Shown here piece after piece: positions 1 to 64,000 of a stretch of 64,000 bases of DNA (position 1 is its first letter; the number at the start of each line of letters is the position of its first letter). Both the position numbers and the translations under genes were made by a program. The DNA is from Caballeronia sp. TF1N1 (GTDB taxonomy: Bacteria > Pseudomonadota > Gammaproteobacteria > Burkholderiales > Burkholderiaceae), in contig NZ_CP084627.1 of assembly GCF_022878925.1 (NCBI RefSeq), positions 372,001-436,000 of the forward strand, read 5' to 3'. The notes under the pieces are model-generated. The model saw nothing but the letters and a program-made list of their open reading frames with translations, was not told the DNA's origin and ran no database searches.

Positions 1-411
1 ATTTGCGACGCGGTGGGCCGCGAAAACATCTTCATCTTCGGCAACACGACCGACGAGATCGAAACGCTGCGGGCGGCGGGCTACAGGCCACGGCAAATCT
101 ACGAGGACAATCCGGAGCTCAAGGTGGCGCTGGACCAGATTCGCCTCGGGCACTTCTCGCCGGAAGAGCCGCACCGTTTCTACGACATCTTTCATACGCT
201 CGTGGATTGGGGCGATCACTACATGGTGCTCGCGGACTTCGACAGCTTCGACAAGACGCAAACCGAGGTCGATCTCAAGTACCGAGACAAGGAAGCGTGG
301 ACGAAGAGCGCGATCGAGAACGTCGCCGGAATGGGGATATTCTCATCAGATCGGACCATCGCGGAATATGCCCGCGATATCTGGCACGTCGAGCCGCTGA
401 ACCTGACTTGA
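1..411 (+). CDS. glgP: glycogen phosphorylase, C-terminal part (cut by window edge)
   Basis: The reading frame is open from base 1 and ends at 411, giving about 136 residues of the C-terminus of a glycogen/starch/maltodextrin phosphorylase. This enzyme releases glucose-1-phosphate from alpha-1,4-glucans using pyridoxal phosphate. The visible part has the family's terminal pattern: FIFGNTTDEIE, a run around DHYMVLADFDSF, then the closing segment with KSAIENVAGMGIFSSDRTIAEYARDIW. The PLP lysine lies upstream of the window. A GC-rich hairpin follows the stop. The internal ATG/GTG codons near base 13 are not the true start. Confidence 0.93.
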   Translation: MCDAVGRENIFIFGNTTDEIETLRAAGYRPRQIYEDNPELKVALDQIRLGHFSPEEPHRFYDIFHTLVDWGDHYMVLADFDSFDKTQTEVDLKYRDKEAWTKSAIENVAGMGIFSSDRTIAEYARDIWHVEPLNLT

Positions 412-438
412 CGATGGCTTGAACTGAAGTAAGTGCCG

Positions 439-466
439 CGCGCGGGTACGTCCCGCGCGTGTTCTT
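439..466 (+). terminator. probable intrinsic terminator after glgP
   Basis: Perfect 8-bp stem CGCGCGGG / CCCGCGCG (439-446 and 452-459) with a 5-nt loop, followed by a weakly T-rich TGTTCTTTTG. It sits 28 bp after the glgP stop and just before the convergent gene ends, so it may serve both. Confidence 0.6.
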
Positions 467-477
467 TTGTAGCGGCG

Positions 478-882
478 TCAGGCTTGCGGCTTTGCGGCCG
501 CTGTCTGCGCGTGTTTCGCGACCGCGTCGCCGACCAGCGCGGCCACGCGATCCGCAAATTCCTCGTCCTTCGTGATGATGACTTCGCGCTCGCCTTCGGG
601 CGTTGCGACCATCAATTGATAGATCACGTCCTGCGTGATCCACGACAGATAGCCGACCACGGCCACCATGATGCCTAGCACGAGCGCCGGCCCCGAACCC
701 GTTGCGATGCCCACGCCGATTCCCGCGAGCCCGATCAGCGCAAGGATGATCGGCAGCGGCTTCTTGCGCGATATCTTCACGACCCGCGCGGCGCGCAGAT
801 CGCGCAGCGGAATCAACTGGCCCGAGGCCGACAGGCCGACGCGCGAGAGCGTCACGCCGCGTTCGTTGAACGGTGTATCCAT
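478..882 (-). CDS. small two-helix membrane protein (DUF6232-like)
   Basis: Predicted 134-residue protein starting at MDTPFNERGVTLSR. An N-terminal beta-rich stretch (residues about 1-40) precedes two adjacent hydrophobic segments (about 43-60 and 64-82, rich in I, G, V and A). A soluble tail of about 50 residues with TPEGEREVIITKDEEFADRV follows. This order resembles DUF6232-type proteins, whose function is unknown; the family name is from memory and uncertain. The open frame extends further upstream, but composition and the family-like start argue for 882. It is convergent with glgP and divergent from the ArsR-type gene. Confidence 0.7.
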   Translation of the reverse strand: MDTPFNERGVTLSRVGLSASGQLIPLRDLRAARVVKISRKKPLPIILALIGLAGIGVGIATGSGPALVLGIMVAVVGYLSWITQDVIYQLMVATPEGEREVIITKDEEFADRVAALVGDAVAKHAQTAAAKPQA

Positions 883-987
883 ATGCAATTGAGATCGAAA
901 ATTGACGGCAGCTAAACCGGGCAGATTACCAGACCGCGCGCCACGATGACACGCATCGCATTGACGAAACGCATGTGGACGCTTGCG

Positions 988-1005
988 TATCGGACATTTC
1001 CGATA
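988..1005. promoter_or_regulatory. candidate ArsR-type operator
   Basis: Perfect inverted repeat TATCGGA-CATT-TCCGATA, about 60 bp before the regulator start at 1066. The adjacent TATATGATTCG could be a -10 element, so a bound protein would overlap the promoter. The sequence is seen; its role as an autoregulatory operator is inferred. Confidence 0.5.
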
Positions 1006-1065
1006 TATGATTCGCTTTAAGACGATGCGGCGAAGCTTTCCGCCGTCGGACGAACGAGCAACGAA

Positions 1066-1359
1066 ATGGACATCGACGCAATTCACAAGGCCCTTGCCAA
1101 CCCGCTTCGCCGCGAGATTCTCGAGTGGCTGAAGACGCCGGAGCTGCACTTTCCCGAACAGGAATTGCCGCACCTGCATGGCGTGTGCGCGGGGCAAATC
1201 GATGGGCGCTGCGGCATGTCGCAGTCCACCGTTTCGGCGCATCTCTCGACCTTGCAAAAAGCCGGGCTCGTCACCACGAAGCGCGTGGGGCAATGGGTGT
1301 TCTTCAAGCGCGACGAAACGGTCATACAGGCGTTTCGCGATTCCATCGGGAATCTCTGA
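1066..1359 (+). CDS. ArsR-family winged-helix regulator with paired cysteines
   Basis: A 97-residue single-domain DNA-binding protein. It opens with the ArsR-like helix KALANPLRREILEWL. The helix-turn-helix falls at about residues 51-70 (SQSTVSAHLSTLQKAGLV), then a wing with KRVGQWVFFKRD. Two cysteines, C41 and C49, lie directly before the recognition helix (HGVCAGQIDGRCGMS) and could form a thiol-based or metal sensor. It sits 59 bp upstream of an Old Yellow Enzyme gene on the same strand, so it probably controls that gene and itself. A perfect palindrome lies upstream. The effector is not known from sequence. Confidence 0.85.
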   Translation: MDIDAIHKALANPLRREILEWLKTPELHFPEQELPHLHGVCAGQIDGRCGMSQSTVSAHLSTLQKAGLVTTKRVGQWVFFKRDETVIQAFRDSIGNL

Positions 1360-1418
1360 GCGCGGCAGCCCTTTCCACGGCGAATCTTCTTTACATTTCT
1401 TCAGGATACCTTACATCT

Positions 1419-2480
1419 ATGCCGACTCTTTTCGATCCGCTCAAAGTAGGCGCGTTGACGCTCAAGAACCGCATCATCATGGCGCCGCTCACGCGGCAAC
1501 GTGCAGGCGTGGAACGCGTGCCTAACGCGTTGATGGCGCAGTATTACGCCGACCGCGCATCGGCTGGTCTCATCTTGAGCGAAGCCACCTCGGTCACGCC
1601 GCAAGGCTTGGGCTACGCGGATACCCCCGGCATCTGGTCGGACGAACAAGTCGAAGGCTGGAAGCTCGTGACGCACGCCGTGCACGAAGCGGGCGGCAAG
1701 ATCTTCCTGCAACTGTGGCACGTCGGCCGTATTTCGGACCCCATCTTCCTGAACGGCGAACTGCCGGTTGCGCCGAGCGCGATTGCAGCAAGCGGACACG
1801 TGAGCCTCGTGCGTCCGCAGCGTCCGTTCGTGACGCCGCGCGCACTGGAACTCGATGAAATCGAAGGCGTGGTCGCGGCTTATCGCAAGGGCGCGGAAAA
1901 TGCGAAGCGCGCGGGCTTCGACGGCGTGGAAGTGCATGGCGCGAACGGCTATCTGCTCGACCAGTTCCTGCAGGACAGCACCAACAAGCGTACCGACGAA
2001 TACGGCGGCGCAATCGAAAACCGCGCGCGTCTCATGCTCGAAGTGGTCGATCAATGTATCGACGTATGGGGCGCGGATCGCGTGGGCGTGCATCTGGCGC
2101 CGCGCGCCGATTCGCACAGCATGGGCGACAGCGACCGCGCCGCGACCTTCGGTTACGTCGCACGCGAACTCGGCAAGCGCAACGTGGCGTTCATCGCCGC
2201 GCGCGAGTCGGAAGGCGCCGACAGTCTCGGGCCGCAACTGAAGAAGGCGTTCGGCGGCGTGTATATCGCCAACGAAGGCTTCACCAAGCAAAGCGCGGAA
2301 GCGGCAATCGAGCGCGGCGACGCCGATGCGGTCGCGTGGGGCAAGCCGTTCATCGCGAATGCGGATCTCGTGCGACGCTTCGAACTCGACGCGCCGCTCA
2401 ACGCGCCGGACACCTCGACGTTCTATTCGGCAGGCGCGACGGGCTATACGGATTACCCGTTGCTCGAAACCACCGAGTAA
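1419..2480 (+). CDS. nemA: alkene reductase, Old Yellow Enzyme family
   Basis: A 353-residue FMN-dependent NAD(P)H oxidoreductase that would reduce activated C=C bonds (enones, maleimides, nitrate esters). It starts MPTLFDPLKVGALTLKNRIIMAPLTR, the standard family opening, with length typical of the family. Visible motifs are the FMN-binding LQLWHVGR, HGANGYLLDQF with the substrate-binding H/N pair, and the late GDADAVAWGKPFIANADLVRR phosphate-binding part. The start at 1419 is set by the family N-terminus. It lies just downstream of a cysteine-containing ArsR-type regulator, which suggests an electrophile-detoxification pair. The symbol is by similarity; several paralogues usually exist. Confidence 0.9.
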   Translation: MPTLFDPLKVGALTLKNRIIMAPLTRQRAGVERVPNALMAQYYADRASAGLILSEATSVTPQGLGYADTPGIWSDEQVEGWKLVTHAVHEAGGKIFLQLWHVGRISDPIFLNGELPVAPSAIAASGHVSLVRPQRPFVTPRALELDEIEGVVAAYRKGAENAKRAGFDGVEVHGANGYLLDQFLQDSTNKRTDEYGGAIENRARLMLEVVDQCIDVWGADRVGVHLAPRADSHSMGDSDRAATFGYVARELGKRNVAFIAARESEGADSLGPQLKKAFGGVYIANEGFTKQSAEAAIERGDADAVAWGKPFIANADLVRRFELDAPLNAPDTSTFYSAGATGYTDYPLLETTE

Positions 2481-2527
2481 GTTGCAACGCGTCGGACAGA
2501 ACGCAGCAAGCATTTCGGTTCCATGGA

Positions 2528-2556
2528 AACAGCGGCTTCGGCCGCTGTTTTTTTTC
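2528..2556 (+). terminator. intrinsic terminator after the alkene reductase
   Basis: Stem ACAGCGGC / GCCGCTGT (2529-2536 and 2541-2548) with a TTCG tetraloop, followed by eight T residues. This is a classic Rho-independent terminator, 48 bp after the stop. Confidence 0.92.
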
Positions 2557-2926
2557 GTCCGCACGATCGGCCGGGGACGGTTCGAATCGACTCGTGCAAC
2601 GCCCGCAACGAGCAGGAGGGACCTCCGAAACTATCGTTTTTTAGTTCAACTGCGTGGCGAAAATAGTGTATTGCTAGGCATCAGACAGCCGTGTTGAAGC
2701 CTCTTTTTTCGCCGTGACGCATGCGCCAATTCTCTGTGCGTCGTCCGTTTGCAGATCGCGATTCGTGCCCATGAACCGTTCGATGCAACTCGATTTTCTC
2801 TCGCAAGCACTCGCCCGTATTGCGGCAACGGGGAGCGCATCGTTGCAGGTCATTCGTTTTCCTTCATTCCTTCCTTGCCCAAGAAGCATGTAACGGTCGC
2901 GGGGCTGATCCCCGAGAGGAGTGCAC
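2557..2926. other. intergenic region upstream of aspT
   Basis: About 370 bp with no convincing gene. It should hold the promoter of the aspT-aspD unit. The only structure noted is a small hairpin CGGGG-CTGAT-CCCCG (2900-2914) directly before the Shine-Dalgarno GAGAGGA (2914-2920). This could tune translation of aspT but may be chance. Confidence 0.5.
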
Positions 2927-4618
2927 ATGTCCTGGTTCACAGCAACGCTGCACAGCTATCCCGAGATAGCCATCTTTCTTTCGCTGGGTATCGGTTATTG
3001 GTTCGGCGGCAAGAGCTTCAAGGGCTTCAGCCTCGGCGCGGTAACGTCTACCTTGCTGGCCGCCATCGCGATCGGGCAGCTCGGCATCACCATCTCGCCG
3101 AACGTCAAATCCGTCTTCTTCCTGATGTTCCTGTTCGCGGTCGGTTACGGCGTGGGTCCGCAGTTCGTGCGCGGCATCGCCAAGGACGGCTTGCCGCAGG
3201 CCATCTTCTCCGTCATTCAGTCCGTGCTGTGCCTCGCCTTTCCGTATCTTGCGGCGAAACTTGCCGGATACGACGTCGGTTCGGCGGCGGGACTTTTCGC
3301 GGGATCGCAGACCATCTCCGCTTCGATGGGCCTCGCCACCGACGCCGTCAACCGGCTCGGCCTGGCGCCGAACGACGCCAAGGTATTGCTCGACGCGATG
3401 CCGACCGCCTACGCCGTCACGTACATCTACGGCACGATCGGTTCGGCGATGATCCTCGCGCTGCTCGGGCCGAAGCTGCTCAACATCGACCTCGTGGCGG
3501 CCTGCCAGCAGTACGAGGAAGAGATGGGCGGTAGCGGCGAACTGGGCGGCGCGGGCAGCGGCTGGCATCAGTTCGCGCTTCGCGCGTATCGCATTGGCGA
3601 AGAGGGGCGTGTGGTCGGCATGAAGGTCGGCGAAGCGGAGGCGCTCGAACCTGCAGGCGTGCGGCTTTTCATTGAACGAATCCGGCGTGGCGGGACGATT
3701 CAAGAAGCCAAGGTCGACGACGTCCTGCTAGCGGGCGATGTCGTCGCCGTCGTCGGACGACGCGAGCATCTCGTGAATCTGCTGGGCGGCGTGGCAACCG
3801 AAGTGGACGATGCCGAACTGCTCGCCGTGCCGGTGGAAGGCGTCGATGTCTACGTGACGAGCAAGGCCGTCGACGGCAAGACGCTGGAGGAACTCTCGCA
3901 ACTGCCTGGCGCGCGCGGCGTGTTTCTGCGCAAGATCAAGCGCGGCGCGACCGAAACGGCCATCCCCGTGTTGCCGAGCACCAAGCTGCATCGCGGCGAC
4001 ACCATCACGCTCGTCGGCCGCACGCAGGATACGTCGGCCGTGGCGAAAGCGGTCGGCGTGATCGACCGTCCGACCGATGCCGCCGACATGGCCTTCGTCG
4101 GCCTCGCGATCACGCTGGGTGCGCTGATCGGCGCAGTCGTGATCCGCTTCGGCGCGATTCCCATCACCTTGTCCACGGCGGGCGGCGCGCTGATCGCGGG
4201 CATCGTGTTCGGCTGGCTGCGCGCGATCCATCCGACCTTCGGCCGCATTCCGGGGCCCACCATCTGGTTCATGAATTCGGTCGGGCTGAACGTGTTCATC
4301 GCGGTGGTCGGCATCTCGGCGGGACCGGGCTTCGTCGCGGGTCTGCAGAAGCTCGGCGTGAGCCTCTTTCTGTGGGGCATCTTCGCGTCGTCGGTGCCGC
4401 TCATCATCGGCATGTATATCGCCAAGTACGTGTTCAAGTTTCACCCGGCGCTGTTGCTCGGCATCTGTGCGGGCGCGCGCACGACCACGGCGGCGCTCGG
4501 CATGCTTTGCGATGCCGCGAAGAGCCAGGTGCCGGGTCTTGGTTATACGGTGACTTATGCCGTCGGCAATACGCTGCTCACGATCTGGGGCATGGTGATC
4601 GTGATGTTGCTGACATGA
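2927..4618 (+). CDS. aspT: aspartate:alanine antiporter AspT
   Basis: A 563-residue inner-membrane exchanger of the AAE family that imports L-aspartate and exports L-alanine. Two blocks of hydrophobic helices (about residues 10-190 and 385-560) flank a soluble middle with two TrkA-C/RCK-like domains (for example [25 protein letters not shown]). The conserved [17 protein letters not shown] and [12 protein letters not shown] segments are the paired family repeats. The ATG at 2927 is preferred over an upstream GTG because GAGAGGA lies 6 bp before it. The partner decarboxylase follows 63 bp downstream. Together they form a proton-consuming cycle that can raise internal pH and proton motive force. 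Confidence 0.93.
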
Positions 4619-4681
4619 TGCCCGAGCCTTTCGTGCTTCCGTTGTTCAACTCTACGTATCTTTTGCCAGTGGGGGTGTCGG

Positions 4682-6322
4682 ATGTCCAAATCCTCTAAGT
4701 CGGGTTCCGACGATCAGGCCGCAATGGCGGCGCTCAGTCCGTTCGAACTAAAGGACGAACTCATCAAGGCGGCCGGCGGCGGCGCGGTCGAGCGTCCCGC
4801 CAATTTGTCGATGCTCAACGCGGGTCGCGGCAATCCGAACTTTCTCGCGACGATTCCGCGTCACGGTTTCTGGCAACTGGGCCTCTTCGCCATGCGCGAA
4901 TCCGAGCGCTCGTTCGCCTATATGCCCGAAGGCGTGGGCGGCTTTCCGAAGCACGAAGGCCTTGAAGAACGCTTCGAGATCTTCGCGCGCGACCACAAGG
5001 GAACGCCCGGCATCAGCTTTCTGGTGGGCGCGGTGTCTTACGTGCGCGACCAGCTTGGACTGAACGCAGCCGACTTTCTCTACGAGATGTGCGAAGGCAT
5101 TCTCGCTTCGAACTATCCCGTGCCCGACCGCATGCTGAAACTGTCGGAGGTCATCGTCGGGCAATATCTGCGGCGCGAGATGATCGGCAAGCACCCGTTC
5201 GTCGGCGACTTCGACATCTTCGCGGTCGAAGGCGGCACGGCGGCGATGACCTATATCTTCAACACGATGCGCGAGAACTTCCTGATCAAGGAAGGCGACA
5301 CGATCGCGCTCGGCACGCCGATCTTCACGCCGTACATCGAGATCCCGCGCCTGAACGATTACAAGCTCAACGTCGTGAATCTCGAGGCCACGGTTGAAAA
5401 CGGCTGGCAATACTCGAAGCAGGAACTCGACAAGCTGCGCGACCCGAAGGTGAAGGCGTTCTTCCTCGTCAATCCGAGCAATCCGCCATCGGTAAAGATG
5501 GATGCCGAGAGTCTCGAATATATCGCGGAGATCGTTAAGGAACGGCCGGACCTGATTCTCCTGACCGACGATGTCTACGGCACCTTTGCGGACGACTTCG
5601 TCTCGCTCTTTGCGCTGTGTCCGAAGAACACGATCCTCGTATATTCCTATTCGAAATATTTTGGCGCGACGGGTTGGCGGCTCGGGACCATCGCGACGCA
5701 TCGGCATAATATTTTCGACGATCAGCTCGCCGCGCTGCCGAAAGACCAGCGAGCCATCCTGCATGAACGCTACGAATCCATCACGACGGAGCCGGACAAG
5801 CTGAAGTTCATCGACCGACTGGTCGCCGACAGCCGCACGGTCGCGCTGAATCACACGGCGGGGCTATCCACGCCGCAGCAAGTGCAGATGGTGCTGTTCT
5901 CGCTCTTCTCGCTGATGGACACGCCCGACGCCTACAAGAGCGCGCTCAAACGGTTGATTCGCAATCGCAAACGCGCGTTGTATCGGGAAATCGGCATCGC
6001 GCTCGAAGACGAGGACGAAAATCAGGTCGATTACTACGCGATCCTCGACCTCGAATACATGGGCGAGAAGTCGCACGGCCGCGAGTTCGTCGATTGGGTG
6101 CTCAAGAACACCAAGCCTTCGGACTTGCTCTTCCAGCTGGCGAGGGAAGCGCGCGTCGTGTTGCTGCCAGGACGCGGCTTCGGCACGCAGCATCCTTCGG
6201 GACGCGTGTCGCTTGCGAATCTCAACGAGAGCGACTACATGCAGATTGGCCGCGCCATCCGCAAGCTGATGGACTCGTATGTCGAGCGCTTCAACAAGGA
6301 GACGGGCAAGAAGAGCAAGTAA
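4682..6322 (+). CDS. aspD: aspartate 4-decarboxylase (bifunctional aminotransferase)
   Basis: A 546-residue PLP enzyme of aminotransferase class I type that converts L-aspartate to L-alanine plus CO2. Landmarks: the EGGTAAMTYIFNT cofactor loop, NPSNPPS (about 265-270), TDDVYG (about 295-300), and the Schiff-base lysine K325 in YSYSKYFGATGWRLG with the carboxylate-binding arginine nearby. Length fits the AspD family, which is longer than ordinary aminotransferases. It forms one unit with the antiporter upstream, and a strong terminator follows. In Tetragenococcus and Comamonas the pair is described as a decarboxylation-driven proton pump system. Confidence 0.94.
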   Translation: MSKSSKSGSDDQAAMAALSPFELKDELIKAAGGGAVERPANLSMLNAGRGNPNFLATIPRHGFWQLGLFAMRESERSFAYMPEGVGGFPKHEGLEERFEIFARDHKGTPGISFLVGAVSYVRDQLGLNAADFLYEMCEGILASNYPVPDRMLKLSEVIVGQYLRREMIGKHPFVGDFDIFAVEGGTAAMTYIFNTMRENFLIKEGDTIALGTPIFTPYIEIPRLNDYKLNVVNLEATVENGWQYSKQELDKLRDPKVKAFFLVNPSNPPSVKMDAESLEYIAEIVKERPDLILLTDDVYGTFADDFVSLFALCPKNTILVYSYSKYFGATGWRLGTIATHRHNIFDDQLAALPKDQRAILHERYESITTEPDKLKFIDRLVADSRTVALNHTAGLSTPQQVQMVLFSLFSLMDTPDAYKSALKRLIRNRKRALYREIGIALEDEDENQVDYYAILDLEYMGEKSHGREFVDWVLKNTKPSDLLFQLAREARVVLLPGRGFGTQHPSGRVSLANLNESDYMQIGRAIRKLMDSYVERFNKETGKKSK

Positions 6323-6340
6323 GCGCACGCATGATGCGAC

Positions 6341-6374
6341 AAGGGCCGCTCGTTCGACCGAGCGGCCCTTTTTT
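6341..6374 (+). terminator. intrinsic terminator after aspD
   Basis: Twelve-bp stem AAGGGCCGCTCG / CGAGCGGCCCTT around a six-base loop, followed by a T run. It ends the aspT-aspD unit, and its complement also has an A-flanked arm that could serve the convergent porin gene. Confidence 0.92.
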
Positions 6375-6403
6375 GCGCCTTGTTTTACCGTAACGGGCAG
6401 CGC

Positions 6404-7573
6404 TTAGAACTTGTGACGCACGCCCAGGCGGAACGCGAGCTGGTTGTTGGAACCCGTGCCCGACGTACCGAAGTAGCTCGTCGACGAACCGATCTGCGCC
6501 TGATTCTCGACGCCGCGATTCGAACCCGAAGCACGCTGATAGATGCCGAGCGCGTACACGTCCGTGCGCTTGCTCAATGCGTAGTCGAAGCTTGCATCGA
6601 TCTGATGCCAGTGACCTTCCACGCCATCGGTCACGTCCATGTAGGTGTAGCCGAGCGCCGCCGTGATCGCGGACGTGAAGGCGTACTTGCCGCCGATGTC
6701 GAACGTATTGAGCTTCGAGCTCGCGCCGGTGATCGGTTCGAAGCGCGTGTTGGTCCAGAGGCCGAACACGGTCGCGGCGCCGAATGCATAGTTCGCGCCG
6801 ATGCCGAACGTGCGCAGGTCCTTCGTGCCGCCAGTCGCGAGGTTCGCGAGCGCCGTGCTGAACGCGGGCGTCGCCGCGCCCGGATAGTGGATGTCGGTAT
6901 AAGCCGCGCCCACGCCGACCGGACCGGCCTTGTAGTTCACACCGAAGCTGTAGGCACGCGACGAACCGGCGGTGGTCACGCCGCCCGCGGTCGTCGTCGG
7001 TGTGCCCGCAAAGGCGCCTGCCTGATTCGAGAAGCCGTACATCGCGCCGAACGTCACGCCATAAAAGCTCGCGCTGCTGAACTTGACCGAGTTGTTGATG
7101 CGGCTCGACGTGAGTTGATCGACGTCGTTGATGTGATAGCCATAGTTGCCCGCGACGGTTTGGCCGCCGATGGAGTAGGCCGAGCCGAGGTAATCGGTCG
7201 AGAACGTGTACTGTCGGCCGAGCGTGACCGAGCCAATGTCGTTCTTCGCGAGACCGACATACGCCTGGCGGCCGAATTCCGCGCCGCCCTGGCCGAGCGC
7301 GCCGGTGCCGCTGTTGAAGCCGTTTTCCAACGTGAAGATCGCCTTCAGGCCGCCACCGAGGTCTTCGGCGCCTTTCAGGCCCCAGCGGCTGCCCTGGGCC
7401 ACGCCGTCGTCGTACTTGAAGTTGTGATCGCTGCCGCCAGTGACGGCGCTGTGGTTCACGTAGCTGACGCCTGCATCGATGATGCCGTACAGCGTGACGC
7501 TGCTCTGCGCATGAGCGGAAGTGGCGAAGGCGAAGGCGGCGAGGGCGGCGGTTGCCAGAAGGTTCTTCTTCAA
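6404..7573 (-). CDS. outer-membrane general porin
   Basis: A 389-residue Gram-negative porin of the beta-proteobacterial type. A signal peptide MKKNLLATAALAAFAFATSAHA is followed by the mature start QSSVTLYGIIDAGVSYVNH, the hallmark of Burkholderia/Bordetella porins. Alternating beta-strand patterns run throughout, with WGLKGAEDLGGGLKAIFTLENGFN, GRQAYVGL and the C-terminal GVRHKF ending in phenylalanine as needed for BAM-mediated insertion. It is transcribed alone, divergent from the NTF2-like gene. The substrate cannot be told from sequence. Confidence 0.94.
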   Translation of the reverse strand: MKKNLLATAALAAFAFATSAHAQSSVTLYGIIDAGVSYVNHSAVTGGSDHNFKYDDGVAQGSRWGLKGAEDLGGGLKAIFTLENGFNSGTGALGQGGAEFGRQAYVGLAKNDIGSVTLGRQYTFSTDYLGSAYSIGGQTVAGNYGYHINDVDQLTSSRINNSVKFSSASFYGVTFGAMYGFSNQAGAFAGTPTTTAGGVTTAGSSRAYSFGVNYKAGPVGVGAAYTDIHYPGAATPAFSTALANLATGGTKDLRTFGIGANYAFGAATVFGLWTNTRFEPITGASSKLNTFDIGGKYAFTSAITAALGYTYMDVTDGVEGHWHQIDASFDYALSKRTDVYALGIYQRASGSNRGVENQAQIGSSTSYFGTSGTGSNNQLAFRLGVRHKF

Positions 7574-7839
7574 AACGTGCTCCGGGATGAGTTCGCGGGT
7601 GTGGTGTGTGATCGTGCGTGTTCGTCGATGTCGCGCTGCGTTCTGCTGACGCTCGGTGCAACGGGCGCAAATGTAGCGGCCGCTGACTAAAGAAATATGA
7701 CAGCGCTTTCGGATGGCTTGCGGTGTGTCGCGGCTGCAACAGCGCTAGCGCGGCGACGGCGTTTCATGCGTGCGTCCGCTTGCGCGAGACGCGCGGTATC
7801 CTCACGACTCCGCCCCATGACGGACAAGCGAGAAACAAA

Positions 7840-8208
7840 ATGGACGAACACGGAATCCGCGAACTGGAAGAACGCCTGAAGCAGGCGATGATGGCGTCGG
7901 ACGTGACTGCGCTTGACGCGCTCCTGGCCGACGACCTGACTTTCGTCGATGCCACCGGAAAGATATGGAGCAAGGCCGATGACCTGAACGGGCATCGCCA
8001 TGGCATGCAGCGCATCGACAAGCTGGAGGTGGTGGAGCAGAGCGTGCGCGTGTACGGCGCGTTTGCCGTGACCGTCACGCGCGTTGCGCTCGCCGGGACA
8101 TTCGGCGGCGCGCCGTTCGCGGGCAGCTTGCGCTACACGCGAACGTGGGGCGAGACCGCGAACGGCTGGCGCATCGTCGCGGCGCAGTGCGGTCTCATTC
8201 CGTTCTGA
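7840..8208 (+). CDS. NTF2-like protein (DUF4440 type)
   Basis: A 122-residue small alpha+beta protein beginning MDEHGIRELEERLKQAMMASDVTALDALLADDLTFVDATGKIW. This is the SnoaL/DUF4440 pattern: an N-terminal helix pair, then ADDLTFV, ending with YTRTWGETANGWRIVAAQCG. Such cone-shaped folds act as small enzymes or ligand binders; no specific role can be assigned. A longer reading from upstream codons is possible, but this start fits the family. Its stop lies 10 bp from the end of the convergent hydrolase gene. Confidence 0.8.
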   Translation: MDEHGIRELEERLKQAMMASDVTALDALLADDLTFVDATGKIWSKADDLNGHRHGMQRIDKLEVVEQSVRVYGAFAVTVTRVALAGTFGGAPFAGSLRYTRTWGETANGWRIVAAQCGLIPF

Positions 8209-8218
8209 CGTTCAAGGC

Positions 8219-9334
8219 TCAGGCGGACAACAGCGACCCCGTGCGATAAGCCTTCGCTCCCGCGATGCGCGCCACTTCCAACCCGGCGGTCGCAAAGCGC
8301 GTGATATGCCGCGCGTACAAAACGCCGGAGGTCGTGCACTTGAGCGTGGTGATGGTATCGGCGAGCGGGTCGATCACATCGGCGATGGCCGAGCCCGCCT
8401 CGATGAACGCGCCCACTTGCGCACGGAACACGAGAATGCCGCTCGCAGGCGCGACGATCGGCTCCGCGCCCGCGAGCGGCGTGGCCGGATACGCGAGCGG
8501 CGGCAGCGGCACTTGCGGCGCATCGATCACGCCGCGATGAATCAGATAATTGACGATGCCCTGCGCGTCCTTATCGCCGAGTTCATGCGAGACGTCGTGC
8601 TGGCTGCGCAACTCGACCGTCACCGAGATGCCGCCGTTCGGAATAGGGAAACGCTCGCCGAAACGCGTACGCAAGTCGGACCAGCAGAAGCTGTGGATTT
8701 CGTCGAACGGGTTGCCGACCGAGTTCAGCGCGAGCAGGGACGCCTTTGCATCGAGATAGCGCGCGAGCGGTTCGACATCGGCCCAGATATCCGGGTTCGT
8801 GTAGAGATGCAGCGCGGCGTCGAGATCGCAGTGCAGGTCGAGCACGACATCGGCGTCGTACGAGAGCTTTTGCAGCGCTAGACGTTGCGATTCGAGTTCG
8901 GTGTGCGCCGTTTGCTCGTCGAGCGCTTCCTTCATCGCGGCGCGCACGGCGAGCAGGTTCGCCTGACTGTCGCCGGAAAGGCGCGCTTCGATGCGCGGCG
9001 CGATCAACGCGGCCAGATCGTGAAAATTGCGGTTGAAGTTGTGGCCGCTATTGGCTTCGAAACGGCCGAGCAGTTGGCCGTGCAAGATCTGATTCAGCCC
9101 GATGGGATTCGGCACCGGCACGATCACCACTTCGCCTCTGAGCTTGCCGTCGGCTTCGAAAGCGGCGAGCAGGCGGCGCAATTTCCACGCGGCGAGCATG
9201 CCGGGCAATTCGTCCGCGTGCAGCGAGGACTGAATGTAGATTTTCTGACCGCCGCCCGAGCCGTAGTGATAACTCGTGATGGTGCGGGAAGTGCCGAGCG
9301 TCGGCGAAATGAGTTGATGAGTCTTGGTTTGCAT
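8219..9334 (-). CDS. succinylglutamate desuccinylase/aspartoacylase-family zinc hydrolase
   Basis: About 371 residues; an in-frame ATG 15 bp upstream is an equal start candidate. It belongs to the AstE/AspA zinc carboxypeptidase-like family. SLHADELPG carries the metal-binding H-x-x-E, the NPIGLNQ and NFNRNF segments follow, and DLHCD carries the third zinc ligand. The last third (from about PIVAPASGILVFRAQVGAFIEAGSAIADV) resembles a biotinyl/lipoyl-like barrel, common in this subgroup. It likely hydrolyses an N-acyl amino acid; the substrate is unknown. It lies downstream of an amino-acid-binding protein gene on the same strand, but a terminator separates them. Confidence 0.85.
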   Translation of the reverse strand: MQTKTHQLISPTLGTSRTITSYHYGSGGGQKIYIQSSLHADELPGMLAAWKLRRLLAAFEADGKLRGEVVIVPVPNPIGLNQILHGQLLGRFEANSGHNFNRNFHDLAALIAPRIEARLSGDSQANLLAVRAAMKEALDEQTAHTELESQRLALQKLSYDADVVLDLHCDLDAALHLYTNPDIWADVEPLARYLDAKASLLALNSVGNPFDEIHSFCWSDLRTRFGERFPIPNGGISVTVELRSQHDVSHELGDKDAQGIVNYLIHRGVIDAPQVPLPPLAYPATPLAGAEPIVAPASGILVFRAQVGAFIEAGSAIADVIDPLADTITTLKCTTSGVLYARHITRFATAGLEVARIAGAKAYRTGSLLSA

Positions 9335-9349
9335 GATGTGCGCGCGCAT

Positions 9350-9665
9350 GCGAGTGCGCGGTCTTGTCTCGAATGATGTTTATGGCGGGCCAGCGTGCAC
9401 GGGCGAGATTGCCGCGTGCCATGGCGATGGCGTCTCCTGTCGACCGGAATGAGCGCTGATGGTGCTTGCCGCGCCCGGTTCCGGTTCCATGCGAGATTGC
9501 TGCCGTCGGCTATGCCTCGGACGTTCGATCTTAGCCGAAATCCGCGCGGCGGCGCGTCGGGACGTTTGCGGAGTTGCGCGGAAGGCCAAGGCGGGCACTG
9601 AAGAGCGCACCGTTGCTGCGACAAAAGCAGACTCAGCAAAAGCGACCTGCCAGGCGCCAAAAACA
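9350..9665. other. intergenic region, no gene seen
   Basis: About 315 bp between the hydrolase start and the terminator of the binding-protein gene. Short open frames exist on both strands but are alanine/arginine-rich, lack ribosome binding sites and resemble no family. It presumably holds the hydrolase promoter. Confidence 0.55.
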
Positions 9666-9699
9666 AAGCGGGCTCCGCAAAAAAACGCGGAGCCCGCTT
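9657..9699 (-). terminator. intrinsic terminator of the amino-acid binding protein gene
   Basis: Perfect 13-bp stem AAGCGGGCTCCGC / GCGGAGCCCGCTT (9666-9678 and 9687-9699). Read on the minus strand it is followed by TTTGTTTTTGG, 55 bp after the stop at 9755. Confidence 0.9.
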
Positions 9700-9754
9700 C
9701 GTAGCCCACTCGAGCGAAGGCCGGTGTGACCGGCGCTTCGCCCGAAGGCATGAC

Positions 9755-10546
9755 TTAGCTGCCGTACACGTCGAAGTCGAAGTACTTCTTCTCGATCTTC
9801 TTGTACGTGCCGTCCTTGATGATGTCGGCAATTGCCTTGTCGACTTGCGTCTTGAGGTCGGTGTCTTCCTTGCGCATGCCGATGCCCGCGCCTTCGCCCA
9901 GCACCTTCTTGTCGACGATATCCTTGCCCGCGAAGTCATAGCCAGTACCGCGCGGCGTCTTCAGGAAGCCGATTTCGGCCTGCACGGCGTCTTGCAGGGC
10001 GGCGTCCAGACGGCCCGAAGTCAGATCGGCGTAGACCTGATCCTGGTTCTGGTACGGCGTCACCGTCACGCCCTTCGGCGCCCAGTAGGTCTTGGCGTAG
10101 GTTTCCTGGATCGTGCCTTGTTCCACACCCACGGTCTTGCCCTTCAGGCTTTCGGCCGTCGGCAGGATGTTGCTGCCCTTCTTCGCAACGAGACGCGTCG
10201 GCGTGTTGAACAGCTTGCTCGAGAAAGCGATCTGCTCGGCGCGTTGCGGCGTCATGGACATCGACGAGAGCACGCCGTCGAACTTCTTCGCCTTGAGGGC
10301 GGGGATCATGCCGTCGAAATCGTTCTCCACCCATACGCACTTGGCCTTCAGGCGCGCGCAGATCTCGTTGCCGAGATCGATGTCGAAACCGGTCAGCTTG
10401 CCATCCGAACCCTTCGATTCGAACGGGGGATAGCTTGCGTCGACGCCAAAGCGAATCGTCGAATAGTCCTTGGCGTGCGCGGTGACGGCGGTGAGCGACG
10501 TGGCGGCAAGGAGGGACATCGTCAGGGCCGCGATCAGTTTCTTCAC
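9755..10546 (-). CDS. periplasmic lysine/arginine/ornithine-type binding protein
   Basis: About 263 residues from a GTG start at 10546, which has GGAG 8 bp upstream; a longer ATG start at 10576 is less likely. The signal peptide KKLIAALTMSLLAATSLTAVTAHA is followed by a solute-binding family 3 domain: FGVDASYPPFESKGSDGKLTGFD, then NDFDGMIPALKAKKFDGVLSSMSMTPQR. These are the ligand-binding signatures of ArgT/HisJ-like proteins. No permease or ATPase gene is adjacent, so it must share a transporter encoded elsewhere. Confidence 0.9.
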   Translation of the reverse strand: MKKLIAALTMSLLAATSLTAVTAHAKDYSTIRFGVDASYPPFESKGSDGKLTGFDIDLGNEICARLKAKCVWVENDFDGMIPALKAKKFDGVLSSMSMTPQRAEQIAFSSKLFNTPTRLVAKKGSNILPTAESLKGKTVGVEQGTIQETYAKTYWAPKGVTVTPYQNQDQVYADLTSGRLDAALQDAVQAEIGFLKTPRGTGYDFAGKDIVDKKVLGEGAGIGMRKEDTDLKTQVDKAIADIIKDGTYKKIEKKYFDFDVYGS

Positions 10547-10797
10547 TGTTATTACTCCAGATGGTGGTCGGTTCATCCCGGCAGGTCTCGTATCCGGGCA
10601 TCCGGCGCCGTAATTGGCGACGCCGGACCTTTGGGTCTTCCGCGGATCGTGTCCGGGCAGAATCGGCAGAAGGGTACCAAGCCAAAATTGTCAGGCATCT
10701 AGTGAAAGCACCGATAGCGGCGATTTAGAACTTTCCTTCACATGATTTCGCAAGTGGTTTTGTCTGAATTCTACCGACTTCCTTGCTGCTTACTTTC

Positions 10798-12306
10798 TCA
10801 ATGCTTGCGAAGCGGATGGTCCTTGAGAAACCACGACAGCGCAAAAGCGATGCACGCAATACAAGCCGCGACCAGATAAACCGTGTGCATGGAGCCGGCG
10901 AACGCGCTCAGATAATCGTCATGCAACGCGGCCGGCAGATTCGCCACCGCGAGCGGCCCGAGCGAACGCGGCATCTCCGTGCCGGCCGGAATCAGCGTTT
11001 CGAGCCGGCCGCGCAGGCTTCCCGAGAAAATCGCGCCGAAAGCGGCCACGCCGACCGAGCCGCCGATCGAGCGAAAGAGCGTCGCGCTGGAGGTCGCCAC
11101 GCCGATCATCCGGAATTCGACCACGTTCTGCACCGCCAGCACGAGCACCTGCATCACCATGCCGAGCCCGAGGCCGAGCAGCAGCATGTAGCCGTACATG
11201 ACCGGCAGCGGCGTGTCGAGGCGCAGCGTGGACAGCAGCACCATGGCGAGCGTGACGAGCCCCGTGCCCGCGATCGGGAAAAACCGGTACTTCCCGATCT
11301 TGCTGATGACCCGGCCGCTCACGATGGACGAAAGCAGCACGCCGGCCATCATGGGCGTGATCTGCAAACCGGCCTGCGACGGCGTGGAGCCCTTGACCAC
11401 TTGCAAATAGAGCGGCAGGAACGTGACCGCGCCGAACAGCGCGCAGCCGACAATGAAACCGATCAGCCCGGCCAGCACGAAGGTGGGTTCCTTGAAGAGC
11501 GAGAGCGGCATGATGGGCTCGGCGGCGAGCCGTTCCTCATAGACGAATCCGCCGATGCAGATCAAGCCGAGCGCGAGCGTGCACCACAGTTGCGGTGAAC
11601 TCCACGGCAAGAGCGCGCCGCCTTCGCTGGTGAACAGGATGATGCAGGTGAGCGCGGCGGCTAGAAAGCCCGCACCCATATAGTCCACGCGATGGTTCAC
11701 GTGCGCCGTATGCGGCTTGAATACGGTCTGGATGACGGCGAGCGCGATCACGCCGAGCGGCACGTTGATGTAGAAAATCCAGCGCCACGACAGATGCTCG
11801 ACCAGAAAGCCGCCAAGCAGCGGCCCGACGACCGTGGCAAGGCCATACACACCGCCGAAAAGCCCCTGGAAGCGACCGCGTTCGGCGGGTGGTATGACAT
11901 CGGCGATGGCGGCCATGGTGACCACCATCAGCCCGCCGCCGCCGAGCCCCTGCAACGCGCGCAGCGCGATCAATTGCGTCATGTTCTGCGCGACGCCGCA
12001 GAGGATAGACCCGGCAAGGAATATCAGGATGGATGCCTGAAGCACGACCTTGCGTCCGAGCTGATCGCCGAATTTGCCGTAAAGCGGCACGACGATGGTC
12101 GAACTGAGCAGATAGGACGTGACGACCCACGACAAGTTTTCGAGTCCGCCGAGCTCGCCGACGATGGTTGGGAGCGCTGTCGACACGATGGTTTGATCGA
12201 GCGCGCCGAGCAGCATGACGAGCAAAAGCGCCGTAAAGAGCAGGCCGAGCGGCGGTTTTGCGGCTTCGTCGACGCCTGCAGGGGCGGTTCGGTGTAAAGA
12301 TGTCAT
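10798..12306 (-). CDS. MFS multidrug exporter, DHA2 (EmrB/QacA) type
   Basis: A 502-residue inner-membrane drug:proton antiporter with about 14 predicted helices. The first helix carries the DHA2 motif LLGALDQTIVSTALPTIVGELGG. The loop 2-3 motif is GKFGDQLGRKVVL, and the antiporter motif GPLLGGFLVEHLSWRWIFYINVPLG is clear. It is divergent from a TetR gene, with inverted repeats between them, so it is probably repressed by that regulator. The exported compounds are unknown. A membrane-fusion partner is not adjacent. Confidence 0.92.
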   Translation of the reverse strand: MTSLHRTAPAGVDEAAKPPLGLLFTALLLVMLLGALDQTIVSTALPTIVGELGGLENLSWVVTSYLLSSTIVVPLYGKFGDQLGRKVVLQASILIFLAGSILCGVAQNMTQLIALRALQGLGGGGLMVVTMAAIADVIPPAERGRFQGLFGGVYGLATVVGPLLGGFLVEHLSWRWIFYINVPLGVIALAVIQTVFKPHTAHVNHRVDYMGAGFLAAALTCIILFTSEGGALLPWSSPQLWCTLALGLICIGGFVYEERLAAEPIMPLSLFKEPTFVLAGLIGFIVGCALFGAVTFLPLYLQVVKGSTPSQAGLQITPMMAGVLLSSIVSGRVISKIGKYRFFPIAGTGLVTLAMVLLSTLRLDTPLPVMYGYMLLLGLGLGMVMQVLVLAVQNVVEFRMIGVATSSATLFRSIGGSVGVAAFGAIFSGSLRGRLETLIPAGTEMPRSLGPLAVANLPAALHDDYLSAFAGSMHTVYLVAACIACIAFALSWFLKDHPLRKH

Positions 12307-12356
12307 ATCGACCTGTACTTGCGTAGGGACGCCTTTGGCGTCGTGAAAAGCGCTTC

Positions 12357-12392
12357 AATCCGGTTCTCAGGGCTGCCCGCTGAAAACGGATT
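12357..12392. promoter_or_regulatory. imperfect inverted repeat near the MFS promoter
   Basis: Arms AATCCGGTTCTCAG and CTGAAAACGGATT pair imperfectly across GGCTGCCCG. It lies in the divergent spacer, 50-85 bp before the exporter start. It could be a second operator or a leader hairpin of the exporter mRNA. Confidence 0.35.
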
Positions 12393-12399
12393 GAATTTA

Positions 12400-12417
12400 A
12401 TTAACATGAAAGTTAAT
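12400..12417. promoter_or_regulatory. candidate TetR operator
   Basis: ATTAAC-ATGAAA-GTTAAT, a perfect 6-bp inverted repeat in the most AT-rich part of the divergent spacer, 36 bp before the regulator start. Position and symmetry fit a TetR site controlling both genes. Confidence 0.5.
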
Positions 12418-12452
12418 ATAAACGATCATCGAAGGCTCGTCAAACCATCTCT

Positions 12453-13142
12453 ATGTCAAACGATGTAATCGGAGCCGAGTTGCCCGGCGAATCGGGCGAG
12501 GTTCAACTGAAGAAAGCGGGGCGGCGGCCGGGCCGTCCGAGCGGCGGTCACAGCGCCGAGGCGCGGGCGCACTTGCTGGATACGGCGCTGATGTTGTTTG
12601 CGCGGCAGGGCATCGGCGAAACGACGCTCGGGGCGATTGCCCGCGAGGCCGGCGTAACGCCCGCAATGGTCCATTACTATTTCAAGACGCGCGAGCAGCT
12701 ACTCGATGTGTTGATCGACGAACGCTTCGCGCCGTTGCGCTCGGAACTGGGACGCGTATTCAACGATCCCTCGGCCGAGCCCGCCGACACCTTGCGCGCC
12801 TTCGTGGAGGCGCTGGTCGCGACGGTGGACAAGCATCCGTGGTTCGCGGCGCTGTGGGTACGCGAAGTCATCAGCGAAGGTGGCGTGCTGCGTCAGCGCA
12901 TGGCAGAACGCTTCGGCGACGAGCGCAAGGATTTGGCGATCGAGCGCATCGCCGGATGGCAGAAAGCGGGCAAGGTAAATCCGGCGCTGGAGCCATCGCT
13001 CGTGTTCGTATCGTTGTTCGGACTCGCGGTGTTTCCGCTTGCGACATCACGCTGGCGCGGACAGGGCGCAGGCGCGATCAGCAAGGAGCAGATCGCGCGG
13101 CATGCGGTGGCGTTGTTGATGGATGGGATTCGGGCTGACTGA
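12453..13142 (+). CDS. TetR-family regulator next to the DHA2 exporter
   Basis: A 229-residue regulator. A basic, low-complexity lead (KKAGRRPGRPSGGHSAEAR) precedes the TetR helix-turn-helix at about residues 40-85: LLDTALMLFARQGIGETTLGAIAREAGVTPAMVHYYFKTREQLLD. The C-terminal ligand domain contains WFAALWVREVISEGG. Divergent placement suggests repression of the exporter gene and itself through the palindrome in the spacer. The ligand is not predictable. Confidence 0.9.
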   Translation: MSNDVIGAELPGESGEVQLKKAGRRPGRPSGGHSAEARAHLLDTALMLFARQGIGETTLGAIAREAGVTPAMVHYYFKTREQLLDVLIDERFAPLRSELGRVFNDPSAEPADTLRAFVEALVATVDKHPWFAALWVREVISEGGVLRQRMAERFGDERKDLAIERIAGWQKAGKVNPALEPSLVFVSLFGLAVFPLATSRWRGQGAGAISKEQIARHAVALLMDGIRAD

Positions 13143-13252
13143 TCCGCCCCTCGCAGCTAAAATGCGGCCCTCGTCACGCGCGCCGAAGACCACCCCTTCG
13201 CGCGGGACGCCACATCCGCAAAAGAACCGTCCGGTCGACAGGAGACATATCA

Positions 13253-14704
13253 ATGGCAACTTCCCCCGCGGCGGGCGCACAGCGCGCATCGGCCGCTGCG
13301 TCCGCGTCCGCGCCACCCGAAATCACCGCCGGCCTCATTTCCGCGCGTCTCGACCGGCTGCCGGCAACGCGCACCATCTGGACTTTCATCGCGCTCCTGA
13401 GTCTCGGCTTCTTCTTCGAGCTCTACGACTTGCTGTACTCCGGTTACGTCGCGCCAGGGCTGGTAAAGAGCGGCATCCTCACGCCAACAACAGCGAGTTT
13501 CTTCGGTTTCACGGGCGTGGCGAGCTTTATTGCGTCGCTGTTCGCGGGGCTGTTCATCGGCACGGTGGCGTGCGGTTTTCTCGCCGACCGTTTCGGCCGC
13601 CGCGCGATCTTCACGTATTCGCTGCTCTGGTACACCGTCGCGAATCTCATCATGGCGTTTCAGGACACCGCGACCGGCCTCAACTTCTGGCGCTTCATCG
13701 CCGGCGTGGGGATTGGCGTGGAACTGGTGACGATCGGCACGTATATTTCCGAACTCGCGCCGAAGCACATCCGTGGACGCGCTTTCGCCTGCGAGCAGGC
13801 AGTCGGTTTCATGGCGGTGCCGGTGGTCGCGTTCCTCGCTTATCTGCTGGTGCCGCGCGCGCCGTTCGGCTTCGACGGATGGCGCTGGGTCGTCGTGATA
13901 GGTGCGCATGGCGCGCTCTTCGTCTGGTGGATTCGCCGCACGCTGCCCGAAAGTCCGCGCTGGCTCGCGCAAAAGGGACGCCTCGCCGAAGCGGATCGCG
14001 TAATGTCGGCGCTCGAAGCCAAGGTGGAACGCGAATACGGCCGGCCGTTGCCGCCGCCCGCCGCGCCCGAGCCGGTGCTCGACGCCGCGCAGGGCGCAGG
14101 CTCGTTCGCCGATATGTGGAAGCCGCCCTACGGCCGCCGCGCCACGATGATGATCATCTTCAACGTGTTCCAGACGGTCGGTTTCTACGGCTTCGCCAAC
14201 TGGGTGCCGGCCTTGCTCGTGAAGCAGGGCGTCACGGTCACGTCGAGCCTGATGTATTCGAGCATCATCGCGATCGCGGCGCCCATCGGGCCGATCATCG
14301 GGCTCTTGATTGCCGACCGCATCGAGCGCAAGACGGCCATCGTCGCCATGGCGGGCGCGAATATCGTCTGCGGGCTGCTGTTCAGCCAGTCGTCGAACGC
14401 CATGTTCCTGATCGCGATGGGCGTCGGGCTCACGCTGTCGTCGAACATCATGTCGTACAGCTTCCACGCGTATCAGACCGAGTTGTTCCCGACCAGCATC
14501 CGCGCGCGCGCCGTCGGCTTCGTCTATTCGTGGAGCCGGTTTTCGGCGATTTTCACGTCATTCATCATCGCGGCCGTGCTCAAGGGTTTCGGGACGACCG
14601 GCGTGTTCGTGTTCATCGCGGGCGCCATGCTCGTCGTGATGGCGGCGATCGGCCTGATGGGACCGCGTACGCGCGACATGGCGCTCGAAAAAATCTCGCA
14701 TTGA
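13253..14704 (+). CDS. MFS transporter (sugar/organic acid porter-like)
   Basis: A 483-residue permease with about 12 helices. Motifs: FFFELYDLLYSGYVAPGL in helix 1; GFLADRFGRRAIF between helices 2 and 3; RFIAGVGIGVELVTIGTYISELAPKHIRGRAFA around helices 4-5. The PESPRWLAQKGR segment after helix 6 is typical of the SP/SV2-like branch. An alanine-rich N-terminal tail of about 45 residues precedes helix 1. The substrate is unknown. It follows the TetR gene by 110 bp on the same strand and may have its own promoter. Confidence 0.88.
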   Translation: MATSPAAGAQRASAAASASAPPEITAGLISARLDRLPATRTIWTFIALLSLGFFFELYDLLYSGYVAPGLVKSGILTPTTASFFGFTGVASFIASLFAGLFIGTVACGFLADRFGRRAIFTYSLLWYTVANLIMAFQDTATGLNFWRFIAGVGIGVELVTIGTYISELAPKHIRGRAFACEQAVGFMAVPVVAFLAYLLVPRAPFGFDGWRWVVVIGAHGALFVWWIRRTLPESPRWLAQKGRLAEADRVMSALEAKVEREYGRPLPPPAAPEPVLDAAQGAGSFADMWKPPYGRRATMMIIFNVFQTVGFYGFANWVPALLVKQGVTVTSSLMYSSIIAIAAPIGPIIGLLIADRIERKTAIVAMAGANIVCGLLFSQSSNAMFLIAMGVGLTLSSNIMSYSFHAYQTELFPTSIRARAVGFVYSWSRFSAIFTSFIIAAVLKGFGTTGVFVFIAGAMLVVMAAIGLMGPRTRDMALEKISH

Positions 14705-14790
14705 CGTGAATTGAGCAGCGATTGCTGCGGATTGTCGGCCGGTATGCCAAAATCCGCAGAACGTACCCGATCGTCGCTCAATTTTCGAAT

Positions 14791-15684
14791 ATGTCCGACA
14801 CGCTCACTCCGGTAGAAGCAGATCATGCGATGCGTAATTGGACGTATCGATCGTCAGGAAAGATTCGGATTGGCTCGGATCAGCATCTGCGGATGTTCTG
14901 CGAGATGTTGCTGACGACGCACAATCCGTACAAACCGGCCGTGATCGAATGGCCGAAGCTGGACCCGGCGGCGCTCAAGCGCGTGACGTCGCTGCCCATC
15001 TGGGACATCGCGGTGCAGACGGAAGGGCGCGCCTCCATTCGCGTGGCGACTTACGCGGCGGCGGTTCACGACCCGCATTTGCGCGAAGCGTTGCGCATGA
15101 ACGGCGGGGAAGAAGCGCGCCACAAGCTCGTACTCTCGAAACTCGTCGAAGCCTATGGCATCGAGCTCGCGCCCGAGCCGCCGTATCCCGCACCGGACGA
15201 CGCATTGCGCGCGTGGATGCTCACGGGCTACAGCGAGTGCATCGACAGTTTCTTTGCGTTCGGCTTGTTCGAGGCGGCGCGCCAGTCAGGCTATTTTCCC
15301 GAAGCGCTCGTCGAAACCTTCGAGCCGGTGATTCAGGAAGAAGCGCGTCACATTCTGTTTTTTGCCAACTGGGTGGCGTGGTATCGGCGCAGTCTGCCGT
15401 GGTATCGGAAGCCTGGTTTCCTGCTCAAAACCGCGAGCGTCTGGATTTCGCTGATTCGCGACCGCATTTCGCTCGCGCGCGGTTTCGACACGAGCGGCGC
15501 GGCACAAGATGCCAACTTCCCGGCCAACGTCGGCGATTCCGTGGCGGGCAATGTTTCCGTCGCTTCCTTGATCGACCTGTGTCTCGCGGAAAACGCGCGT
15601 CGCATGAGCGGTTACGACGCGCGGCTCTTGCGCCCGACCACCGTGCCGATGCTCGCGCGTCTCGCGCGCCGCTTCGTCAAGTAA
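14791..15684 (+). CDS. ferritin-like di-iron protein, uncharacterised
   Basis: About 297 residues from ATG 14791; an upstream TTG-type start would add about 23 residues. It contains two EEARH motifs (residues 107-111 and 183-187), each preceded by a helix with a glutamate (TEGRAS; YSECIDSF). Together these would supply the carboxylate and histidine ligands of a ferritin-like di-iron four-helix bundle. The C-terminal third is basic and has no motif I recognise. Relatives are annotated only as ferritin-like. The last 8 bp overlap the 3' end of the convergent TetR gene. An oxygenase or desaturase-like role is possible but unproven. Confidence 0.75.
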   Translation: MSDTLTPVEADHAMRNWTYRSSGKIRIGSDQHLRMFCEMLLTTHNPYKPAVIEWPKLDPAALKRVTSLPIWDIAVQTEGRASIRVATYAAAVHDPHLREALRMNGGEEARHKLVLSKLVEAYGIELAPEPPYPAPDDALRAWMLTGYSECIDSFFAFGLFEAARQSGYFPEALVETFEPVIQEEARHILFFANWVAWYRRSLPWYRKPGFLLKTASVWISLIRDRISLARGFDTSGAAQDANFPANVGDSVAGNVSVASLIDLCLAENARRMSGYDARLLRPTTVPMLARLARRFVK

Positions 15685-16411
15685 GCGGCTTCTCTTCGCT
15701 CGATGCCGCTTCGTAGCGGCGCGATGCGTCTTCGACATCCTGTCGAAACTGCGCTAGCGCCGCCGTTTTCGCATCGGCGGGTTGCAGCGCGGCCCACAGC
15801 ACTTCCACCAGTTCATTCGCCGTCGTCTCGATCTGAGTCTGACTCAGGCGGCGTTTTGCAAGCGTGGCGTCCCACAGCACGTGTTCCATCGGCCCGAAAA
15901 CGAGCGAGCGCAAAAGACGCAGCGGAACGTCGCCGCGGACGTGGCCGAGCGTCTGTCCGCGCGCGAGCACGTCCATGAGCGGCGCGGTGTAGCGGCGCTG
16001 CAATTCGGTGAGCGTGTCCGACAGATCGTGCTGGCGCGTGCGGCCTTCCGAGAGCACGAGCGCGCACAGACCGGTGCCGTTCATCAGCATCAACCGCAAA
16101 TGCGTTCTCACGATGAACGCAAACTGCTGGCGCACCGAGGCGTCGCGCGGCATGCCGGTCTCGAAGGCATCGATGATTTCGTCGTACCAGTCCGCGATCA
16201 CGCGGGCGCACAATTCCCGCTTGCCGCTGAAATAGCTGAACACCGTGGCTTCCGAAATGCCGGCGCGCTGCGCGATTTCCGCGCTGGTGGCGCCGTCGTA
16301 GCCTTTCTCGGCGAAGACCTCGCGGCCGGCCTGGAGGATCTCGCGCACGCGTTGTTGCGATTTGACGCCCGATGGCGTGCGGCGGTTGGAAGCGGTGCTT
16401 TGCGTGGACAT
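15677..16411 (-). CDS. TetR-family regulator divergent from the leucine-degradation operon
   Basis: About 244 residues from ATG 16411. The helix-turn-helix is at residues about 20-65 (ILQAGREVFAEKGYDGATSAEIAQRAGISEATVFSYFSGKRELC). It lies back to back with ivd and the methylcrotonyl-CoA carboxylase genes. The spacer holds two copies of one palindrome. In beta-proteobacteria a TetR-type regulator called LiuQ is reported to control branched-chain amino acid degradation; this gene is a candidate, but the identification rests on context. Confidence 0.85.
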   Translation of the reverse strand: MSTQSTASNRRTPSGVKSQQRVREILQAGREVFAEKGYDGATSAEIAQRAGISEATVFSYFSGKRELCARVIADWYDEIIDAFETGMPRDASVRQQFAFIVRTHLRLMLMNGTGLCALVLSEGRTRQHDLSDTLTELQRRYTAPLMDVLARGQTLGHVRGDVPLRLLRSLVFGPMEHVLWDATLAKRRLSQTQIETTANELVEVLWAALQPADAKTAALAQFRQDVEDASRRYEAASSEEKPLT

Positions 16412-16442
16412 GGCGGTAGCGGAAGAGCGTGCGCAAGAAATG

Positions 16443-16455
16443 TGAGCGTAGCTCA
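16443..16455. promoter_or_regulatory. operator copy 1 (TetR / ivd spacer)
   Basis: TGAGC-GTA-GCTCA, perfect 5-bp inverted repeat, within TGTGAGCGTAGCTCAAA. It is 32 bp from the TetR start and matches copy 2 at 16522-16534, including flanks. Confidence 0.6.
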
Positions 16456-16521
16456 AAAACCTATTGACGGAAAGACGAATAGAGGATGAAATTGGCCCAT
16501 TCTGCGGCGCTCCATCTGCTG

Positions 16522-16534
16522 TGAGTGAAACTCA
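16522..16534. promoter_or_regulatory. operator copy 2 (TetR / ivd spacer)
   Basis: TGAGT-GAA-ACTCA within TGTGAGTGAAACTCAAA, 42 bp before the ivd start. Shared pattern with copy 1 is TGTGAGNGNANCTCAAA. The two centres are 79 bp apart, so each could govern one of the divergent promoters. Confidence 0.6.
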
Positions 16535-16575
16535 AACGCGACGCGCCGAAACATTGCATCTGGAGGAGACACCCC

Positions 16576-17757
16576 ATGAGCACCGTGCCGGGCCTGAACT
16601 TCGCGCTAGGCGAAGACATCGATATGTTGCGCGACACGCTTCAGCATTTCGCGTCGAAGGAAATCGCGCCGCGCGCCGCCGAAATCGACCGCACCGACCA
16701 GTTCCCAATGGACCTCTGGAAGAAATTCGGCGACATGGGCGTGCTCGGCATGACGGTATCCGAGGAATACGGCGGCGCGAATCTCGGCTACACCGCGCAC
16801 ATGGTCGCGATGGAAGAAATCTCGCGGGCGTCGGCATCGGTCGGGCTGTCGTACGGCGCGCATTCGAACCTGTGCGTGAACCAGATTCATCGCAACGGCA
16901 CGGAAGAACAGAAGCGCAAGTATCTGCCGAAGCTCGTTTCCGGCGAACACGTCGGCGCGCTTGCCATGAGCGAGCCGAACGCCGGATCGGATGTCGTCAG
17001 CATGAAGCTGCGCGCGGACGAGAAGGGCGACCATTACGTGCTCAACGGCACCAAGATGTGGATCACCAACGGCCCGGATTGCGACACGCTCGTCGTCTAC
17101 GCGAAGACGGATATCGAAGCGGGCGCGCGGGGCATCACGGCTTTCATCGTCGAGAAGGGCATGAAGGGCTTCTCGGTCGCTCAGAAACTGGACAAGCTCG
17201 GCATGCGCGGCTCGCATACCGGCGAACTCGTGTTCGAGAACGTGGAAGTGCCGAAGGAAAACATTCTCGGCGCATTGAACGGCGGCACGAAGGTGCTGAT
17301 GAGCGGTCTCGACTACGAGCGCGCCGTGCTCGCGGGCGGGCCGACCGGCATCATGCTCGCCTGCATGGATGCGGTCGTGCCGTATATCCATGACCGCAAG
17401 CAGTTCGGGCAAGCCATCGGCGAATTCCAACTGATTCAAGGCAAGGTCGCGGATCTCTATACGACGCTGCAAGCGTGCCGCGCATATCTCTTCGCGGTGG
17501 GCCGCCAGCTCGATACGCTCGGCTCGGGCCACGTGCGCCAGGTGCGCAAGGACTGCGCGGGCGTGATTCTCTACACGGCCGAAAAAGCCACGTGGATGGC
17601 CGGCGAAGCCATCCAGATTCTTGGCGGCAACGGCTACATCAACGAGTATCCGGTGGGACGCCTGTGGCGCGATGCCAAGCTCTATGAAATCGGTGCGGGC
17701 ACGAGCGAGATTCGCCGCATGCTGATCGGTCGCGAACTGTTCGCCGAGACGGCTTGA
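16576..17757 (+). CDS. ivd: isovaleryl-CoA dehydrogenase
   Basis: A 393-residue FAD-dependent acyl-CoA dehydrogenase for the third step of leucine degradation, isovaleryl-CoA to 3-methylcrotonyl-CoA. Motifs: [56 protein letters not shown] and the C-terminal [35 protein letters not shown]. The start has GGAGGA 9 bp upstream. The catalytic glutamate of this subgroup lies around [14 protein letters not shown]. It heads an operon with both methylcrotonyl-CoA carboxylase subunits and has a palindromic operator upstream. Confidence 0.93.
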
Positions 17758-17765
17758 GGCGCGTC

Positions 17766-19373
17766 ATGGCGATCATCGAATCGAAACTGAACCCGCGCAG
17801 CGAAGATTTTCGGAGCAACGCCGCCGCGCTCGAAGCGCTCGTCGCGGATCTCAAGGCAAAAGTCGCGAAGCTCGCGGAAGGCGGCGGTCAAGCCGCGCGT
17901 GACCGGCACGTGTCGCGCAACAAGCTCTTGCCGCGCGACCGCATTGCGCAACTGCTCGATCCGGGCACGCCGTTTCTCGAACTCTCGCAGCTCGCGGCCT
18001 ACGGCATGTACAACGACGACGCGCCGGGCGCGGGCATCATCACGGGCATCGGGCGCATTGCGGGACAGGAGTGCGTGATCGTCTGCAACGACGCGACCGT
18101 GAAAGGCGGCACGTACTATCCAGTGACGGTGAAGAAGCATCTGCGCGCGCAGGAAATTGCCGAGCAGAACCGCCTGCCGTGCGTCTATCTCGTCGATTCG
18201 GGCGGCGCGAACCTGCCGAATCAGGACGACGTGTTCCCCGACCGCGATCACTTCGGCCGCATCTTCTACAACCAGGCGAACATGTCGGCGGCGGGCATCG
18301 CGCAAATCGCGGTGGTCATGGGCTCGTGCACGGCGGGCGGCGCTTATGTTCCGGCGATGAGCGACGAGTCGATCATCGTGAAGGATCAGGGCACGATTTT
18401 TCTGGGTGGCCCGCCGCTCGTCAAGGCCGCGACCGGCGAGGAAGTCAGCGCCGAGGATCTCGGCGGCGGCGACGTGCACACGCGTCTTTCCGGCGTCGTC
18501 GACCATCTCGCGCAGAACGACGCGCATGCGCTCGGCATCGCGCGCAGTATCGTCGGCAATCTCAATCGCGTGAAGACGCCGCCGCTCGCGCTCAAGGAAC
18601 CGCTGCCGCCGCGCCATGAAGCGCAGAGCCTTTACGGCGTGATTCCCGTCGATACCCGCAAGCCTTTCGACGTGCGCGAAGTGATCGCGCGCATCGTCGA
18701 CGATTCCGCTTTCGACGAATTCAAGGCGCGCTACGGCACGACGCTCGTCACTGGCTTCGCGCATATCTGGGGGCATCCGGTCGGCATCGTCGCGAACAAC
18801 GGCATTCTGTTTTCCGAGTCGGCGTTGAAGGGCGCCCACTTCATCGAACTATGCTGCCAGCGCAAGATTCCACTCTTGTTCCTGCAGAACATCATGGGCT
18901 TCATGGTCGGGCGCAAGTACGAAAACGAAGGCATCGCGCGTAACGGCGCGAAGATGGTGACGGCCGTGGCCACGGCAAAGGTGCCGAAGTTCACGGTGAT
19001 CATCGGCGGTTCGTTCGGTGCGGGCAATTACGGCATGTGCGGCCGCGCCTACTCGCCGCGTTTTCTGTGGATGTGGCCGAACGCGCGCATCTCGGTCATG
19101 GGCGGCGAACAGGCCGCGTCCGTGCTCGCAACCGTCAAGCGCGACGGCATCGAGAAGAAGGGCGGCGCGTGGTCGAAGGACGAAGAGGAAGCGTTCAAGG
19201 CGCCGATTCGCGATCAATACGAGGCGCAGGGTCATCCGTACTATGCAAGCGCGCGTCTTTGGGATGACGGCGTGATCGATCCGGCGCAAACGCGCGACGT
19301 GCTGGGCCTGGGCCTTGCCGCGGCGATGAACGCGCCGATCGAAGACACGCGCTTCGGCGTATTCCGCATGTGA
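17766..19373 (+). CDS. mccB: methylcrotonyl-CoA carboxylase, carboxyltransferase (beta) subunit
   Basis: A 535-residue carboxyltransferase, the standard length for the beta subunit. It moves CO2 from carboxybiotin to 3-methylcrotonyl-CoA. Visible are [21 protein letters not shown] near the start; [32 protein letters not shown], the MCC-specific acyl-CoA site; [16 protein letters not shown]; and in the second half [38 protein letters not shown]. It begins 8 bp after the ivd stop. The LiuB name is equivalent. Confidence 0.95.
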
Positions 19374-19442
19374 CGCCAGACGTCGGGACCCAGGCGCCCG
19401 ACTCGCGTCTCGCACCTCAAGCTGATCCACGGATGTGAAGCC

Positions 19443-21431
19443 ATGTTCAACAAGATTCTGATTGCAAATCGCGGCGAGATCGCCTGCCGTGTCGCGGCGA
19501 CGGCGAAGCGCATGAATATCGGCAGCGTCGCCGTTTATTCGGACGCGGATGCCCAAGCGAAACACGTCGATGTCTGCGATCAAGCCGTGCACGTGGGCGG
19601 CGCGGCGGCATCCGAAAGCTATCTGCGCATGGAGCGAATTGTCGAGGCAGCGCTTTCGAGCGGCGCGCAAGCCGTGCATCCGGGCTACGGCTTTCTTTCC
19701 GAGAACGAAGACTTCGCCAATGCATGCGAGAAAGCGGGCATCGTCTTCATCGGGCCGCCGGTCGAAGCCATTCGCGCGATGGGTTCCAAGGCCGCGGCCA
19801 AGGCGCTCATGCAATCCGCGTCGGTGCCGCTCGTGCCCGGCTATCACGGCGACGATCAGGACGCCGCGCTCCTGCAACGCGAGGCGGATCGCATCGGCTA
19901 TCCGGTGCTGCTGAAGGCAAGCGCGGGCGGCGGCGGCAAGGGCATGCGAGTCGTCGAAAAGAGCGAGGACTTCGCGGCGGCGCTCGCCTCATGCAAGCGC
20001 GAAGCGGCGTCGAGCTTCGGCAACGATCGCGTGCTGATCGAAAAATACTTGCTGCGCCCGCGTCATGTCGAAGTGCAAGTATTCGCCGATACGCACGGCA
20101 ACGCGGTCTATCTGTTCGATCGCGATTGCTCGGTGCAGCGTCGGCATCAGAAGGTGCTCGAAGAAGCGCCCGCGCCCGGTCTCTCCGATGCCACCCGACG
20201 CGCCATGGGCGAAGCCGCCGTGGCGGCGGCACGCGCGGTGAACTACGTCGGCGCGGGCACGGTCGAGTTCATCATGACGCAGGACGGCCAGTTCTACTTC
20301 ATGGAGATGAATACGCGCCTGCAGGTCGAGCATCCGGTGACCGAGATGGTGACCGGGCTCGATCTGGTCGAATGGCAACTGCGCGTGGCGGCGGGCGAGC
20401 CTTTGCCCCTGTTGCAAGACGCGCTGAAGGTGCACGGTCATGCCATCGAAGCGCGCATCTATGCGGAGAACCCGGCGCGCGGCTTTTTGCCATCGACGGG
20501 CACGCTCAAGCATCTCGCATTGCCGCAGGCGGTGAGTTTTTCGATCGATGGCGACGTGCGTATCGACAGCGGCGTGCGCGAAGGCGACGCCATCACGCCG
20601 TTCTACGACCCGATGATCGCGAAGCTGATCGTGCATGGCCGCGACCGTCGCGATGCGCTCGCCCGCATGGCACGGGCGCTGGCCGACTGCGAGATCGTCG
20701 GGTTGCATACGAACGTCGAATTCCTGCAACGTATCGTGAAAAGCGAGCCGTTTTCGCAAGGCGAGCTCGATACCGGTTTGATCGAGCGTCATCGCGACAC
20801 CTTGTTCGCGCCGCCAACCGTACCGCGCAACAAGGCGCTCGCGCTTGCCTGCGCCGCGCTGCTTACGCGCGAAGGCGGCGAGGCGCACGGTCACTCGCCG
20901 TGGGACGCGCTCTCGCACTGGCGCATGGCGGGCGGTTATAGCCAGGACCTGAACTGGCGCGAGGTCGATCACGACGACATGTTCAAGGTCGTCTTCACGA
21001 AAGACGACGGGAAGCGGCTCGCGCTCGATGGCAAGAGCGCGCGCTTCGACTGGACGCATGGCGGCGCGACCGATTACACCGTGCAATTGGACGACAACCT
21101 GCTAAAAGGCACCGTCTTCACCGAAGGCGACATCTTCCACGTCTTTCTCGAAGGCGCGGAATTCCAGTTCGAATGGCAAAACCTGATGGCTCATGCGGGC
21201 GACGCCGAACACGAAGGCCGTCTCACCGCGCCGATGCCCGGCAAGGTCATCGCGGTATTGGTGGAGGCAGGCGCGATGGTGGCGAAGGGCGCGCCGCTCA
21301 TCGTCATGGAAGCCATGAAGATGGAGCATACGATCGTTGCGCCCACGGCGGGAAAAATCGGCGAGATTCTCTTCGATGTCGGCGATCAGGTTGCCGACGG
21401 TTCGCAGTTGCTGGTGCTCGAAGCGAGTTGA
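19443..21431 (+). CDS. mccA: methylcrotonyl-CoA carboxylase, biotin-carrying (alpha) subunit
   Basis: A 662-residue protein with biotin carboxylase, linker and biotin-carrier domains in order. The carboxylase half (about 1-450) has MFNKILIANRGEIACRV, the ATP loop KASAGGGGKGMR and NTRLQVEHPVTE. The carrier domain has the biotinylation motif VMEAMKMEHT with K at about 626. Together with the beta subunit it carboxylates 3-methylcrotonyl-CoA. A 69-bp gap separates it from mccB. A hydratase gene (liuC), often placed between the subunits, is absent here. LiuD is an equivalent name. Confidence 0.95.
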   Translation: MFNKILIANRGEIACRVAATAKRMNIGSVAVYSDADAQAKHVDVCDQAVHVGGAAASESYLRMERIVEAALSSGAQAVHPGYGFLSENEDFANACEKAGIVFIGPPVEAIRAMGSKAAAKALMQSASVPLVPGYHGDDQDAALLQREADRIGYPVLLKASAGGGGKGMRVVEKSEDFAAALASCKREAASSFGNDRVLIEKYLLRPRHVEVQVFADTHGNAVYLFDRDCSVQRRHQKVLEEAPAPGLSDATRRAMGEAAVAAARAVNYVGAGTVEFIMTQDGQFYFMEMNTRLQVEHPVTEMVTGLDLVEWQLRVAAGEPLPLLQDALKVHGHAIEARIYAENPARGFLPSTGTLKHLALPQAVSFSIDGDVRIDSGVREGDAITPFYDPMIAKLIVHGRDRRDALARMARALADCEIVGLHTNVEFLQRIVKSEPFSQGELDTGLIERHRDTLFAPPTVPRNKALALACAALLTREGGEAHGHSPWDALSHWRMAGGYSQDLNWREVDHDDMFKVVFTKDDGKRLALDGKSARFDWTHGGATDYTVQLDDNLLKGTVFTEGDIFHVFLEGAEFQFEWQNLMAHAGDAEHEGRLTAPMPGKVIAVLVEAGAMVAKGAPLIVMEAMKMEHTIVAPTAGKIGEILFDVGDQVADGSQLLVLEAS

Positions 21432-21448
21432 AGGAAGCCAGAAGCGCG

Positions 21449-21979
21449 TTACTTCCTGGGCCTGCCGAGCAACGTGTCCTGGCTCTCGGTGCGCACGAGA
21501 ATCTCGACGCGCCGGTTTAGCGCGCGGCCCTGCGGCGTGTCGTTATTAGCGATGGGCCGCAGGTAAGCCATGCCCTTGGTCGTAATGCGCTCGGCCGGCA
21601 CGCCGCGCGCGATCAACGCATTCGCAACGGCATTCGCGCGCGCCAGCGACAGTTCGCGGTTGTAGGCGAGCGAGCCTTCGTCGTCGGTGTGGCCTTCGAT
21701 CAGAACAGGCCGCATGCTGCGTTTGAGCACATCCGCGACGCGGTCCAGCACGGCGATGTTCTGCACGCGGATGCGCGCTTCGTCCCTATCGAAGAGCGGC
21801 GCGTCGGGCAGGCGCATCTCCACGCCGCCTTTGACCTGCAGCATGGTGATGCCGTACTGCGCGTTCAGCTTGTCTTCTTTCGTGCGGCTGAGGCCGCTCG
21901 AACAGCCTGAGAATAAACTCGCCAGCATCGCAAGCGACGCGCATGTTCCAACGGCCGACTGTAATGCTCTACCTGCCAT
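21449..21979 (-). CDS. OmpA-family lipoprotein
   Basis: A 176-residue outer-membrane lipoprotein. The N-terminus has a hydrophobic signal and lipobox LFSGC (cysteine at about 26). The C-terminal OmpA-like peptidoglycan-binding domain (about 60-170) shows VLIEGHTDDEGSLAYNRELSLARANAVANAL and the closing NRRVEILV. Such proteins tether the outer membrane to the wall. It is convergent with mccA, 17 bp apart, and divergent from the AI-2E-family transporter gene. Confidence 0.9.
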   Translation of the reverse strand: MAGRALQSAVGTCASLAMLASLFSGCSSGLSRTKEDKLNAQYGITMLQVKGGVEMRLPDAPLFDRDEARIRVQNIAVLDRVADVLKRSMRPVLIEGHTDDEGSLAYNRELSLARANAVANALIARGVPAERITTKGMAYLRPIANNDTPQGRALNRRVEILVRTESQDTLLGRPRK

Positions 21980-22094
21980 CCCGTGCTTTCCCTTCTCTTA
22001 AGAGAGGCTTTGATTATACGGAGCCCGAATCTTACCGTTGTAAATAACATTTGCTGCTTGCCCGCAACGATGCGGAACGCTTTGTGCGGATCGA

Positions 22095-22138
22095 GCGCCA
22101 ACCTAGTGCCAACTGGGCGTCAACCGGGCGCCAACTTC
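22095..22138. repeat. four 11-bp tandem repeats in a divergent promoter region
   Basis: Units GCGCCAACCTA, GTGCCAACTGG, GCGTCAACCGG and GCGCCAACTTC follow one another without gaps. The core is G(C/T)G(C/T)CAAC. The 11-bp period is about one helical turn, so the cores lie on one DNA face. They lie 89 bp before the transporter start and 116 bp before the lipoprotein start. Confidence 0.75.
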
Positions 22139-22226
22139 GTCCGAACGTTCGACGCGCTTACAATGCGTGCGACCATTCAGGTTATCGATTCGAATTCCGT
22201 CTTTCTTCCTGCGAGCTTTCACCGTC

Positions 22227-23330
22227 ATGTCTACACCGCGATATCCGCGTAATCCAGAGCGCAGCAACGAGCATGATACGGACCCGGGCGCACGCATCAA
22301 CAAGGTACAGCGGGCGGCGTCGGCGGCGCTTTACACGGTGCTCGTGCTGATTGCGCTCTACACGGCGCGCACGTTCATTCCGGCGGTGGTGTGGGCTATC
22401 GTGATCGCCATTTCATTGTGGCCGGCGCTGCACTGGCTGGAACAGCGTCCGCTGTTCAGGCGGCACAATATCTTGCTCGCGGCGTTTCTTGCCACGGCGG
22501 TCGGGCTGCTCTTCGTGGTGCCGTTCGCCATCGTCGCCGCGCAGACCGCCAACGAAGCGAGCGACATGCTCCGCTGGTTCCACGACGTCTTGCGCACCGG
22601 TATTCCGATGCCCGCTTTCGTCGAGCATCTGCCGATGGGTTCGCAACAGGTCTCGCACTGGTGGCAGGAGAATCTGGCGACACCGCTCGAATCGTCGCCT
22701 GCCGTGAAGCGTCTGCATAGCGCGACGGTCGTCGCGATGACGCGCCATTTCGGCGGACGCGTGGTGCATGGGCTCGTCATTTTCGGCTTCATGCTGATGA
22801 CGCTGTTCTTCATGTTCCAGGCGGGCGCGCGGCTTGGCGAGCAACTGATCGCGGGATCGCGGCGCGCGTTTGGCGCGGACGGTGCGGCGCTCATCCGGCG
22901 CATGGCGGACTCCGTGCGCAGCACGGTGATCGGTCTCGTGGTGGTTGGCCTGGGCGAGGGCGCTTTGCTCGGTATCGCCTATGGCATCACGGGCGTGCCG
23001 CACGCCACCTTGCTCGGCATGCTGACCGCGGTCGCCGCTATGCTGCCGTTCTGCGCGCCGATCGTCTTCCTCGGCTCGGCGCTATGGCTGCTCGCGCAAG
23101 GCTCCGTGATTTCGGCTGCCAGCGTGGCGATCTTCGGGCTGATCGTGGTCTTCATCTCCGAGCATTTCGTGCGACCAGTGCTGATCGGCGGCTCCACGCG
23201 CCTGCCGTTTCTGCTCGTCTTGTTCGGCATCCTGGGCGGCGCGGAAACGTTCGGGCTGATCGGGCTTTTCATCGGCCCGGCATTGATGACGATTCTCGTC
23301 GTGCTATGGACGGACTGGGTGCGCGATTGA
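22227..23330 (+). CDS. AI-2E-family (YdiK/PerM-like) membrane protein
   Basis: A 367-residue membrane protein of the AI-2E transporter family. A soluble N-terminal tail of about 30 residues precedes paired helices (about 33-75 and 80-105). A long soluble loop follows (about 105-195), then four or more helices ending with the conserved FLLVLFGILGGAETFGLIGLFIGPALMTILVVLW. Family members have been linked to autoinducer-2 export or Na+/H+ exchange, so the name does not fix function. The start at 22227 was chosen as the nearest ATG with normal codon use. Confidence 0.87.
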   Translation: MSTPRYPRNPERSNEHDTDPGARINKVQRAASAALYTVLVLIALYTARTFIPAVVWAIVIAISLWPALHWLEQRPLFRRHNILLAAFLATAVGLLFVVPFAIVAAQTANEASDMLRWFHDVLRTGIPMPAFVEHLPMGSQQVSHWWQENLATPLESSPAVKRLHSATVVAMTRHFGGRVVHGLVIFGFMLMTLFFMFQAGARLGEQLIAGSRRAFGADGAALIRRMADSVRSTVIGLVVVGLGEGALLGIAYGITGVPHATLLGMLTAVAAMLPFCAPIVFLGSALWLLAQGSVISAASVAIFGLIVVFISEHFVRPVLIGGSTRLPFLLVLFGILGGAETFGLIGLFIGPALMTILVVLWTDWVRD

Positions 23331-23365
23331 AGACGAAGTCGATGAAGCGCCGCGCGTGACGTAAT

Positions 23366-23686
23366 TCAGATGCCCGCGCCGCGTTCCTGCACGCAGACCC
23401 AGGGCGATACCACCACGGCCCACAACTCGGGATCGCGCGCGGCGATATCGACGGCGGTCTGCGCCTGCAAGCGCTCAATGAGTCCGGCCGAGAGCCATTG
23501 CGTAACCTGCTGCGTGTCGTCGTTGGCGACCGCCTCGGCCACGCTCACGAGATCCAGGTCGCCCTTCACCCAGATCAGCGCGCCCTTTGCGAAGAAGCGT
23601 TCGAGTTCGGACCAGCCGATCTGCGCGGTTTCTGCAAGCAGCTTGGTGTAGAGCGGGCTGGGGCTTTGGTTGGAAGCGTCGGTCAT
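23366..23686 (-). CDS. DUF2288 family protein
   Basis: A 106-residue soluble protein with the family pattern LYTKLLAETAQIGWSELERFFAKGALIWVKGDLDLVSVAEAVANDD and the closing PELWAVVVSPWVCVQERG. Function is unknown. It lies downstream of pcaG on the same strand but behind a likely terminator. Confidence 0.8.
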   Translation of the reverse strand: MTDASNQSPSPLYTKLLAETAQIGWSELERFFAKGALIWVKGDLDLVSVAEAVANDDTQQVTQWLSAGLIERLQAQTAVDIAARDPELWAVVVSPWVCVQERGAGI

Positions 23687-23701
23687 AACGGAAGCAATGG
23701 A

Positions 23702-23743
23702 AACGAAAAGGCGTCCGACACTATAGCGCAGTGCCGGACGCCT
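23702..23743 (-). terminator. intrinsic terminator after pcaG
   Basis: Fourteen-bp stem AGGCGTCCGACACT / AGTGCCGGACGCCT with one mismatch (23709-23722 and 23730-23743). Read on the minus strand it is followed by TTTTCGTTTCC, 24 bp after the pcaG stop. Confidence 0.8.
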
Positions 23744-23766
23744 TCGTTTCGCCTTGAAGCGGACGT

Positions 23767-24375
23767 TCAGAGGTCGAAGAACACGGTCTCGTTCGGGCCG
23801 CGAAGATGAATGTCGAAGCGATAGATCGTGCCCGACACACCCGGCTTGCCCGTCGGTCCCGCTTCGCGCTTGGCGATCAGCGTATGGCGGCGCTCGGCCG
23901 GCACGGCGGCGAGCACGGCGTCGTTCGCGTTGGCTTCGGTTTCATCGTTGAAATAGATGCGCGTGTAGCTGTGCAGCAGCATGCCGCGCATCAGCACGAT
24001 GACATCGAGATGCGGCGCGGCATCGTCGGCGGTCTTGCCGGGCTTCACCGTATCGACGATAAAACGCAGCTTCGGGTCCGTGCCCGTGCCGACGCGCGCG
24101 AATCCGCGAAAGCCCGACTCGCGCGCGGCTTCGGCGCTTTCCACGTAACGGCCGTTCGCGTCAGCCTGCGCGATTTCGATGAGCGCGTCGCCAATGGGCT
24201 TGCCTTCCGCGTCGTACACGTTGCCGACCACGGCGATATGCTCGCCCGGCACTTCACGATCCGCGGCCGATGCCGTGAACAGGCTCTTCAGATCGAAGTT
24301 GTATTGCTCGGGAACGAGGCCGTAGGCGAAGTACGGTCCGACGGTCTGCGATGGGGTTTGTTTGAGCGTGGTCAT
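23767..24375 (-). CDS. pcaG: protocatechuate 3,4-dioxygenase, alpha subunit
   Basis: A 202-residue non-iron-binding subunit of the (alpha beta-Fe) dioxygenase that cleaves protocatechuate to 3-carboxy-cis,cis-muconate, the entry to the beta-ketoadipate pathway. It begins with the diagnostic TLKQTPSQTVGPYFAYGLVPEQY and has GDALIEIAQADANGRY. The iron-ligand tyrosine and histidine positions of the beta subunit are not preserved in the same context, as expected. It starts 5 bp after the pcaH stop, so the two are cotranscribed. Confidence 0.95.
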   Translation of the reverse strand: MTTLKQTPSQTVGPYFAYGLVPEQYNFDLKSLFTASAADREVPGEHIAVVGNVYDAEGKPIGDALIEIAQADANGRYVESAEAARESGFRGFARVGTGTDPKLRFIVDTVKPGKTADDAAPHLDVIVLMRGMLLHSYTRIYFNDETEANANDAVLAAVPAERRHTLIAKREAGPTGKPGVSGTIYRFDIHLRGPNETVFFDL

Positions 24376-24380
24376 GTCGT

Positions 24381-25082
24381 TCACTCCGTCGGCGTCTGGT
24401 CCGGGCCGCGCAGCACGATATCGAATTCGTAGCCGAGCGCGTAGTTTTCCTGAGTCGTGTCGATCGAGAAGCGCGACACGAGGCGCTTTCTCGCCTGCTC
24501 GGGAATGCCTTGATAAATCGGATCGAGGTCGAGCAGCGGGTCGCCCGGGAAATACATCTGCGTGACGAGACGCGAGCCGAAGTAGTCGCCGAAGAGCGAG
24601 AAGTGAATGTGATTCGGGCGCCACGCGTTGGTGTGATTGCCCCACGGATACGCGCCCGGCTTGATCGTCATGAAGCGGTAGCGGCCTTCGTCGTCGGTCA
24701 GGCAGCGGCCCGCGCCGAGGAAGTTCGGGTCGAGCGGCGCGTCGTGCTGATCGGCCTTGTGGACATAGCGTCCGGCGGCATTGGCCTGCCACACTTCCAC
24801 GAGCGTGTTGCGCACCGGGCGGCCGTTGTCGTCCAGCACGCGGCCCGTCACGATGATGCGCTCGCCGAGCGGCTCGCCGTTCTTGGCGGCATTGCGCGTG
24901 AGGTCGTTATCGAGCGTGCCCAGGTCGTCCGCGCCATAGACGGGAACGCGGCGGTTGCGCAGATTTTCCTTCAGCGGGATGAGCGGCAGCGAAGGGCTGC
25001 GCAGCACGGATGACCGGTAGCCCGGCGACAGATACGGCGGGTGGGAATCCCAGTCGCGAGGCGTGAGAATAGGCGAAGTCAT
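24381..25082 (-). CDS. pcaH: protocatechuate 3,4-dioxygenase, beta (iron-binding) subunit
   Basis: A 233-residue catalytic subunit. The Fe(III) ligands are all present: Y106 in AAGRYVHK, Y145 in KPGAYPWG, and H158 and H160 in RPNHIHF. The N-terminus has DWDSHPPYLSPGYRSSVLRSPS, typical of PcaH. The start at 25082 has AGGAGA 9 bp upstream. It is divergent from a LysR gene of PcaQ type. The downstream ring-cleavage genes (pcaB, C, D) are not in this window. Confidence 0.96.
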   Translation of the reverse strand: MTSPILTPRDWDSHPPYLSPGYRSSVLRSPSLPLIPLKENLRNRRVPVYGADDLGTLDNDLTRNAAKNGEPLGERIIVTGRVLDDNGRPVRNTLVEVWQANAAGRYVHKADQHDAPLDPNFLGAGRCLTDDEGRYRFMTIKPGAYPWGNHTNAWRPNHIHFSLFGDYFGSRLVTQMYFPGDPLLDLDPIYQGIPEQARKRLVSRFSIDTTQENYALGYEFDIVLRGPDQTPTE

Positions 25083-25207
25083 GACGACGTGTCTCCTGTT
25101 TTGTAGGGTGTCCGGGTTTTTCAATCGGATATTTCTGGCAACTACTTTATCGAATGCAGTGAGTTATGGAAAATGATGTTTCGTGCCTGCTTGCATAACG
25201 ACTCGTC

Positions 25208-26146
25208 ATGGATACCGACTTCACCAACACTCGCGTCAAGTTCCGCCACCTTCAGTGTTTCCTTGCCGTCACGCAGCTCGGCAGCGTGCAGCGTGCGGCC
25301 GACAGCCTGTCGATTACGCAGCCGGCCGTGTCGAAGACCATAGGGGAACTCGAATCCATTCTAGGCGTGCGCTTGTTCGAGCGTGGCAGGCGCGGCGCGG
25401 TTCCCACGCGCGAGGGCCGGCTCTTCGCGCCGCATGCGAGCGCGTGCGTGGCGTCGCTGCGCGAAGGCGTGGACATGCTGTTGCGCGAACGTGGCGATGT
25501 GCCGGGGACCATTTCCATCGGCGTATTGCCGACTGTCGCCACGGCCTTGCTGCCGCCCGCGCTCGCTGCTTTCCGGCAGCAATGGCCGGCCATTTCACTT
25601 GCCGTTCGCACGGATTCGAACGCGCAACTGCTCGAACGGCTGAAGGCGGGCGACGTCGATCTGGTCGTCGGCCGGCTCTCTGAGCCAGAAGCCATGCACG
25701 AGCTTTCCTTCGAGCAGATCTATCGTGAACTGCTAGCGGTGATTGTCCGGCGCGAGCATCCGCTGACGTTCGAGGCGCCGCTCACGCCCGCGTTGCTTGC
25801 GCGTTTCGCGATCGTCGTGCCGCCATTCGGCACGTTGATTCGTCAGTCGGCTGAAAGCGTTCTGACAGCGTTCGGCGCGCATGCGCTGACCGCGTTGATC
25901 GAAACGCTGTCGGTTTCGCTTGGCCGCGCGCTCGCGTTGCACAATGACGCCGTCTGGTTCGTTCCAGCGGGCGCGGTCGCGCAGGACATCGCGCTCGGCT
26001 TGCTCGTTGCCTTGCCCATGCCCTTCGCCGGCACCGATGAGCCCATCGGCTTGATACGTCGCAACGACTCCGCGCGCACGCCCGTGGAAGAAAGTCTGGT
26101 CGATGCCTTGCGCGAAGCGGGCCGTGCGCGCGCCGGGAACAAGTGA
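25208..26146 (+). CDS. pcaQ: LysR-family regulator of protocatechuate genes
   Basis: A 312-residue LysR activator. The helix-turn-helix is at about residues 10-70 with VKFRHLQCFLAVTQLGSVQRAADSLSITQPAVSKTIGELESILGVRLFERGRRGAVPTREG. The substrate domain begins GTISIGVLPTVATALLPPAL. The N-terminal VKFRHL and divergent position from pcaHG match PcaQ, the carboxymuconate-responsive activator described in rhizobia and agrobacteria. Identification as PcaQ rests on similarity and context. Confidence 0.9.
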   Translation: MDTDFTNTRVKFRHLQCFLAVTQLGSVQRAADSLSITQPAVSKTIGELESILGVRLFERGRRGAVPTREGRLFAPHASACVASLREGVDMLLRERGDVPGTISIGVLPTVATALLPPALAAFRQQWPAISLAVRTDSNAQLLERLKAGDVDLVVGRLSEPEAMHELSFEQIYRELLAVIVRREHPLTFEAPLTPALLARFAIVVPPFGTLIRQSAESVLTAFGAHALTALIETLSVSLGRALALHNDAVWFVPAGAVAQDIALGLLVALPMPFAGTDEPIGLIRRNDSARTPVEESLVDALREAGRARAGNK

Positions 26147-26354
26147 CCGGTCGTGCGCCGCGGCGCGCACCTTGCTAGAGCAGCATTTACCGCGCAGATT
26201 TCGCGCGAAACAAATACTATGACGTAAGCCCGCCGGGACAGCGAATCGATTGCAACGAACGCTCGTGGCGCCGGTCTTATCGACGCGTGCCGCTTCGGCG
26301 CATCGACGTCATTTCCCGCACTTGGTGCCGCATTGCTGTCAACTCGTTCGCTCC

Positions 26355-26723
26355 ATGAAGACCGTTCTGCTCGTCGATGACGACCCCGCCACCATCGAAG
26401 CCTGGACCCTCTGCATGCAAGGGGAGGATTGCCGCGTGCTCTACGCCGTCGACGGCAACGGCGCTCTGTCGATACTCGGCGCGCAGACGGTCGACATCGT
26501 CGTGTCCGACTGGATGATGCCGGGACTCGGCGGCGCACTTCTCTGTCAAACGATGAAGAACGACGCCGCGCTCGCGCACATCCCTTTCCTGATGATTTCA
26601 GGGCATCCGAATCCGCCGGCTTTCGTGAGCTACGACGGGTATCTGCGCAAGCCGGTCGAGATGGAGACGCTGGTTGCGGCCGTGAACCGTCTGTGTGCCG
26701 CGAAGAAGCGGCCGCTTTATTGA
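26355..26723 (+). CDS. stand-alone response-regulator receiver protein
   Basis: A 122-residue CheY-like receiver domain with no output domain. The acidic pocket is D8-D10 (LLVDDDP), the phosphoacceptor D52 (IVVSDWMMPG), S82 (MISGHP) and K99 (LRKPVE). No histidine kinase lies nearby, so its partner is unknown. Phosphorylation should modulate protein contacts rather than transcription directly. The start at 26355 follows from the domain boundary; upstream in-frame codons would add a basic tail without domain features. Confidence 0.88.
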   Translation: MKTVLLVDDDPATIEAWTLCMQGEDCRVLYAVDGNGALSILGAQTVDIVVSDWMMPGLGGALLCQTMKNDAALAHIPFLMISGHPNPPAFVSYDGYLRKPVEMETLVAAVNRLCAAKKRPLY

Positions 26724-26817
26724 ACGGCTGCTGCTTGCGCTTCGACGAGAAGCTCGGAACGCGACGACCAAGGCCTCAAGTCGGCATCCACGAGGCAAAG
26801 GCTTGCGGCTTAACCAA

Positions 26818-27531
26818 TCAGCGCAACTCCGCCAGCGCCGCATCCATCTGCGCTTGAGCGAGCCGGTTCAACTCCTGCGGGATTTCGCATTCGAGCGGCA
26901 AGGCGGGCGTGACGATCACGCGGATATGTCCGCCATGATCCGGCCAACCCTTCGCCGGCCAGACCTTGCCCGCGTCGTGGACAACAGGCACGACCGGAAC
27001 CTTGGTCGCGCACGCGAGCCGCACGCCACCCGAAGCGAGCTTTAGCGGCGCATCGTGCGCCACGCGCGTGCCTTCCGGAAAGATCACCACGACGTCGCCT
27101 TTCTTCAGCCGCGCGGCGCATTCACGCGTGACAGCCTGGTGCGCCTGACGGATCGAGCCGCGGTCGAGGCTCACCATGTCCAGACCGCGCAACACCCAGC
27201 CGAAAAAAGGAATCTGCATGAGTTCGTGCTTGAACACGAAGCTGATGCGGCGCGGAAAGAGCGCCATGAACGCGAGCGTCTCCCAGGTCGATTCATGGCG
27301 GCTCAACACGATGCATGGCCCGTGCGGCAAGTGTTCGAGTCCTTCGACCGAGACGCCCACACCGGTGATGACGCGCATCATCGTGACCATCGCGCGGCAC
27401 CATTGCCTGGCTAACCAATAGCGTCCGTTTCTGCCGACGAACGGGAAAAGCGGCAGGATCAGGATCGACCAGATCGTGCCGCTGCCGAGCAGATAGGTGG
27501 CGAAGAGCCATTTGACGAGGGTGCTGCGCAT
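26818..27531 (-). CDS. plsC: 1-acyl-sn-glycerol-3-phosphate acyltransferase
   Basis: A 237-residue membrane-anchored acyltransferase that makes phosphatidic acid. There is one or two N-terminal hydrophobic segments (about 8-32). Motif I is H79-E-S-T-W-E84, with glutamate where the classical HX4D has aspartate; this HX4E form is known in a proteobacterial subgroup. Motif III FPEGTR is at 151-156. Motif IV VPVVPVVHDAG follows. It is monocistronic as far as visible, divergent from the iminopeptidase-like gene. Confidence 0.9.
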   Translation of the reverse strand: MRSTLVKWLFATYLLGSGTIWSILILPLFPFVGRNGRYWLARQWCRAMVTMMRVITGVGVSVEGLEHLPHGPCIVLSRHESTWETLAFMALFPRRISFVFKHELMQIPFFGWVLRGLDMVSLDRGSIRQAHQAVTRECAARLKKGDVVVIFPEGTRVAHDAPLKLASGGVRLACATKVPVVPVVHDAGKVWPAKGWPDHGGHIRVIVTPALPLECEIPQELNRLAQAQMDAALAELR

Positions 27532-27695
27532 TGAAATCGTGCGATCGACGGAGGAAAGCCCAGAAGCATAACGGTATCGAGCCGTGAACGCACGAGGGCA
27601 AAAACCGCCGCTTCGCTCATGCGTCTTCGGGCGCGCGATGCAACAATGGCGCGTGCAGGTCATCGACCGCTTATATCAACATCGCAAGGGAACAC

Positions 27696-28739
27696 ATGGA
27701 TCAGGAGCCGGTGAGTTTCGACGAAGGCATGCTCGACGTGGGCGACGGCCATTCCATCTACTGGCGCGCGCAAGGTCCGCGCGAGGCGCCCGTCATGCTC
27801 GTCGTGCACGGCGGCCCCGGCGGCGCCATGAATCTCAAATGGGCCGAGGTGCTGGAAGCGGACAAGTGGCGCGTCGTGTTCTTCGACCAGCGTGGCTGCG
27901 GCAAGTCGAAGCCTTTCGGCAAGCTGGAGGCGAACGGCATCGATGCGCTCGTCGGCGACATGGAGAAACTGCGAGTCGCGTTGAACATCGAGCGCTGGGC
28001 GCTGTTCGGCGGTTCGTGGGGCACGACGCTCGGGCTTGCTTACGGCGTCACGCATCCCGAACGCTGCACGGGCTTCTTGCTGCGCGGCGTGTTTCTCGCG
28101 CGGCGCGCGGACATCGACTGGTTTCTGTGGGACGTGCGGCGCGTGTTTCCGGAGGCGCATCGCGCGTTTCTGGATGCCATCGAAGCCGCGAGCGGGAAGC
28201 GTCCGACGAGCGGCGAGGAGATCCTGCAACTGACGGAAGCGCCGCTCGCGCGTTTCGATGAAGCCGGCACGCGGCTCGCGCGCGCGTGGACGCTGTATGA
28301 GACCACCTTGTCGGTGGTTAACAAGCCGCCGAAGGAAGCGAAGGAAGCGGACGAGGCGAAAGTATCGGGTGAAGCGCAAGCATCGAGCGAAGCGAAGGAC
28401 TCGAGCGACCCGAAGCAGGACGACAAGCGCCCGAGCGCCGAGGCCAACTCCGCCGCCGTTTCCATGGCGCTGCTCGAACGTCACTACATGGCGCACGAAC
28501 TGCCGCCCGAACCGCTGCTGCCGCGCGTCGCGCGCATTTCGCATCTGCCGTGCAGTATCGTCCACGGACGTTTCGACATGGTGTGTCCCGCGGATCAGGC
28601 GTTCGACCTTGCCGCGCTTTGGCCGGGCGCGCAACTCGCCATCGTGGATGTCGCCGGGCACTGGACCTTCGAGCCCAACAACGTGACGGCATTGCGCAAA
28701 GGCGCGATGGCCCTGGCTCAAGCCATCGCGGCAAGCTGA
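27696..28739 (+). CDS. proline iminopeptidase-like alpha/beta hydrolase with inserted linker
   Basis: A 347-residue S33-family hydrolase. The oxyanion HGGPGG (about 39-44) and DQRGCGKS are typical of prolyl aminopeptidases. The nucleophile is S107 in GGSWGT, the acid is likely D294 in HGRFDMVCP, and the base H322 in AGHWTF. The usual cap domain is interrupted at about 210-254 by a K/E/A/S-rich, probably disordered stretch. This lies between AWTLYETTLSVV and SMALLERHYMAHE, which are normally close. Catalytic residues are intact, so activity is plausible. It lies divergent from plsC. Confidence 0.86.
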   Translation: MDQEPVSFDEGMLDVGDGHSIYWRAQGPREAPVMLVVHGGPGGAMNLKWAEVLEADKWRVVFFDQRGCGKSKPFGKLEANGIDALVGDMEKLRVALNIERWALFGGSWGTTLGLAYGVTHPERCTGFLLRGVFLARRADIDWFLWDVRRVFPEAHRAFLDAIEAASGKRPTSGEEILQLTEAPLARFDEAGTRLARAWTLYETTLSVVNKPPKEAKEADEAKVSGEAQASSEAKDSSDPKQDDKRPSAEANSAAVSMALLERHYMAHELPPEPLLPRVARISHLPCSIVHGRFDMVCPADQAFDLAALWPGAQLAIVDVAGHWTFEPNNVTALRKGAMALAQAIAAS

Positions 28740-28742
28740 CGC

Positions 28743-29975
28743 TTACAGGATCGACGGCGCCGCTTCGGTCAGGCGTCGCCAGTCGAGATCCGCGCCCGCG
28801 ACGATCAGCCGTCCGTTGCGCTGCGTCGCAATGGTGAGCGTGACGCACAGCGACGTCCCCGTTACCGACAGATACGGCGCGCTCGTGATGACCTGCTGCG
28901 GCCGCGTGTGGGCATCGACGAAGTAGGGGCGCGTGTCCCAGCGGCCTGTCGAGGCGTCCGCAATGGGCGCGAAGCGGTCGGCTGAGCGCCGCTCACACGC
29001 GCCGGCGAGCGTCGGCAGGCATTCGCGACCCGCGTGGTCGAGAAAGAAGCAACTGATCGTACAAGGCAGCGCGAGCAACGCGGCGCAAGCATGCTCGGCG
29101 GATGCGCCGCCCGCGAGGCGCGTCGCGGCCTGCGCCAGATTCGAGCGATACGGCATCAGCAGCAAGTCGCTCGCGAGGCGCTCGGTGCGGCGCGTCTGCG
29201 CGAGCGAATCGAATACGTTTTCGAAGAGCGGCGTGGCCGCGCCGCGTTCGGCGAGTTGCGCGGCCGGTTGACCGAACAGATAACCCTGCACGAAGTCCAC
29301 GTTGGAGCGCGCCGCGAGCATCAGGTCGTCGCTGGTTTCGATTCCCTCGGCCACCACGAACATACCGGATTCATGCAGCAGATCGACGAGCTTCGGCATC
29401 AGCGCATCGCGCATCGGCGTGCGTCGCTTGCCGCTCTGCGCGCGCACCAGGCTGCGGTCGAGCTTGACGATATCCGGCCGCATCGTGAGCAGACGATCGA
29501 TATTGGAATGCCCGGCGCCGAAGTCGTCGACGGCGACGAGAAAGCCCTGCGCGCGAAACGAGCGCGTCGCGCGCGCGATTTCCGCGACATCCGAACCACC
29601 CGATTCGAGCACTTCGATCACGATCCGCTCCGGCGCGAGCCCGGCCGCGTGCGTGAGCGCGGCGAACTGTTTCGCATAGCCAGGGTCCGTGAAAGTCGCA
29701 GGGTTCATGTTGACGAACAGCCAGTGCGCGCTCGGCAGCACCGGCGCGGCATGACGGAGGTGCGCCAGATGACTCATGCGGTCGAGCGCGGTGAGCTCGC
29801 CCGAGACGATCGCGCGGCCAAACAGATCGAACGGGCCGATCAGCGCGCCATCGCCCGCATCGCCGCGCAACAGCGCCTCGTAACCGACTTCGCGCTGATG
29901 CGGGAGGCTGTAGATCGGCTGCAGATGCGTGCGAAGCGTGATGCCGTCGACGACTCCGGTGTGCGCCGTCAACAC
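28743..29975 (-). CDS. EAL-domain c-di-GMP phosphodiesterase with C-terminal sensor-like domain
   Basis: About 410 residues from a GTG at 29975; the start is uncertain because the open frame continues far upstream without stop. The EAL domain occupies about 10-250: GYEALLRG carries the catalytic E33, with FVNMNP, VIEVLES, VAVDDFGAGHSNIDRLL and VAEGIETSDD. The C-terminal part (about 300-410) ends FVDAHTRPQQVITSAPYLSVTGTSLCVTLTI, resembling the PDC/Cache-like module of YkuI-type proteins. A degrading role for cyclic di-GMP is expected. No transmembrane helix is evident. It is divergent from the 30249 gene. Confidence 0.85.
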   Translation of the reverse strand: MLTAHTGVVDGITLRTHLQPIYSLPHQREVGYEALLRGDAGDGALIGPFDLFGRAIVSGELTALDRMSHLAHLRHAAPVLPSAHWLFVNMNPATFTDPGYAKQFAALTHAAGLAPERIVIEVLESGGSDVAEIARATRSFRAQGFLVAVDDFGAGHSNIDRLLTMRPDIVKLDRSLVRAQSGKRRTPMRDALMPKLVDLLHESGMFVVAEGIETSDDLMLAARSNVDFVQGYLFGQPAAQLAERGAATPLFENVFDSLAQTRRTERLASDLLLMPYRSNLAQAATRLAGGASAEHACAALLALPCTISCFFLDHAGRECLPTLAGACERRSADRFAPIADASTGRWDTRPYFVDAHTRPQQVITSAPYLSVTGTSLCVTLTIATQRNGRLIVAGADLDWRRLTEAAPSIL

Positions 29976-30248
29976 GTCGGACCACGCCGGCCGAGGCCTG
30001 ACGGCTGCATGCGGACACAGCGTCGGGGAGAATGCACATACGAGTCGATGAACGGCACGGCAATGGCACGCGGCAAGATGGGGATACAAGGCAGTATCGG
30101 CCGAGCGTGCGAAAACTTGAGTGGCGGCGTCGTGTTTGCCCGCGCCCGCGCCGCGACCTATCTTTGAAGAGGCGGTGATACGATCCCGCTGCAACTTAAG
30201 CGGCGCAAGGCTCGTCGAAGCTTGCACCAAAACCTTTGAGAGACATCG

Positions 30249-30671
30249 ATGGCGCAACAGAAAACCAATCCAAAACTCGAGCAGGCGCTCACGCGCGGCG
30301 ATCTCGCCATCCGTCAGGCCAATTCGGCTCGCGCCACGGCGGTGTTGCGCGCACTCGGCAAGATGATCGCGGAGGCGTCGGCGACCATCGGCGTCGAAGC
30401 GCACGTGGTCGTTCACGACGGCGACAAGATCTACGATCCCGCCGACGGCGCGTGGCCGCAGCAGTTGCTCGTTTCGCTCGATGGCCCTGTCGAGGAGAAC
30501 GATCCGGACGAAATTCGCACGATCACCTTGCTCGCCGACACGCCGGCCACCATCTTCCGCTGCGAATGGCAGCGTGCCGACGGCAATCTCGGCCGTCAGG
30601 AGGGACGCCCGCTTGCCATGGTTGCTTTCATTACCGACGTCGACATTCCCTGGCTCGACGAAGAAGACTGA
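30249..30671 (+). CDS. small acidic protein of unknown function
   Basis: A 140-residue soluble protein I do not recognise. It is helical at first (LEQALTRGDLAIRQANSARATAVLRALGKMIAEA), then beta-like, with IGVEAHVVVHDGDKIYDPADGAWPQQLLVSLDG and a very acidic C-terminus IPWLDEED. Codon use is normal, and a strong terminator lies 38 bp after the stop, both supporting a real gene. It lies divergent from the EAL gene. No motif suggests a reaction. Confidence 0.75.
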   Translation: MAQQKTNPKLEQALTRGDLAIRQANSARATAVLRALGKMIAEASATIGVEAHVVVHDGDKIYDPADGAWPQQLLVSLDGPVEENDPDEIRTITLLADTPATIFRCEWQRADGNLGRQEGRPLAMVAFITDVDIPWLDEED

Positions 30672-30709
30672 TTACCCCGTCTTTGATTTGGTCAACATGT
30701 TGTGAGATT

Positions 30710-30743
30710 CGCGGATGCCAAAAGTCCTGGCATCCGCGTTTTT
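30710..30743 (+). terminator. intrinsic terminator
   Basis: Perfect 11-bp stem CGCGGATGCCA / TGGCATCCGCG (30710-30720 and 30728-30738) followed by five T residues. Confidence 0.92.
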
Positions 30744-31191
30744 GTGTCCGCTCATTTCCCAACGATCCCATTTGTTGCCGTTTTCTGTTTTCGAGTGTTG
30801 CGTGAAGCGCAAACGTTACCGTGTCCCCTTTTTTTAGTCTTTTGACGTGATTACGCGATATTTCGTATTGCTTGACAGACGGCTATTCTCCTGAATACCT
30901 CTCACGGCATTTGGTGGCTGTTGGCCCTCGTTTCTTTTCACTCTTCTTGTGCATGCATATTCGAATACCGGCTATGCATATTTATTTTTGCAGCAGTTGC
31001 CCGGCGATTAGTTCGGCAATTAGAATAAAAGTTCTAATTGTTTAGCCTGAATTTTGCTGAGAAACAGTGGCAAGCGCGCACCCCGTTATTTGACTTCGTG
31101 AGAGGCTCGATTCGCCGTGTGAGGGCACAACCTTAAAACGCCCATATCACGCGGCAATTTCCTAATCGCCAAGAAAAATGGGGTTTACAAA
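30744..31191. promoter_or_regulatory. AT-rich regulatory spacer before the FeeM-like gene
   Basis: About 450 bp without a gene, visibly lower in GC than all neighbours. It contains two ATGCATAT direct repeats (30953-30960 and 30974-30981), starts 21 bp apart, with the palindrome ATTCGAAT between them. A perfect inverted repeat with 9-bp arms CAATTAGAA and TTCTAATTG lies at 31017-31040 around TAAAAG. This density of symmetric sequence suggests a complex promoter. Confidence 0.6.
31017..31040. promoter_or_regulatory. perfect 9-bp inverted repeat, candidate operator
   Basis: Arms at 31017-31025 and 31032-31040 with a 6-nt AT-rich spacer, 152 bp before the FeeM-like start. No T run follows, so a terminator is unlikely. 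Confidence 0.5.
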
Positions 31192-31968
31192 ATGGAACGT
31201 CTGAACCTTGCCACGAATGCCGCCGCTAACCAATCTGAAACGGCGCTTCGTCCGACACTCACGGTAGTGCCCGCACTTCAGAAAACGGAACGCATGCCGT
31301 TTACTATCCGTATCGTCCAGGACGACGACGGGCTACAGAAAGCCGTAAGCATCAGGCGTTCTGCGTATGGTCGGCATTTGCCCGAATTCGCCGAGAAAAT
31401 GACGATCGAGCATTCCGATCGCGATAGCGGCACCGCGGTTTTGCTCGCGGAATCGAAACTCGATGGCGCGCCGTTGGGCACCATGCGCATTCAGACCAAT
31501 GCGTATGCGCCGCTCGCGGTCGAGCAGTCGATCAAGCTGCCGGGTCATCTCGCCGAAAGCCGACTCGCGGAAGCGACGCGCCTCGGCGTGGCGGGCGGCA
31601 TGGTGGGAAGAGTCGTGAAGGTGGCGTTGTGCAAGGCGTTGTGGATGTTCTGCGAACTGCATGAGATCGACTGGATGGTGATTACCGCGCGTGCGCCGCT
31701 CGACCGGGAATACGAAGCCATGCTGTTCAAGGACGTGTTCGGCGTAAACGAGTATCTGCCGATGGCGCACGTGGGCGGCATGCCGCATCGCGTGCTGGCC
31801 AAGGAAGTGGCTGTCGCGCGGCAGCGTTGGGAAGAGGCGCGTCACCCATTGTTCAACTACATGGTGAATACGCATCATCCGGACATCGATTTGCAATCTG
31901 TAGATTTATCTTTTGACTGGGAACCGGTACGATGCCCTGAGGCTCCGCTGATGGCTTACGGCCGGTAG
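31192..31968 (+). CDS. N-acyl amino acid synthase FeeM-like (GNAT/autoinducer-synthase fold)
   Basis: A 258-residue protein. After an unstructured lead of about 35 residues comes the core: IRIVQDDDGLQKAVSIRRSAYGRHLPEFAE, VLLAESKLDGAPLGTMRIQTN, LAESRLAEATRLGV and an ALWMFCELHEIDWMVITAR segment. This order resembles FeeM-type N-acyl amino acid synthases, which are related to LuxI and GNAT enzymes and join a fatty acyl group from acyl-ACP to an amino acid. Assignment is by pattern recall and not certain. An AT-rich promoter region precedes it, and a membrane GGDEF-EAL gene follows 146 bp downstream, suggesting a signalling link. Confidence 0.6.
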   Translation: MERLNLATNAAANQSETALRPTLTVVPALQKTERMPFTIRIVQDDDGLQKAVSIRRSAYGRHLPEFAEKMTIEHSDRDSGTAVLLAESKLDGAPLGTMRIQTNAYAPLAVEQSIKLPGHLAESRLAEATRLGVAGGMVGRVVKVALCKALWMFCELHEIDWMVITARAPLDREYEAMLFKDVFGVNEYLPMAHVGGMPHRVLAKEVAVARQRWEEARHPLFNYMVNTHHPDIDLQSVDLSFDWEPVRCPEAPLMAYGR

Positions 31969-32114
31969 AAGAAGGGCTGCGGTAACGAAAGCAAGAGCAA
32001 AAAAGCCGGGCCCGAAGTGGTCCGGTTGGCCAAAGAGTGCGGTGGCGGGGGCAAGCTCGGCTCCGCCGCGCCTCTCGCCGGCAAGATCGGCGCAAACGGG
32101 GGGCTTATTCAGGT

Positions 32115-35084
32115 ATGGCGTCGGTTATTCCAGCTTCCTTATCGAGATTCAGACGCTCGGGCTCGTGGATCGACGGCGCGTTGTACGCGGTCGCCGTCTA
32201 CGCGGTCCCGTTTCTGATCGCACTCGGTACGCTAGCGACGCTCTTCTTTTTACCCCGCCAGTACGAAACGCGGGGCGCGGTCCCGCTCGAACTCCACGTT
32301 CTCGCCGATCATGGCGACTCGCTCGGTCCCGAAGCCGCGCGCGAAGCCCTGCGCGCCGCACCGGCCACCACGCGCTACAACACGCATCTCTCCGAAAAAC
32401 CCGTCTGGTTTTCCATCACGGCGCCCGTCATGAGCACGGAGTCGTCGACTGCAATCGAACTGCCTTCGCGCCACGCGCAGTCGCTTTCATGCTGGAACGC
32501 CAGTAACCTCCAGCCGCTCGGCACCGCCGATCGCGAAAGCGTGAGCGGCGAGATGCATCCGGTCAAGGCCGGTTTCTTCGTGCAGGTGGGGCGCATCAAG
32601 GCACCGTTGTCCGTCATTTGCCGCGGCGTTTATTCGGGCCCGGCGCAGATCAACGCGTTTGCGTGGGAATGGCAAGGTCTCCGAAGCTCGGCGCTCGACT
32701 TCCAGGAAAGCTCCGGGCTGATCGCGGGCGGTTTGCTCACGCTCGCGGTATTCGTTTTCGTCACCGCGTTGATCAATCACGAATGGACGTACGTGATTTT
32801 CGCGGTGTGGCTCGTCGGCAATCTGCGTTTGTGCGCCAACGCCATGGGCTGGGACATGCAGTGGCTCGGCCGCGTACTGCCAGCCGACTTTATGACGCCG
32901 CTCAGGCAAATCACGTTCGCCGCGTACTACTTGCTGACCGCCGCGCTATTCCAGCAGCTGTTCCGCCGTGAATTGCGCGTGGTCGGTTACCGGTGGCTTT
33001 TGCGCGTCATTCAGTACGTCGGCATCGTGCTCCTTGGGGCAGCCGTGGCGTTGCCGTATTCGCTGTTCATTCCGACGCTGTGGGTCATTGCCGGCTTCGG
33101 TATCTGCGTGCTGCTGTTCTTCCTCGTGCGGCTCGTGTGGATGGCCCGTTCGCGCACGGTCATGTGGTACGTGGCGTCGCTCGCCATCGTACTGTTTTCC
33201 ACGTTCTCCGAAGTACTTGGCGCGGCGTTCGGCCTCAAGGTGCTGGTCGGCGGCGTGAACACGGTAATGGCCGCGCTGTCGTCGAGCATGATGGCGGCGT
33301 TTGCCATCGCCGAGCAGATGCGCGCCGAGCGCGACTTCCGCCGTCAGGCGCAGATGGAATTACGCAACACTTACGAAGTCACGCCAATCGGTCTCTTCAC
33401 GCTCGATACCGACGGCCGCTTCGTGCGCGCCAATCCGGCGCTGCGCTCGATGCTCGACCTGCAGAAAGCGGAATACAAAGTCCGCCACTGGAACGATTAC
33501 TTCGAGCCCGGCGCGTGGGGCGCGCTGCAGGCGCTGGCATCGAAAGGCAGTGACGGTGAGCTCGAAATGGGCGGTTCCGCCGCGCGCGGCACGGGCGAGC
33601 GGCGCTATCTATTGAAGGCTATCCGCTCGAATGGTTGGATCGAAGGCTCGCTGCAGGACACGACCGAACGTTCGCGCGCCGTCGAGCGTCTGCGCTTTCT
33701 CGCGGAGCATGATCCGTTGACGGGTTCGCTGAACCGGCGCGGTATCGAGAAAGCTATTTCCGCCCAAAGCGATGAAATGTTGCCGTGGGCGCTTGCCTAT
33801 GTCGACCTCGACCGCTTCAAGCTCGTGAACGACCTCTTCGGGCACCGCAGTGGCGACGAAGTCTTGCGCCAGGTCGCGGCACGCACGCGGGCGCATTTCG
33901 CGCGCAATTACGCGGTGGGGCGAATCGGTGGCGACGAGTTCGTCTGCGTCATGCACGACACGTCGATTGAAGACGCCATCGCGCAATGCCGCGAACTCAT
34001 TTCCATTCTTTCTGACGCGCCCTATCAGGTCGGAAATCGCGCGTTTCAGGTGAAGGCTTCGATCGGTCTCGTCGAATGCTCGCAGGGCGTGCGCGTGCAG
34101 GACGCGCTGTCGCATGCGGATCGCGCGTGCCGCGAAGCGAAGAAGGTCGCGCATACTCACCTCGTCACGTACCGCAAGGGCGCGGCGGCGTTCGAGGAGC
34201 GCGCGGAAGAATTGAAACTCGTCGAGACGCTCGGCCGCAATCGTCTGCCGCCGGGCCTTTTTCTCGTGATGCAGCCGATCATGTCGTTATCGGCGCCAAC
34301 GGAATCGCTTAATTTCGAAGTACTTCTGCGCATGCGCGCGCCGGACGGCACGACGCTGCCTGCGGGCAAGGTGATCGTCGCGGCGGAAGAGTCCGGCAAT
34401 ATCGCTGCAATCGACCGCTGGGTCATTACCACGTTGCTCGAATGGATCGAGGCGCATCGCCATGAATTGAAGAACACGCAATTCATTTGCGTGAACCTTT
34501 CGGGCGGTTCGCTCAACGACGAGCAATTCATGGAGGACATTTTCGCGTTGTTCGCGCGGCATCAGTCAGTGGTGCATTACCTTTGCCTCGAAATCACCGA
34601 AAGCGTGGCGCTGCACGATTTGGAGAACACGCAGCGCTTTATTGCGCGCGTCCATGACATGGGCGGCAAAATCGCGCTCGACGACTTTGGCGCGGGTTAT
34701 TCCTCGTTCAAATATTTGAAGGCACTTTCGGCTGATGCGCTGAAAATCGACGGCGAATTCGTGCGCTCCATGTGTGCGCATCCGGCGGATATTGCCATTG
34801 TCGAAGCCATCGTCGCGCTTGCGCGCAATCTCGGCATGCGCAGCGTGGCGGAATGGGTCGAAGACATCGATACTCTGCGCGCATTGCAGGAAATCGGCGT
34901 CGATTATGTGCAGGGTTTTTTAGTCGCGAAACCGCAAGACAGCGTCGCCATTCTTTCGGCGACTTCCGCTGCGAGTTTCGTAAAAGATCCGGAAGTGGTG
35001 AGTTTTGTCGAGTGCCTGTCCGCGCCGGCGCAGGCGCTCGCATTCGACTATGAATGGCGCGCCCGCGCCGCGGGCACCCATTAA
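32115..35084 (+). CDS. membrane sensor PAS-GGDEF-EAL protein
   Basis: About 989 residues from ATG 32115. One helix (about 20-45) precedes a periplasmic domain (about 46-205). Seven or so helices follow (about 208-410, a 7TMR-DISM-like layout), then a PAS-like domain (TYEVTPIGLFTLDTDGRFVRANPALR). GGDEF is intact at 605-609 (RIGGDEFVCV), but the RxxD inhibitory site appears absent (ARNY). The EAL domain has E735 in NFEVLLRM, so EVL rather than EAL, with LEITES, ALDDFGAGYSS and AEWVED retained. Both synthesis and breakdown of c-di-GMP are possible. It follows the FeeM-like gene. Confidence 0.9.
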   Translation: MASVIPASLSRFRRSGSWIDGALYAVAVYAVPFLIALGTLATLFFLPRQYETRGAVPLELHVLADHGDSLGPEAAREALRAAPATTRYNTHLSEKPVWFSITAPVMSTESSTAIELPSRHAQSLSCWNASNLQPLGTADRESVSGEMHPVKAGFFVQVGRIKAPLSVICRGVYSGPAQINAFAWEWQGLRSSALDFQESSGLIAGGLLTLAVFVFVTALINHEWTYVIFAVWLVGNLRLCANAMGWDMQWLGRVLPADFMTPLRQITFAAYYLLTAALFQQLFRRELRVVGYRWLLRVIQYVGIVLLGAAVALPYSLFIPTLWVIAGFGICVLLFFLVRLVWMARSRTVMWYVASLAIVLFSTFSEVLGAAFGLKVLVGGVNTVMAALSSSMMAAFAIAEQMRAERDFRRQAQMELRNTYEVTPIGLFTLDTDGRFVRANPALRSMLDLQKAEYKVRHWNDYFEPGAWGALQALASKGSDGELEMGGSAARGTGERRYLLKAIRSNGWIEGSLQDTTERSRAVERLRFLAEHDPLTGSLNRRGIEKAISAQSDEMLPWALAYVDLDRFKLVNDLFGHRSGDEVLRQVAARTRAHFARNYAVGRIGGDEFVCVMHDTSIEDAIAQCRELISILSDAPYQVGNRAFQVKASIGLVECSQGVRVQDALSHADRACREAKKVAHTHLVTYRKGAAAFEERAEELKLVETLGRNRLPPGLFLVMQPIMSLSAPTESLNFEVLLRMRAPDGTTLPAGKVIVAAEESGNIAAIDRWVITTLLEWIEAHRHELKNTQFICVNLSGGSLNDEQFMEDIFALFARHQSVVHYLCLEITESVALHDLENTQRFIARVHDMGGKIALDDFGAGYSSFKYLKALSADALKIDGEFVRSMCAHPADIAIVEAIVALARNLGMRSVAEWVEDIDTLRALQEIGVDYVQGFLVAKPQDSVAILSATSAASFVKDPEVVSFVECLSAPAQALAFDYEWRARAAGTH

Positions 35085-35094
35085 CTTCTATTTT

Positions 35095-35119
35095 CGAACC
35101 CGTTTTCAGGCGGGTTTCG
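35095..35119. terminator. short bidirectional terminator-like hairpin
   Basis: AACCCG / CGGGTT (35097-35102 and 35111-35116) around TTTTCAGG; it includes the stop of the small minus-strand gene. A weak stem with limited T tract, so only a possible terminator between convergent genes. Confidence 0.35.
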
Positions 35120-35315
35120 ATTCACTCAAAATCTTGTTCGCCGCGATGGGAATGCGCGTGTCGTCCCATTGCGCGAGCCATTGAATCTCCTTTTGCGTGA
35201 AATAGCCGGGATGATTGCGCAGCGCGAACTGCAGGGAATCGACGATGTGATCGCGAATGATCTGCGGGGCGTTGTCGTCGTTGACAATCGCGTGAAGGGC
35301 TTCGAGTGTGCTCAT
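35106..35315 (-). CDS. small protein of unknown function
   Basis: Predicted 69 residues, MSTLEALHAIVNDDNAPQIIRDHIVDSLQFALRNHPGYFTQKEIQWLAQWDD..., mostly helical and soluble. I do not recognise a family. A longer frame exists upstream but becomes low quality, so 35315 is preferred. The ribosome binding site is weak. It is convergent with the GGDEF-EAL gene. Confidence 0.6.
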   Translation of the reverse strand: MSTLEALHAIVNDDNAPQIIRDHIVDSLQFALRNHPGYFTQKEIQWLAQWDDTRIPIAANKILSESKPA

Positions 35316-35490
35316 GTTGCGTGGCCTGGCCGGTGAATAGGGAACGTCGGCGTCACCATAACCCGATAAAAATCGCGAAACATATTGCAGCGCGAAACTT
35401 TCCACGCGGCCGTTTCCTTACAGGAGCTTGCTAGAATCGGCGCGAAGTCTCAAATCGATCAACGCGCCGGACTTGAAGCGGGAGCCGCTT

Positions 35491-35556
35491 ATGAACGACC
35501 TGGAGCGCGCTTCGCCTGGCGCGTGTTTGCGCTGCGAAGAGGGCGCGCATGCCTGA
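35491..35556 (+). CDS. possible 21-residue leader peptide before the ROK gene
   Basis: ATG with the purine-rich AAGCGGGAG 6 bp upstream opens a 21-codon frame, MNDLERASPGACLRCEEGAHA. Its TGA lies inside ATGCCTGA, overlapping the ROK start codon at 35549. Such an overlap would couple translation. It may be chance, since it has no recognised homologue. Confidence 0.3.
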   Translation: MNDLERASPGACLRCEEGAHA

Positions 35557-36763
35557 TCGATCCTCGCGCCAAGCGTCTATTCATTCAGTCGGCTCGAATC
35601 AGCTCGGCATGCGCCAATTCAACGAGCGCATCGTGCTGCAGGCCATTCGTCTGCACGGCGCGCTGCCGAAGGCGGACATCGCGCGCCTCACGCGCCTTTC
35701 CATGCAAACGGCGTCGATGATCGTCGATCACCTTATCGACGACGGTCTGCTCGTGAAGGAAGCGCGAACGCGTGTGCCGGGGCGCCTCGGGCAGCCATCG
35801 GTGCCGATTGCGCTGCGAGCGGACGGCGCGTTTTCCATCGGCGTGAAAGTGGGGCGACGCAGCCTCGACGTGCTGTCGATGGACTTCACCGGCGCCATTC
35901 GCACGCGCGACACGCTCGACTATCCCTATCCCGATCCCGCCACGCTTTTCACGGAACTTGCCGCACGGCTCACGCGCGCCATCGACGCGCTCGGCGACGA
36001 CGCGCGCAAGATCGCGGGCATCGGCGTGGCGGCGCCGTTGTGGCTCGGCGGCTGGCGCGATTTCTTCGATACGCCGCCCGACGTGCTCGCCGCATGGAAC
36101 GAGATCGATATCCGCGGGCGCATTCAGGCGCTCACGGCCTTGCCCGTCGAGTTTGCAAAGGACACCACGGCCGCCTGCGCCGCCGAACTCGTGATGGGGC
36201 AGGGGCGCGGGTTGCGCAACTTCCTGTACGTGTTCATCGGGACGTTCATCGGCGGCGGGTTGGTCATCGACGGCCGCTTGCACGCGGGGCCGGGCGGCAA
36301 CGCGGGCGCAATCGGCTCGCTGCCGCTGCAAAAGCGCGACGGTGCGGCGCAGTTGCTCAACACCGCGTCGGTCTATGTGCTCGAAAAGGCGTTCGCGGCG
36401 GCCGGCGCGCCCGCCGCCGCCGCTCACGACGAACGCGCATGGTCGGCTTCGCTGCGGCCGCTGTCCGAGGCGTGGCTCGACGACGCGTGCCCGGCGATCG
36501 CGTTGAGCGTCGCGTCGTCGGCGGCTTTGCTGGATCTCGAGGCGGTCGTGATCGACGGCGAAATCGATCGCGGCTTGTTGCGCGAGATCATCCGGCGTAC
36601 GGATGAAGCGCTCGGCCATTTTGACTGGCAAGGCATGACGCGTCCACGTCTGGTGGAAGGACAGATCGGCGCCGATGCACGCGCGATGGGCGGCGCCATT
36701 CTGCCGCTTTACGCACACTTCGCGCCGAAGCATGAATTGTTCTTGAAGCCGCTGGAGACTTGA
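35549..36763 (+). CDS. ROK-family transcriptional regulator
   Basis: About 404 residues. The winged helix-turn-helix is at about 20-85 (RQFNERIVLQAIRLHGALPKADIARLTRLSMQTASMIVDHLIDDGLL). It is followed by a sugar-kinase-like ROK domain with IAGIGVAAPLW, EFAKDTTAACAAELVMGQG and FIGTFIGGGLVIDGRLHAGPGGNAGAIGSLP. The classical CXCGXXGC zinc motif of NagC/Mlc is not seen. It probably responds to a sugar or sugar phosphate. It lies 170 bp before hutU on the same strand but is unlikely to control it, given the HutC-type sites between them. Confidence 0.88.
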   Translation: MPDRSSRQASIHSVGSNQLGMRQFNERIVLQAIRLHGALPKADIARLTRLSMQTASMIVDHLIDDGLLVKEARTRVPGRLGQPSVPIALRADGAFSIGVKVGRRSLDVLSMDFTGAIRTRDTLDYPYPDPATLFTELAARLTRAIDALGDDARKIAGIGVAAPLWLGGWRDFFDTPPDVLAAWNEIDIRGRIQALTALPVEFAKDTTAACAAELVMGQGRGLRNFLYVFIGTFIGGGLVIDGRLHAGPGGNAGAIGSLPLQKRDGAAQLLNTASVYVLEKAFAAAGAPAAAAHDERAWSASLRPLSEAWLDDACPAIALSVASSAALLDLEAVVIDGEIDRGLLREIIRRTDEALGHFDWQGMTRPRLVEGQIGADARAMGGAILPLYAHFAPKHELFLKPLET

Positions 36764-36778
36764 CCCGCACGGGTTGCA

Positions 36779-36790
36779 TTGTCTATACAA
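36779..36790. promoter_or_regulatory. candidate HutC operator 1 (hutU)
   Basis: TTGTCTATACAA, one mismatch from a perfect palindrome, 143 bp before the hutU start. Same pattern as the sites before hutH. Confidence 0.7.
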
Positions 36791-36843
36791 CGCGCTGGCA
36801 AACACGACAAATCGGCGTCGGGAAATCCCTAATACAATGAAAG

Positions 36844-36855
36844 TTGTATATACAA
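36844..36855. promoter_or_regulatory. candidate HutC operator 2 (hutU)
   Basis: TTGTATATACAA, a perfect 12-bp palindrome matching the TGTATATACA core reported for HutC sites in Pseudomonas. It is 78 bp before hutU. A related half-repeat ATACAATGAAAGTTGTAT begins at 36832. Confidence 0.8.
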
Positions 36856-36932
36856 GAACATGAACTCGAATTCGGGCCTGCGAGAAATCCGCGTCCGTTC
36901 GCTCAATCTTCCGACGCGCAGGAGCCTGCCTC

Positions 36933-38621
36933 GTGACCTCATCTTTCCGTTATCGCGACACTGAAATTCGCGCCCCGCGCGGCGCACGACTCAATGCCAA
37001 AAGCTGGCTGACCGAGGCACCGCTGCGCATGCTGATGAACAATCTCGACCCGGAAGTCGCCGAGAATCCGCGCGAACTGGTGGTCTATGGCGGAATTGGC
37101 CGCGCGGCGCGTGACTGGCCGAGCTTCGACAAGATCGTCGAAACGCTCAAGCGGCTCGAAGCGGATGAAACCCTGCTGATTCAATCGGGCAAACCGGTTG
37201 GCGTCTTCAAGACGCATGAGAACGCGCCGCGCGTGCTCATCGCCAATTCGAATCTCGTGCCGCACTGGGCGAACTGGGAGCATTTCAACGAACTCGACGC
37301 CAAAGGTCTCGCCATGTACGGTCAGATGACGGCGGGAAGCTGGATCTACATCGGTAGCCAGGGAATCGTGCAGGGCACGTATGAAACCTTCGTCGAAGCC
37401 GGTCGGCAGCATTACGGCGGCGATCTCAAGGGACGCTGGGTGCTGACCGCCGGACTTGGCGGCATGGGTGGCGCGCAGCCGCTCGCCGCGACGCTCGCGG
37501 GCGTGTGTTCGCTCAATATCGAATGCCAGCAGAGCCGGATCGATTTCCGTCTGAAGACACGTTATGTCGATGAACAAGCCACCGATCTCGACGATGCCCT
37601 TGCCCGCATGCAGCAATACACGTCCGAAGGACGCGCGGTGTCAGTCGCACTCTGCGGGAACGCCGCCGATGTTCTGCCCGAACTCGTGCGCCGTGGCGTG
37701 CGCCCGGACCTCGTGACCGATCAGACGAGCGCGCACGATCCGCTCAACGGCTATCTGCCGAACGGCTGGACGTGGGCGCAGTATCGCGACCGCGCGCAAA
37801 GCGATCCGCAGGGCACGGTGAAGGCGGCGAAGCAATCGATGGCCGAACACGTGCGGGCAATGCTCGCCTTCCGCGAACAAGGCGTGCCGGTGTTCGATTA
37901 CGGCAACAACATCCGCCAGATGGCCAAGGACGAAGGCGTCACGAAGGCGTTCGATTTCCCCGGCTTCGTGCCCGCTTATATCCGGCCGCTGTTTTGCCGG
38001 GGCGTCGGACCGTTCCGTTGGGCCGCGCTTTCTGGCGATCCGCAGGACATCTACAAGACCGACGCGAAGGTGAAGGAGCTGATCGCGGACGACGCGCATC
38101 TGCATCGCTGGCTCGACATGGCGCGCGAACGCATCAGCTTCCAGGGCTTGCCGGCGCGCATCTGCTGGGTCGGCCTCGGGCAACGCGCGAAGCTCGGCCT
38201 CGCGTTCAACGAGATGGTGCGCAACGGCGAGCTGTCCGCGCCGGTGGTGATCGGCCGCGATCATCTCGATTCCGGTTCGGTCGCGAGCCCCAACCGCGAG
38301 ACCGAATCGATGCGGGACGGCTCGGACGCCGTCTCCGACTGGCCGCTTCTCAACGCGCTGCTCAACACGGCGAGCGGCGCAACGTGGGTATCGATCCATC
38401 ACGGCGGCGGCGTCGGCATGGGCTTTTCGCAGCACGCGGGCGTCGTGATCGTCTGCGATGGCAGCGTCGAAGCCGACGCGCGTATCGCCCGCGTGCTGCA
38501 TAACGATCCGGCCACCGGCGTCATGCGTCATGCCGATGCGGGCTACGACATCGCCGTCGACTGCGCGCGCGAGCAAGGCCTCGACTTGCCGATGATCGAC
38601 GGAGCGAACGGCAAGCGATGA
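36933..38621 (+). CDS. hutU: urocanate hydratase
   Basis: A 562-residue NAD+-dependent enzyme for step 2 of histidine degradation, urocanate to imidazolonepropionate. GTG start at 36933 with AGGAG 8 bp upstream. Signatures include [44 protein letters not shown] with the NAD-binding loop, and [21 protein letters not shown]. Its stop overlaps the hutI start by ATGA, so both are translated together. Two HutC-type palindromes lie upstream. Confidence 0.97.
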
Positions 38622-39826
38622 ACAAGCTCTGGCAGCATTGCCACGTCGCAACCATGACGGGCGGCAAGTATTCGATCATCGAAGATGCCGCGATCCTGAC
38701 GCATGGCGGGCGTATCGAATGGATCGGGCCGCGCGTCGCCGCGCCGGAGCGCGATTGCGAGCGTATCGATCTCGAAGGCGCGTGGGTTACGCCGGGTCTA
38801 ATCGATTGCCATACGCATCTCGTCTTCGGCGGCGACCGCAGCGGCGAATTCGAGGCCCGTCTGGAAGGCGCGAGCTACGCGGAGATCGCGGCGCGCGGCG
38901 GCGGTATTGCAAGCACGGTACGCGCGACGCGTGAAGCCAGCGAGGACGCGCTGTTCGAAAGCGCCCGCGCGCGCGCCGTCGGCCTGCTGCGCGACGGCGT
39001 GACCGTGCTTGAAGTCAAATCCGGCTACGGGCTCGATCTCGCGAACGAACGCAAGATGCTGAAAGTCGCGCGGCGCCTTGGCGAAACGCTGCCCTTGACC
39101 GTGCGCGCGACCTGTCTCGCAGCTCACGCATTGCCGCCCGAGTATGCGAATCGCGCGGACGATTACATCGCATTCGTCTGCGATGAAATATTGCCGGCGC
39201 TCATCGATGAAGGCCTGGTCGATGCCGTCGATGCCTTTTGCGAGCATCTCGCGTTTTCGCCGCAACAAGTCGAGCGAGTGTTTCTCGCCGCGCAAAAACA
39301 CGGCGTGCCGGTGAAGCTGCACGCCGAACAGTTGTCGTCGCTGCGTGGTTCGACCCTCGCGGCGCGCTATCAGGCGCTTTCCGCCGATCATCTCGAATAC
39401 ATGACGGACGAGGATGCCGCGGCGATGGCAAGCGCGGGCACCGTCGCCGTGCTGCTGCCTGGCGCGTTCTACATGCTGCGCGAAACGCAGCTACCGCCCG
39501 TCGATGCCTTGCGGCGCCACGGCGTTCCAGTTGCACTCGCCAGCGATCTGAATCCCGGCACATCGCCCGCGCTTTCGTTGCGAATGATGCTCAACCTCGG
39601 CTGCACGCTCTTTCGTCTGACGCCGGAAGAAGCGCTCGCTGGCGTCACCCTTCATGCGGCGCGCGCACTTGGCCTGCACGGCTCGCATGGATCGCTGGAA
39701 GCGGGAAAGGCGGCGGACTTCGTCGCGTGGAAAATCGGTCGGCCGGCCGAGCTGGCTTATTGGTTGGGCGGTTCATTGCCCAATTGCGTGGCGCGAAACG
39801 GCGAAGTGGTGACGACTTTTGTCTAG
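38618..39826 (+). CDS. hutI: imidazolonepropionase
   Basis: A 402-residue amidohydrolase for step 3 of histidine degradation, imidazolonepropionate to N-formimino-L-glutamate. The metal site is [17 protein letters not shown], with later ligands in KLHAEQLS and DHLEYM and the aspartate in [11 protein letters not shown]. Translation is coupled to hutU by a 4-bp overlap. A terminator lies 40 bp downstream, so no further hut gene belongs to this operon. Confidence 0.96.
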
Positions 39827-39860
39827 CAATACGGCCTTACGGCGTTAAGGCATTAAGGCA

Positions 39861-39895
39861 AAAAAACGCCTCGTCCAAAAGCACGAGGCGTTTTT
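39861..39895. terminator. bidirectional intrinsic terminator after hutI
   Basis: Stem ACGCCTCGT / ACGAGGCGT flanked by six A on the left and five T on the right. It can end both hutI and the convergent small membrane protein gene. Confidence 0.92.
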
Positions 39896-39911
39896 CGACA
39901 ACCGATAAGAA

Positions 39912-40166
39912 TCACACGCTGCGCTTGCGGATCATGCCCCACACGACGAGCAAGATGATTGCGCCGATAACGGAGGCGATCCATCCGGCGGGCTGCCCGG
40001 GCTGATACCAGCCGAGCGCGCGTCCCACATAGCCCGCCACCAGCGAACCGACGACCCCCAGCACGATGGTCATGATCCAGCCCATGCTGTCATCGCCTGG
40101 TTTGACGGCGCGCGCAATGAGCCCGATAACCAGTCCGACGATCAAAGTCCCGATGAATGCAAACAT
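39912..40166 (-). CDS. GlsB/YeaQ/YmgE-family small membrane protein
   Basis: An 84-residue inner-membrane protein with three hydrophobic segments (about 3-20, 29-48 and 60-78). The family pattern FIGTLIVGLVIGLIARAVKPGDDSMGWIMTIVLGVVGSLVAGYVGRALGWY is clear. The family is described as transglycosylase-associated or stress-induced; function is unknown. Monocistronic, ending at the shared terminator. Confidence 0.9.
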   Translation of the reverse strand: MFAFIGTLIVGLVIGLIARAVKPGDDSMGWIMTIVLGVVGSLVAGYVGRALGWYQPGQPAGWIASVIGAIILLVVWGMIRKRSV

Positions 40167-40382
40167 GCGGTAGCTCCTTCTGAATTGCTGCTCGTTGGCT
40201 GAGATTGCTCCGGACGCATTCCGGCACGTCCAAAGTAGCACGCGACAATGCGTTTGGATATGACACGCCGCGCGACTTGGCCGGGATTGGCCATTCGGCC
40301 AGTCTCCTTAGCACGTGGGATGCCACGTCATCTCGCGCGGTAAAATCCGTGTTCTGCATCACTTTGCCTGCACGGCGCCGCC

Positions 40383-40871
40383 ATGACCGATTCCGATTTC
40401 CCCGCAACCGACGACCCGATTCACGAAGACCGCCTCTGGCGCGACGACGGCTGGACCGCTCGCGTCATGAAGAACGAAGACGACGATGGCTGGGCCGTCG
40501 CGATGATCCAGGCGGGCGAGGCCGAGCCCGCGCTCGTCGGCCCGTGGACCATGGGCCGCGACAAGAAGAACCCGAAGCCGCTGGACGCGAACGCTTTTCG
40601 CACGCTGGTCAAGACGGCGTCGGAGGTATTGCGCCGTCACGAGCAGCAGCGGCATGCCATGCTGCACAAGAACGTTTCCATCGACGTACGTGGCGAAGAC
40701 GTTACCGTCACGCTGGAAATCGTCCCCGACGATGACGACCCCTACGCCAACCTGAAGGCCTTCGATGCATTTGGCACGCAGCTCGCGCACGTGCGCGTGT
40801 CGCCTGCGTTCAAGCTGAGCAAGACAAGCGCCGAACGCTGGGCCGAGAACGACTACGCGGCGCCGCATTGA
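40383..40871 (+). CDS. conserved-looking soluble protein of unknown function
   Basis: A 162-residue acidic protein I do not recognise with certainty. The first part is W/D-rich (LWRDDGWTARVMKNEDDDGWAVAMIQAGEAEPALVGPWTMGRDKKNPKPLD). A helix with ASEVLRRHEQQRHAML follows, then a beta-rich end (VSIDVRGEDVTVTLEIVPDDDDPY). The start has a weak ribosome binding site; codon use is typical of the neighbourhood. Confidence 0.75.
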   Translation: MTDSDFPATDDPIHEDRLWRDDGWTARVMKNEDDDGWAVAMIQAGEAEPALVGPWTMGRDKKNPKPLDANAFRTLVKTASEVLRRHEQQRHAMLHKNVSIDVRGEDVTVTLEIVPDDDDPYANLKAFDAFGTQLAHVRVSPAFKLSKTSAERWAENDYAAPH

Positions 40872-40895
40872 GCGGCGCTCGAAAAGCGTCAGCGC

Positions 40896-40926
40896 AATAA
40901 AAAAGCCGTCGCATTTGCGACGGCTT
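40896..40926 (-). terminator. intrinsic terminator of the OmpA-domain gene
   Basis: Ten-bp stem AAGCCGTCGC / GCGACGGCTT around ATTT, preceded on the plus strand by AATAAAA, which reads as a T tract on the minus strand. It may also serve the convergent gene ending at 40871. Confidence 0.85.
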
Positions 40927-40960
40927 GCAGACAACGAGCAGCGAGTCACCAACCCGCAGC

Positions 40961-42835
40961 TTATTTCACGACGAACTCGATACGACGGTTGGCGAAACGA
41001 CCGCTTGCGGTGGCATTATCGGCGATAGGGTTTGCGTCGCCGTAGCCGTTCGACGTGAGGGAATTCGAAGGCACGCCGGCTTTCATCAAATAGCCGCGCA
41101 CGGCTTGAGCGCGTTCCCTTGACATTTCCAGTTTGGCTGTCGGAACACCTGTTGCGTCCGAGTATCCCGCGACTTCGAGTTTGACCATCGAACCCTTGGC
41201 CGCGCAGTCTTTCAGCAACGCGGCAGTCTGATCCAGCGTGGCATACGCGTCTTGCGGCACGGTTGCGCTGGAGCGTCCGAAGTTGACGACCTGCAGATCG
41301 AGCACCTTCGAGAGCTTGTCGCCGGAACAGGAATCTTCCGCGGCGAGCAGTGTCTTCATGGCGCTGCGGAACGATTGCGTGGCATTGGCGACCGCGCTGT
41401 CCACGTTGAACGAGCTGACCTGAAACATGTCGCCGAAGGTGGTTTTCAAGCGATCCATCCAGCCGAATTTCGCTTCGGCGGCCGTGCCGCTCAGTTCAAC
41501 CTTCGAACCCGCGATTTTCGCTTCCGCGCCCGGTACGGCCATTAGCGGCAAGAGATCCGTCACGTGCGAAAGCCACGTGGCGGGACGCGCTTGTGCATCG
41601 ACGGAAACATTGGCGCTGTAGTTCTTGCCAAAGTGCTGTTCGAGTGCATCGATCAGACGTTGCTTCTCGGCGTCCGTGGCAACGGTTGCCTCGATCGAAG
41701 GAATGCCCGCAGAACTCACGTGAAACAGCAAGCTGGCGTCTTTAGACTTCGCCGGTGCTGCATCGGGTACGGAAGCCGCCGCGATGCCGCTTGCGGCATC
41801 GACCGAGGAAGCTATCGTCGTTGCGGATGCCGTGTCCGTGCGCAGCGTGTCTGAACCATTGACTTGTGTATCGACCGAAGATGCAGCCGGTGTGACCTGC
41901 GTGACGGGTGATGCAGCGGTCGACGCTCTCAGGTCGAACTTGTCGCCGTTCGTAAAGCCACGGTAGTACACCGCCGCGAGAATCGCGGCGAGCATGGCAA
42001 ACAGGAGCCAAATCCATTTGTGCGACTTTTTCGGCGCGGGCTTGCGCACGGGTGCTCGCATTTGGGTCGTTGCGGCCGCGAAAGCGGGGGCGGGAGTGGA
42101 AGCAGGCGCAGGCGTGGGCGTGGGTGCGGGCGCGGGTGCGGGTGCGATAGGCGCAATGGCTCGCGGCGCCGGTGGCGTTGCCGTCGCAATGGCCGCCGTT
42201 GCTGGAATGGTTGCAATAGCGGGCTCAAGTGCCGGTTCCAGCGTCGAACCGACGGCATCCAGACGGCCCGCGATATTGCTGGCAAAACCTTCCGTGTTGC
42301 CAAGACCAATGGCGGCCGCGATTCCGTTCGAAAGCGTTGCGCGGATTTCGGCTACCTGATCGCGCAACAGCGCGGGCAACGCATGCACCGAAACCTGCGA
42401 GAGCAGGAAGTAATGCTTCAGCACACCGAACAACACGGCGGACAGCATGCCCGAGAGGGCGGATGTAGCTTGTGCCGGCACGCCGGTTTCAATGGAAGCC
42501 GCATCTGTCAGAGCGTCGATGCGTTGTCCCGTCGCGCGCGCGGCCATCAAATGTCCGCTTGCTTCGAGGTGTTTGAGGCCACTCGTCGTGGTTATCACGT
42601 TGCTCAACTGATCCGCGATAAAAGCGTTCGCGTCCGGCGACATGACGACCGTGTACAGCGCGTTCGCGCCATCAGCAAAAGCCGAACGTTCCATGAGAGA
42701 TGCAACGAGACCAGGCACTGCGCGTGCGGTCAGCTGCTGAACGATTTGCGCAGGGATACCGAATTTCTGCGATAGCTGTTCCGCGATTTGGTCCGTAATC
42801 GCGGACCTGACTGCCTGGACCAGATTGATGCTCAT
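40961..42835 (-). CDS. large OmpA-domain protein with internal membrane helix
   Basis: A 624-residue protein. The N-terminal half (1-200) is alpha-helical and resembles DUF937-like repeats (MSINLVQAVRSAITDQIAEQLSQKFG). A P/A/T-rich linker (about 205-255) and a basic KKSHKW precede one helix (about 278-298, IWLLFAMLAAILAAVYY). After a BON-like region the OmpA domain (about 510-624) has VAGYSDATGVPTAKLEMSRERAQAV and ends RFANRRIEFVVK. The topology suggests an inner-membrane anchor with a periplasmic wall-binding end. Confidence 0.85.
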   Translation of the reverse strand: MSINLVQAVRSAITDQIAEQLSQKFGIPAQIVQQLTARAVPGLVASLMERSAFADGANALYTVVMSPDANAFIADQLSNVITTTSGLKHLEASGHLMAARATGQRIDALTDAASIETGVPAQATSALSGMLSAVLFGVLKHYFLLSQVSVHALPALLRDQVAEIRATLSNGIAAAIGLGNTEGFASNIAGRLDAVGSTLEPALEPAIATIPATAAIATATPPAPRAIAPIAPAPAPAPTPTPAPASTPAPAFAAATTQMRAPVRKPAPKKSHKWIWLLFAMLAAILAAVYYRGFTNGDKFDLRASTAASPVTQVTPAASSVDTQVNGSDTLRTDTASATTIASSVDAASGIAAASVPDAAPAKSKDASLLFHVSSAGIPSIEATVATDAEKQRLIDALEQHFGKNYSANVSVDAQARPATWLSHVTDLLPLMAVPGAEAKIAGSKVELSGTAAEAKFGWMDRLKTTFGDMFQVSSFNVDSAVANATQSFRSAMKTLLAAEDSCSGDKLSKVLDLQVVNFGRSSATVPQDAYATLDQTAALLKDCAAKGSMVKLEVAGYSDATGVPTAKLEMSRERAQAVRGYLMKAGVPSNSLTSNGYGDANPIADNATASGRFANRRIEFVVK

Positions 42836-42983
42836 CGACTGTCTATCCTATATGCTGTAGCGCCAGATGAAGGCGCATTGACGCGACGCATTTTATATGC
42901 GCAGCTATCCTAAAATATTTTCGAGATACTTATTTACAGAAACCGTTACGTTCGTGTCACGGTTGAGCGGGCATGAGCTCGAA

Positions 42984-43220
42984 TCAGCGTGCCCGAAGGG
43001 AAGAATCCGAGAAAAAGCGGGCCACGCGTTTGGCGGCGATTCCGAGCCATGATGCTTCGGATGGCATGGGTTCGTGCTGATGCACGTTCGATGCGAGGAT
43101 GGCGTAGACCGGGTTCGAATGGACGAACGCGCGATACGATGCATCGAGAGGTGAGGTCCACACGCAAGCACGGCATTCGTGCTTCGAGCAGCTACTGCAG
43201 GGAGGTTGATCGCGCTTCAT
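42984..43220 (-). CDS. small cysteine-cluster protein, uncharacterised
   Basis: Predicted 78 residues starting MKRDQPPCSSCSKHECRACVWTS, with C8-X2-C11-X4-C16-X2-C19, a pattern that could bind zinc or iron. AAGGA lies 8-9 bp before the ATG. Two other frames overlap this stretch, but this one has the best ribosome binding site and motif. Homologues are unknown to me, so the call is tentative. Confidence 0.45.
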   Translation of the reverse strand: MKRDQPPCSSCSKHECRACVWTSPLDASYRAFVHSNPVYAILASNVHQHEPMPSEASWLGIAAKRVARFFSDSSLRAR

Positions 43221-43366
43221 GACGGGTCCTTGACTTAACCTGTCGATGATGTTTGATCCTTGCGGGGAACGCGATCGGACGCTTCTGATTGGAGTCTTAA
43301 AACAACTCCGAAAGCATGCAAAATAGGATACTTCGCACGTTCATAATCACATCGAGGAGACAGACG

Positions 43367-43663
43367 ATGCATTACCTGATGATCTACGAACTCAGCGCCG
43401 ACTATCTCGAGCGGCGCGCGGAATTTCGCGATGCGCATCTGAAGTTCGCCTGGCAGGCAGCCGAGCGCGGCGAGATCGTGCTGGCCGGTGCGCTCGATGC
43501 GCCCGCCGATCGCGCCATATTGCTGTTTCAGGGCGACTCGCCCGCGGCCGCCGAGGCGTTCGCACGTAACGATCCTTACGTGGTGAACGGTCTCGTCGAA
43601 CGCTGGCAAGTGCGCAAGTGGAACACCGTGGTGGGCGAGGACGCGGCCACGCCCGTTCGTTAG
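43367..43663 (+). CDS. YciI-family protein
   Basis: A 98-residue ferredoxin-like-fold protein beginning MHYLMIYELSADYLERRAEFRDAHLKFAWQAAERGEIVLAGALD, the YciI/YCII pattern, with the conserved histidine in RDAHL and aspartate in NDPYV. Members are small enzymes or dimeric accessory proteins of uncertain role. GAGGAG precedes the ATG. The stop overlaps the 3' end of the convergent LysR gene by 4 bp. Confidence 0.9.
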   Translation: MHYLMIYELSADYLERRAEFRDAHLKFAWQAAERGEIVLAGALDAPADRAILLFQGDSPAAAEAFARNDPYVVNGLVERWQVRKWNTVVGEDAATPVR

Positions 43664-44652
43664 ACGTCGGCGGTTTCTTCCGAGGGCCGGTCGCGGCGTG
43701 CGGGCGCGTTGCGGCGCGCGGCGCGATAAAGGCTCGTGAGCGTATCGTCCATTTGCTGCGTGCGCTCGAAGAGGTCCGCGAGCCAGTCGACGAATACCGA
43801 GACGCGCGGCGTCGCCTGCCGGCTCTTCAAGAACGCCACCGAGACCCGCAGCGGCGGCGACTTCCATTGCGGCAGCACTTCCACCAGTTGCCCCGAGCGC
43901 AGATACGGCTGCGCGGCGATCCGCAACGGCTGTATCAGTCCGAGCCCTTCTATGCCGCACGCGAGATACGCGTGTTCATCGGCGACCTGGACGAAGCCGC
44001 GCATCTTCATGGTGACGGCTTCACCGTCCACGTCGAAATCGAAATCGGCGGGGCGGCCATTCTTGCTCGACACGCAGTTCACCGCGACGTGCTGCGCGAG
44101 TGAATCGACCGATGCGGGCATGCCGTGCTTTTCCAGATACGCGGGACTCGCGCAAGTCACTTGTTCGAGCACGCCAAGCCGCCGCGCGATGAGCCCCGAG
44201 TCAGGCAATTCGCCAAGCTGCACGCTGCAATCGACGCCTTCGCCGACCAGATCGACATTACGCATGCCGATGCCGATCGACAGTTCGATCTGCGGATAAC
44301 GCGCATGGAACTCCGGCAACGCGGGCACGACGATGGACGTCGCGACGGTGTCCGGCATCTCCACGCGCAACCGTCCGCGCAGACGTTCCTCGCCCGCGCC
44401 GAAGCCGGATTCGAGTTCGTCGATATCCGCGAGAATCTGCGCGCAGCGTTCGTAATAAGCAGCGCCGTCGACCGTGAGGTTCAGGCGGCGCGTGGTGCGG
44501 GCGAGCAATTGCACGCCGATCAATGCTTCGAGTTGTTGCACAGTCGTCGAGACGCTTGCACGCGGCATGCCGAGCGATTCGGCAGCGCGCGTGAAGCTGT
44601 TCGTATCGACGACACGCGTAAAGACACGCATGGCATGGACGCGATCGATCAC
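43660..44652 (-). CDS. LysR-family regulator
   Basis: A 330-residue LysR protein of the AaeR/DsdC-like branch. The helix-turn-helix is at about 5-65: MRVFTRVVDTNSFTRAAESLGMPRASVSTTVQQLEALIGVQLLARTTRRLNLTVDG. The substrate domain begins LRGRLRVEMPDTVATSIVVPALPEFHARYP. An unusual arginine-rich C-terminal tail of about 25 residues (RAARRNAPARRDRPSEE) extends past the normal end. No divergent gene lies close, so its target is unclear. Confidence 0.9.
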   Translation of the reverse strand: MIDRVHAMRVFTRVVDTNSFTRAAESLGMPRASVSTTVQQLEALIGVQLLARTTRRLNLTVDGAAYYERCAQILADIDELESGFGAGEERLRGRLRVEMPDTVATSIVVPALPEFHARYPQIELSIGIGMRNVDLVGEGVDCSVQLGELPDSGLIARRLGVLEQVTCASPAYLEKHGMPASVDSLAQHVAVNCVSSKNGRPADFDFDVDGEAVTMKMRGFVQVADEHAYLACGIEGLGLIQPLRIAAQPYLRSGQLVEVLPQWKSPPLRVSVAFLKSRQATPRVSVFVDWLADLFERTQQMDDTLTSLYRAARRNAPARRDRPSEETADV

Positions 44653-44846
44653 GTTGAGTTTTCCTTATTCCGACGATGGAAAGGCGATGCGCGCCACTAC
44701 ACACCGCCGCTTGACCGGGCAGGCGAAGCGGCGGGAAACAAGGCACATCGGCGATGATCACATCGTAAGGATTCGAAACCCTTGCGTGAATACACAAAAC
44801 TGGACGATTCTTGCCCGATTCTTCCCGCGCCCGTGTGAAGGCGTAA

Positions 44847-46112
44847 TCAAAGCGTCGGCATTTCGCCGCGCAGACGGCCCGAGAGTCCCGACATATCCGC
44901 GCCCGACGGCGCTTGATAGAGCCGCAATCCCATCTCCGGAAGAATGGACAGCAGATGGTCGAAGACATCGCCCTGAATGCGCTCGTACTGCGTCCAGGCG
45001 GTCGTCGCGGTGAAGCAGTAGACCTCCACCGGAATGCCCTGCGATTCGGGCTCCATCATGCGCACCATGATCGTCATGTCCTGCCGGATCTCGGGATGCC
45101 GCTGCAAGTAAGCCAGCGCGTAGGCGCGAAACGTGCCGATGTTCGTGAGCCTGCGCCGGTTCGCGGGTTCGTTGGCGAGTTCGCCGAGATTGCGGTTGGC
45201 CTGTTCGACTTCCGTTTGTTTTTGCTGCAGATAATCGTGCAGCAGGCGAAAGCGCATGAGACGGTCGGTTTCGTCGTCGCTTAAAAAGCGCACGCATTGC
45301 GCGTCGATACGCATGGTCCGCTTGATGCGCCGCCCGCCCGATTCGAACATGTGCCGATAATTGCGATAGCTCTCCGAAAAGAGCTTGTAGGTCGGCACCG
45401 TGGTGACCGTGTTGTCCCAGTTCTGCACCTTGACCGTATGCAGCGCGATGTCCTTCACGAAGCCATCGGCGGATGCTTGCGGCATCTCGATCCAGTCGCC
45501 TATGCGCAGCATGTCGTTCGACGTGAGCTGCGTGCTCGCGACGAGCGACAGCAGCGTGTCCTTGAACACGAGCAGCAGCACGGCGGACAACGCGCCGAGA
45601 CCCGAGAGCATCCAGAGCGGCGAACGGTCGATGAGAATGGACAGCACGAGCACGCTGCACACCAGCGCGAGCGCGAGCTTGCCGATCTGGACATAGCCCT
45701 TGATGGAGCGCGTCTGCGCTTCCTTGCTCGACGCATAGACATCCTGCCACGCCGATAACGCGCTGCCCGTCGCGAGGAACACGCACACCCACGCGCCGCT
45801 GTGCGCCACACGCTCGATGACCGTCGCCCAGCGGCCGATATGCGGCACGTCGTCGATACCGAGCGCAATGGTCGCAAACGGGACCGCGTACCACAACCGG
45901 TGATAGGCGCGCCGGCGGATGAACGCCTGATCCCACGCGGTGTGTCCGGCCAGCACGAGCAGCCGGTGCGCGATCACGAGCACGATGCGCGCGACCACCC
46001 ACTGCACGAAGAGCGCGACGAGCGCCAGCATGACAATGCCGAAGACCAGCTGCGCCCACGGATGCGTAGGCAAATGCTGTTGCAACTGGTCGGGCAGAAA
46101 ATCGAGATTCAT
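44847..46112 (-). CDS. MscS-family mechanosensitive channel (YbdG-like)
   Basis: About 421 residues. Five or so helices occupy the first 200 residues. The pore-lining and beta-domain segment is LGALSAVLLLVFKDTLLSLVASTQLTSNDMLRIGDWIEMPQASADGFVKDIALHTVKVQNWDNTVTTVPTYKLFSES, matching the YbdG/MscM branch. The C-terminal cytoplasmic domain has the family insert IDAQCVRFLSDDETDRLMRFRLL. It releases solutes on osmotic downshift. An upstream ATG would add 22 residues, but the start at 46112 fits the family better. Confidence 0.9.
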   Translation of the reverse strand: MNLDFLPDQLQQHLPTHPWAQLVFGIVMLALVALFVQWVVARIVLVIAHRLLVLAGHTAWDQAFIRRRAYHRLWYAVPFATIALGIDDVPHIGRWATVIERVAHSGAWVCVFLATGSALSAWQDVYASSKEAQTRSIKGYVQIGKLALALVCSVLVLSILIDRSPLWMLSGLGALSAVLLLVFKDTLLSLVASTQLTSNDMLRIGDWIEMPQASADGFVKDIALHTVKVQNWDNTVTTVPTYKLFSESYRNYRHMFESGGRRIKRTMRIDAQCVRFLSDDETDRLMRFRLLHDYLQQKQTEVEQANRNLGELANEPANRRRLTNIGTFRAYALAYLQRHPEIRQDMTIMVRMMEPESQGIPVEVYCFTATTAWTQYERIQGDVFDHLLSILPEMGLRLYQAPSGADMSGLSGRLRGEMPTL

Positions 46113-46304
46113 GGCTTCCACGAAAGGGCGAATGCAAGGCGCCCCGTATTGTGCATGAACGCGCACCATTTCCGCGCGCACGGTTTGCTCGATGACCGTC
46201 TTATCGAAAACCCGCGCTCGATGAAAATGAATTTTTTTCCGCGATTGTTTTGGGTAAATATACTTTCATTGCATTTGCTTACAGCGGGAGTTGTTCCAGC
46301 GCCC

Positions 46305-47276
46305 ATGTCACGCTCACCAGCGGTCCTTCCGTCGACGGATGCCGACGATCTGATCTCCGCGCGCATCGCGGCGGCCATGCCGGGCCTGACGCCGATCCAT
46401 CAGCGCATGGGCGCGTTCGTGCTCGCCAACCTGTTTCGCTCGGCCACCATGCGGATCGACGAACTGGCGGAAGCGGTCGGGGCATCGGTTGCCACGGCGA
46501 ACCGCTTTGCGCGCGCGCTCGGGTTTTCCGGCTATCCCGCGTTTCGCGAGGCGTTGGTGCGCGGCTTCGAAGCGACCATCGCGCCGGTCGAACGATTGCG
46601 CTCCGCGCTGGAATCGCCCGCGAGCGGCGCGGATGTCTTCGATGCCTCGCTCGCGCAGGCCTCGGCGAACCTGCGTCTTGCCCAGACTTCCGTCGATGCC
46701 GCGAAGGCCGTCGCCGTCGTCGAAGCCATTCTCGCGGCGCGCCAGGTCTTCGTGCTCGGTTACGGCGCGAGCGCGTTCCTCGCCGGTCTCATGGAGCATG
46801 GCCTCACGCCTTATTGCGCGAACGTGCAGTCGCTCGCGCTGACGGGCGGGCCATCGCATGCGGCGCGGCGTCTGTTCACGGCATCGCGCGAGGATTTGCT
46901 CGTTGCCATCGCCTTCCCGCGCTATGTCGACGACACCATCACGCTTGCGCGGCAAGCGCGCGACCATGGCGTGCGCGTCGTTGCGCTCACCGACAGCATC
47001 GCGTCGCCGCTCGCGCGTATCGCGGATCTCGTGCTGACCATCGGCGCGGAACGGCGGCTCGCCGCCAATTGCGACACCGCCGTGCTTGCCGTCATCGAAG
47101 CCTTGTGCGACGCCGTTGCGCATCGCGCGAAGCGTTCGGTCGAGGCGGCATCCGGATTGACCGAATTCGTGCTGCCGTGGCTCGTCGCACCTTCTATCCT
47201 CAAGAGTGCGTCCGGCGTGCAGACACCGCGCCGCCGGCAGACTCGACATCCCCACACGGAGCCGCGCGAATCATGA
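46305..47276 (+). CDS. MurR/RpiR-family regulator with SIS domain
   Basis: About 323 residues. The HTH_6 domain (about 20-95) contains HQRMGAFVLANLFRSATMRIDELAEAVGASVATANRFARALGFSGYPAFREALVRG. The SIS sugar-phosphate-binding domain (about 130-270) contains RQVFVLGYGASAFLAGLMEH and VVALTDSIASPLARIADLVL. GCGGGAG lies upstream. Its stop overlaps the ATG of the isoaspartyl peptidase gene, so it is the first gene of the peptide operon and probably controls it. Known family effectors are amino sugars such as MurNAc-6-phosphate. Confidence 0.9.
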   Translation: MSRSPAVLPSTDADDLISARIAAAMPGLTPIHQRMGAFVLANLFRSATMRIDELAEAVGASVATANRFARALGFSGYPAFREALVRGFEATIAPVERLRSALESPASGADVFDASLAQASANLRLAQTSVDAAKAVAVVEAILAARQVFVLGYGASAFLAGLMEHGLTPYCANVQSLALTGGPSHAARRLFTASREDLLVAIAFPRYVDDTITLARQARDHGVRVVALTDSIASPLARIADLVLTIGAERRLAANCDTAVLAVIEALCDAVAHRAKRSVEAASGLTEFVLPWLVAPSILKSASGVQTPRRRQTRHPHTEPRES

Positions 47277-48241
47277 ACGCCATTCCGCTCATTGCCATTC
47301 ACGGCGGCGCCGGCACGATCGTACGCGCCGCGCTCAAGAGCGACGCCGAAGCGCGCTATCACGCGGCGCTCGCGGAGATTCTGCGCGCGGTTGAACGCCT
47401 GCTCGCCGATGGCGGAAGCGCACTCGACGCCGTCACCGAAGCCGTGCGTCTGCTCGAAAATTGTCCGCTCTTCAATGCAGGTCACGGCGCGGTCTTCACG
47501 TCCGCGGGCACGCACGAACTCGATGCATCCATCATGGACGGCGCGACGCTCGAAGCGGGCGCCGTCTCTTGCGTGACGCGCTTGAAGAATCCGGTGCTCG
47601 CCGCGCGCCGCGTGCTCGACGTGAGCGAACACGTGATGTTCACGGCGGCCGGCGCGGAAGCGTTCGCGGCGGCGCAAGGCCTCGAATTCGTCGAGCCGTC
47701 GTACTTTCATACCGATGCGCGCTACGAGCAATGGCACAAGGCGCGTGGCGCATCCGGCACGATGCTCGATCACGACGCCGCGACGCTCGCCGCGGGCGAA
47801 AACGATCCGCTCGATCCCGCGAAGAAGTTCGGCACGGTCGGCGCGGTGGCGCTCGACGCGCACGGTCATCTCGCGGCCGCGACATCGACGGGCGGCATGA
47901 CCAACAAGCAGATCGGCCGCGTCGGCGATGCTCCGTTGATCGGCGCGGGCTGCTACGCGAACGATGCGACCTGTGCGGTCTCGACCACGGGCACGGGCGA
48001 GATGTTCATGCGCATGCTGGCTGCATACGACGTGGCGGCGCAGATGGAATATCGCGGGCTGCCGCTCGAAGTCGCCGCGCGCGATGTCGTGATGAACAAG
48101 CTGCCGCGTATCGATGGACGCGGCGGACTCATCGCCGTCGATGCAAAGGGCAATGTCACGCTGCCGTTCAATACCGAAGGGATGTATCGCGGATTCGCGC
48201 GCGTGGGCGAGCAACCCTTCACGGCGATCTACCGCACATGA
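47273..48241 (+). CDS. iaaA: isoaspartyl peptidase / L-asparaginase
   Basis: A 322-residue Ntn-hydrolase that self-cleaves to alpha and beta chains. The catalytic threonine is T188 in [12 protein letters not shown], cleaved after G187. The N-terminus [13 protein letters not shown] and [23 protein letters not shown] carry the conserved substrate loops. It hydrolyses beta-aspartyl dipeptides and asparagine. Both ends overlap neighbours (ATGA on each side), giving tight coupling, as with E. coli iaaA-gsiABCD. Confidence 0.94.
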
Positions 48242-50130
48242 CGACGTTACCCGACGCACGCGTCATCGACGTACGCGATCTCTCCGTCACTTTCCGCTCG
48301 CGCTCGCGCACGGTCGAAGCGGTGCGCAACATGTCTTTTGCCGTCGATCGTGGCGAGACGCTCGCCATTGTCGGCGAATCGGGATCGGGCAAGTCGGTGA
48401 CGTCGCTTGCGCTCATGCGTCTCGTCGAACACGGCGGCGGCGCGGTGACGGCAGGCAGCATGGCGTTCCGGCGACGCAGCGGACAAGTGCTCGATCTGGC
48501 GCAAGCCTCGTCCGCCACGATGCGCGGCGTGCGCGGCGCCGATATCGCGATGATCTTCCAGGAGCCGATGACCTCGCTCAATCCGGTGTTCACGGTGGGC
48601 GATCAAATCGCGGAAGCCATCGCGCTGCATCAGGGCAAGAGCCGCGCGGAGGCGAAGAACGAAGTGCTGCGTCTGCTCGATCTCGTGCGCATTCCCGAGG
48701 CGCGCCGCGTGTTCGGGCGCTATCCGCATCAGTTGTCGGGCGGTATGCGGCAGCGCGTGATGATCGCCATGGCGCTTTCGTGCCGGCCCGCGCTGCTCAT
48801 TGCCGACGAACCGACCACCGCGCTCGACGTGACCATTCAGGCGCAGATTCTGCAACTCGTGCGCGGCCTGCAGGACGAGATGAACATGGCCGTGATCTTC
48901 ATCACGCACGACATGGGCGTGGTCGCGGAAGTGGCGGATCGCGTGCTGGTGATGTATCGCGGCGAGAAGGTGGAGGAAGCCGAATCCGACGCGCTGTTCG
49001 CGCGTCCGCGGCATCCGTACACGAAGGCGCTGCTCGCCGCCGTGCCGACGCTCGGCGCGATGCAGGGCACCGATCGCCCCGCCAAGTTTCCGATTCTCGA
49101 AGTGGAGCCCGCCGAACTCGCCCCCGACGATGCCAGCGCGCTGCGGCCATCCGCGGCGGTCGAAAGAGAGACGCAGCCCGCCATCGACGAAACCGCGCGG
49201 CCAATTTTGCGCGTGCGCGATCTGGTCACGCGCTTTCCGGTGAAGACCGGCATCTTCGGACGCACGACGGCGGCGGTGCATGCGGTCGAGCGCGTGAGTT
49301 TCGATCTGCGTCCGGGCGAGACGCTTGCGCTCGTCGGCGAATCGGGCTGCGGCAAGTCGACCACGGGGCGCTCGCTCTTGCGGCTCGTCGAAAGCCAGAG
49401 CGGTTCCATCGAATTCGACGGACGCGACATCAGCGCGCTGAAAGGCCCCGAACTTCAGGCGCTGCGCCGCAATATCCAGTTCATCTTTCAGGACCCGTTC
49501 GCCTCGCTGAATCCACGTTTGACCGCGGGCTTTTCCGTGATGGAACCGCTCCTCGTTCACAACGTCGCAAGCGGACGCGAAGCGCAACAACGCGTGGATT
49601 GGCTGCTCGAAAAAGTCGGCTTGCCGCCCGAAGCCGCGCAGCGTTATCCGCATGAATTCTCGGGCGGGCAACGTCAACGGATCGCCATTGCGCGTGCGCT
49701 TGCATTGAACCCGAAAGTCGTGATCGCCGATGAATCCGTCTCCGCGCTCGATGTCTCCGTGCGCGCGCAGATCGTCAATCTCATGCTCGATCTGCAGCGC
49801 GAACTCGGCGTCGCGTATCTCTTCATCTCGCACGACATGGCGGTGGTCGAGCGCGTGAGTCATCGCGTGGCGGTGATGTATCTCGGGCAGATCGTCGAGA
49901 TCGGGCCGCGCGCGGCGGTGTTCGAAGCGCCGCGTCATCCGTACACGAGAAAGCTGATGAGCGCGGTGCCGGTGGCCGATCCCGCGCGCCGTCACGCCAA
50001 ACGCATGCTCGCCGCCGACGAAATACCGAGCCCAATCCGCAAACTCGGCGACGAACCGGTGGTGGCGAAACTCGTTGCGGTCGGCCCGGACCATTATGTC
50101 GCCGAGCATCATGTCGGCGGCGCTTATTAA
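48238..50130 (+). CDS. gsiA: Gsi-type ABC transporter ATP-binding protein (double ATPase)
   Basis: A 630-residue fusion of two oligopeptide-type ATPases. Domain 1 has Walker A GESGSGKS (46-53) and signature LSGGMRQR. Domain 2 has Walker A GESGCGKS (367-374), FSGGQRQR and [15 protein letters not shown]. Each ends with the HPYTKALL or HPYTRKLM segment of the peptide/nickel branch. It powers uptake through the two permeases encoded downstream. Substrate in E. coli is glutathione; here peptides are equally plausible. Confidence 0.93.
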
Positions 50131-50168
50131 GCGCTAGTCAAGATCAGTCAAGTCAAAGGAGTCTAACG

Positions 50169-51722
50169 ATGCCGTCAACGAAATCCAGCTCCATGCGCGC
50201 GCTTTTAGCCGCGAGCGCATGCGTATTCAGCGCGCTTGCCGCCGCGCCCGCGTTCGCCCAGAGCACCGCCGTGATGGCGGTGGCCTCGACCTTCACGACG
50301 ATGAACCCCTACGATGCCAACGACACGCTCTCGCAAGCGGTCGCCAAGTCGTTCTATCAAGGGCTCTTCGGCTTCGACAAGGATATGAAGATTCAGCCCG
50401 TGCTCGCGACGAGCTACGAAGCGAGTCCGGACGCGAAGGTCTACACGGTCAAGCTGCGGCAGGGCGTGAAGTTTCAGGACGGCACCGACTTCAACGCCGA
50501 AGCCGTGAAGACGACCTTCGATTGGGTCACGGACCCGAACAACAAGCTCAAGCGCTACGGTCTTTTCAACAAGATCGAGAAGACCGAAGTGATCGATCCG
50601 TACACGGTGAAGATCACGCTCAAGATGCCGTTTTCCGCGTTCATCAACGTGCTCGCGCATCCGGCGGGCGTGATGATTTCGCCCACCGCGTTGAAGCAAT
50701 ACGGCAAGGACATCGCGTTTCATCCGGTCGGCACGGGACCGTTCGAGTTCGTCGAATGGAAGCAGACCGACGACCTGAAGGTGAAGAAGTTCGCGGGCTA
50801 CTGGAAGAAAGGCTATCCGAAGATCGACATGATCGACTGGAAGCCGGTGGTCGATAACAACACGCGCGCCGCGCTCATGCAAACGGGCGAAGCGGACTTC
50901 GCTTTTTCGATTCCGTTCGAGCAGGCCGCGACGCTCAAGGCGAGCCCGAAGGTCGATCTGATCGCGGCGCCTTCCATCATTCAGCGCTACGTGAGCATGA
51001 ACACGTCGCAGAAGCCTTTCGATAATCCGAAGGTGCGTCAGGCGCTCAACTATGCGATCAACAAGGACGCGCTCGTGAAGGTCGCGTTTGCCGGTTACGC
51101 GGTGCCGTCCGAAGGCGTGGCGCCGCCGGGCGTGGACTTCTCCACCAAGCTCGGGCCGTGGAAATACGATCCGGCCAAGGCGCGCGAGCTGCTGAAGGAA
51201 GCGGGTTATCCGAACGGTTTCGAGACCGTGTTGTGGTCGGGCTATAACCACACGACGGCGCAGAAGATCATCCAGTTCGTGCAGCAGCAGCTGGCGCAAG
51301 TGGGCGTGAAGACCACGATCGAAGCGCTCGAAGCCGGCCAGCGCGTGCAACGCGTGGAAAGCGCGCCGGAGCCGGCCACCGCGCCGGTGCGCATGTACTA
51401 CGTCGGCTGGTCGTCGTCGACGGGCGAAGCGGACTGGGCCATCTCGCCCTTGCTCGCGAGTTCGTCGTTTCCGCCGAAGCTCTTCAACACGGCCTATTAC
51501 AAGAACGATACCGTCGATTCCGATCTGCAAAAGGCGCTCACCACGACCGACCGCAAGGAGAAGACGCAGCTTTACGCCGACGCGCAAAAGCGCATCTGGG
51601 ACGACGCCCCGTGGATCTTCCTCGTCACGGAGAAAGTGGTATATGCGCGCAGCAAGCGTCTGACGGGCGCTTACGTCATGCCCGACGGCTCGTTCAATTT
51701 CGACGACATCGCGATCAAGTAA
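50169..51722 (+). CDS. gsiB: periplasmic peptide/glutathione-binding protein
   Basis: A 517-residue solute-binding family 5 protein. The signal peptide [30 protein letters not shown] precedes [40 protein letters not shown]. Further landmarks are [27 protein letters not shown] and [19 protein letters not shown]. It delivers substrate to the GsiCD permease. A ribosome binding site AAAGGAG lies before the ATG. The gap to gsiA is 38 bp. Confidence 0.93.
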
Positions 51723-51734
51723 AGCGCCTCGACG

Positions 51735-52655
51735 ATGCTTACCTTCCTCGCCAAACGCCTCTTCGGGCTCTTGCCGACGCTCTTCATCGTCGCGGTGCTG
51801 GTGTTTCTGTTCGTGCACATGTTGCCGGGCGATCCCGCGCGTTTGGCCGCCGGACCCGAAGCGGATCAGGCGACGGTTGCGCTCGTGCGGGCCGATCTCG
51901 GTCTCGACAAGCCCTTGCCGCAGCAATTCGCAAGCTTCTTCGGCAAGATCGTGCATTTCGACTTCGGCATGTCCACGCGCAGCAAGCGTCCGGTGAGCAC
52001 GGAGATCGGCGAGCGCTTCATGCCGACGCTCTGGCTCACGCTCGCGAGCATGGCGTGGGCCGTGGCGTTCGGCATGGCGATAGGCATCGTCTCGGCGGTC
52101 TGGCGCAACCAGTGGCCGGACCGGCTCGGCATGACCATCGCGGTATCGGGCATCTCGTTTCCCGCCTTCGCGCTCGGCATGTTGCTGATGGAAATCTTTT
52201 CGGTGAAGCTCGGCTGGCTGCCTATCGTCGGCGATGGTTCGTGGCAGAGCTACGTGCTGCCGTCGCTCACGCTCGGCGCGGCCGTGGCCGCCGTGATGGC
52301 GCGCTTCACGCGCGCGTCGTTCGTCGAAGTGCTCGGCGAGGACTTCGTGCGCACCGCGCGCGCGAAGGGCGTGCACGAGCCGATGGTTATCGTCAAACAC
52401 TGCCTGCGTAACGCGATGATCCCCGTCGTCACCATGATGGGCCTGCAGTTCGGCTTCCTGCTGGGCGGCTCGATCGTGGTCGAGAAAGTGTTCAACTGGC
52501 CGGGGCTCGGGCGCCTGCTCGTCGATGCCGTCGAGATGCGCGACTATCCCGTGATCCAGGCCGAAGTGCTGCTGTTTTCGCTGGAATTCATCGTCATCAA
52601 TCTGGTGGTCGATGTCCTCTACGCGGTCATCAACCCGACCATTCGTTTCAAGTGA
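51735..52655 (+). CDS. gsiC: peptide/glutathione ABC permease, first subunit
   Basis: A 306-residue DppB-type permease with six helices. The first helix region [36 protein letters not shown] is diagnostic. The ATPase-contact EAA loop is [35 protein letters not shown]. It pairs with GsiD in the inner membrane. It begins 12 bp after gsiB. Confidence 0.94.
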
Positions 52656-52662
52656 GGACCGC

Positions 52663-53562
52663 ATGAGTGTGACAGCCACAGAGGCCAAGGTCGCGGTCGC
52701 GCCGCAACAGGAGATCCGCACGCCGTGGACGGAGTTCTGGCGCAAGCTCAAGCGTCAGCCCGTGGCGCTCGCGGCGGCCGTGTTCGTCGTGCTTCTGATC
52801 CTGATCGCGGTGATCGCGCCGTATATCGCGCCTTACGACGCGGAAAATTATTTCGATTACGACGCGCTCAACGCGGGGCCTTCGGCAGCGCACTGGTTCG
52901 GTGTCGACTCGCTCGGCCGCGACATTTTGAGCCGCATTCTCGTCGGCAGCCGCATTTCGCTCTCGGCGGGGTTGCTGTCGGTCGTGATCGGCGCGGTGAT
53001 CGGCACGTTCTTCGGGCTGCTCGCGGGCTACTACGAAGGCTGGTGGGACCGCATCGTCATGCGTATTTCGGACGTGCTGTTCGCGTTCCCCGGCATTCTG
53101 CTCGCCATCGGCGTGGTGGCCATTCTCGGTAACGGCATGATCAACGTGATCTGCGCGGTGGCTATCTTCAGCATTCCCGCGTTCGCGCGGCTCGTGCGCG
53201 GCAACACGCTCGCGCTCAAGCACCTGACGTATATCGAGGCGGCGCGCAGCATAGGCGCGTCGGACTGGACCATCATCATGCGGCACATTCTGCCGGGGAC
53301 CATTTCCTCGATCGTCGTGTATTTCACCATGCGTATCGGCACGTCGATCATCACGGCGGCGAGTCTCTCGTTTCTCGGCCTCGGCGCGCAGCCGCCGACG
53401 CCCGAGTGGGGGGCGATGCTCAACGAAGCCCGCGCCGACATGGCGATGGCACCGCACGTCGCCATCTTCCCGAGCCTCGCCATCTTTCTGACGGTGCTTG
53501 CGTTCAATTTGCTCGGCGACGGTCTGCGCGACGCGCTCGATCCCAAGCTCGACCGGCCGTGA
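52663..53562 (+). CDS. gsiD: peptide/glutathione ABC permease, second subunit
   Basis: A 299-residue DppC-type permease. A cytoplasmic N-terminal tail, helix 1 (about 35-57), then [28 protein letters not shown] and the EAA loop [24 protein letters not shown]. It ends [16 protein letters not shown], as DppC proteins do. Its TGA overlaps the GTG start of the next gene, coupling transporter to peptidase translation. Confidence 0.94.
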
Positions 53563-54569
53563 AGCCGCCGCATATCGGCGTGCTCGACGCGGGCGCGCGC
53601 AACAGCATTGCGGACGTGCGGGGCGTGAGCGTTGGCCATTACACCCTCGCCGATGGCGCGATTCAAACCGGCGTGACGGTGGTGCGCGCGCATGACGGCG
53701 ATGCGTATCGCAACAAGACGCCAGCGGCGGCATGCGTCATCAACGGCTTCGGCAAGAGCGTCGGGCTCGTGCAGATCGATGAACTCGGCGTGATCGAAAC
53801 GCCTGTCGCGCTCACCAACACCTTCGCGGCGGGCACGGTGGCGAACGCGCAGATCCGCGCGGCGCTCGAAGGCAATCCGCGCATTGGCCGCGACTGGCCG
53901 AGCGTGAATCCGCTAGTGCTCGAATGCAACGACGGCTTTCTGAACGACATGCAGGCGTTCGCCGTCGAAGAAGCGCATTACCGGCATGCGCTCGCTTCGT
54001 GTTCGCCGGACTTCGCGCGCGGCGCCGTGGGCGCGGGACGCGGCATGTCGTGCTTCGACTTGAAGGGCGGGATTGGCACGGCCTCGCGTGTCGTCGATAT
54101 CGGCGATGAACGCTACACCACAGGCGCGCTCGTGCTCGCCAACTTCGGACGCTTTCCGCAACTCACGATTGCAGGCGATGCCATTGGACGCACGCTGCAA
54201 GCGCAGGCGCCAGAACGCGAGCAAGGTTCGATCATCATGCTGATCGCCACCGACGCACCGCTCGATGCGCGGCAGCTTCGCCGTCTCGCCATGCGCGCCG
54301 CAGCCGGGCTCGCGCGCACCGGTTCGGTCTTCGGTCACGGTAGCGGCGACATTGCGCTGGCGTTTTCGACGGCGTACACCGTGCCTCATGACGCCGAGTT
54401 CATCGACTTGCCGCGCTTGCTGCCGGACGCGCGTCTCGATCCGCTCTTTCAATGCGTGGCGGACGCCACCGAACAGGCCATTCTCGACGCGCTCTTCAGC
54501 GCCGAAAGCGTCACGGGCCGCGACGGGCATCGTCGCGAGTCGCTCAACGAAGTGTGGAAAAGCCAATGA
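53559..54569 (+). CDS. P1-family (DmpA-like) aminopeptidase
   Basis: About 336 residues from a GTG that overlaps the gsiD stop. P1/DmpA peptidases are self-processing Ntn hydrolases that release N-terminal D- or L-residues or beta-amino acids. Motifs: [16 protein letters not shown] near the start; [23 protein letters not shown], where the self-cleavage usually precedes a G-S or G-T/C pair; and [19 protein letters not shown], with serine in the HGSGD loop as the likely nucleophile. Its place in the transporter operon suggests it acts on imported peptides in the cytoplasm. Confidence 0.88.
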
Positions 54570-55390
54570 AAGTGTTGATCTCGGTGGATATCGAAGGCGT
54601 CGCGGGCGTGTTCCATCCGGAGCAAACGCGCGCGGGCAACGGCGAATACGAGCAGGCGCGCCGCTTCATGACGAACGAAGCGAACGCCGCCGTGCTCGGT
54701 GCCTTCGATGGCGGCGCGACCGAAGTCTGGGTCAACGATTCTCACGGCGGCTTTCGTAATCTATTGCCGAACGCGTTCGATCCGCGCGCGCGTCTCGTGC
54801 TCGGCAAGCCGCGCACGCTCGGCATGATGGCGGGACTGGAGGCATCGCCGGAACTGGTGTTCATGGTCGGCTATCACGCGCGGGCGCAGAGTCGCGGAAT
54901 TCTCGCGCATACCATCAACAGCGCTGCATTTGCGCGCGTGATGCTCGACGGAGAAGAGGTTGGCGAGGCCGCGCTCTATGGGCAGCTTGCCGAGGCGCGC
55001 GGCGCACGCGTCGCGCTCATCACGGGCGACGACGTGTTCGGCGCGGAGACCTTGCCCGTGTTCCCGGACGCGAACTTCGTTTGCGTGAAGACGGCGCACG
55101 GCTATTCGAGCGGCGTTACGGATACGCCAGAAGCCGCGTGCGCATCGATCAGGCGCGCGGCGAAGGAGACTGTCGAGGCCTCGCGTCATTCAAGTTCACG
55201 CGCACACCATGCACCGGACTCACGCCGTTGCGAACTGCGCACGCAAAGCTCCGCTTACGCCGATCTCTTCTGTCAGTGGCCGACGCTCGAACGGCTCGAT
55301 GCCGTCACACTCGCCTTCGATGCGCCCGGCATCGAACAGGTCGTACGCACACTCAATTGCCTTTCGGCAATGTCCTTCATGTTACGGTGA
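54566..55390 (+). CDS. dppA: M55-family D-aminopeptidase
   Basis: A 274-residue zinc peptidase like Bacillus subtilis DppA, which releases D-alanine from D-Ala peptides. The zinc ligands lie in ISVDIEGVAGV (D8, E10), VNDSHGGFRNL (H) and FMVGYHARAQSRGILAHT (H). The catalytic-type segment VKTAHGYSSG is present. It is the last gene of the coupled block; the ATG overlaps the previous stop by 4 bp. Confidence 0.9.
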   Translation: MKVLISVDIEGVAGVFHPEQTRAGNGEYEQARRFMTNEANAAVLGAFDGGATEVWVNDSHGGFRNLLPNAFDPRARLVLGKPRTLGMMAGLEASPELVFMVGYHARAQSRGILAHTINSAAFARVMLDGEEVGEAALYGQLAEARGARVALITGDDVFGAETLPVFPDANFVCVKTAHGYSSGVTDTPEAACASIRRAAKETVEASRHSSSRAHHAPDSRRCELRTQSSAYADLFCQWPTLERLDAVTLAFDAPGIEQVVRTLNCLSAMSFMLR

Positions 55391-55476
55391 ACGGAGGAAC
55401 TATCGTTAGAATGGAGGTCTTGGCTGATCGGTCATCGGCACGGTACTTTCTTCAACGATTTTTTGCAGGCGCTTTC

Positions 55477-55695
55477 ATGCACGACGTGAAGCTCGAACAC
55501 AACGACGATGCGACGCTCGATCCCGCCGCTCCGCAACTCGTCATGCGCGGCTCGCTTTTCATCGACGGCCACGAAGCCGGTTGCTGGGAAGAGCGGCGCA
55601 ATGGCACATGGGCGGCGCGGCTGCGGCACGCCGAGCAGTGGATCGTCGAGACGAGCCGCGCGGCGCTAATCGAGCGGCTTGCGACTGACGTCTGA
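55477..55695 (+). CDS. small protein of unknown function
   Basis: Predicted 72 residues, [68 protein letters not shown]. It looks like a small beta sheet followed by a helix. A start at 55412 would add 22 residues. I recognise no family. It could be the end of the peptide operon or an independent gene before the fluoride channel. Confidence 0.55.
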
Positions 55696-55741
55696 GTGCA
55701 GCACGAGTGCGGACAACCTTTCATTCACATCGATTTTATTT

Positions 55742-56119
55742 ATGTATTTGTCGATCATCGCGGTGGGAATAGGCGGCGGGCTGGGATCGCTGCTTCGCTG
55801 GGCGCTCGGTTTGCGCCTCAATGGAATCTTTCCAAACCTGCCGCTCGGCACCTTTGCATCGAATGTGATTGCCGGATACATCATCGGCGTGGCGGTCGCG
55901 ACCTTTGCGCGCTTGCCGGACATCTCCGTTGAATGGCGTCTCTTCGTCACGACCGGTCTGATGGGCGGCTTGTCCACGTTCTCCACGTTCTCGGCCGAAG
56001 TGGTCGCGCATCTTCAGCAAGGGCGGCCCGGCTGGGCGCTCGCGGAGATCGCGCTGCACGTCGGCGCGTCGCTCGCAATGACCGCGCTCGGTATTGCGAC
56101 GGTGGCCTGGGTCAGCTGA
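55742..56119 (+). CDS. crcB: fluoride channel CrcB/FluC
   Basis: A 125-residue four-helix membrane protein that exports fluoride as a dual-topology dimer. Signatures: [30 protein letters not shown] with the polar-track asparagine, and [18 protein letters not shown], which holds the Phe box and Ser/Thr track. No fluoride riboswitch is visible in the 46 bp upstream. Confidence 0.95.
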
Positions 56120-56248
56120 TCCACGCACGTTGCCGCAGCGCCGCGTTCCGCATGAATCCCGACTTTTTTCCCGCGTGTCTTCACGCTCTTTCGCCGCTGC
56201 TTCGCGCACGCGGCTTGTTTCTTTTGACTGCAATACGAAGGTGATGAG

Positions 56249-56734
56249 ATGGTCGAGTTCGAGTCCCAGTTCCCGAGAGTTGACATCAGACCGTACCAGG
56301 CGAGTGACCTCGACGGCGTGATCGATCTGTTCGTGCGCGCCGTTCGTGAAAGCGCGTCCGAGTACTACAGCCCGGCACAAATCGATGCCTGGGCGCAAAC
56401 CGACCGCGAGGAGTGGCATGCCGCCCGCCTCAGCCGGCCAACCTGGGTGGCATTCACCGACGACGAGCTCGCCGGTTTCGCCGATGTCCACGAAAACGGG
56501 CTCATCGACATGATGTTCGTCGAGCCGAGGCATCAGCGCAAAGGCGTGGCCACCGCGCTGCTCGCGTCCATCGAGGAGCATGCCGAGAAAAACGGCATGC
56601 GCGTGCTGCACACGTATGCGAGCTTGGGCTCGCAGCCGTTCTTCGAGTATTGCGGCTTCACCATGCTGCTTGCACGCGCTGTCGAGGTGCGGGGGCAGCG
56701 CTTCGCGCAACTCGTGATGGAGAAAGTTCTGTAG
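56249..56734 (+). CDS. GNAT-family N-acetyltransferase
   Basis: A 161-residue acetyltransferase. The acetyl-CoA loop is MMFVEPRHQRKGVATALLASIEEHAEKNG (R/Q-x-x-G-x-A type). The C-terminal motif LHTYASLGSQPFFEYCGFTMLLARAVEVRGQRFAQLVMEKVL is typical of the YafP-like subgroup. Target unknown. It lies 119 bp before hutH, and the first of two HutC-type sites starts at its stop codon region. Confidence 0.9.
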   Translation: MVEFESQFPRVDIRPYQASDLDGVIDLFVRAVRESASEYYSPAQIDAWAQTDREEWHAARLSRPTWVAFTDDELAGFADVHENGLIDMMFVEPRHQRKGVATALLASIEEHAEKNGMRVLHTYASLGSQPFFEYCGFTMLLARAVEVRGQRFAQLVMEKVL

Positions 56735-56746
56735 CTGTATAGACAA
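56735..56746. promoter_or_regulatory. candidate HutC operator 3 (hutH)
   Basis: CTGTATAGACAA, the complement reading TTGTCTATACAG, immediately after the GNAT stop and 108 bp before hutH. One base from site 1. Confidence 0.65.
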
Positions 56747-56833
56747 GTCAAGCGCTATGTTCGGGATTGCCTCGGTGTAATCCCGGATAGCCCCTTGTTT
56801 CGTCCTTTCTGCCCGTTTAGACTTGTGCCTAAC

Positions 56834-56845
56834 TTGTATAGACAG
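56834..56845. promoter_or_regulatory. candidate HutC operator 4 (hutH)
   Basis: TTGTATAGACAG, 9 bp before the hutH ATG, overlapping the likely ribosome binding site AGGAAGAA. Occupancy would block transcription directly at the start. Confidence 0.65.
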
Positions 56846-56853
56846 GAAGAAAC

Positions 56854-58395
56854 ATGATTACGCTCACGCCTGGCAAGCTCACGCTGCCGCAATTGCGCCG
56901 CATCGCGCGCGGATCGGATTCGCTAAGTCTCGATCCCGCGAGCTTCGCCGCCATCGACGCGAGCGCGCGCGCCGTCGCCGCGATCGCCGCCAAGGGTGAT
57001 CCGGCCTACGGCATCAATACGGGCTTTGGGCGGCTCGCCAACACTCACATTCCCGCCGATCAGCTCGAACTCCTGCAACGCAACCTGGTGCTGTCGCACG
57101 CGGTCGGCGTCGGCGAACCGATGTCGCGACCGGTCGTGCGTCTTTTGATGGCCCTCAAGCTGTCGAGTCTCGGGCGCGGCCATTCGGGCATTCGCCGCGA
57201 AGTGATCGACGCCCTCGTCACGCTTTTCAATGCCAATGTATTGCCCGTCATCCCCGTGAAAGGCTCGGTCGGCGCGTCGGGCGATCTCGCGCCGCTCGCG
57301 CATATGTCGACGGTGTTGCTCGGTATCGGCGAAGTCATGGTGCGCGGCGAACGCGCAAGCGCGCTCGATGGCCTCAAGCTGGCCGGGCTCGAACCGCTCA
57401 CGTTGCAGGCGAAGGAAGGGCTCGCGCTGTTGAACGGCACGCAGGCATCGGCGGCGCTCGCGCTTTACAACCTCTTTGCCATCGAGGACCTGTTCCGCAC
57501 CGGCCTCGTTGCGGGCGCGCTGTCCGTCGACGCGGCCGCGGGCTCCGTCGTGCCGTTCGATGCACGTATCCATGAGTTGCGCGGACATCGCGGGCAGATC
57601 GATTCGGCGGCGGCGTATCGCACGTTGCTGGCGGGCTCGGGCATCAACCTGTCGCACGCCGATTGCGAGAAGGTTCAGGACCCGTACAGCCTGCGCTGTC
57701 AGCCGCAAGTGATGGGCGCGTGTCTCGATCAGATGCGTCATGCGGCCGACGTGCTCTTGATCGAATCGAATGCGGTTTCCGACAATCCGCTGATTTTCCC
57801 GGACACGGGCGAAGTGCTCTCAGGCGGCAACTTTCACGCGGAACCCGTTGCCTTCGCCGCCGATAACCTCGCACTCGCCGCCGCCGAAATCGGCGCGCTG
57901 GCCGAGCGCCGCATCGCGCTTCTGATCGACTCAACGCTTTCCGGCTTGCCGCCGTTTCTCGTACGCGATGGCGGCGTGAACTCCGGCTTCATGATCGCGC
58001 ATGTGACGGCGGCGGCGCTCGCGTCCGAGAACAAGACGCTCGCGCATCCTGCTTCCGTCGATTCCTTGCCGACCTCGGCGAATCAGGAAGATCACGTGTC
58101 CATGGCGACCTTTGCCGCGCGCAAGCTCGGCGATATCGCGAGCAACACGGCCAATATTCTCGCCATCGAACTGCTTGCGGCAGCGCAAGGCGTCGATCTG
58201 CGCGCGCCGCATCGCACGAGCGCGCCACTTATCGACGTGATGCAGACGATCCGCGCGCAAGTCGCGCATTACGACCTCGATCATTACTTCGCGCCCGATA
58301 TCGCCGCCATTGCGACGCTCGTGCAGGCGGGCGAGATTGCAAAGCACAGTCCGTTTTCCTTTGCCTCGGAACAGAGCGCGGATCAGAGCGCATGA
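56854..58395 (+). CDS. hutH: histidine ammonia-lyase
   Basis: A 513-residue enzyme for step 1, histidine to urocanate and ammonia. The MIO cofactor forms from A141-S142-G143 in [26 protein letters not shown] near the start carries the catalytic tyrosine. [16 protein letters not shown] is the usual C-terminal motif. Its stop overlaps the hutC start by ATGA. The HutC-type palindrome directly before it suggests induction by urocanate. Confidence 0.97.
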
Positions 58396-59087
58396 GCACG
58401 CCCGCGTATCAGGAGATCAAGGACTACATCCTCGAGCGCATTCACGGCGGCGAATGGAAGGAGGGCGATCAGGTGCCCTCCGAGAACGAGCTCGCGCGCG
58501 AGTTCAAAGTGGCGCGCATGACGGTGAATCGCGCGGTGCGTGAACTGACGGCCGAACAGGTGCTCACGCGTGTGCAGGGCGCGGGCACGTTCGTGGCGCA
58601 GCCGAAATACGCTTCGACACTGGTCGAGATTCGCAGTATCTCCGATGAAATCGTCGCGCGCGGGCATGCGTATCGCGCGGCGGTGCTGCATCTGGGTGCC
58701 TCTATCGTCGATGAAGCGCTAGCCGCCGAAATGCAGCTTGCGCTCGGTAGTCCCGTGTTTCATTCGCGCGTGCTGCACTTCGAAAACGACGAGCCCGTGC
58801 AACTCGAAGAGCGCTACGTGAACCCGGCCATTGCGCCCGAGTACGCGCGTCAGGACTTCACGAAGATCACGCCGAATCAATATCTGATGGTGGCCGCGCC
58901 CTTGCAGCGGGTCGAATATCGGATCGAGGCGTCGTTGCCATCGCCGGAGATTCGCCATGCGCTCGCGATGAAAGATCACGAACCGTGTCTGCTGCTGCAT
59001 CGGCGAACATGGTCGCGCGACACGGTGGCGTCGGTCGCGAATCTGTGGCATCCCGGCGACCGCTATCAGTTCACCGGCCACTTTTGA
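58392..59087 (+). CDS. hutC: histidine-utilisation repressor HutC
   Basis: A 231-residue GntR/HutC-family repressor. The winged helix is at about 8-72: [65 protein letters not shown] ligand domain follows, with [23 protein letters not shown] and LLLHRRTWS. Urocanate is the known inducer. It probably binds the four TTGTNTATACAA-type sites in this window and so autoregulates the hutH operon and controls hutUI. Confidence 0.95.
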
Positions 59088-59089
59088 TC

Positions 59090-59665
59090 ATGGCAACCGT
59101 CCTGCGCGCATCATCGCTCGCGGCCGTGCCGTGGAAGAACGGCGGCGGCATTACGCGCGAACTCGCGGCGGAACCGGAAGGCGCGTCGATGGATACGTTC
59201 GCGTGGCGGCTTTCCATCGCGGATGTGTCGGCGGATGGCGCGTTTTCGAGCTTCGCGGGCGTGGATCGCGTGCTGATCCTGCTCGATGGCGCGGGCATGA
59301 TGCTCGCCGAACCCGACTATGTACATACGTTGAACGAGCCGCTCGCGATGGCGCGCTTTGCCGGCGAAACGCCCATCCACGCGGCGCTCGTGCAAGGTCC
59401 GACGCGCGACTTCAACGTGATGACGCGTCGCGGTCGCGCGCATGCTTCGGTGACGAGCCGCTTCGAGTCGCATGAATGGACGCCGGACCACGACGTCACG
59501 TTTCTGCATTGCGCGCGCGGCATGTTGAACGTCATGCTGGCCCATGGAGAACGCATCGCGCTCGCAGCGGGCGACAGCTTGCGTATCGAAAGCGCGGACG
59601 GACGCGTCGCGTGCGAAGCATCGCAAGATGCGTCGTGGTTGCAGATAGGCATCCATACGCCGTGA
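59090..59665 (+). CDS. hutD: HutD family protein
   Basis: A 191-residue bicupin-like protein starting MATVLRASSLAAVPWKNGGGITRELAAEPEG, the diagnostic HutD opening. HutD is thought to be a governor that limits hut expression by binding formylglutamate or urocanate; it is not a catabolic enzyme. It begins 2 bp after hutC. The stop TGA is overlapped by GTG, the apparent start of the hutF remnant. Confidence 0.92.
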   Translation: MATVLRASSLAAVPWKNGGGITRELAAEPEGASMDTFAWRLSIADVSADGAFSSFAGVDRVLILLDGAGMMLAEPDYVHTLNEPLAMARFAGETPIHAALVQGPTRDFNVMTRRGRAHASVTSRFESHEWTPDHDVTFLHCARGMLNVMLAHGERIALAAGDSLRIESADGRVACEASQDASWLQIGIHTP

Positions 59666-59936
59666 ACGCGTGGATCGCGCCAGATGCCCGATGGCTGGCG
59701 ACGCAACATGATGCTCGAATGGATGGAAGACGGCCAACGCGTGCGGCATCGCGCCAACTATCTTTTCGATGCCGCGCTCGACGGAGGAACGCGGCTCCAA
59801 AAGCTGGCTTTCCGATAGGGTTTTCTGCGAGCATGGTGAATCGCCGAAACGCGACGTCTTCGTCGGCGGATGCAAGATCATCGACGCAAGTTGTCAGGCG
59901 GACGAAGACGCACTGCGTTCATTCATCGACTACTAA
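59662..59936 (+). pseudogene. hutF: formimidoylglutamate deiminase remnant (hutF), deleted and frameshifted
   Basis: Only about 275 bp remain of a gene normally near 1.35 kb. Frame 1 (from 59684) reads PDGWRRNMMLEW, matching the HutF N-terminus (LPEGW-R-V). It continues to NYLFDAALDGGTR, matching the YDAALAGGAQAL segment near the C-terminus, and stops at 59816-59818. The last part, in another frame (59820-59936), reads VFCEHGESPKRDVFVGG and ends ...DALRSFIDY, matching the end of HutF. The GTG overlapping the hutD stop starts yet another frame, VNAWIAPDAR. The catalytic metal-binding core is absent, so no deiminase can be made. Confidence 0.88.
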
Positions 59937-59951
59937 AACGCGAGGCATCAC

Positions 59952-60755
59952 ATGGACGATTGTGCGATCTACACGCTCGAGCGCGGCACGGCGCCGTTGC
60001 TCATCTCGATCCCGCACCGCGGCACGCGTATACCCGACGGGCTCGCGCAAGAAATGACGCCGGTCGCGCGGAAAGTGGATGATTGCGACTGGCATCTCGA
60101 ACGGCTTTATGACTTTGCGCGCGAGATGGGCGCGTCGATTCTGCTGCCGCAATTCGCGCGCTATGTCATCGATTTGAATCGTCCGCCCGATGACGCCAGT
60201 CTTTATCCGGGCCGCGATACGACTGGCCTCTGTCCCGTCGATACGTTCGAGAAAGAGCCGCTTTATCTCGCAGGTCATGAGCCTTCACGCGAACAGATCG
60301 AGGCGCGCCGCGCGCTCTACTGGCAGCCTTATCACGATGCGCTCGCTTCCGAACTCGCCGCCTTGCGCGAGGAACATGGGCACGCGTTGCTGTGGGAGGC
60401 GCACTCCATTCGCTCAGTCGTGCCGCGCTTCTTCAATGGCCGGCTCACGGATTTCAACTTCGGCACGGCGGATGGAGCATCGGCGGCGCCTGAACTGGCC
60501 GAGCGGCTCGCGCAGGTCGTGGAGTCGGACGGACGTTACACAACGGTGGCTAACGGGCGCTTCAAGGGCGGTTACATAACGCGTCGCTACGGTCAGCCGG
60601 CCAACGGGATTCACGCAGTGCAACTGGAGCTCACGCAGGCCACTTACATGAACGAGGCACCGCCTTATTCCTACGATGAGGCGCGCGCGAGCGACGTTCA
60701 GCCCTTGTTGCGGGAGTTGGTCGCCGCGGCGTTGGAGCATGTGAAAGCGCCCTGA
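59952..60755 (+). CDS. hutG: N-formylglutamate deformylase (amidohydrolase)
   Basis: A 267-residue zinc enzyme for the last step, N-formyl-L-glutamate to glutamate and formate. ISIPHRGTRIPDGL and LWEAHSIRSVVPRFFNGRLTDFNFGTADG contain the metal-binding histidines, and NGIHAVQLELTQATYM the late conserved part. It depends on N-formylglutamate made by HutF, whose gene is broken just upstream. The frame and motifs of hutG itself look intact. Confidence 0.95.
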   Translation: MDDCAIYTLERGTAPLLISIPHRGTRIPDGLAQEMTPVARKVDDCDWHLERLYDFAREMGASILLPQFARYVIDLNRPPDDASLYPGRDTTGLCPVDTFEKEPLYLAGHEPSREQIEARRALYWQPYHDALASELAALREEHGHALLWEAHSIRSVVPRFFNGRLTDFNFGTADGASAAPELAERLAQVVESDGRYTTVANGRFKGGYITRRYGQPANGIHAVQLELTQATYMNEAPPYSYDEARASDVQPLLRELVAAALEHVKAP

Positions 60756-60763
60756 ATTTAGCT

Positions 60764-60791
60764 GGCGTCAGGATGACCATTGTCTGACGCC
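60764..60791 (+). terminator. hairpin after hutG, weak terminator
   Basis: Perfect 8-bp inverted repeat GGCGTCAG / CTGACGCC with a 12-nt spacer, just after the stop. A TTTTT tract lies 14 bp further on, so it is not a classic terminator. Confidence 0.45.
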
Positions 60792-61066
60792 GCTGTAATG
60801 ATGTTTTTCGGCGGCACTGGTTGCATTGACATCATCTGGCGAGGAAGTATCAATATAAACAATGACTTAAAGGCTGTCGAACTGCCGAGGCCATGCAGTT
60901 GCGCGTCCGCCATTGTTGCGACTTCGACAAATATGTTTCCTGCAAATTGGGGTTTCCCCTAAGTCACGTCCCTCCTACACTGTTTTCAAGCGAAACGAAA
61001 TCAGAAACTGTTTAAAAGCTTCCGGCTTCGTCTTCGATTTCAAAACAAAATTCCAGGAGGTTCATC
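60792..61066. promoter_or_regulatory. promoter region of the DUF4148 gene
   Basis: About 275 bp, AT-richer than its surroundings, no gene. It contains TTGGGGTTTCCCCTAA (60947-60962), a near-perfect palindrome about 105 bp before the DUF4148 start, and AGGAGG before the ATG. Nothing else was recognised. Confidence 0.5.
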
Positions 61067-61378
61067 ATGATCAAGTCTTTCGTTCCGGCTCTCGTTATTG
61101 CTTCGGCTCTGGCCGCTCCGACTTTCGCCTTTGCACAAAGCAACGGCCCTGTGACCCGCGCAGAAGTTCGCGCCGAGCTGGTCCAGTTGGAAAAGGCTGG
61201 CTATAACCCGTCGACGGACCACGCGTTCTACCCGCAAAACATTCAGGCAGCCGAAGCGCGCGTGGATGCACAGCAAGGTACGTCGTCGTACGGCGCATCG
61301 ACTGCGGGTTCGTCGCAAGCGGGCGCACGTCCGTCAGCGTCGATGTCGGATCGTAACTCGGTCTACTTCGGTCATTAA
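61067..61378 (+). CDS. DUF4148 secreted small protein
   Basis: A 103-residue exported protein. Signal peptide MIKSFVPALVIASALAAPTFAFA, then QSNGPVTRAEVRAELVQLEKAGYNPSTDHAFYPQNIQAAEARV, the DUF4148 core found in many copies in Burkholderiaceae. The tail is S/G/A-rich. Function unknown. AGGAGG 8 bp before the ATG suggests strong translation. A terminator follows 130 bp downstream. Confidence 0.92.
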   Translation: MIKSFVPALVIASALAAPTFAFAQSNGPVTRAEVRAELVQLEKAGYNPSTDHAFYPQNIQAAEARVDAQQGTSSYGASTAGSSQAGARPSASMSDRNSVYFGH

Positions 61379-61399
61379 TAGATCGAATAACGGCAAGTC

Positions 61400-61430
61400 G
61401 CAGTGGTGGTGGCAGTAGCAGTGGCAGTTG
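61400..61430 (+). repeat. short GCAGTGG-like simple repeat
   Basis: GCAGTGGTGGTGGCAG followed by TAGCAGTGGCAGTTG: short imperfect repeats in the 3' untranslated region of the DUF4148 gene. No coding potential is apparent. Confidence 0.4.
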
Positions 61431-61507
61431 AAGGCGAGGTAGATGGCAGAAAGCGTAGTAACTTGCGAGAAGTGTAGTAGAGCAGTTCTGCAGTAAGCAG
61501 CACCAGG

Positions 61508-61546
61508 AACGCCGACCGCGATTTTTGCGGCCGGCGTTTTTTATTT
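61508..61546 (+). terminator. intrinsic terminator after the DUF4148 gene
   Basis: Twelve-bp stem AACGCCGACCGC / GCGGCCGGCGTT with one mismatch, then TTTTTT. The 130-bp spacer gives this mRNA a long 3' untranslated region. Confidence 0.85.
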
Positions 61547-61832
61547 CGACGCGTTGTTTTATGCGGCGATCGCTCGATTTAATCGGCGCGAAAAAAGAAA
61601 CGCAGATCGGCATTGTTCACTTTCGAAATGAGTCGGCTTATGTGCACGAGTTAAATATCGCGCGTACTTGCAAAGGAGCGTCAATAAAATAATAAAACGA
61701 GGCTCTCTCGATGTCCCGGTATCCTAGAATTCATGTGGCAGAACGACGGCCAATAAATTCAACGGTCGATATTCAACGTGAAACAATGCTTGCGGCGAGC
61801 ATTTCACTTTATCGAGAGAGCTGAGAATAGTC
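61547..61832. other. AT-rich upstream region of the DUF1996 gene
   Basis: About 285 bp with many A/T tracts and no convincing gene. It presumably holds the promoter of the following gene. No clear operator was recognised. Confidence 0.45.
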
Positions 61833-63158
61833 ATGAAAAAAGCCACCTCCTTGCTGCGACTTCTATTGCTAATCCTCCTAGCAGCTACGACAACCGGCGT
61901 TTATGCCGGTCAGTTCAGCGTACAGTGCGCGTATTCTCACACGAAGCCCGACGATTCCATTGTTCGTTACGGATTACCCGGACTCGCCATGCAGCACGAT
62001 TTTTTCGGCAACCGATCGACCGATGCCTTTAGCGACCTCGCTAAGCTGAATGTGAATAAAGCCACGACGTGCAACATTACTGCCGATGCGTCCGCTTATT
62101 GGGTGCCGCAATTGAAGCGCGCCGCCGGAATAGTGGTCCCCGACTTCCAGAAGACCTACTACCAAAAGAACACCGAGCTCCCGGTCGTCACCGCTATCCC
62201 GCAAGGTCTGGAGATGCTCGCCGGCGACCACCACGGAACCGCGGCAAATCCGGCTATTGCATATTTTTGCCAGAATGTAGGCTACATGGCGAATCCGCCG
62301 ACGAGTTGTCCCGTTGTGAACGGCAACGCGCAGTTTGACATCGTGATCTATTTTCCGGACTGTTGGGACGGCGAGCACATTAAACCGGATTTCTCCTCGG
62401 GCGTTCAGAACATGGCTTACCACAATAACAAAGATGGTTCATGTCCCGAAGCGTATCCGATCAAGATTCAGCAACTGCAATTAAACTTGCAATACACGCT
62501 TGGCAATAACGGCGATCTGAACGGCGCGCAGTTGTCGATGGACCCGATCATGGTGAACGGCGTGCTGACGCCGCAATGGGGCAGTTTATATACCGCTCAC
62601 GCCGACTTTATCAATGCATGGAAGCCGGATAGCCTTCAATACGCAACCGACAATTGTTCCAATAATGGAAACACCGCGTGCAGCAGCGATATTCCGACCT
62701 ACTACGTAAAGTCCAGTTCGGATACGTGGCTTGACTCCGGCGGCACTCCGCACAATGCAGACGAGAAACTGCGCGTAGGTCCGGGCGACATTATTTTCAT
62801 GAAGTTTCCGACGCCCGTAATCACGGACTATACCTATCAAACCGCGTTCATTCAGACTCAGGGCGGCGACGTCACCGACTCCACGGCGGTCTACTTGTAC
62901 CTATTCGCCGCCGCAACCAATTGGGACGATCAAAACAAGCCACCTACCGGAAGTGCCTGCACGCCGCAGTCCGTTGGCGCTATCTATCTCGACAACGTTA
63001 ATAAACTCCGGATAAATTCCATCGACGCTTACGTCAAGCAGCAAATTGCCGCGAAGGCGTCTGAAATTGCGATCTGCATTAAAAACAACACGAGCAAGGT
63101 CGTCGAATTCAACTCGCGCGAAGTGAAAAACGGCGTGCCTGCACTGTTTTTGAAATAA
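61833..63158 (+). CDS. secreted DUF1996-domain protein
   Basis: A 441-residue exported protein. The signal peptide runs to about residue 25 (LLLLILLAATTTGVYA). Domain signatures match DUF1996, known mainly from fungi and actinomycetes: CAYSHTKPDDSIVRYGLPGLAMQHDFFGN, TTCNITADASAYWVPQL, GLEMLAGDHHG and PDCWDGEHIK. These contain the conserved histidines and cysteines expected for disulfides. The domain's function is unknown. The gene is visibly AT-richer than its neighbours, with different codon use, and stands alone, so acquisition by transfer is plausible. Confidence 0.85.
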   Translation: MKKATSLLRLLLLILLAATTTGVYAGQFSVQCAYSHTKPDDSIVRYGLPGLAMQHDFFGNRSTDAFSDLAKLNVNKATTCNITADASAYWVPQLKRAAGIVVPDFQKTYYQKNTELPVVTAIPQGLEMLAGDHHGTAANPAIAYFCQNVGYMANPPTSCPVVNGNAQFDIVIYFPDCWDGEHIKPDFSSGVQNMAYHNNKDGSCPEAYPIKIQQLQLNLQYTLGNNGDLNGAQLSMDPIMVNGVLTPQWGSLYTAHADFINAWKPDSLQYATDNCSNNGNTACSSDIPTYYVKSSSDTWLDSGGTPHNADEKLRVGPGDIIFMKFPTPVITDYTYQTAFIQTQGGDVTDSTAVYLYLFAAATNWDDQNKPPTGSACTPQSVGAIYLDNVNKLRINSIDAYVKQQIAAKASEIAICIKNNTSKVVEFNSREVKNGVPALFLK

Positions 63159-63179
63159 CGCTGGCCGCCACCTAGGCGG

Positions 63180-63875
63180 CTATCGGAGTTCGTTGCCCGG
63201 CGAACGCGCGCCACACGCGCGAAGCACCAGCCGCACGACTTCCTCGGTCTCCTCGTCGAACGCCTTTCGAGTCAGCGCGCGCTTGCCCTTCAGCGCGCGA
63301 ATTTGCGCGTCGAAATCGGCGTAATGCTGAGTGATCGCCCATATCAGAAACATGAAGGTCTGCGGTTCGACAGGCGCAAGCAGTCCACGCGCGATCCATC
63401 CTTCGATTACCGTGACGCGCGTATCGAGCCACGGTTTGACGCGTTCGTTCAACACGTCTTGCATGTGATGGGCGCCGTGAATGATCTCGCTTGCCCAGAC
63501 TTTCGATCCGAGCGGCCGGCGCCGCGACAACTCCATCTTTGCGCGCACATAGCCGCCGATCGCTTCCGCAGGATCGTCGCTGCATTCGAACGTATCCGCC
63601 GCGCGATGCCAGTCTTCGAAGAGGTCTTCGAGCACGCGTCGATAGAGCGCGAGCTTGGTCGGAAAGTAGTAATGCAGATTGGCTTTTGGCAGGCCGGCGC
63701 GCTCGGCGATCATCGCGGTGCTCGCGCCTTCGAGTCCTTTCTCGGCGAAAACGGCTTCGGCGCAAGCTAAAAGGTGAGCCTCGTTGGTCTCGCGAATTTG
63801 TGCCTTGCGCCGCCGCAAAGGCGGAACGACGTTATTGCTTTCTTCGATGCCGGGCGACGCTTCGTCGTGTCTCAT
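63180..63875 (-). CDS. TetR-family regulator (RutR-like C-terminus)
   Basis: About 231 residues from ATG 63875, with GAAGGA 4-9 bp upstream; longer starts lack this. The helix-turn-helix is at about 30-80: ETNEAHLLACAEAVFAEKGLEGASTAMIAERAGLPKANLHYYFPTKLALYRRVL. The C-terminal domain with WASEIIHGAHHMQDVLNERVKPWLDTRVTVIEGWIARG resembles the YcdC/RutR type. RutR itself senses uracil; this protein's ligand is unknown, and its probable divergent target lies beyond the window. Confidence 0.88.
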   Translation of the reverse strand: MRHDEASPGIEESNNVVPPLRRRKAQIRETNEAHLLACAEAVFAEKGLEGASTAMIAERAGLPKANLHYYFPTKLALYRRVLEDLFEDWHRAADTFECSDDPAEAIGGYVRAKMELSRRRPLGSKVWASEIIHGAHHMQDVLNERVKPWLDTRVTVIEGWIARGLLAPVEPQTFMFLIWAITQHYADFDAQIRALKGKRALTRKAFDEETEEVVRLVLRACGARSPGNELR

Positions 63876-64000
63876 TGTTCCTTCCGTAGGCCTCGTGTGC
63901 CGCATCGTGCCTGATTTGCGGCGTTCGTGCATGCCGCGCTGTTCTCAATTCTGCATGCCTCAGCAAGTTCGACCAAGTGATGCTGCAGCGCAATGGCACG

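Follow-up and report, generated by a model that had tools for sequence, protein, structure and literature searches.

The window analysed here is a stretch of 64,000 nucleotides, C2:372001-436000 of the 7.07 Mb, nine-contig genome of Caballeronia sp. TF1N1 (the source genome). It carries hutU and hutI side by side and, about 17 kb beyond the end of hutI, a cluster in the order hutH-hutC-hutD-(hutF remnant)-hutG. The genes, the pieces of hutF and the sites resembling HutC operators are listed below by position in the window; no strand is assigned to the operator-like sites.

36844..36855, HutC-operator-like palindrome TTGTATATACAA upstream of hutU, with a one-mismatch copy at 36779-36790
36963..38594, plus strand, hutU (urocanate hydratase), TIGR01228 1008.8 bits, no stops; intact and the only match in the genome
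38678..39808, plus strand, hutI (imidazolonepropionase), TIGR01224 500.7 bits; intact and the only match over the cut-off
56735..56746, HutC-operator-like site upstream of hutH, copy 1, two mismatches
56834..56845, HutC-operator-like site upstream of hutH, copy 2, two mismatches
56854..58395, plus strand, hutH (histidine ammonia-lyase), TIGR01225 688 bits; intact and the only match
58392..59087, plus strand, hutC (GntR-family repressor), TIGR02018 311 bits
59090..59665, plus strand, hutD, Pfam HutD 2.6e-53
59685..59734, plus strand, hutF remnant 1, hutF nt 38-87, 84% (50 nt) to the hutF of strain M1242, blastn E 1e-11
59753..59787, plus strand, hutF remnant 2, hutF nt 1090-1124, 83% (35 nt) to M1242 hutF, blastn E 3e-6
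59819..59908, plus strand, hutF remnant 3, hutF nt 1248-1337, 74% over 90 nt
59952..60755, plus strand, hutG (N-formylglutamate deformylase), TIGR02017 352 bits; intact

The genome holds one copy each of hutH, hutU and hutI over the cut-off, all within the window. The first-pass annotation of this DNA described an otherwise intact hut operon. hutH and hutG are indeed open, but hutU and hutI are not part of the cluster and sit about 17 kb upstream of it. They are likewise absent from the cluster in 28 of 28 intact loci with the same layout, and the spacing between hutI and hutH is 16-17 kb in ten other non-reduced genomes searched, so the split arrangement is common to the group and is not damage. 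The integrity claimed for hutG is borne out by its TIGR02017 score and its low dN/dS (dN 0.09-0.11, dS 0.78-1.09 against four relatives). Between the two groups of hut genes lies the gene for GsiB, an ABC binding protein of glutathione type (838.8 bits, 50169-51722), adjoined by transporter genes read by eye. A small DUF4148 protein is encoded after hutG (61067-61378); in G047 and G039, two genomes of the genus that lack both hutF and hutG at this locus, the hutD region is followed directly by a gene with a nearly identical start.

The gap between the hutD stop (59665) and the hutG start (59952) spans 59666-59951. Its contents were compared with the intact hutF at the same position in Caballeronia sp. 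M1242 (G049; 1383 nt, 461 codons), taking block positions from local matches; a global alignment of the interval smeared the blocks. The three remnants are collinear with the M1242 gene and preserve codons 13-29, 364-375 and 416-446 of the 461. Within remnant 3 the first 61 nt (59819-59879) are 82% identical to M1242 hutF (blastn E 3e-13), and the frame extends to a TAA at 59934-59936. Matches in remnants 1, 2 and 3 number 42, 29 and 67, against maxima of 28, 22 and 44 in 300 letter shuffles per block, with remnant 3 scored as 90 nt (to 59908). Three ordered blocks, detected by blastn and exceeding the shuffles, confirm that three hutF remnants lie between hutD and hutG. The stated loss of a catalytic core of about 1.1 kb is also correct, with 1002 nt missing between remnants 1 and 2 and 123 nt between 2 and 3; codons 30-363 are absent from 59666-59936 and no open frame retains the core. 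The remnants had further been placed in different frames, which holds for remnant 3 but not for remnants 1 and 2, which share one 44-codon frame from an ATG at 59684 to a TAG, making two frames rather than three.

A second type of hutF occurs in a gene cassette, found on contig C4 of this genome and described below. Intact hut-locus hutF genes are identical to the remnant at 122-139 of 175 nt (16 of 28 genes), compared with 110-120 of 175 nt for the cassette genes (eight of nine; the ninth, from G027, is too short to score). The remnant is therefore of the hut-locus type rather than a duplicate of the C4 gene. Judged from its sequence, 59666-59936 is a deletion pseudogene of the ancestral hutF of a HutC-controlled hutH-C-D-F-G cluster. 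An assembly error concealing a truly intact hutF is scarcely credible: misassembly does not typically yield short, diverged pieces, here three in collinear order and separated by filler, and hutF is lost in other ways at this position in four further genomes.

The functional counterpart of the lost gene appears to lie on another contig:

C4:24858-26255, hutF, second copy, 466 aa, TIGR02022 599.8 bits against a cut-off of 413.05, model positions 3-453 of 455, no stops

This is the sole HutF over the cut-off in the genome, with 859 bits against its best equivalog, formimidoylglutamate deiminase. The protein aligns to the solved Pseudomonas HutF 3mdu over residues 7-462, and in this alignment the motifs NLHSH, VHIHIAEQ and GIGSDSH, which we take to surround the metal site of HutF, are identical. 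Comparison with seven relatives gives dN 0.09-0.11, dS 0.52-0.77 and dN/dS of about 0.13-0.17. The gene order is IclR, family-3 solute-binding protein (SBP), permease, ATPase and hutF. The intergenic distances in that order are 40 bases, 17 bases, a slight overlap and 36 bases, and from this close spacing the five genes probably form one operon. The IclR protein has both IclR_C and HTH_IclR Pfam domains over the gathering score, and the transporter encoded behind it is an amino-acid-type ABC transporter.

Replacement by another HutF, replacement by a HutE-type enzyme and recent loss of histidine use had all been put forward to account for the missing step. The first is supported by the full-length C4 HutF together with HutH, HutU, HutI and HutG, all open and over their cut-offs. 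The second is not supported by the one arginase-family model run across the genome, that for formimidoylglutamase (TIGR01227), which yields no enzyme over its cut-off; its lone match in the genome scores 126.4 against 229.15 bits, is over the agmatinase cut-off and is closest to guanidinobutyrase 3nio. Recent loss finds no support in the sequence, given the same open genes and a full-length HutF, and by gene content the histidine pathway looks complete. We consider it very probable that the dead hut-locus hutF is covered by the second HutF on C4, encoded in a probable IclR-SBP-permease-ATPase-hutF operon.

The fate of hutF was followed across a genus set of 58 genomes, of which 33 non-reduced genomes with a hutH-C-D-F-G locus entered the contingency count. 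Those left out were 13 genomes with a full hut operon only, G043, G019 (reduced, hutF broken, no cassette) and ten reduced or fragmentary genomes (G003, G005, G009, G015, G026, G027, G044, G045, G050, G056); G002 and G006 were counted although hutD was undetected there. Eight non-reduced genomes of the genus carry the IclR-SBP-permease-ATPase-HutF cassette. Absence of the cassette means absence of a cassette-type HutF over the cut-off, a definition under which a cassette without hutF would escape detection.

At the hut locus hutF is intact in 28 of the 33 genomes and lost in five (the source genome, G000, with G007, G013, G039 and G047). Losses fall in five of eight cassette carriers and in none of 25 non-carriers (Fisher p 2.4e-4, for a contrast drawn post hoc and with relatedness ignored; p 1.1e-3 once G019 is added). 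Three carriers (G017, G025, G038) retain both copies. An extra HutF is also present in three of the 25 non-carriers, in a full hut operon in G002 and G006 and through a doubled locus in G051, yet all three keep the hut-locus gene, and redundancy alone therefore does not bring loss. The hutH-C-D-F-G locus of G051 apparently occurs twice on one contig in opposite directions, with HutF of equal score at C11:65402-66772 and 165359-166729. Parsimony on an rpoB tree of 48 of the 58 genomes, the bootstrap of which had not settled, requires four changes for hutF loss and six for the cassette. Of the summed terminal branches of the 33 genomes, carriers account for 24.7% by length, giving a crude chance of 0.004 that all four losses would fall there. 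An independent-pairs test, which allows for relatedness, found agreement in two to three of four pairs and opposition in none, the rest being equal; with so few pairs the result is not significant (median p 0.25).

What is left of hutF differs among the losers: the two ends only in G007, mainly codons 368-430 in G013, and the start plus codons 277-314 in G047, while local matching gave no credible hutF piece at the G039 locus. In none of the five is HutH, HutU or HutI truncated or interrupted by a stop. The hut-locus hutG is kept in G007, G013 and the source genome, and lost in G039 and G047, both of which have a cassette hutG. The source genome is a case of reciprocal loss: hutD and hutG survive at the hut locus, and of the three hut genes only hutF survives in the cassette. 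On this evidence the replacement of hutF by a second copy seems to have occurred several times in related species. The remnant in the window is in itself an ordinary pseudogene, and its interest lies in this repeated replacement.

G019, the reduced genome without a cassette, has a hutF cut after about 90 codons, broken hutH and hutU, and pieces of the locus on two contigs. Its loss of hutF in the absence of a cassette counts against replacement, though hutH and hutU are also broken there. Those breaks, the clearly dead hutF of the source genome and the additional loss of hutG at the hut locus of G039 and G047 would suit a histidine catabolism that is being lost, with hutF the first gene to go and the rest to follow. 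We think this very unlikely for the source genome, where HutH, HutU, HutI and HutG are open and over their cut-offs, HutG has a low dN/dS and a conserved full-length HutF is present.

The cassette is usually larger than its C4 version. HutG stands behind the cassette HutF in seven of the eight carriers (all except the source genome), and HutD before it in six (absent from the source genome and G038). Cassettes with HutG were found in at least 14 named loci of Caballeronia, Paraburkholderia and Burkholderia among the best 80 of 551 matched loci, three of the 14 already belonging to the genus set. The same best 80 of 551 include at least five Paraburkholderia or Burkholderia genomes with a cassette and another hut operon including hutF (contig ends truncate two of the five operons), and such coexistence counts against replacement. 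The cassette HutF proteins form a clade of their own (nine rows, SH-aLRT 99) apart from 28 hut-locus proteins in a tree made by a quick method. With the G013 cassette as query, similarity to other loci of the genus covers about 5.9 kb, with none seen beyond it in the matches listed. The source-genome query gave only short extra matches outside the cassette: one fell within an ABC ATPase, and another, in G038, covered 350 bases at 70%. The differing surroundings of the cassette suggest that it may be mobile as a unit.

Damaged cassettes are present in G027 (60% complete) and G044 (reduced), with no hut-locus copy seen in either. G021 has a strongly diverged IclR-SBP-permease-ATPase-HutF cluster (C75:1451-5832; HutF 63%, IclR 51%) without HutG or HutD, and also a full hut operon. 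A further HutG gene in the source genome spans both ends of contig C4, beside a LysR regulator, and its division over the ends suggests that C4 is circular. Genes read by eye from the open reading frames near it encode a betaine-type ABC transporter, a nitrilase-like protein and a Rieske oxygenase. Other genomes of the genus also contain stand-alone hutG genes like the one at the C4 ends. The C4-end gene was rejected as the cassette's own hutG because it groups with the stand-alone hutG of G006, G052 and G054 (SH-aLRT 95) in a quick tree with some long branches.

The two hutF contexts also differ in their upstream sites. The HutC-like pattern has four matches at two or fewer mismatches in the window against 0.15 expected; the sites at hutH were found with a looser pattern, a stricter first one having missed them. 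Such palindromes are present at 32 of 33 hut loci (31 with two sites and one with one; the last is cut by a contig end) and at all six full hut operons sampled. None was found at 24 cassette loci (21 distinct), nor within 20 kb around the C4 hutF at two or fewer mismatches. The surviving hutF has thus probably left the HutC regulon. All eight aligned regions upstream of the cassette retain GGGAAT together with a left arm resembling ATTCCC, and this element is a possible IclR operator.

The lack of HutC-like sites at cassette loci, and the placement of the C4 hutF after genes for a separate regulator and an ABC transporter, would also fit a HutF that serves only imported formiminoglutamate or another compound and is off during histidine growth, so that histidine breakdown stalls. 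This has a low probability in our estimation, since the upstream hut genes remain open in five of five losers and a stalled pathway would accumulate formiminoglutamate, which is called a toxic intermediate in Pseudomonas in the portion of PMC12977541 available to us. The same portion holds tight control of hutF to be important and describes an IclR-type regulator, HutR, as formiminoglutamate-inducible and co-transcribed with hutE. By analogy with this pair, the cassette IclR may sense formiminoglutamate, and hutF may be switched on by its own substrate.

Under replacement of the hut-locus gene by the C4 copy, HutH, HutU and HutI encoded on C2 would act first, followed by HutF from C4 and then HutG from C2. 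Redundancy would have let the first hutF decay, the IclR protein would control the C4 gene, possibly in response to formiminoglutamate, and the ABC transporter would import formiminoglutamate or a related compound. A broader proposal, which we put forward tentatively and hold to be rather doubtful in full, is that the cassette (IclR-ABC-HutD-HutF-HutG) might be a mobile, formiminoglutamate-inducible unit for uptake and degradation, whose arrival repeatedly lets the HutC-controlled hutF decay. Reciprocal degeneration would here have left one copy each of hutD, hutF and hutG, with histidine catabolism needing two replicons and two regulators, and hutF under feed-forward control by its toxic substrate.

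Related species offer a natural series of genomes with both copies intact, with hutF lost, with hutF and hutG lost, and with reciprocal loss. The series bears on the way an original gene yields to a second copy, with one step of a pathway passing to another regulon and replicon. The conserved cassette also leads to the prediction that Caballeronia and Paraburkholderia take up and use formiminoglutamate or a related compound. The titles and abstract openings of the literature searched, which covered few subscription journals, make no mention of an IclR-ABC-HutF cassette.

As in the HutC regulon of Proteobacteria outlined in the part of PMC5343134 at hand, hutH and hutU here carry HutC-like palindromes; unlike in that regulon, the remaining hutF is not near a HutC-like site, and that part of the paper says nothing of hutF being controlled by an IclR protein. 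The C4 protein resembles known HutF (TIGR02022; 3mdu) in being full length, over the cut-off and identical in three motifs. Its gene differs in its location, on a separate contig downstream of genes for an IclR regulator and an ABC transporter and not within the HutC-like regulon; the hut-cluster copy itself is dead. The nearest parallel is the HutE/HutR branch of Pseudomonas aeruginosa PAO1, which, as far as the accessible text of PMC12977541 goes, is likewise a second, probably horizontally acquired route for removing formiminoglutamate with an IclR-type regulator. The PAO1 regulator is called formiminoglutamate-inducible in that text; the cassette regulator has the IclR domain architecture. 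In contrast to the PAO1 branch as presented there, the probable second route in Caballeronia sp. TF1N1 has another HutF, an amidohydrolase, as its enzyme, is accompanied by an ABC transporter and is found in a genome from which the primary hutF is gone.
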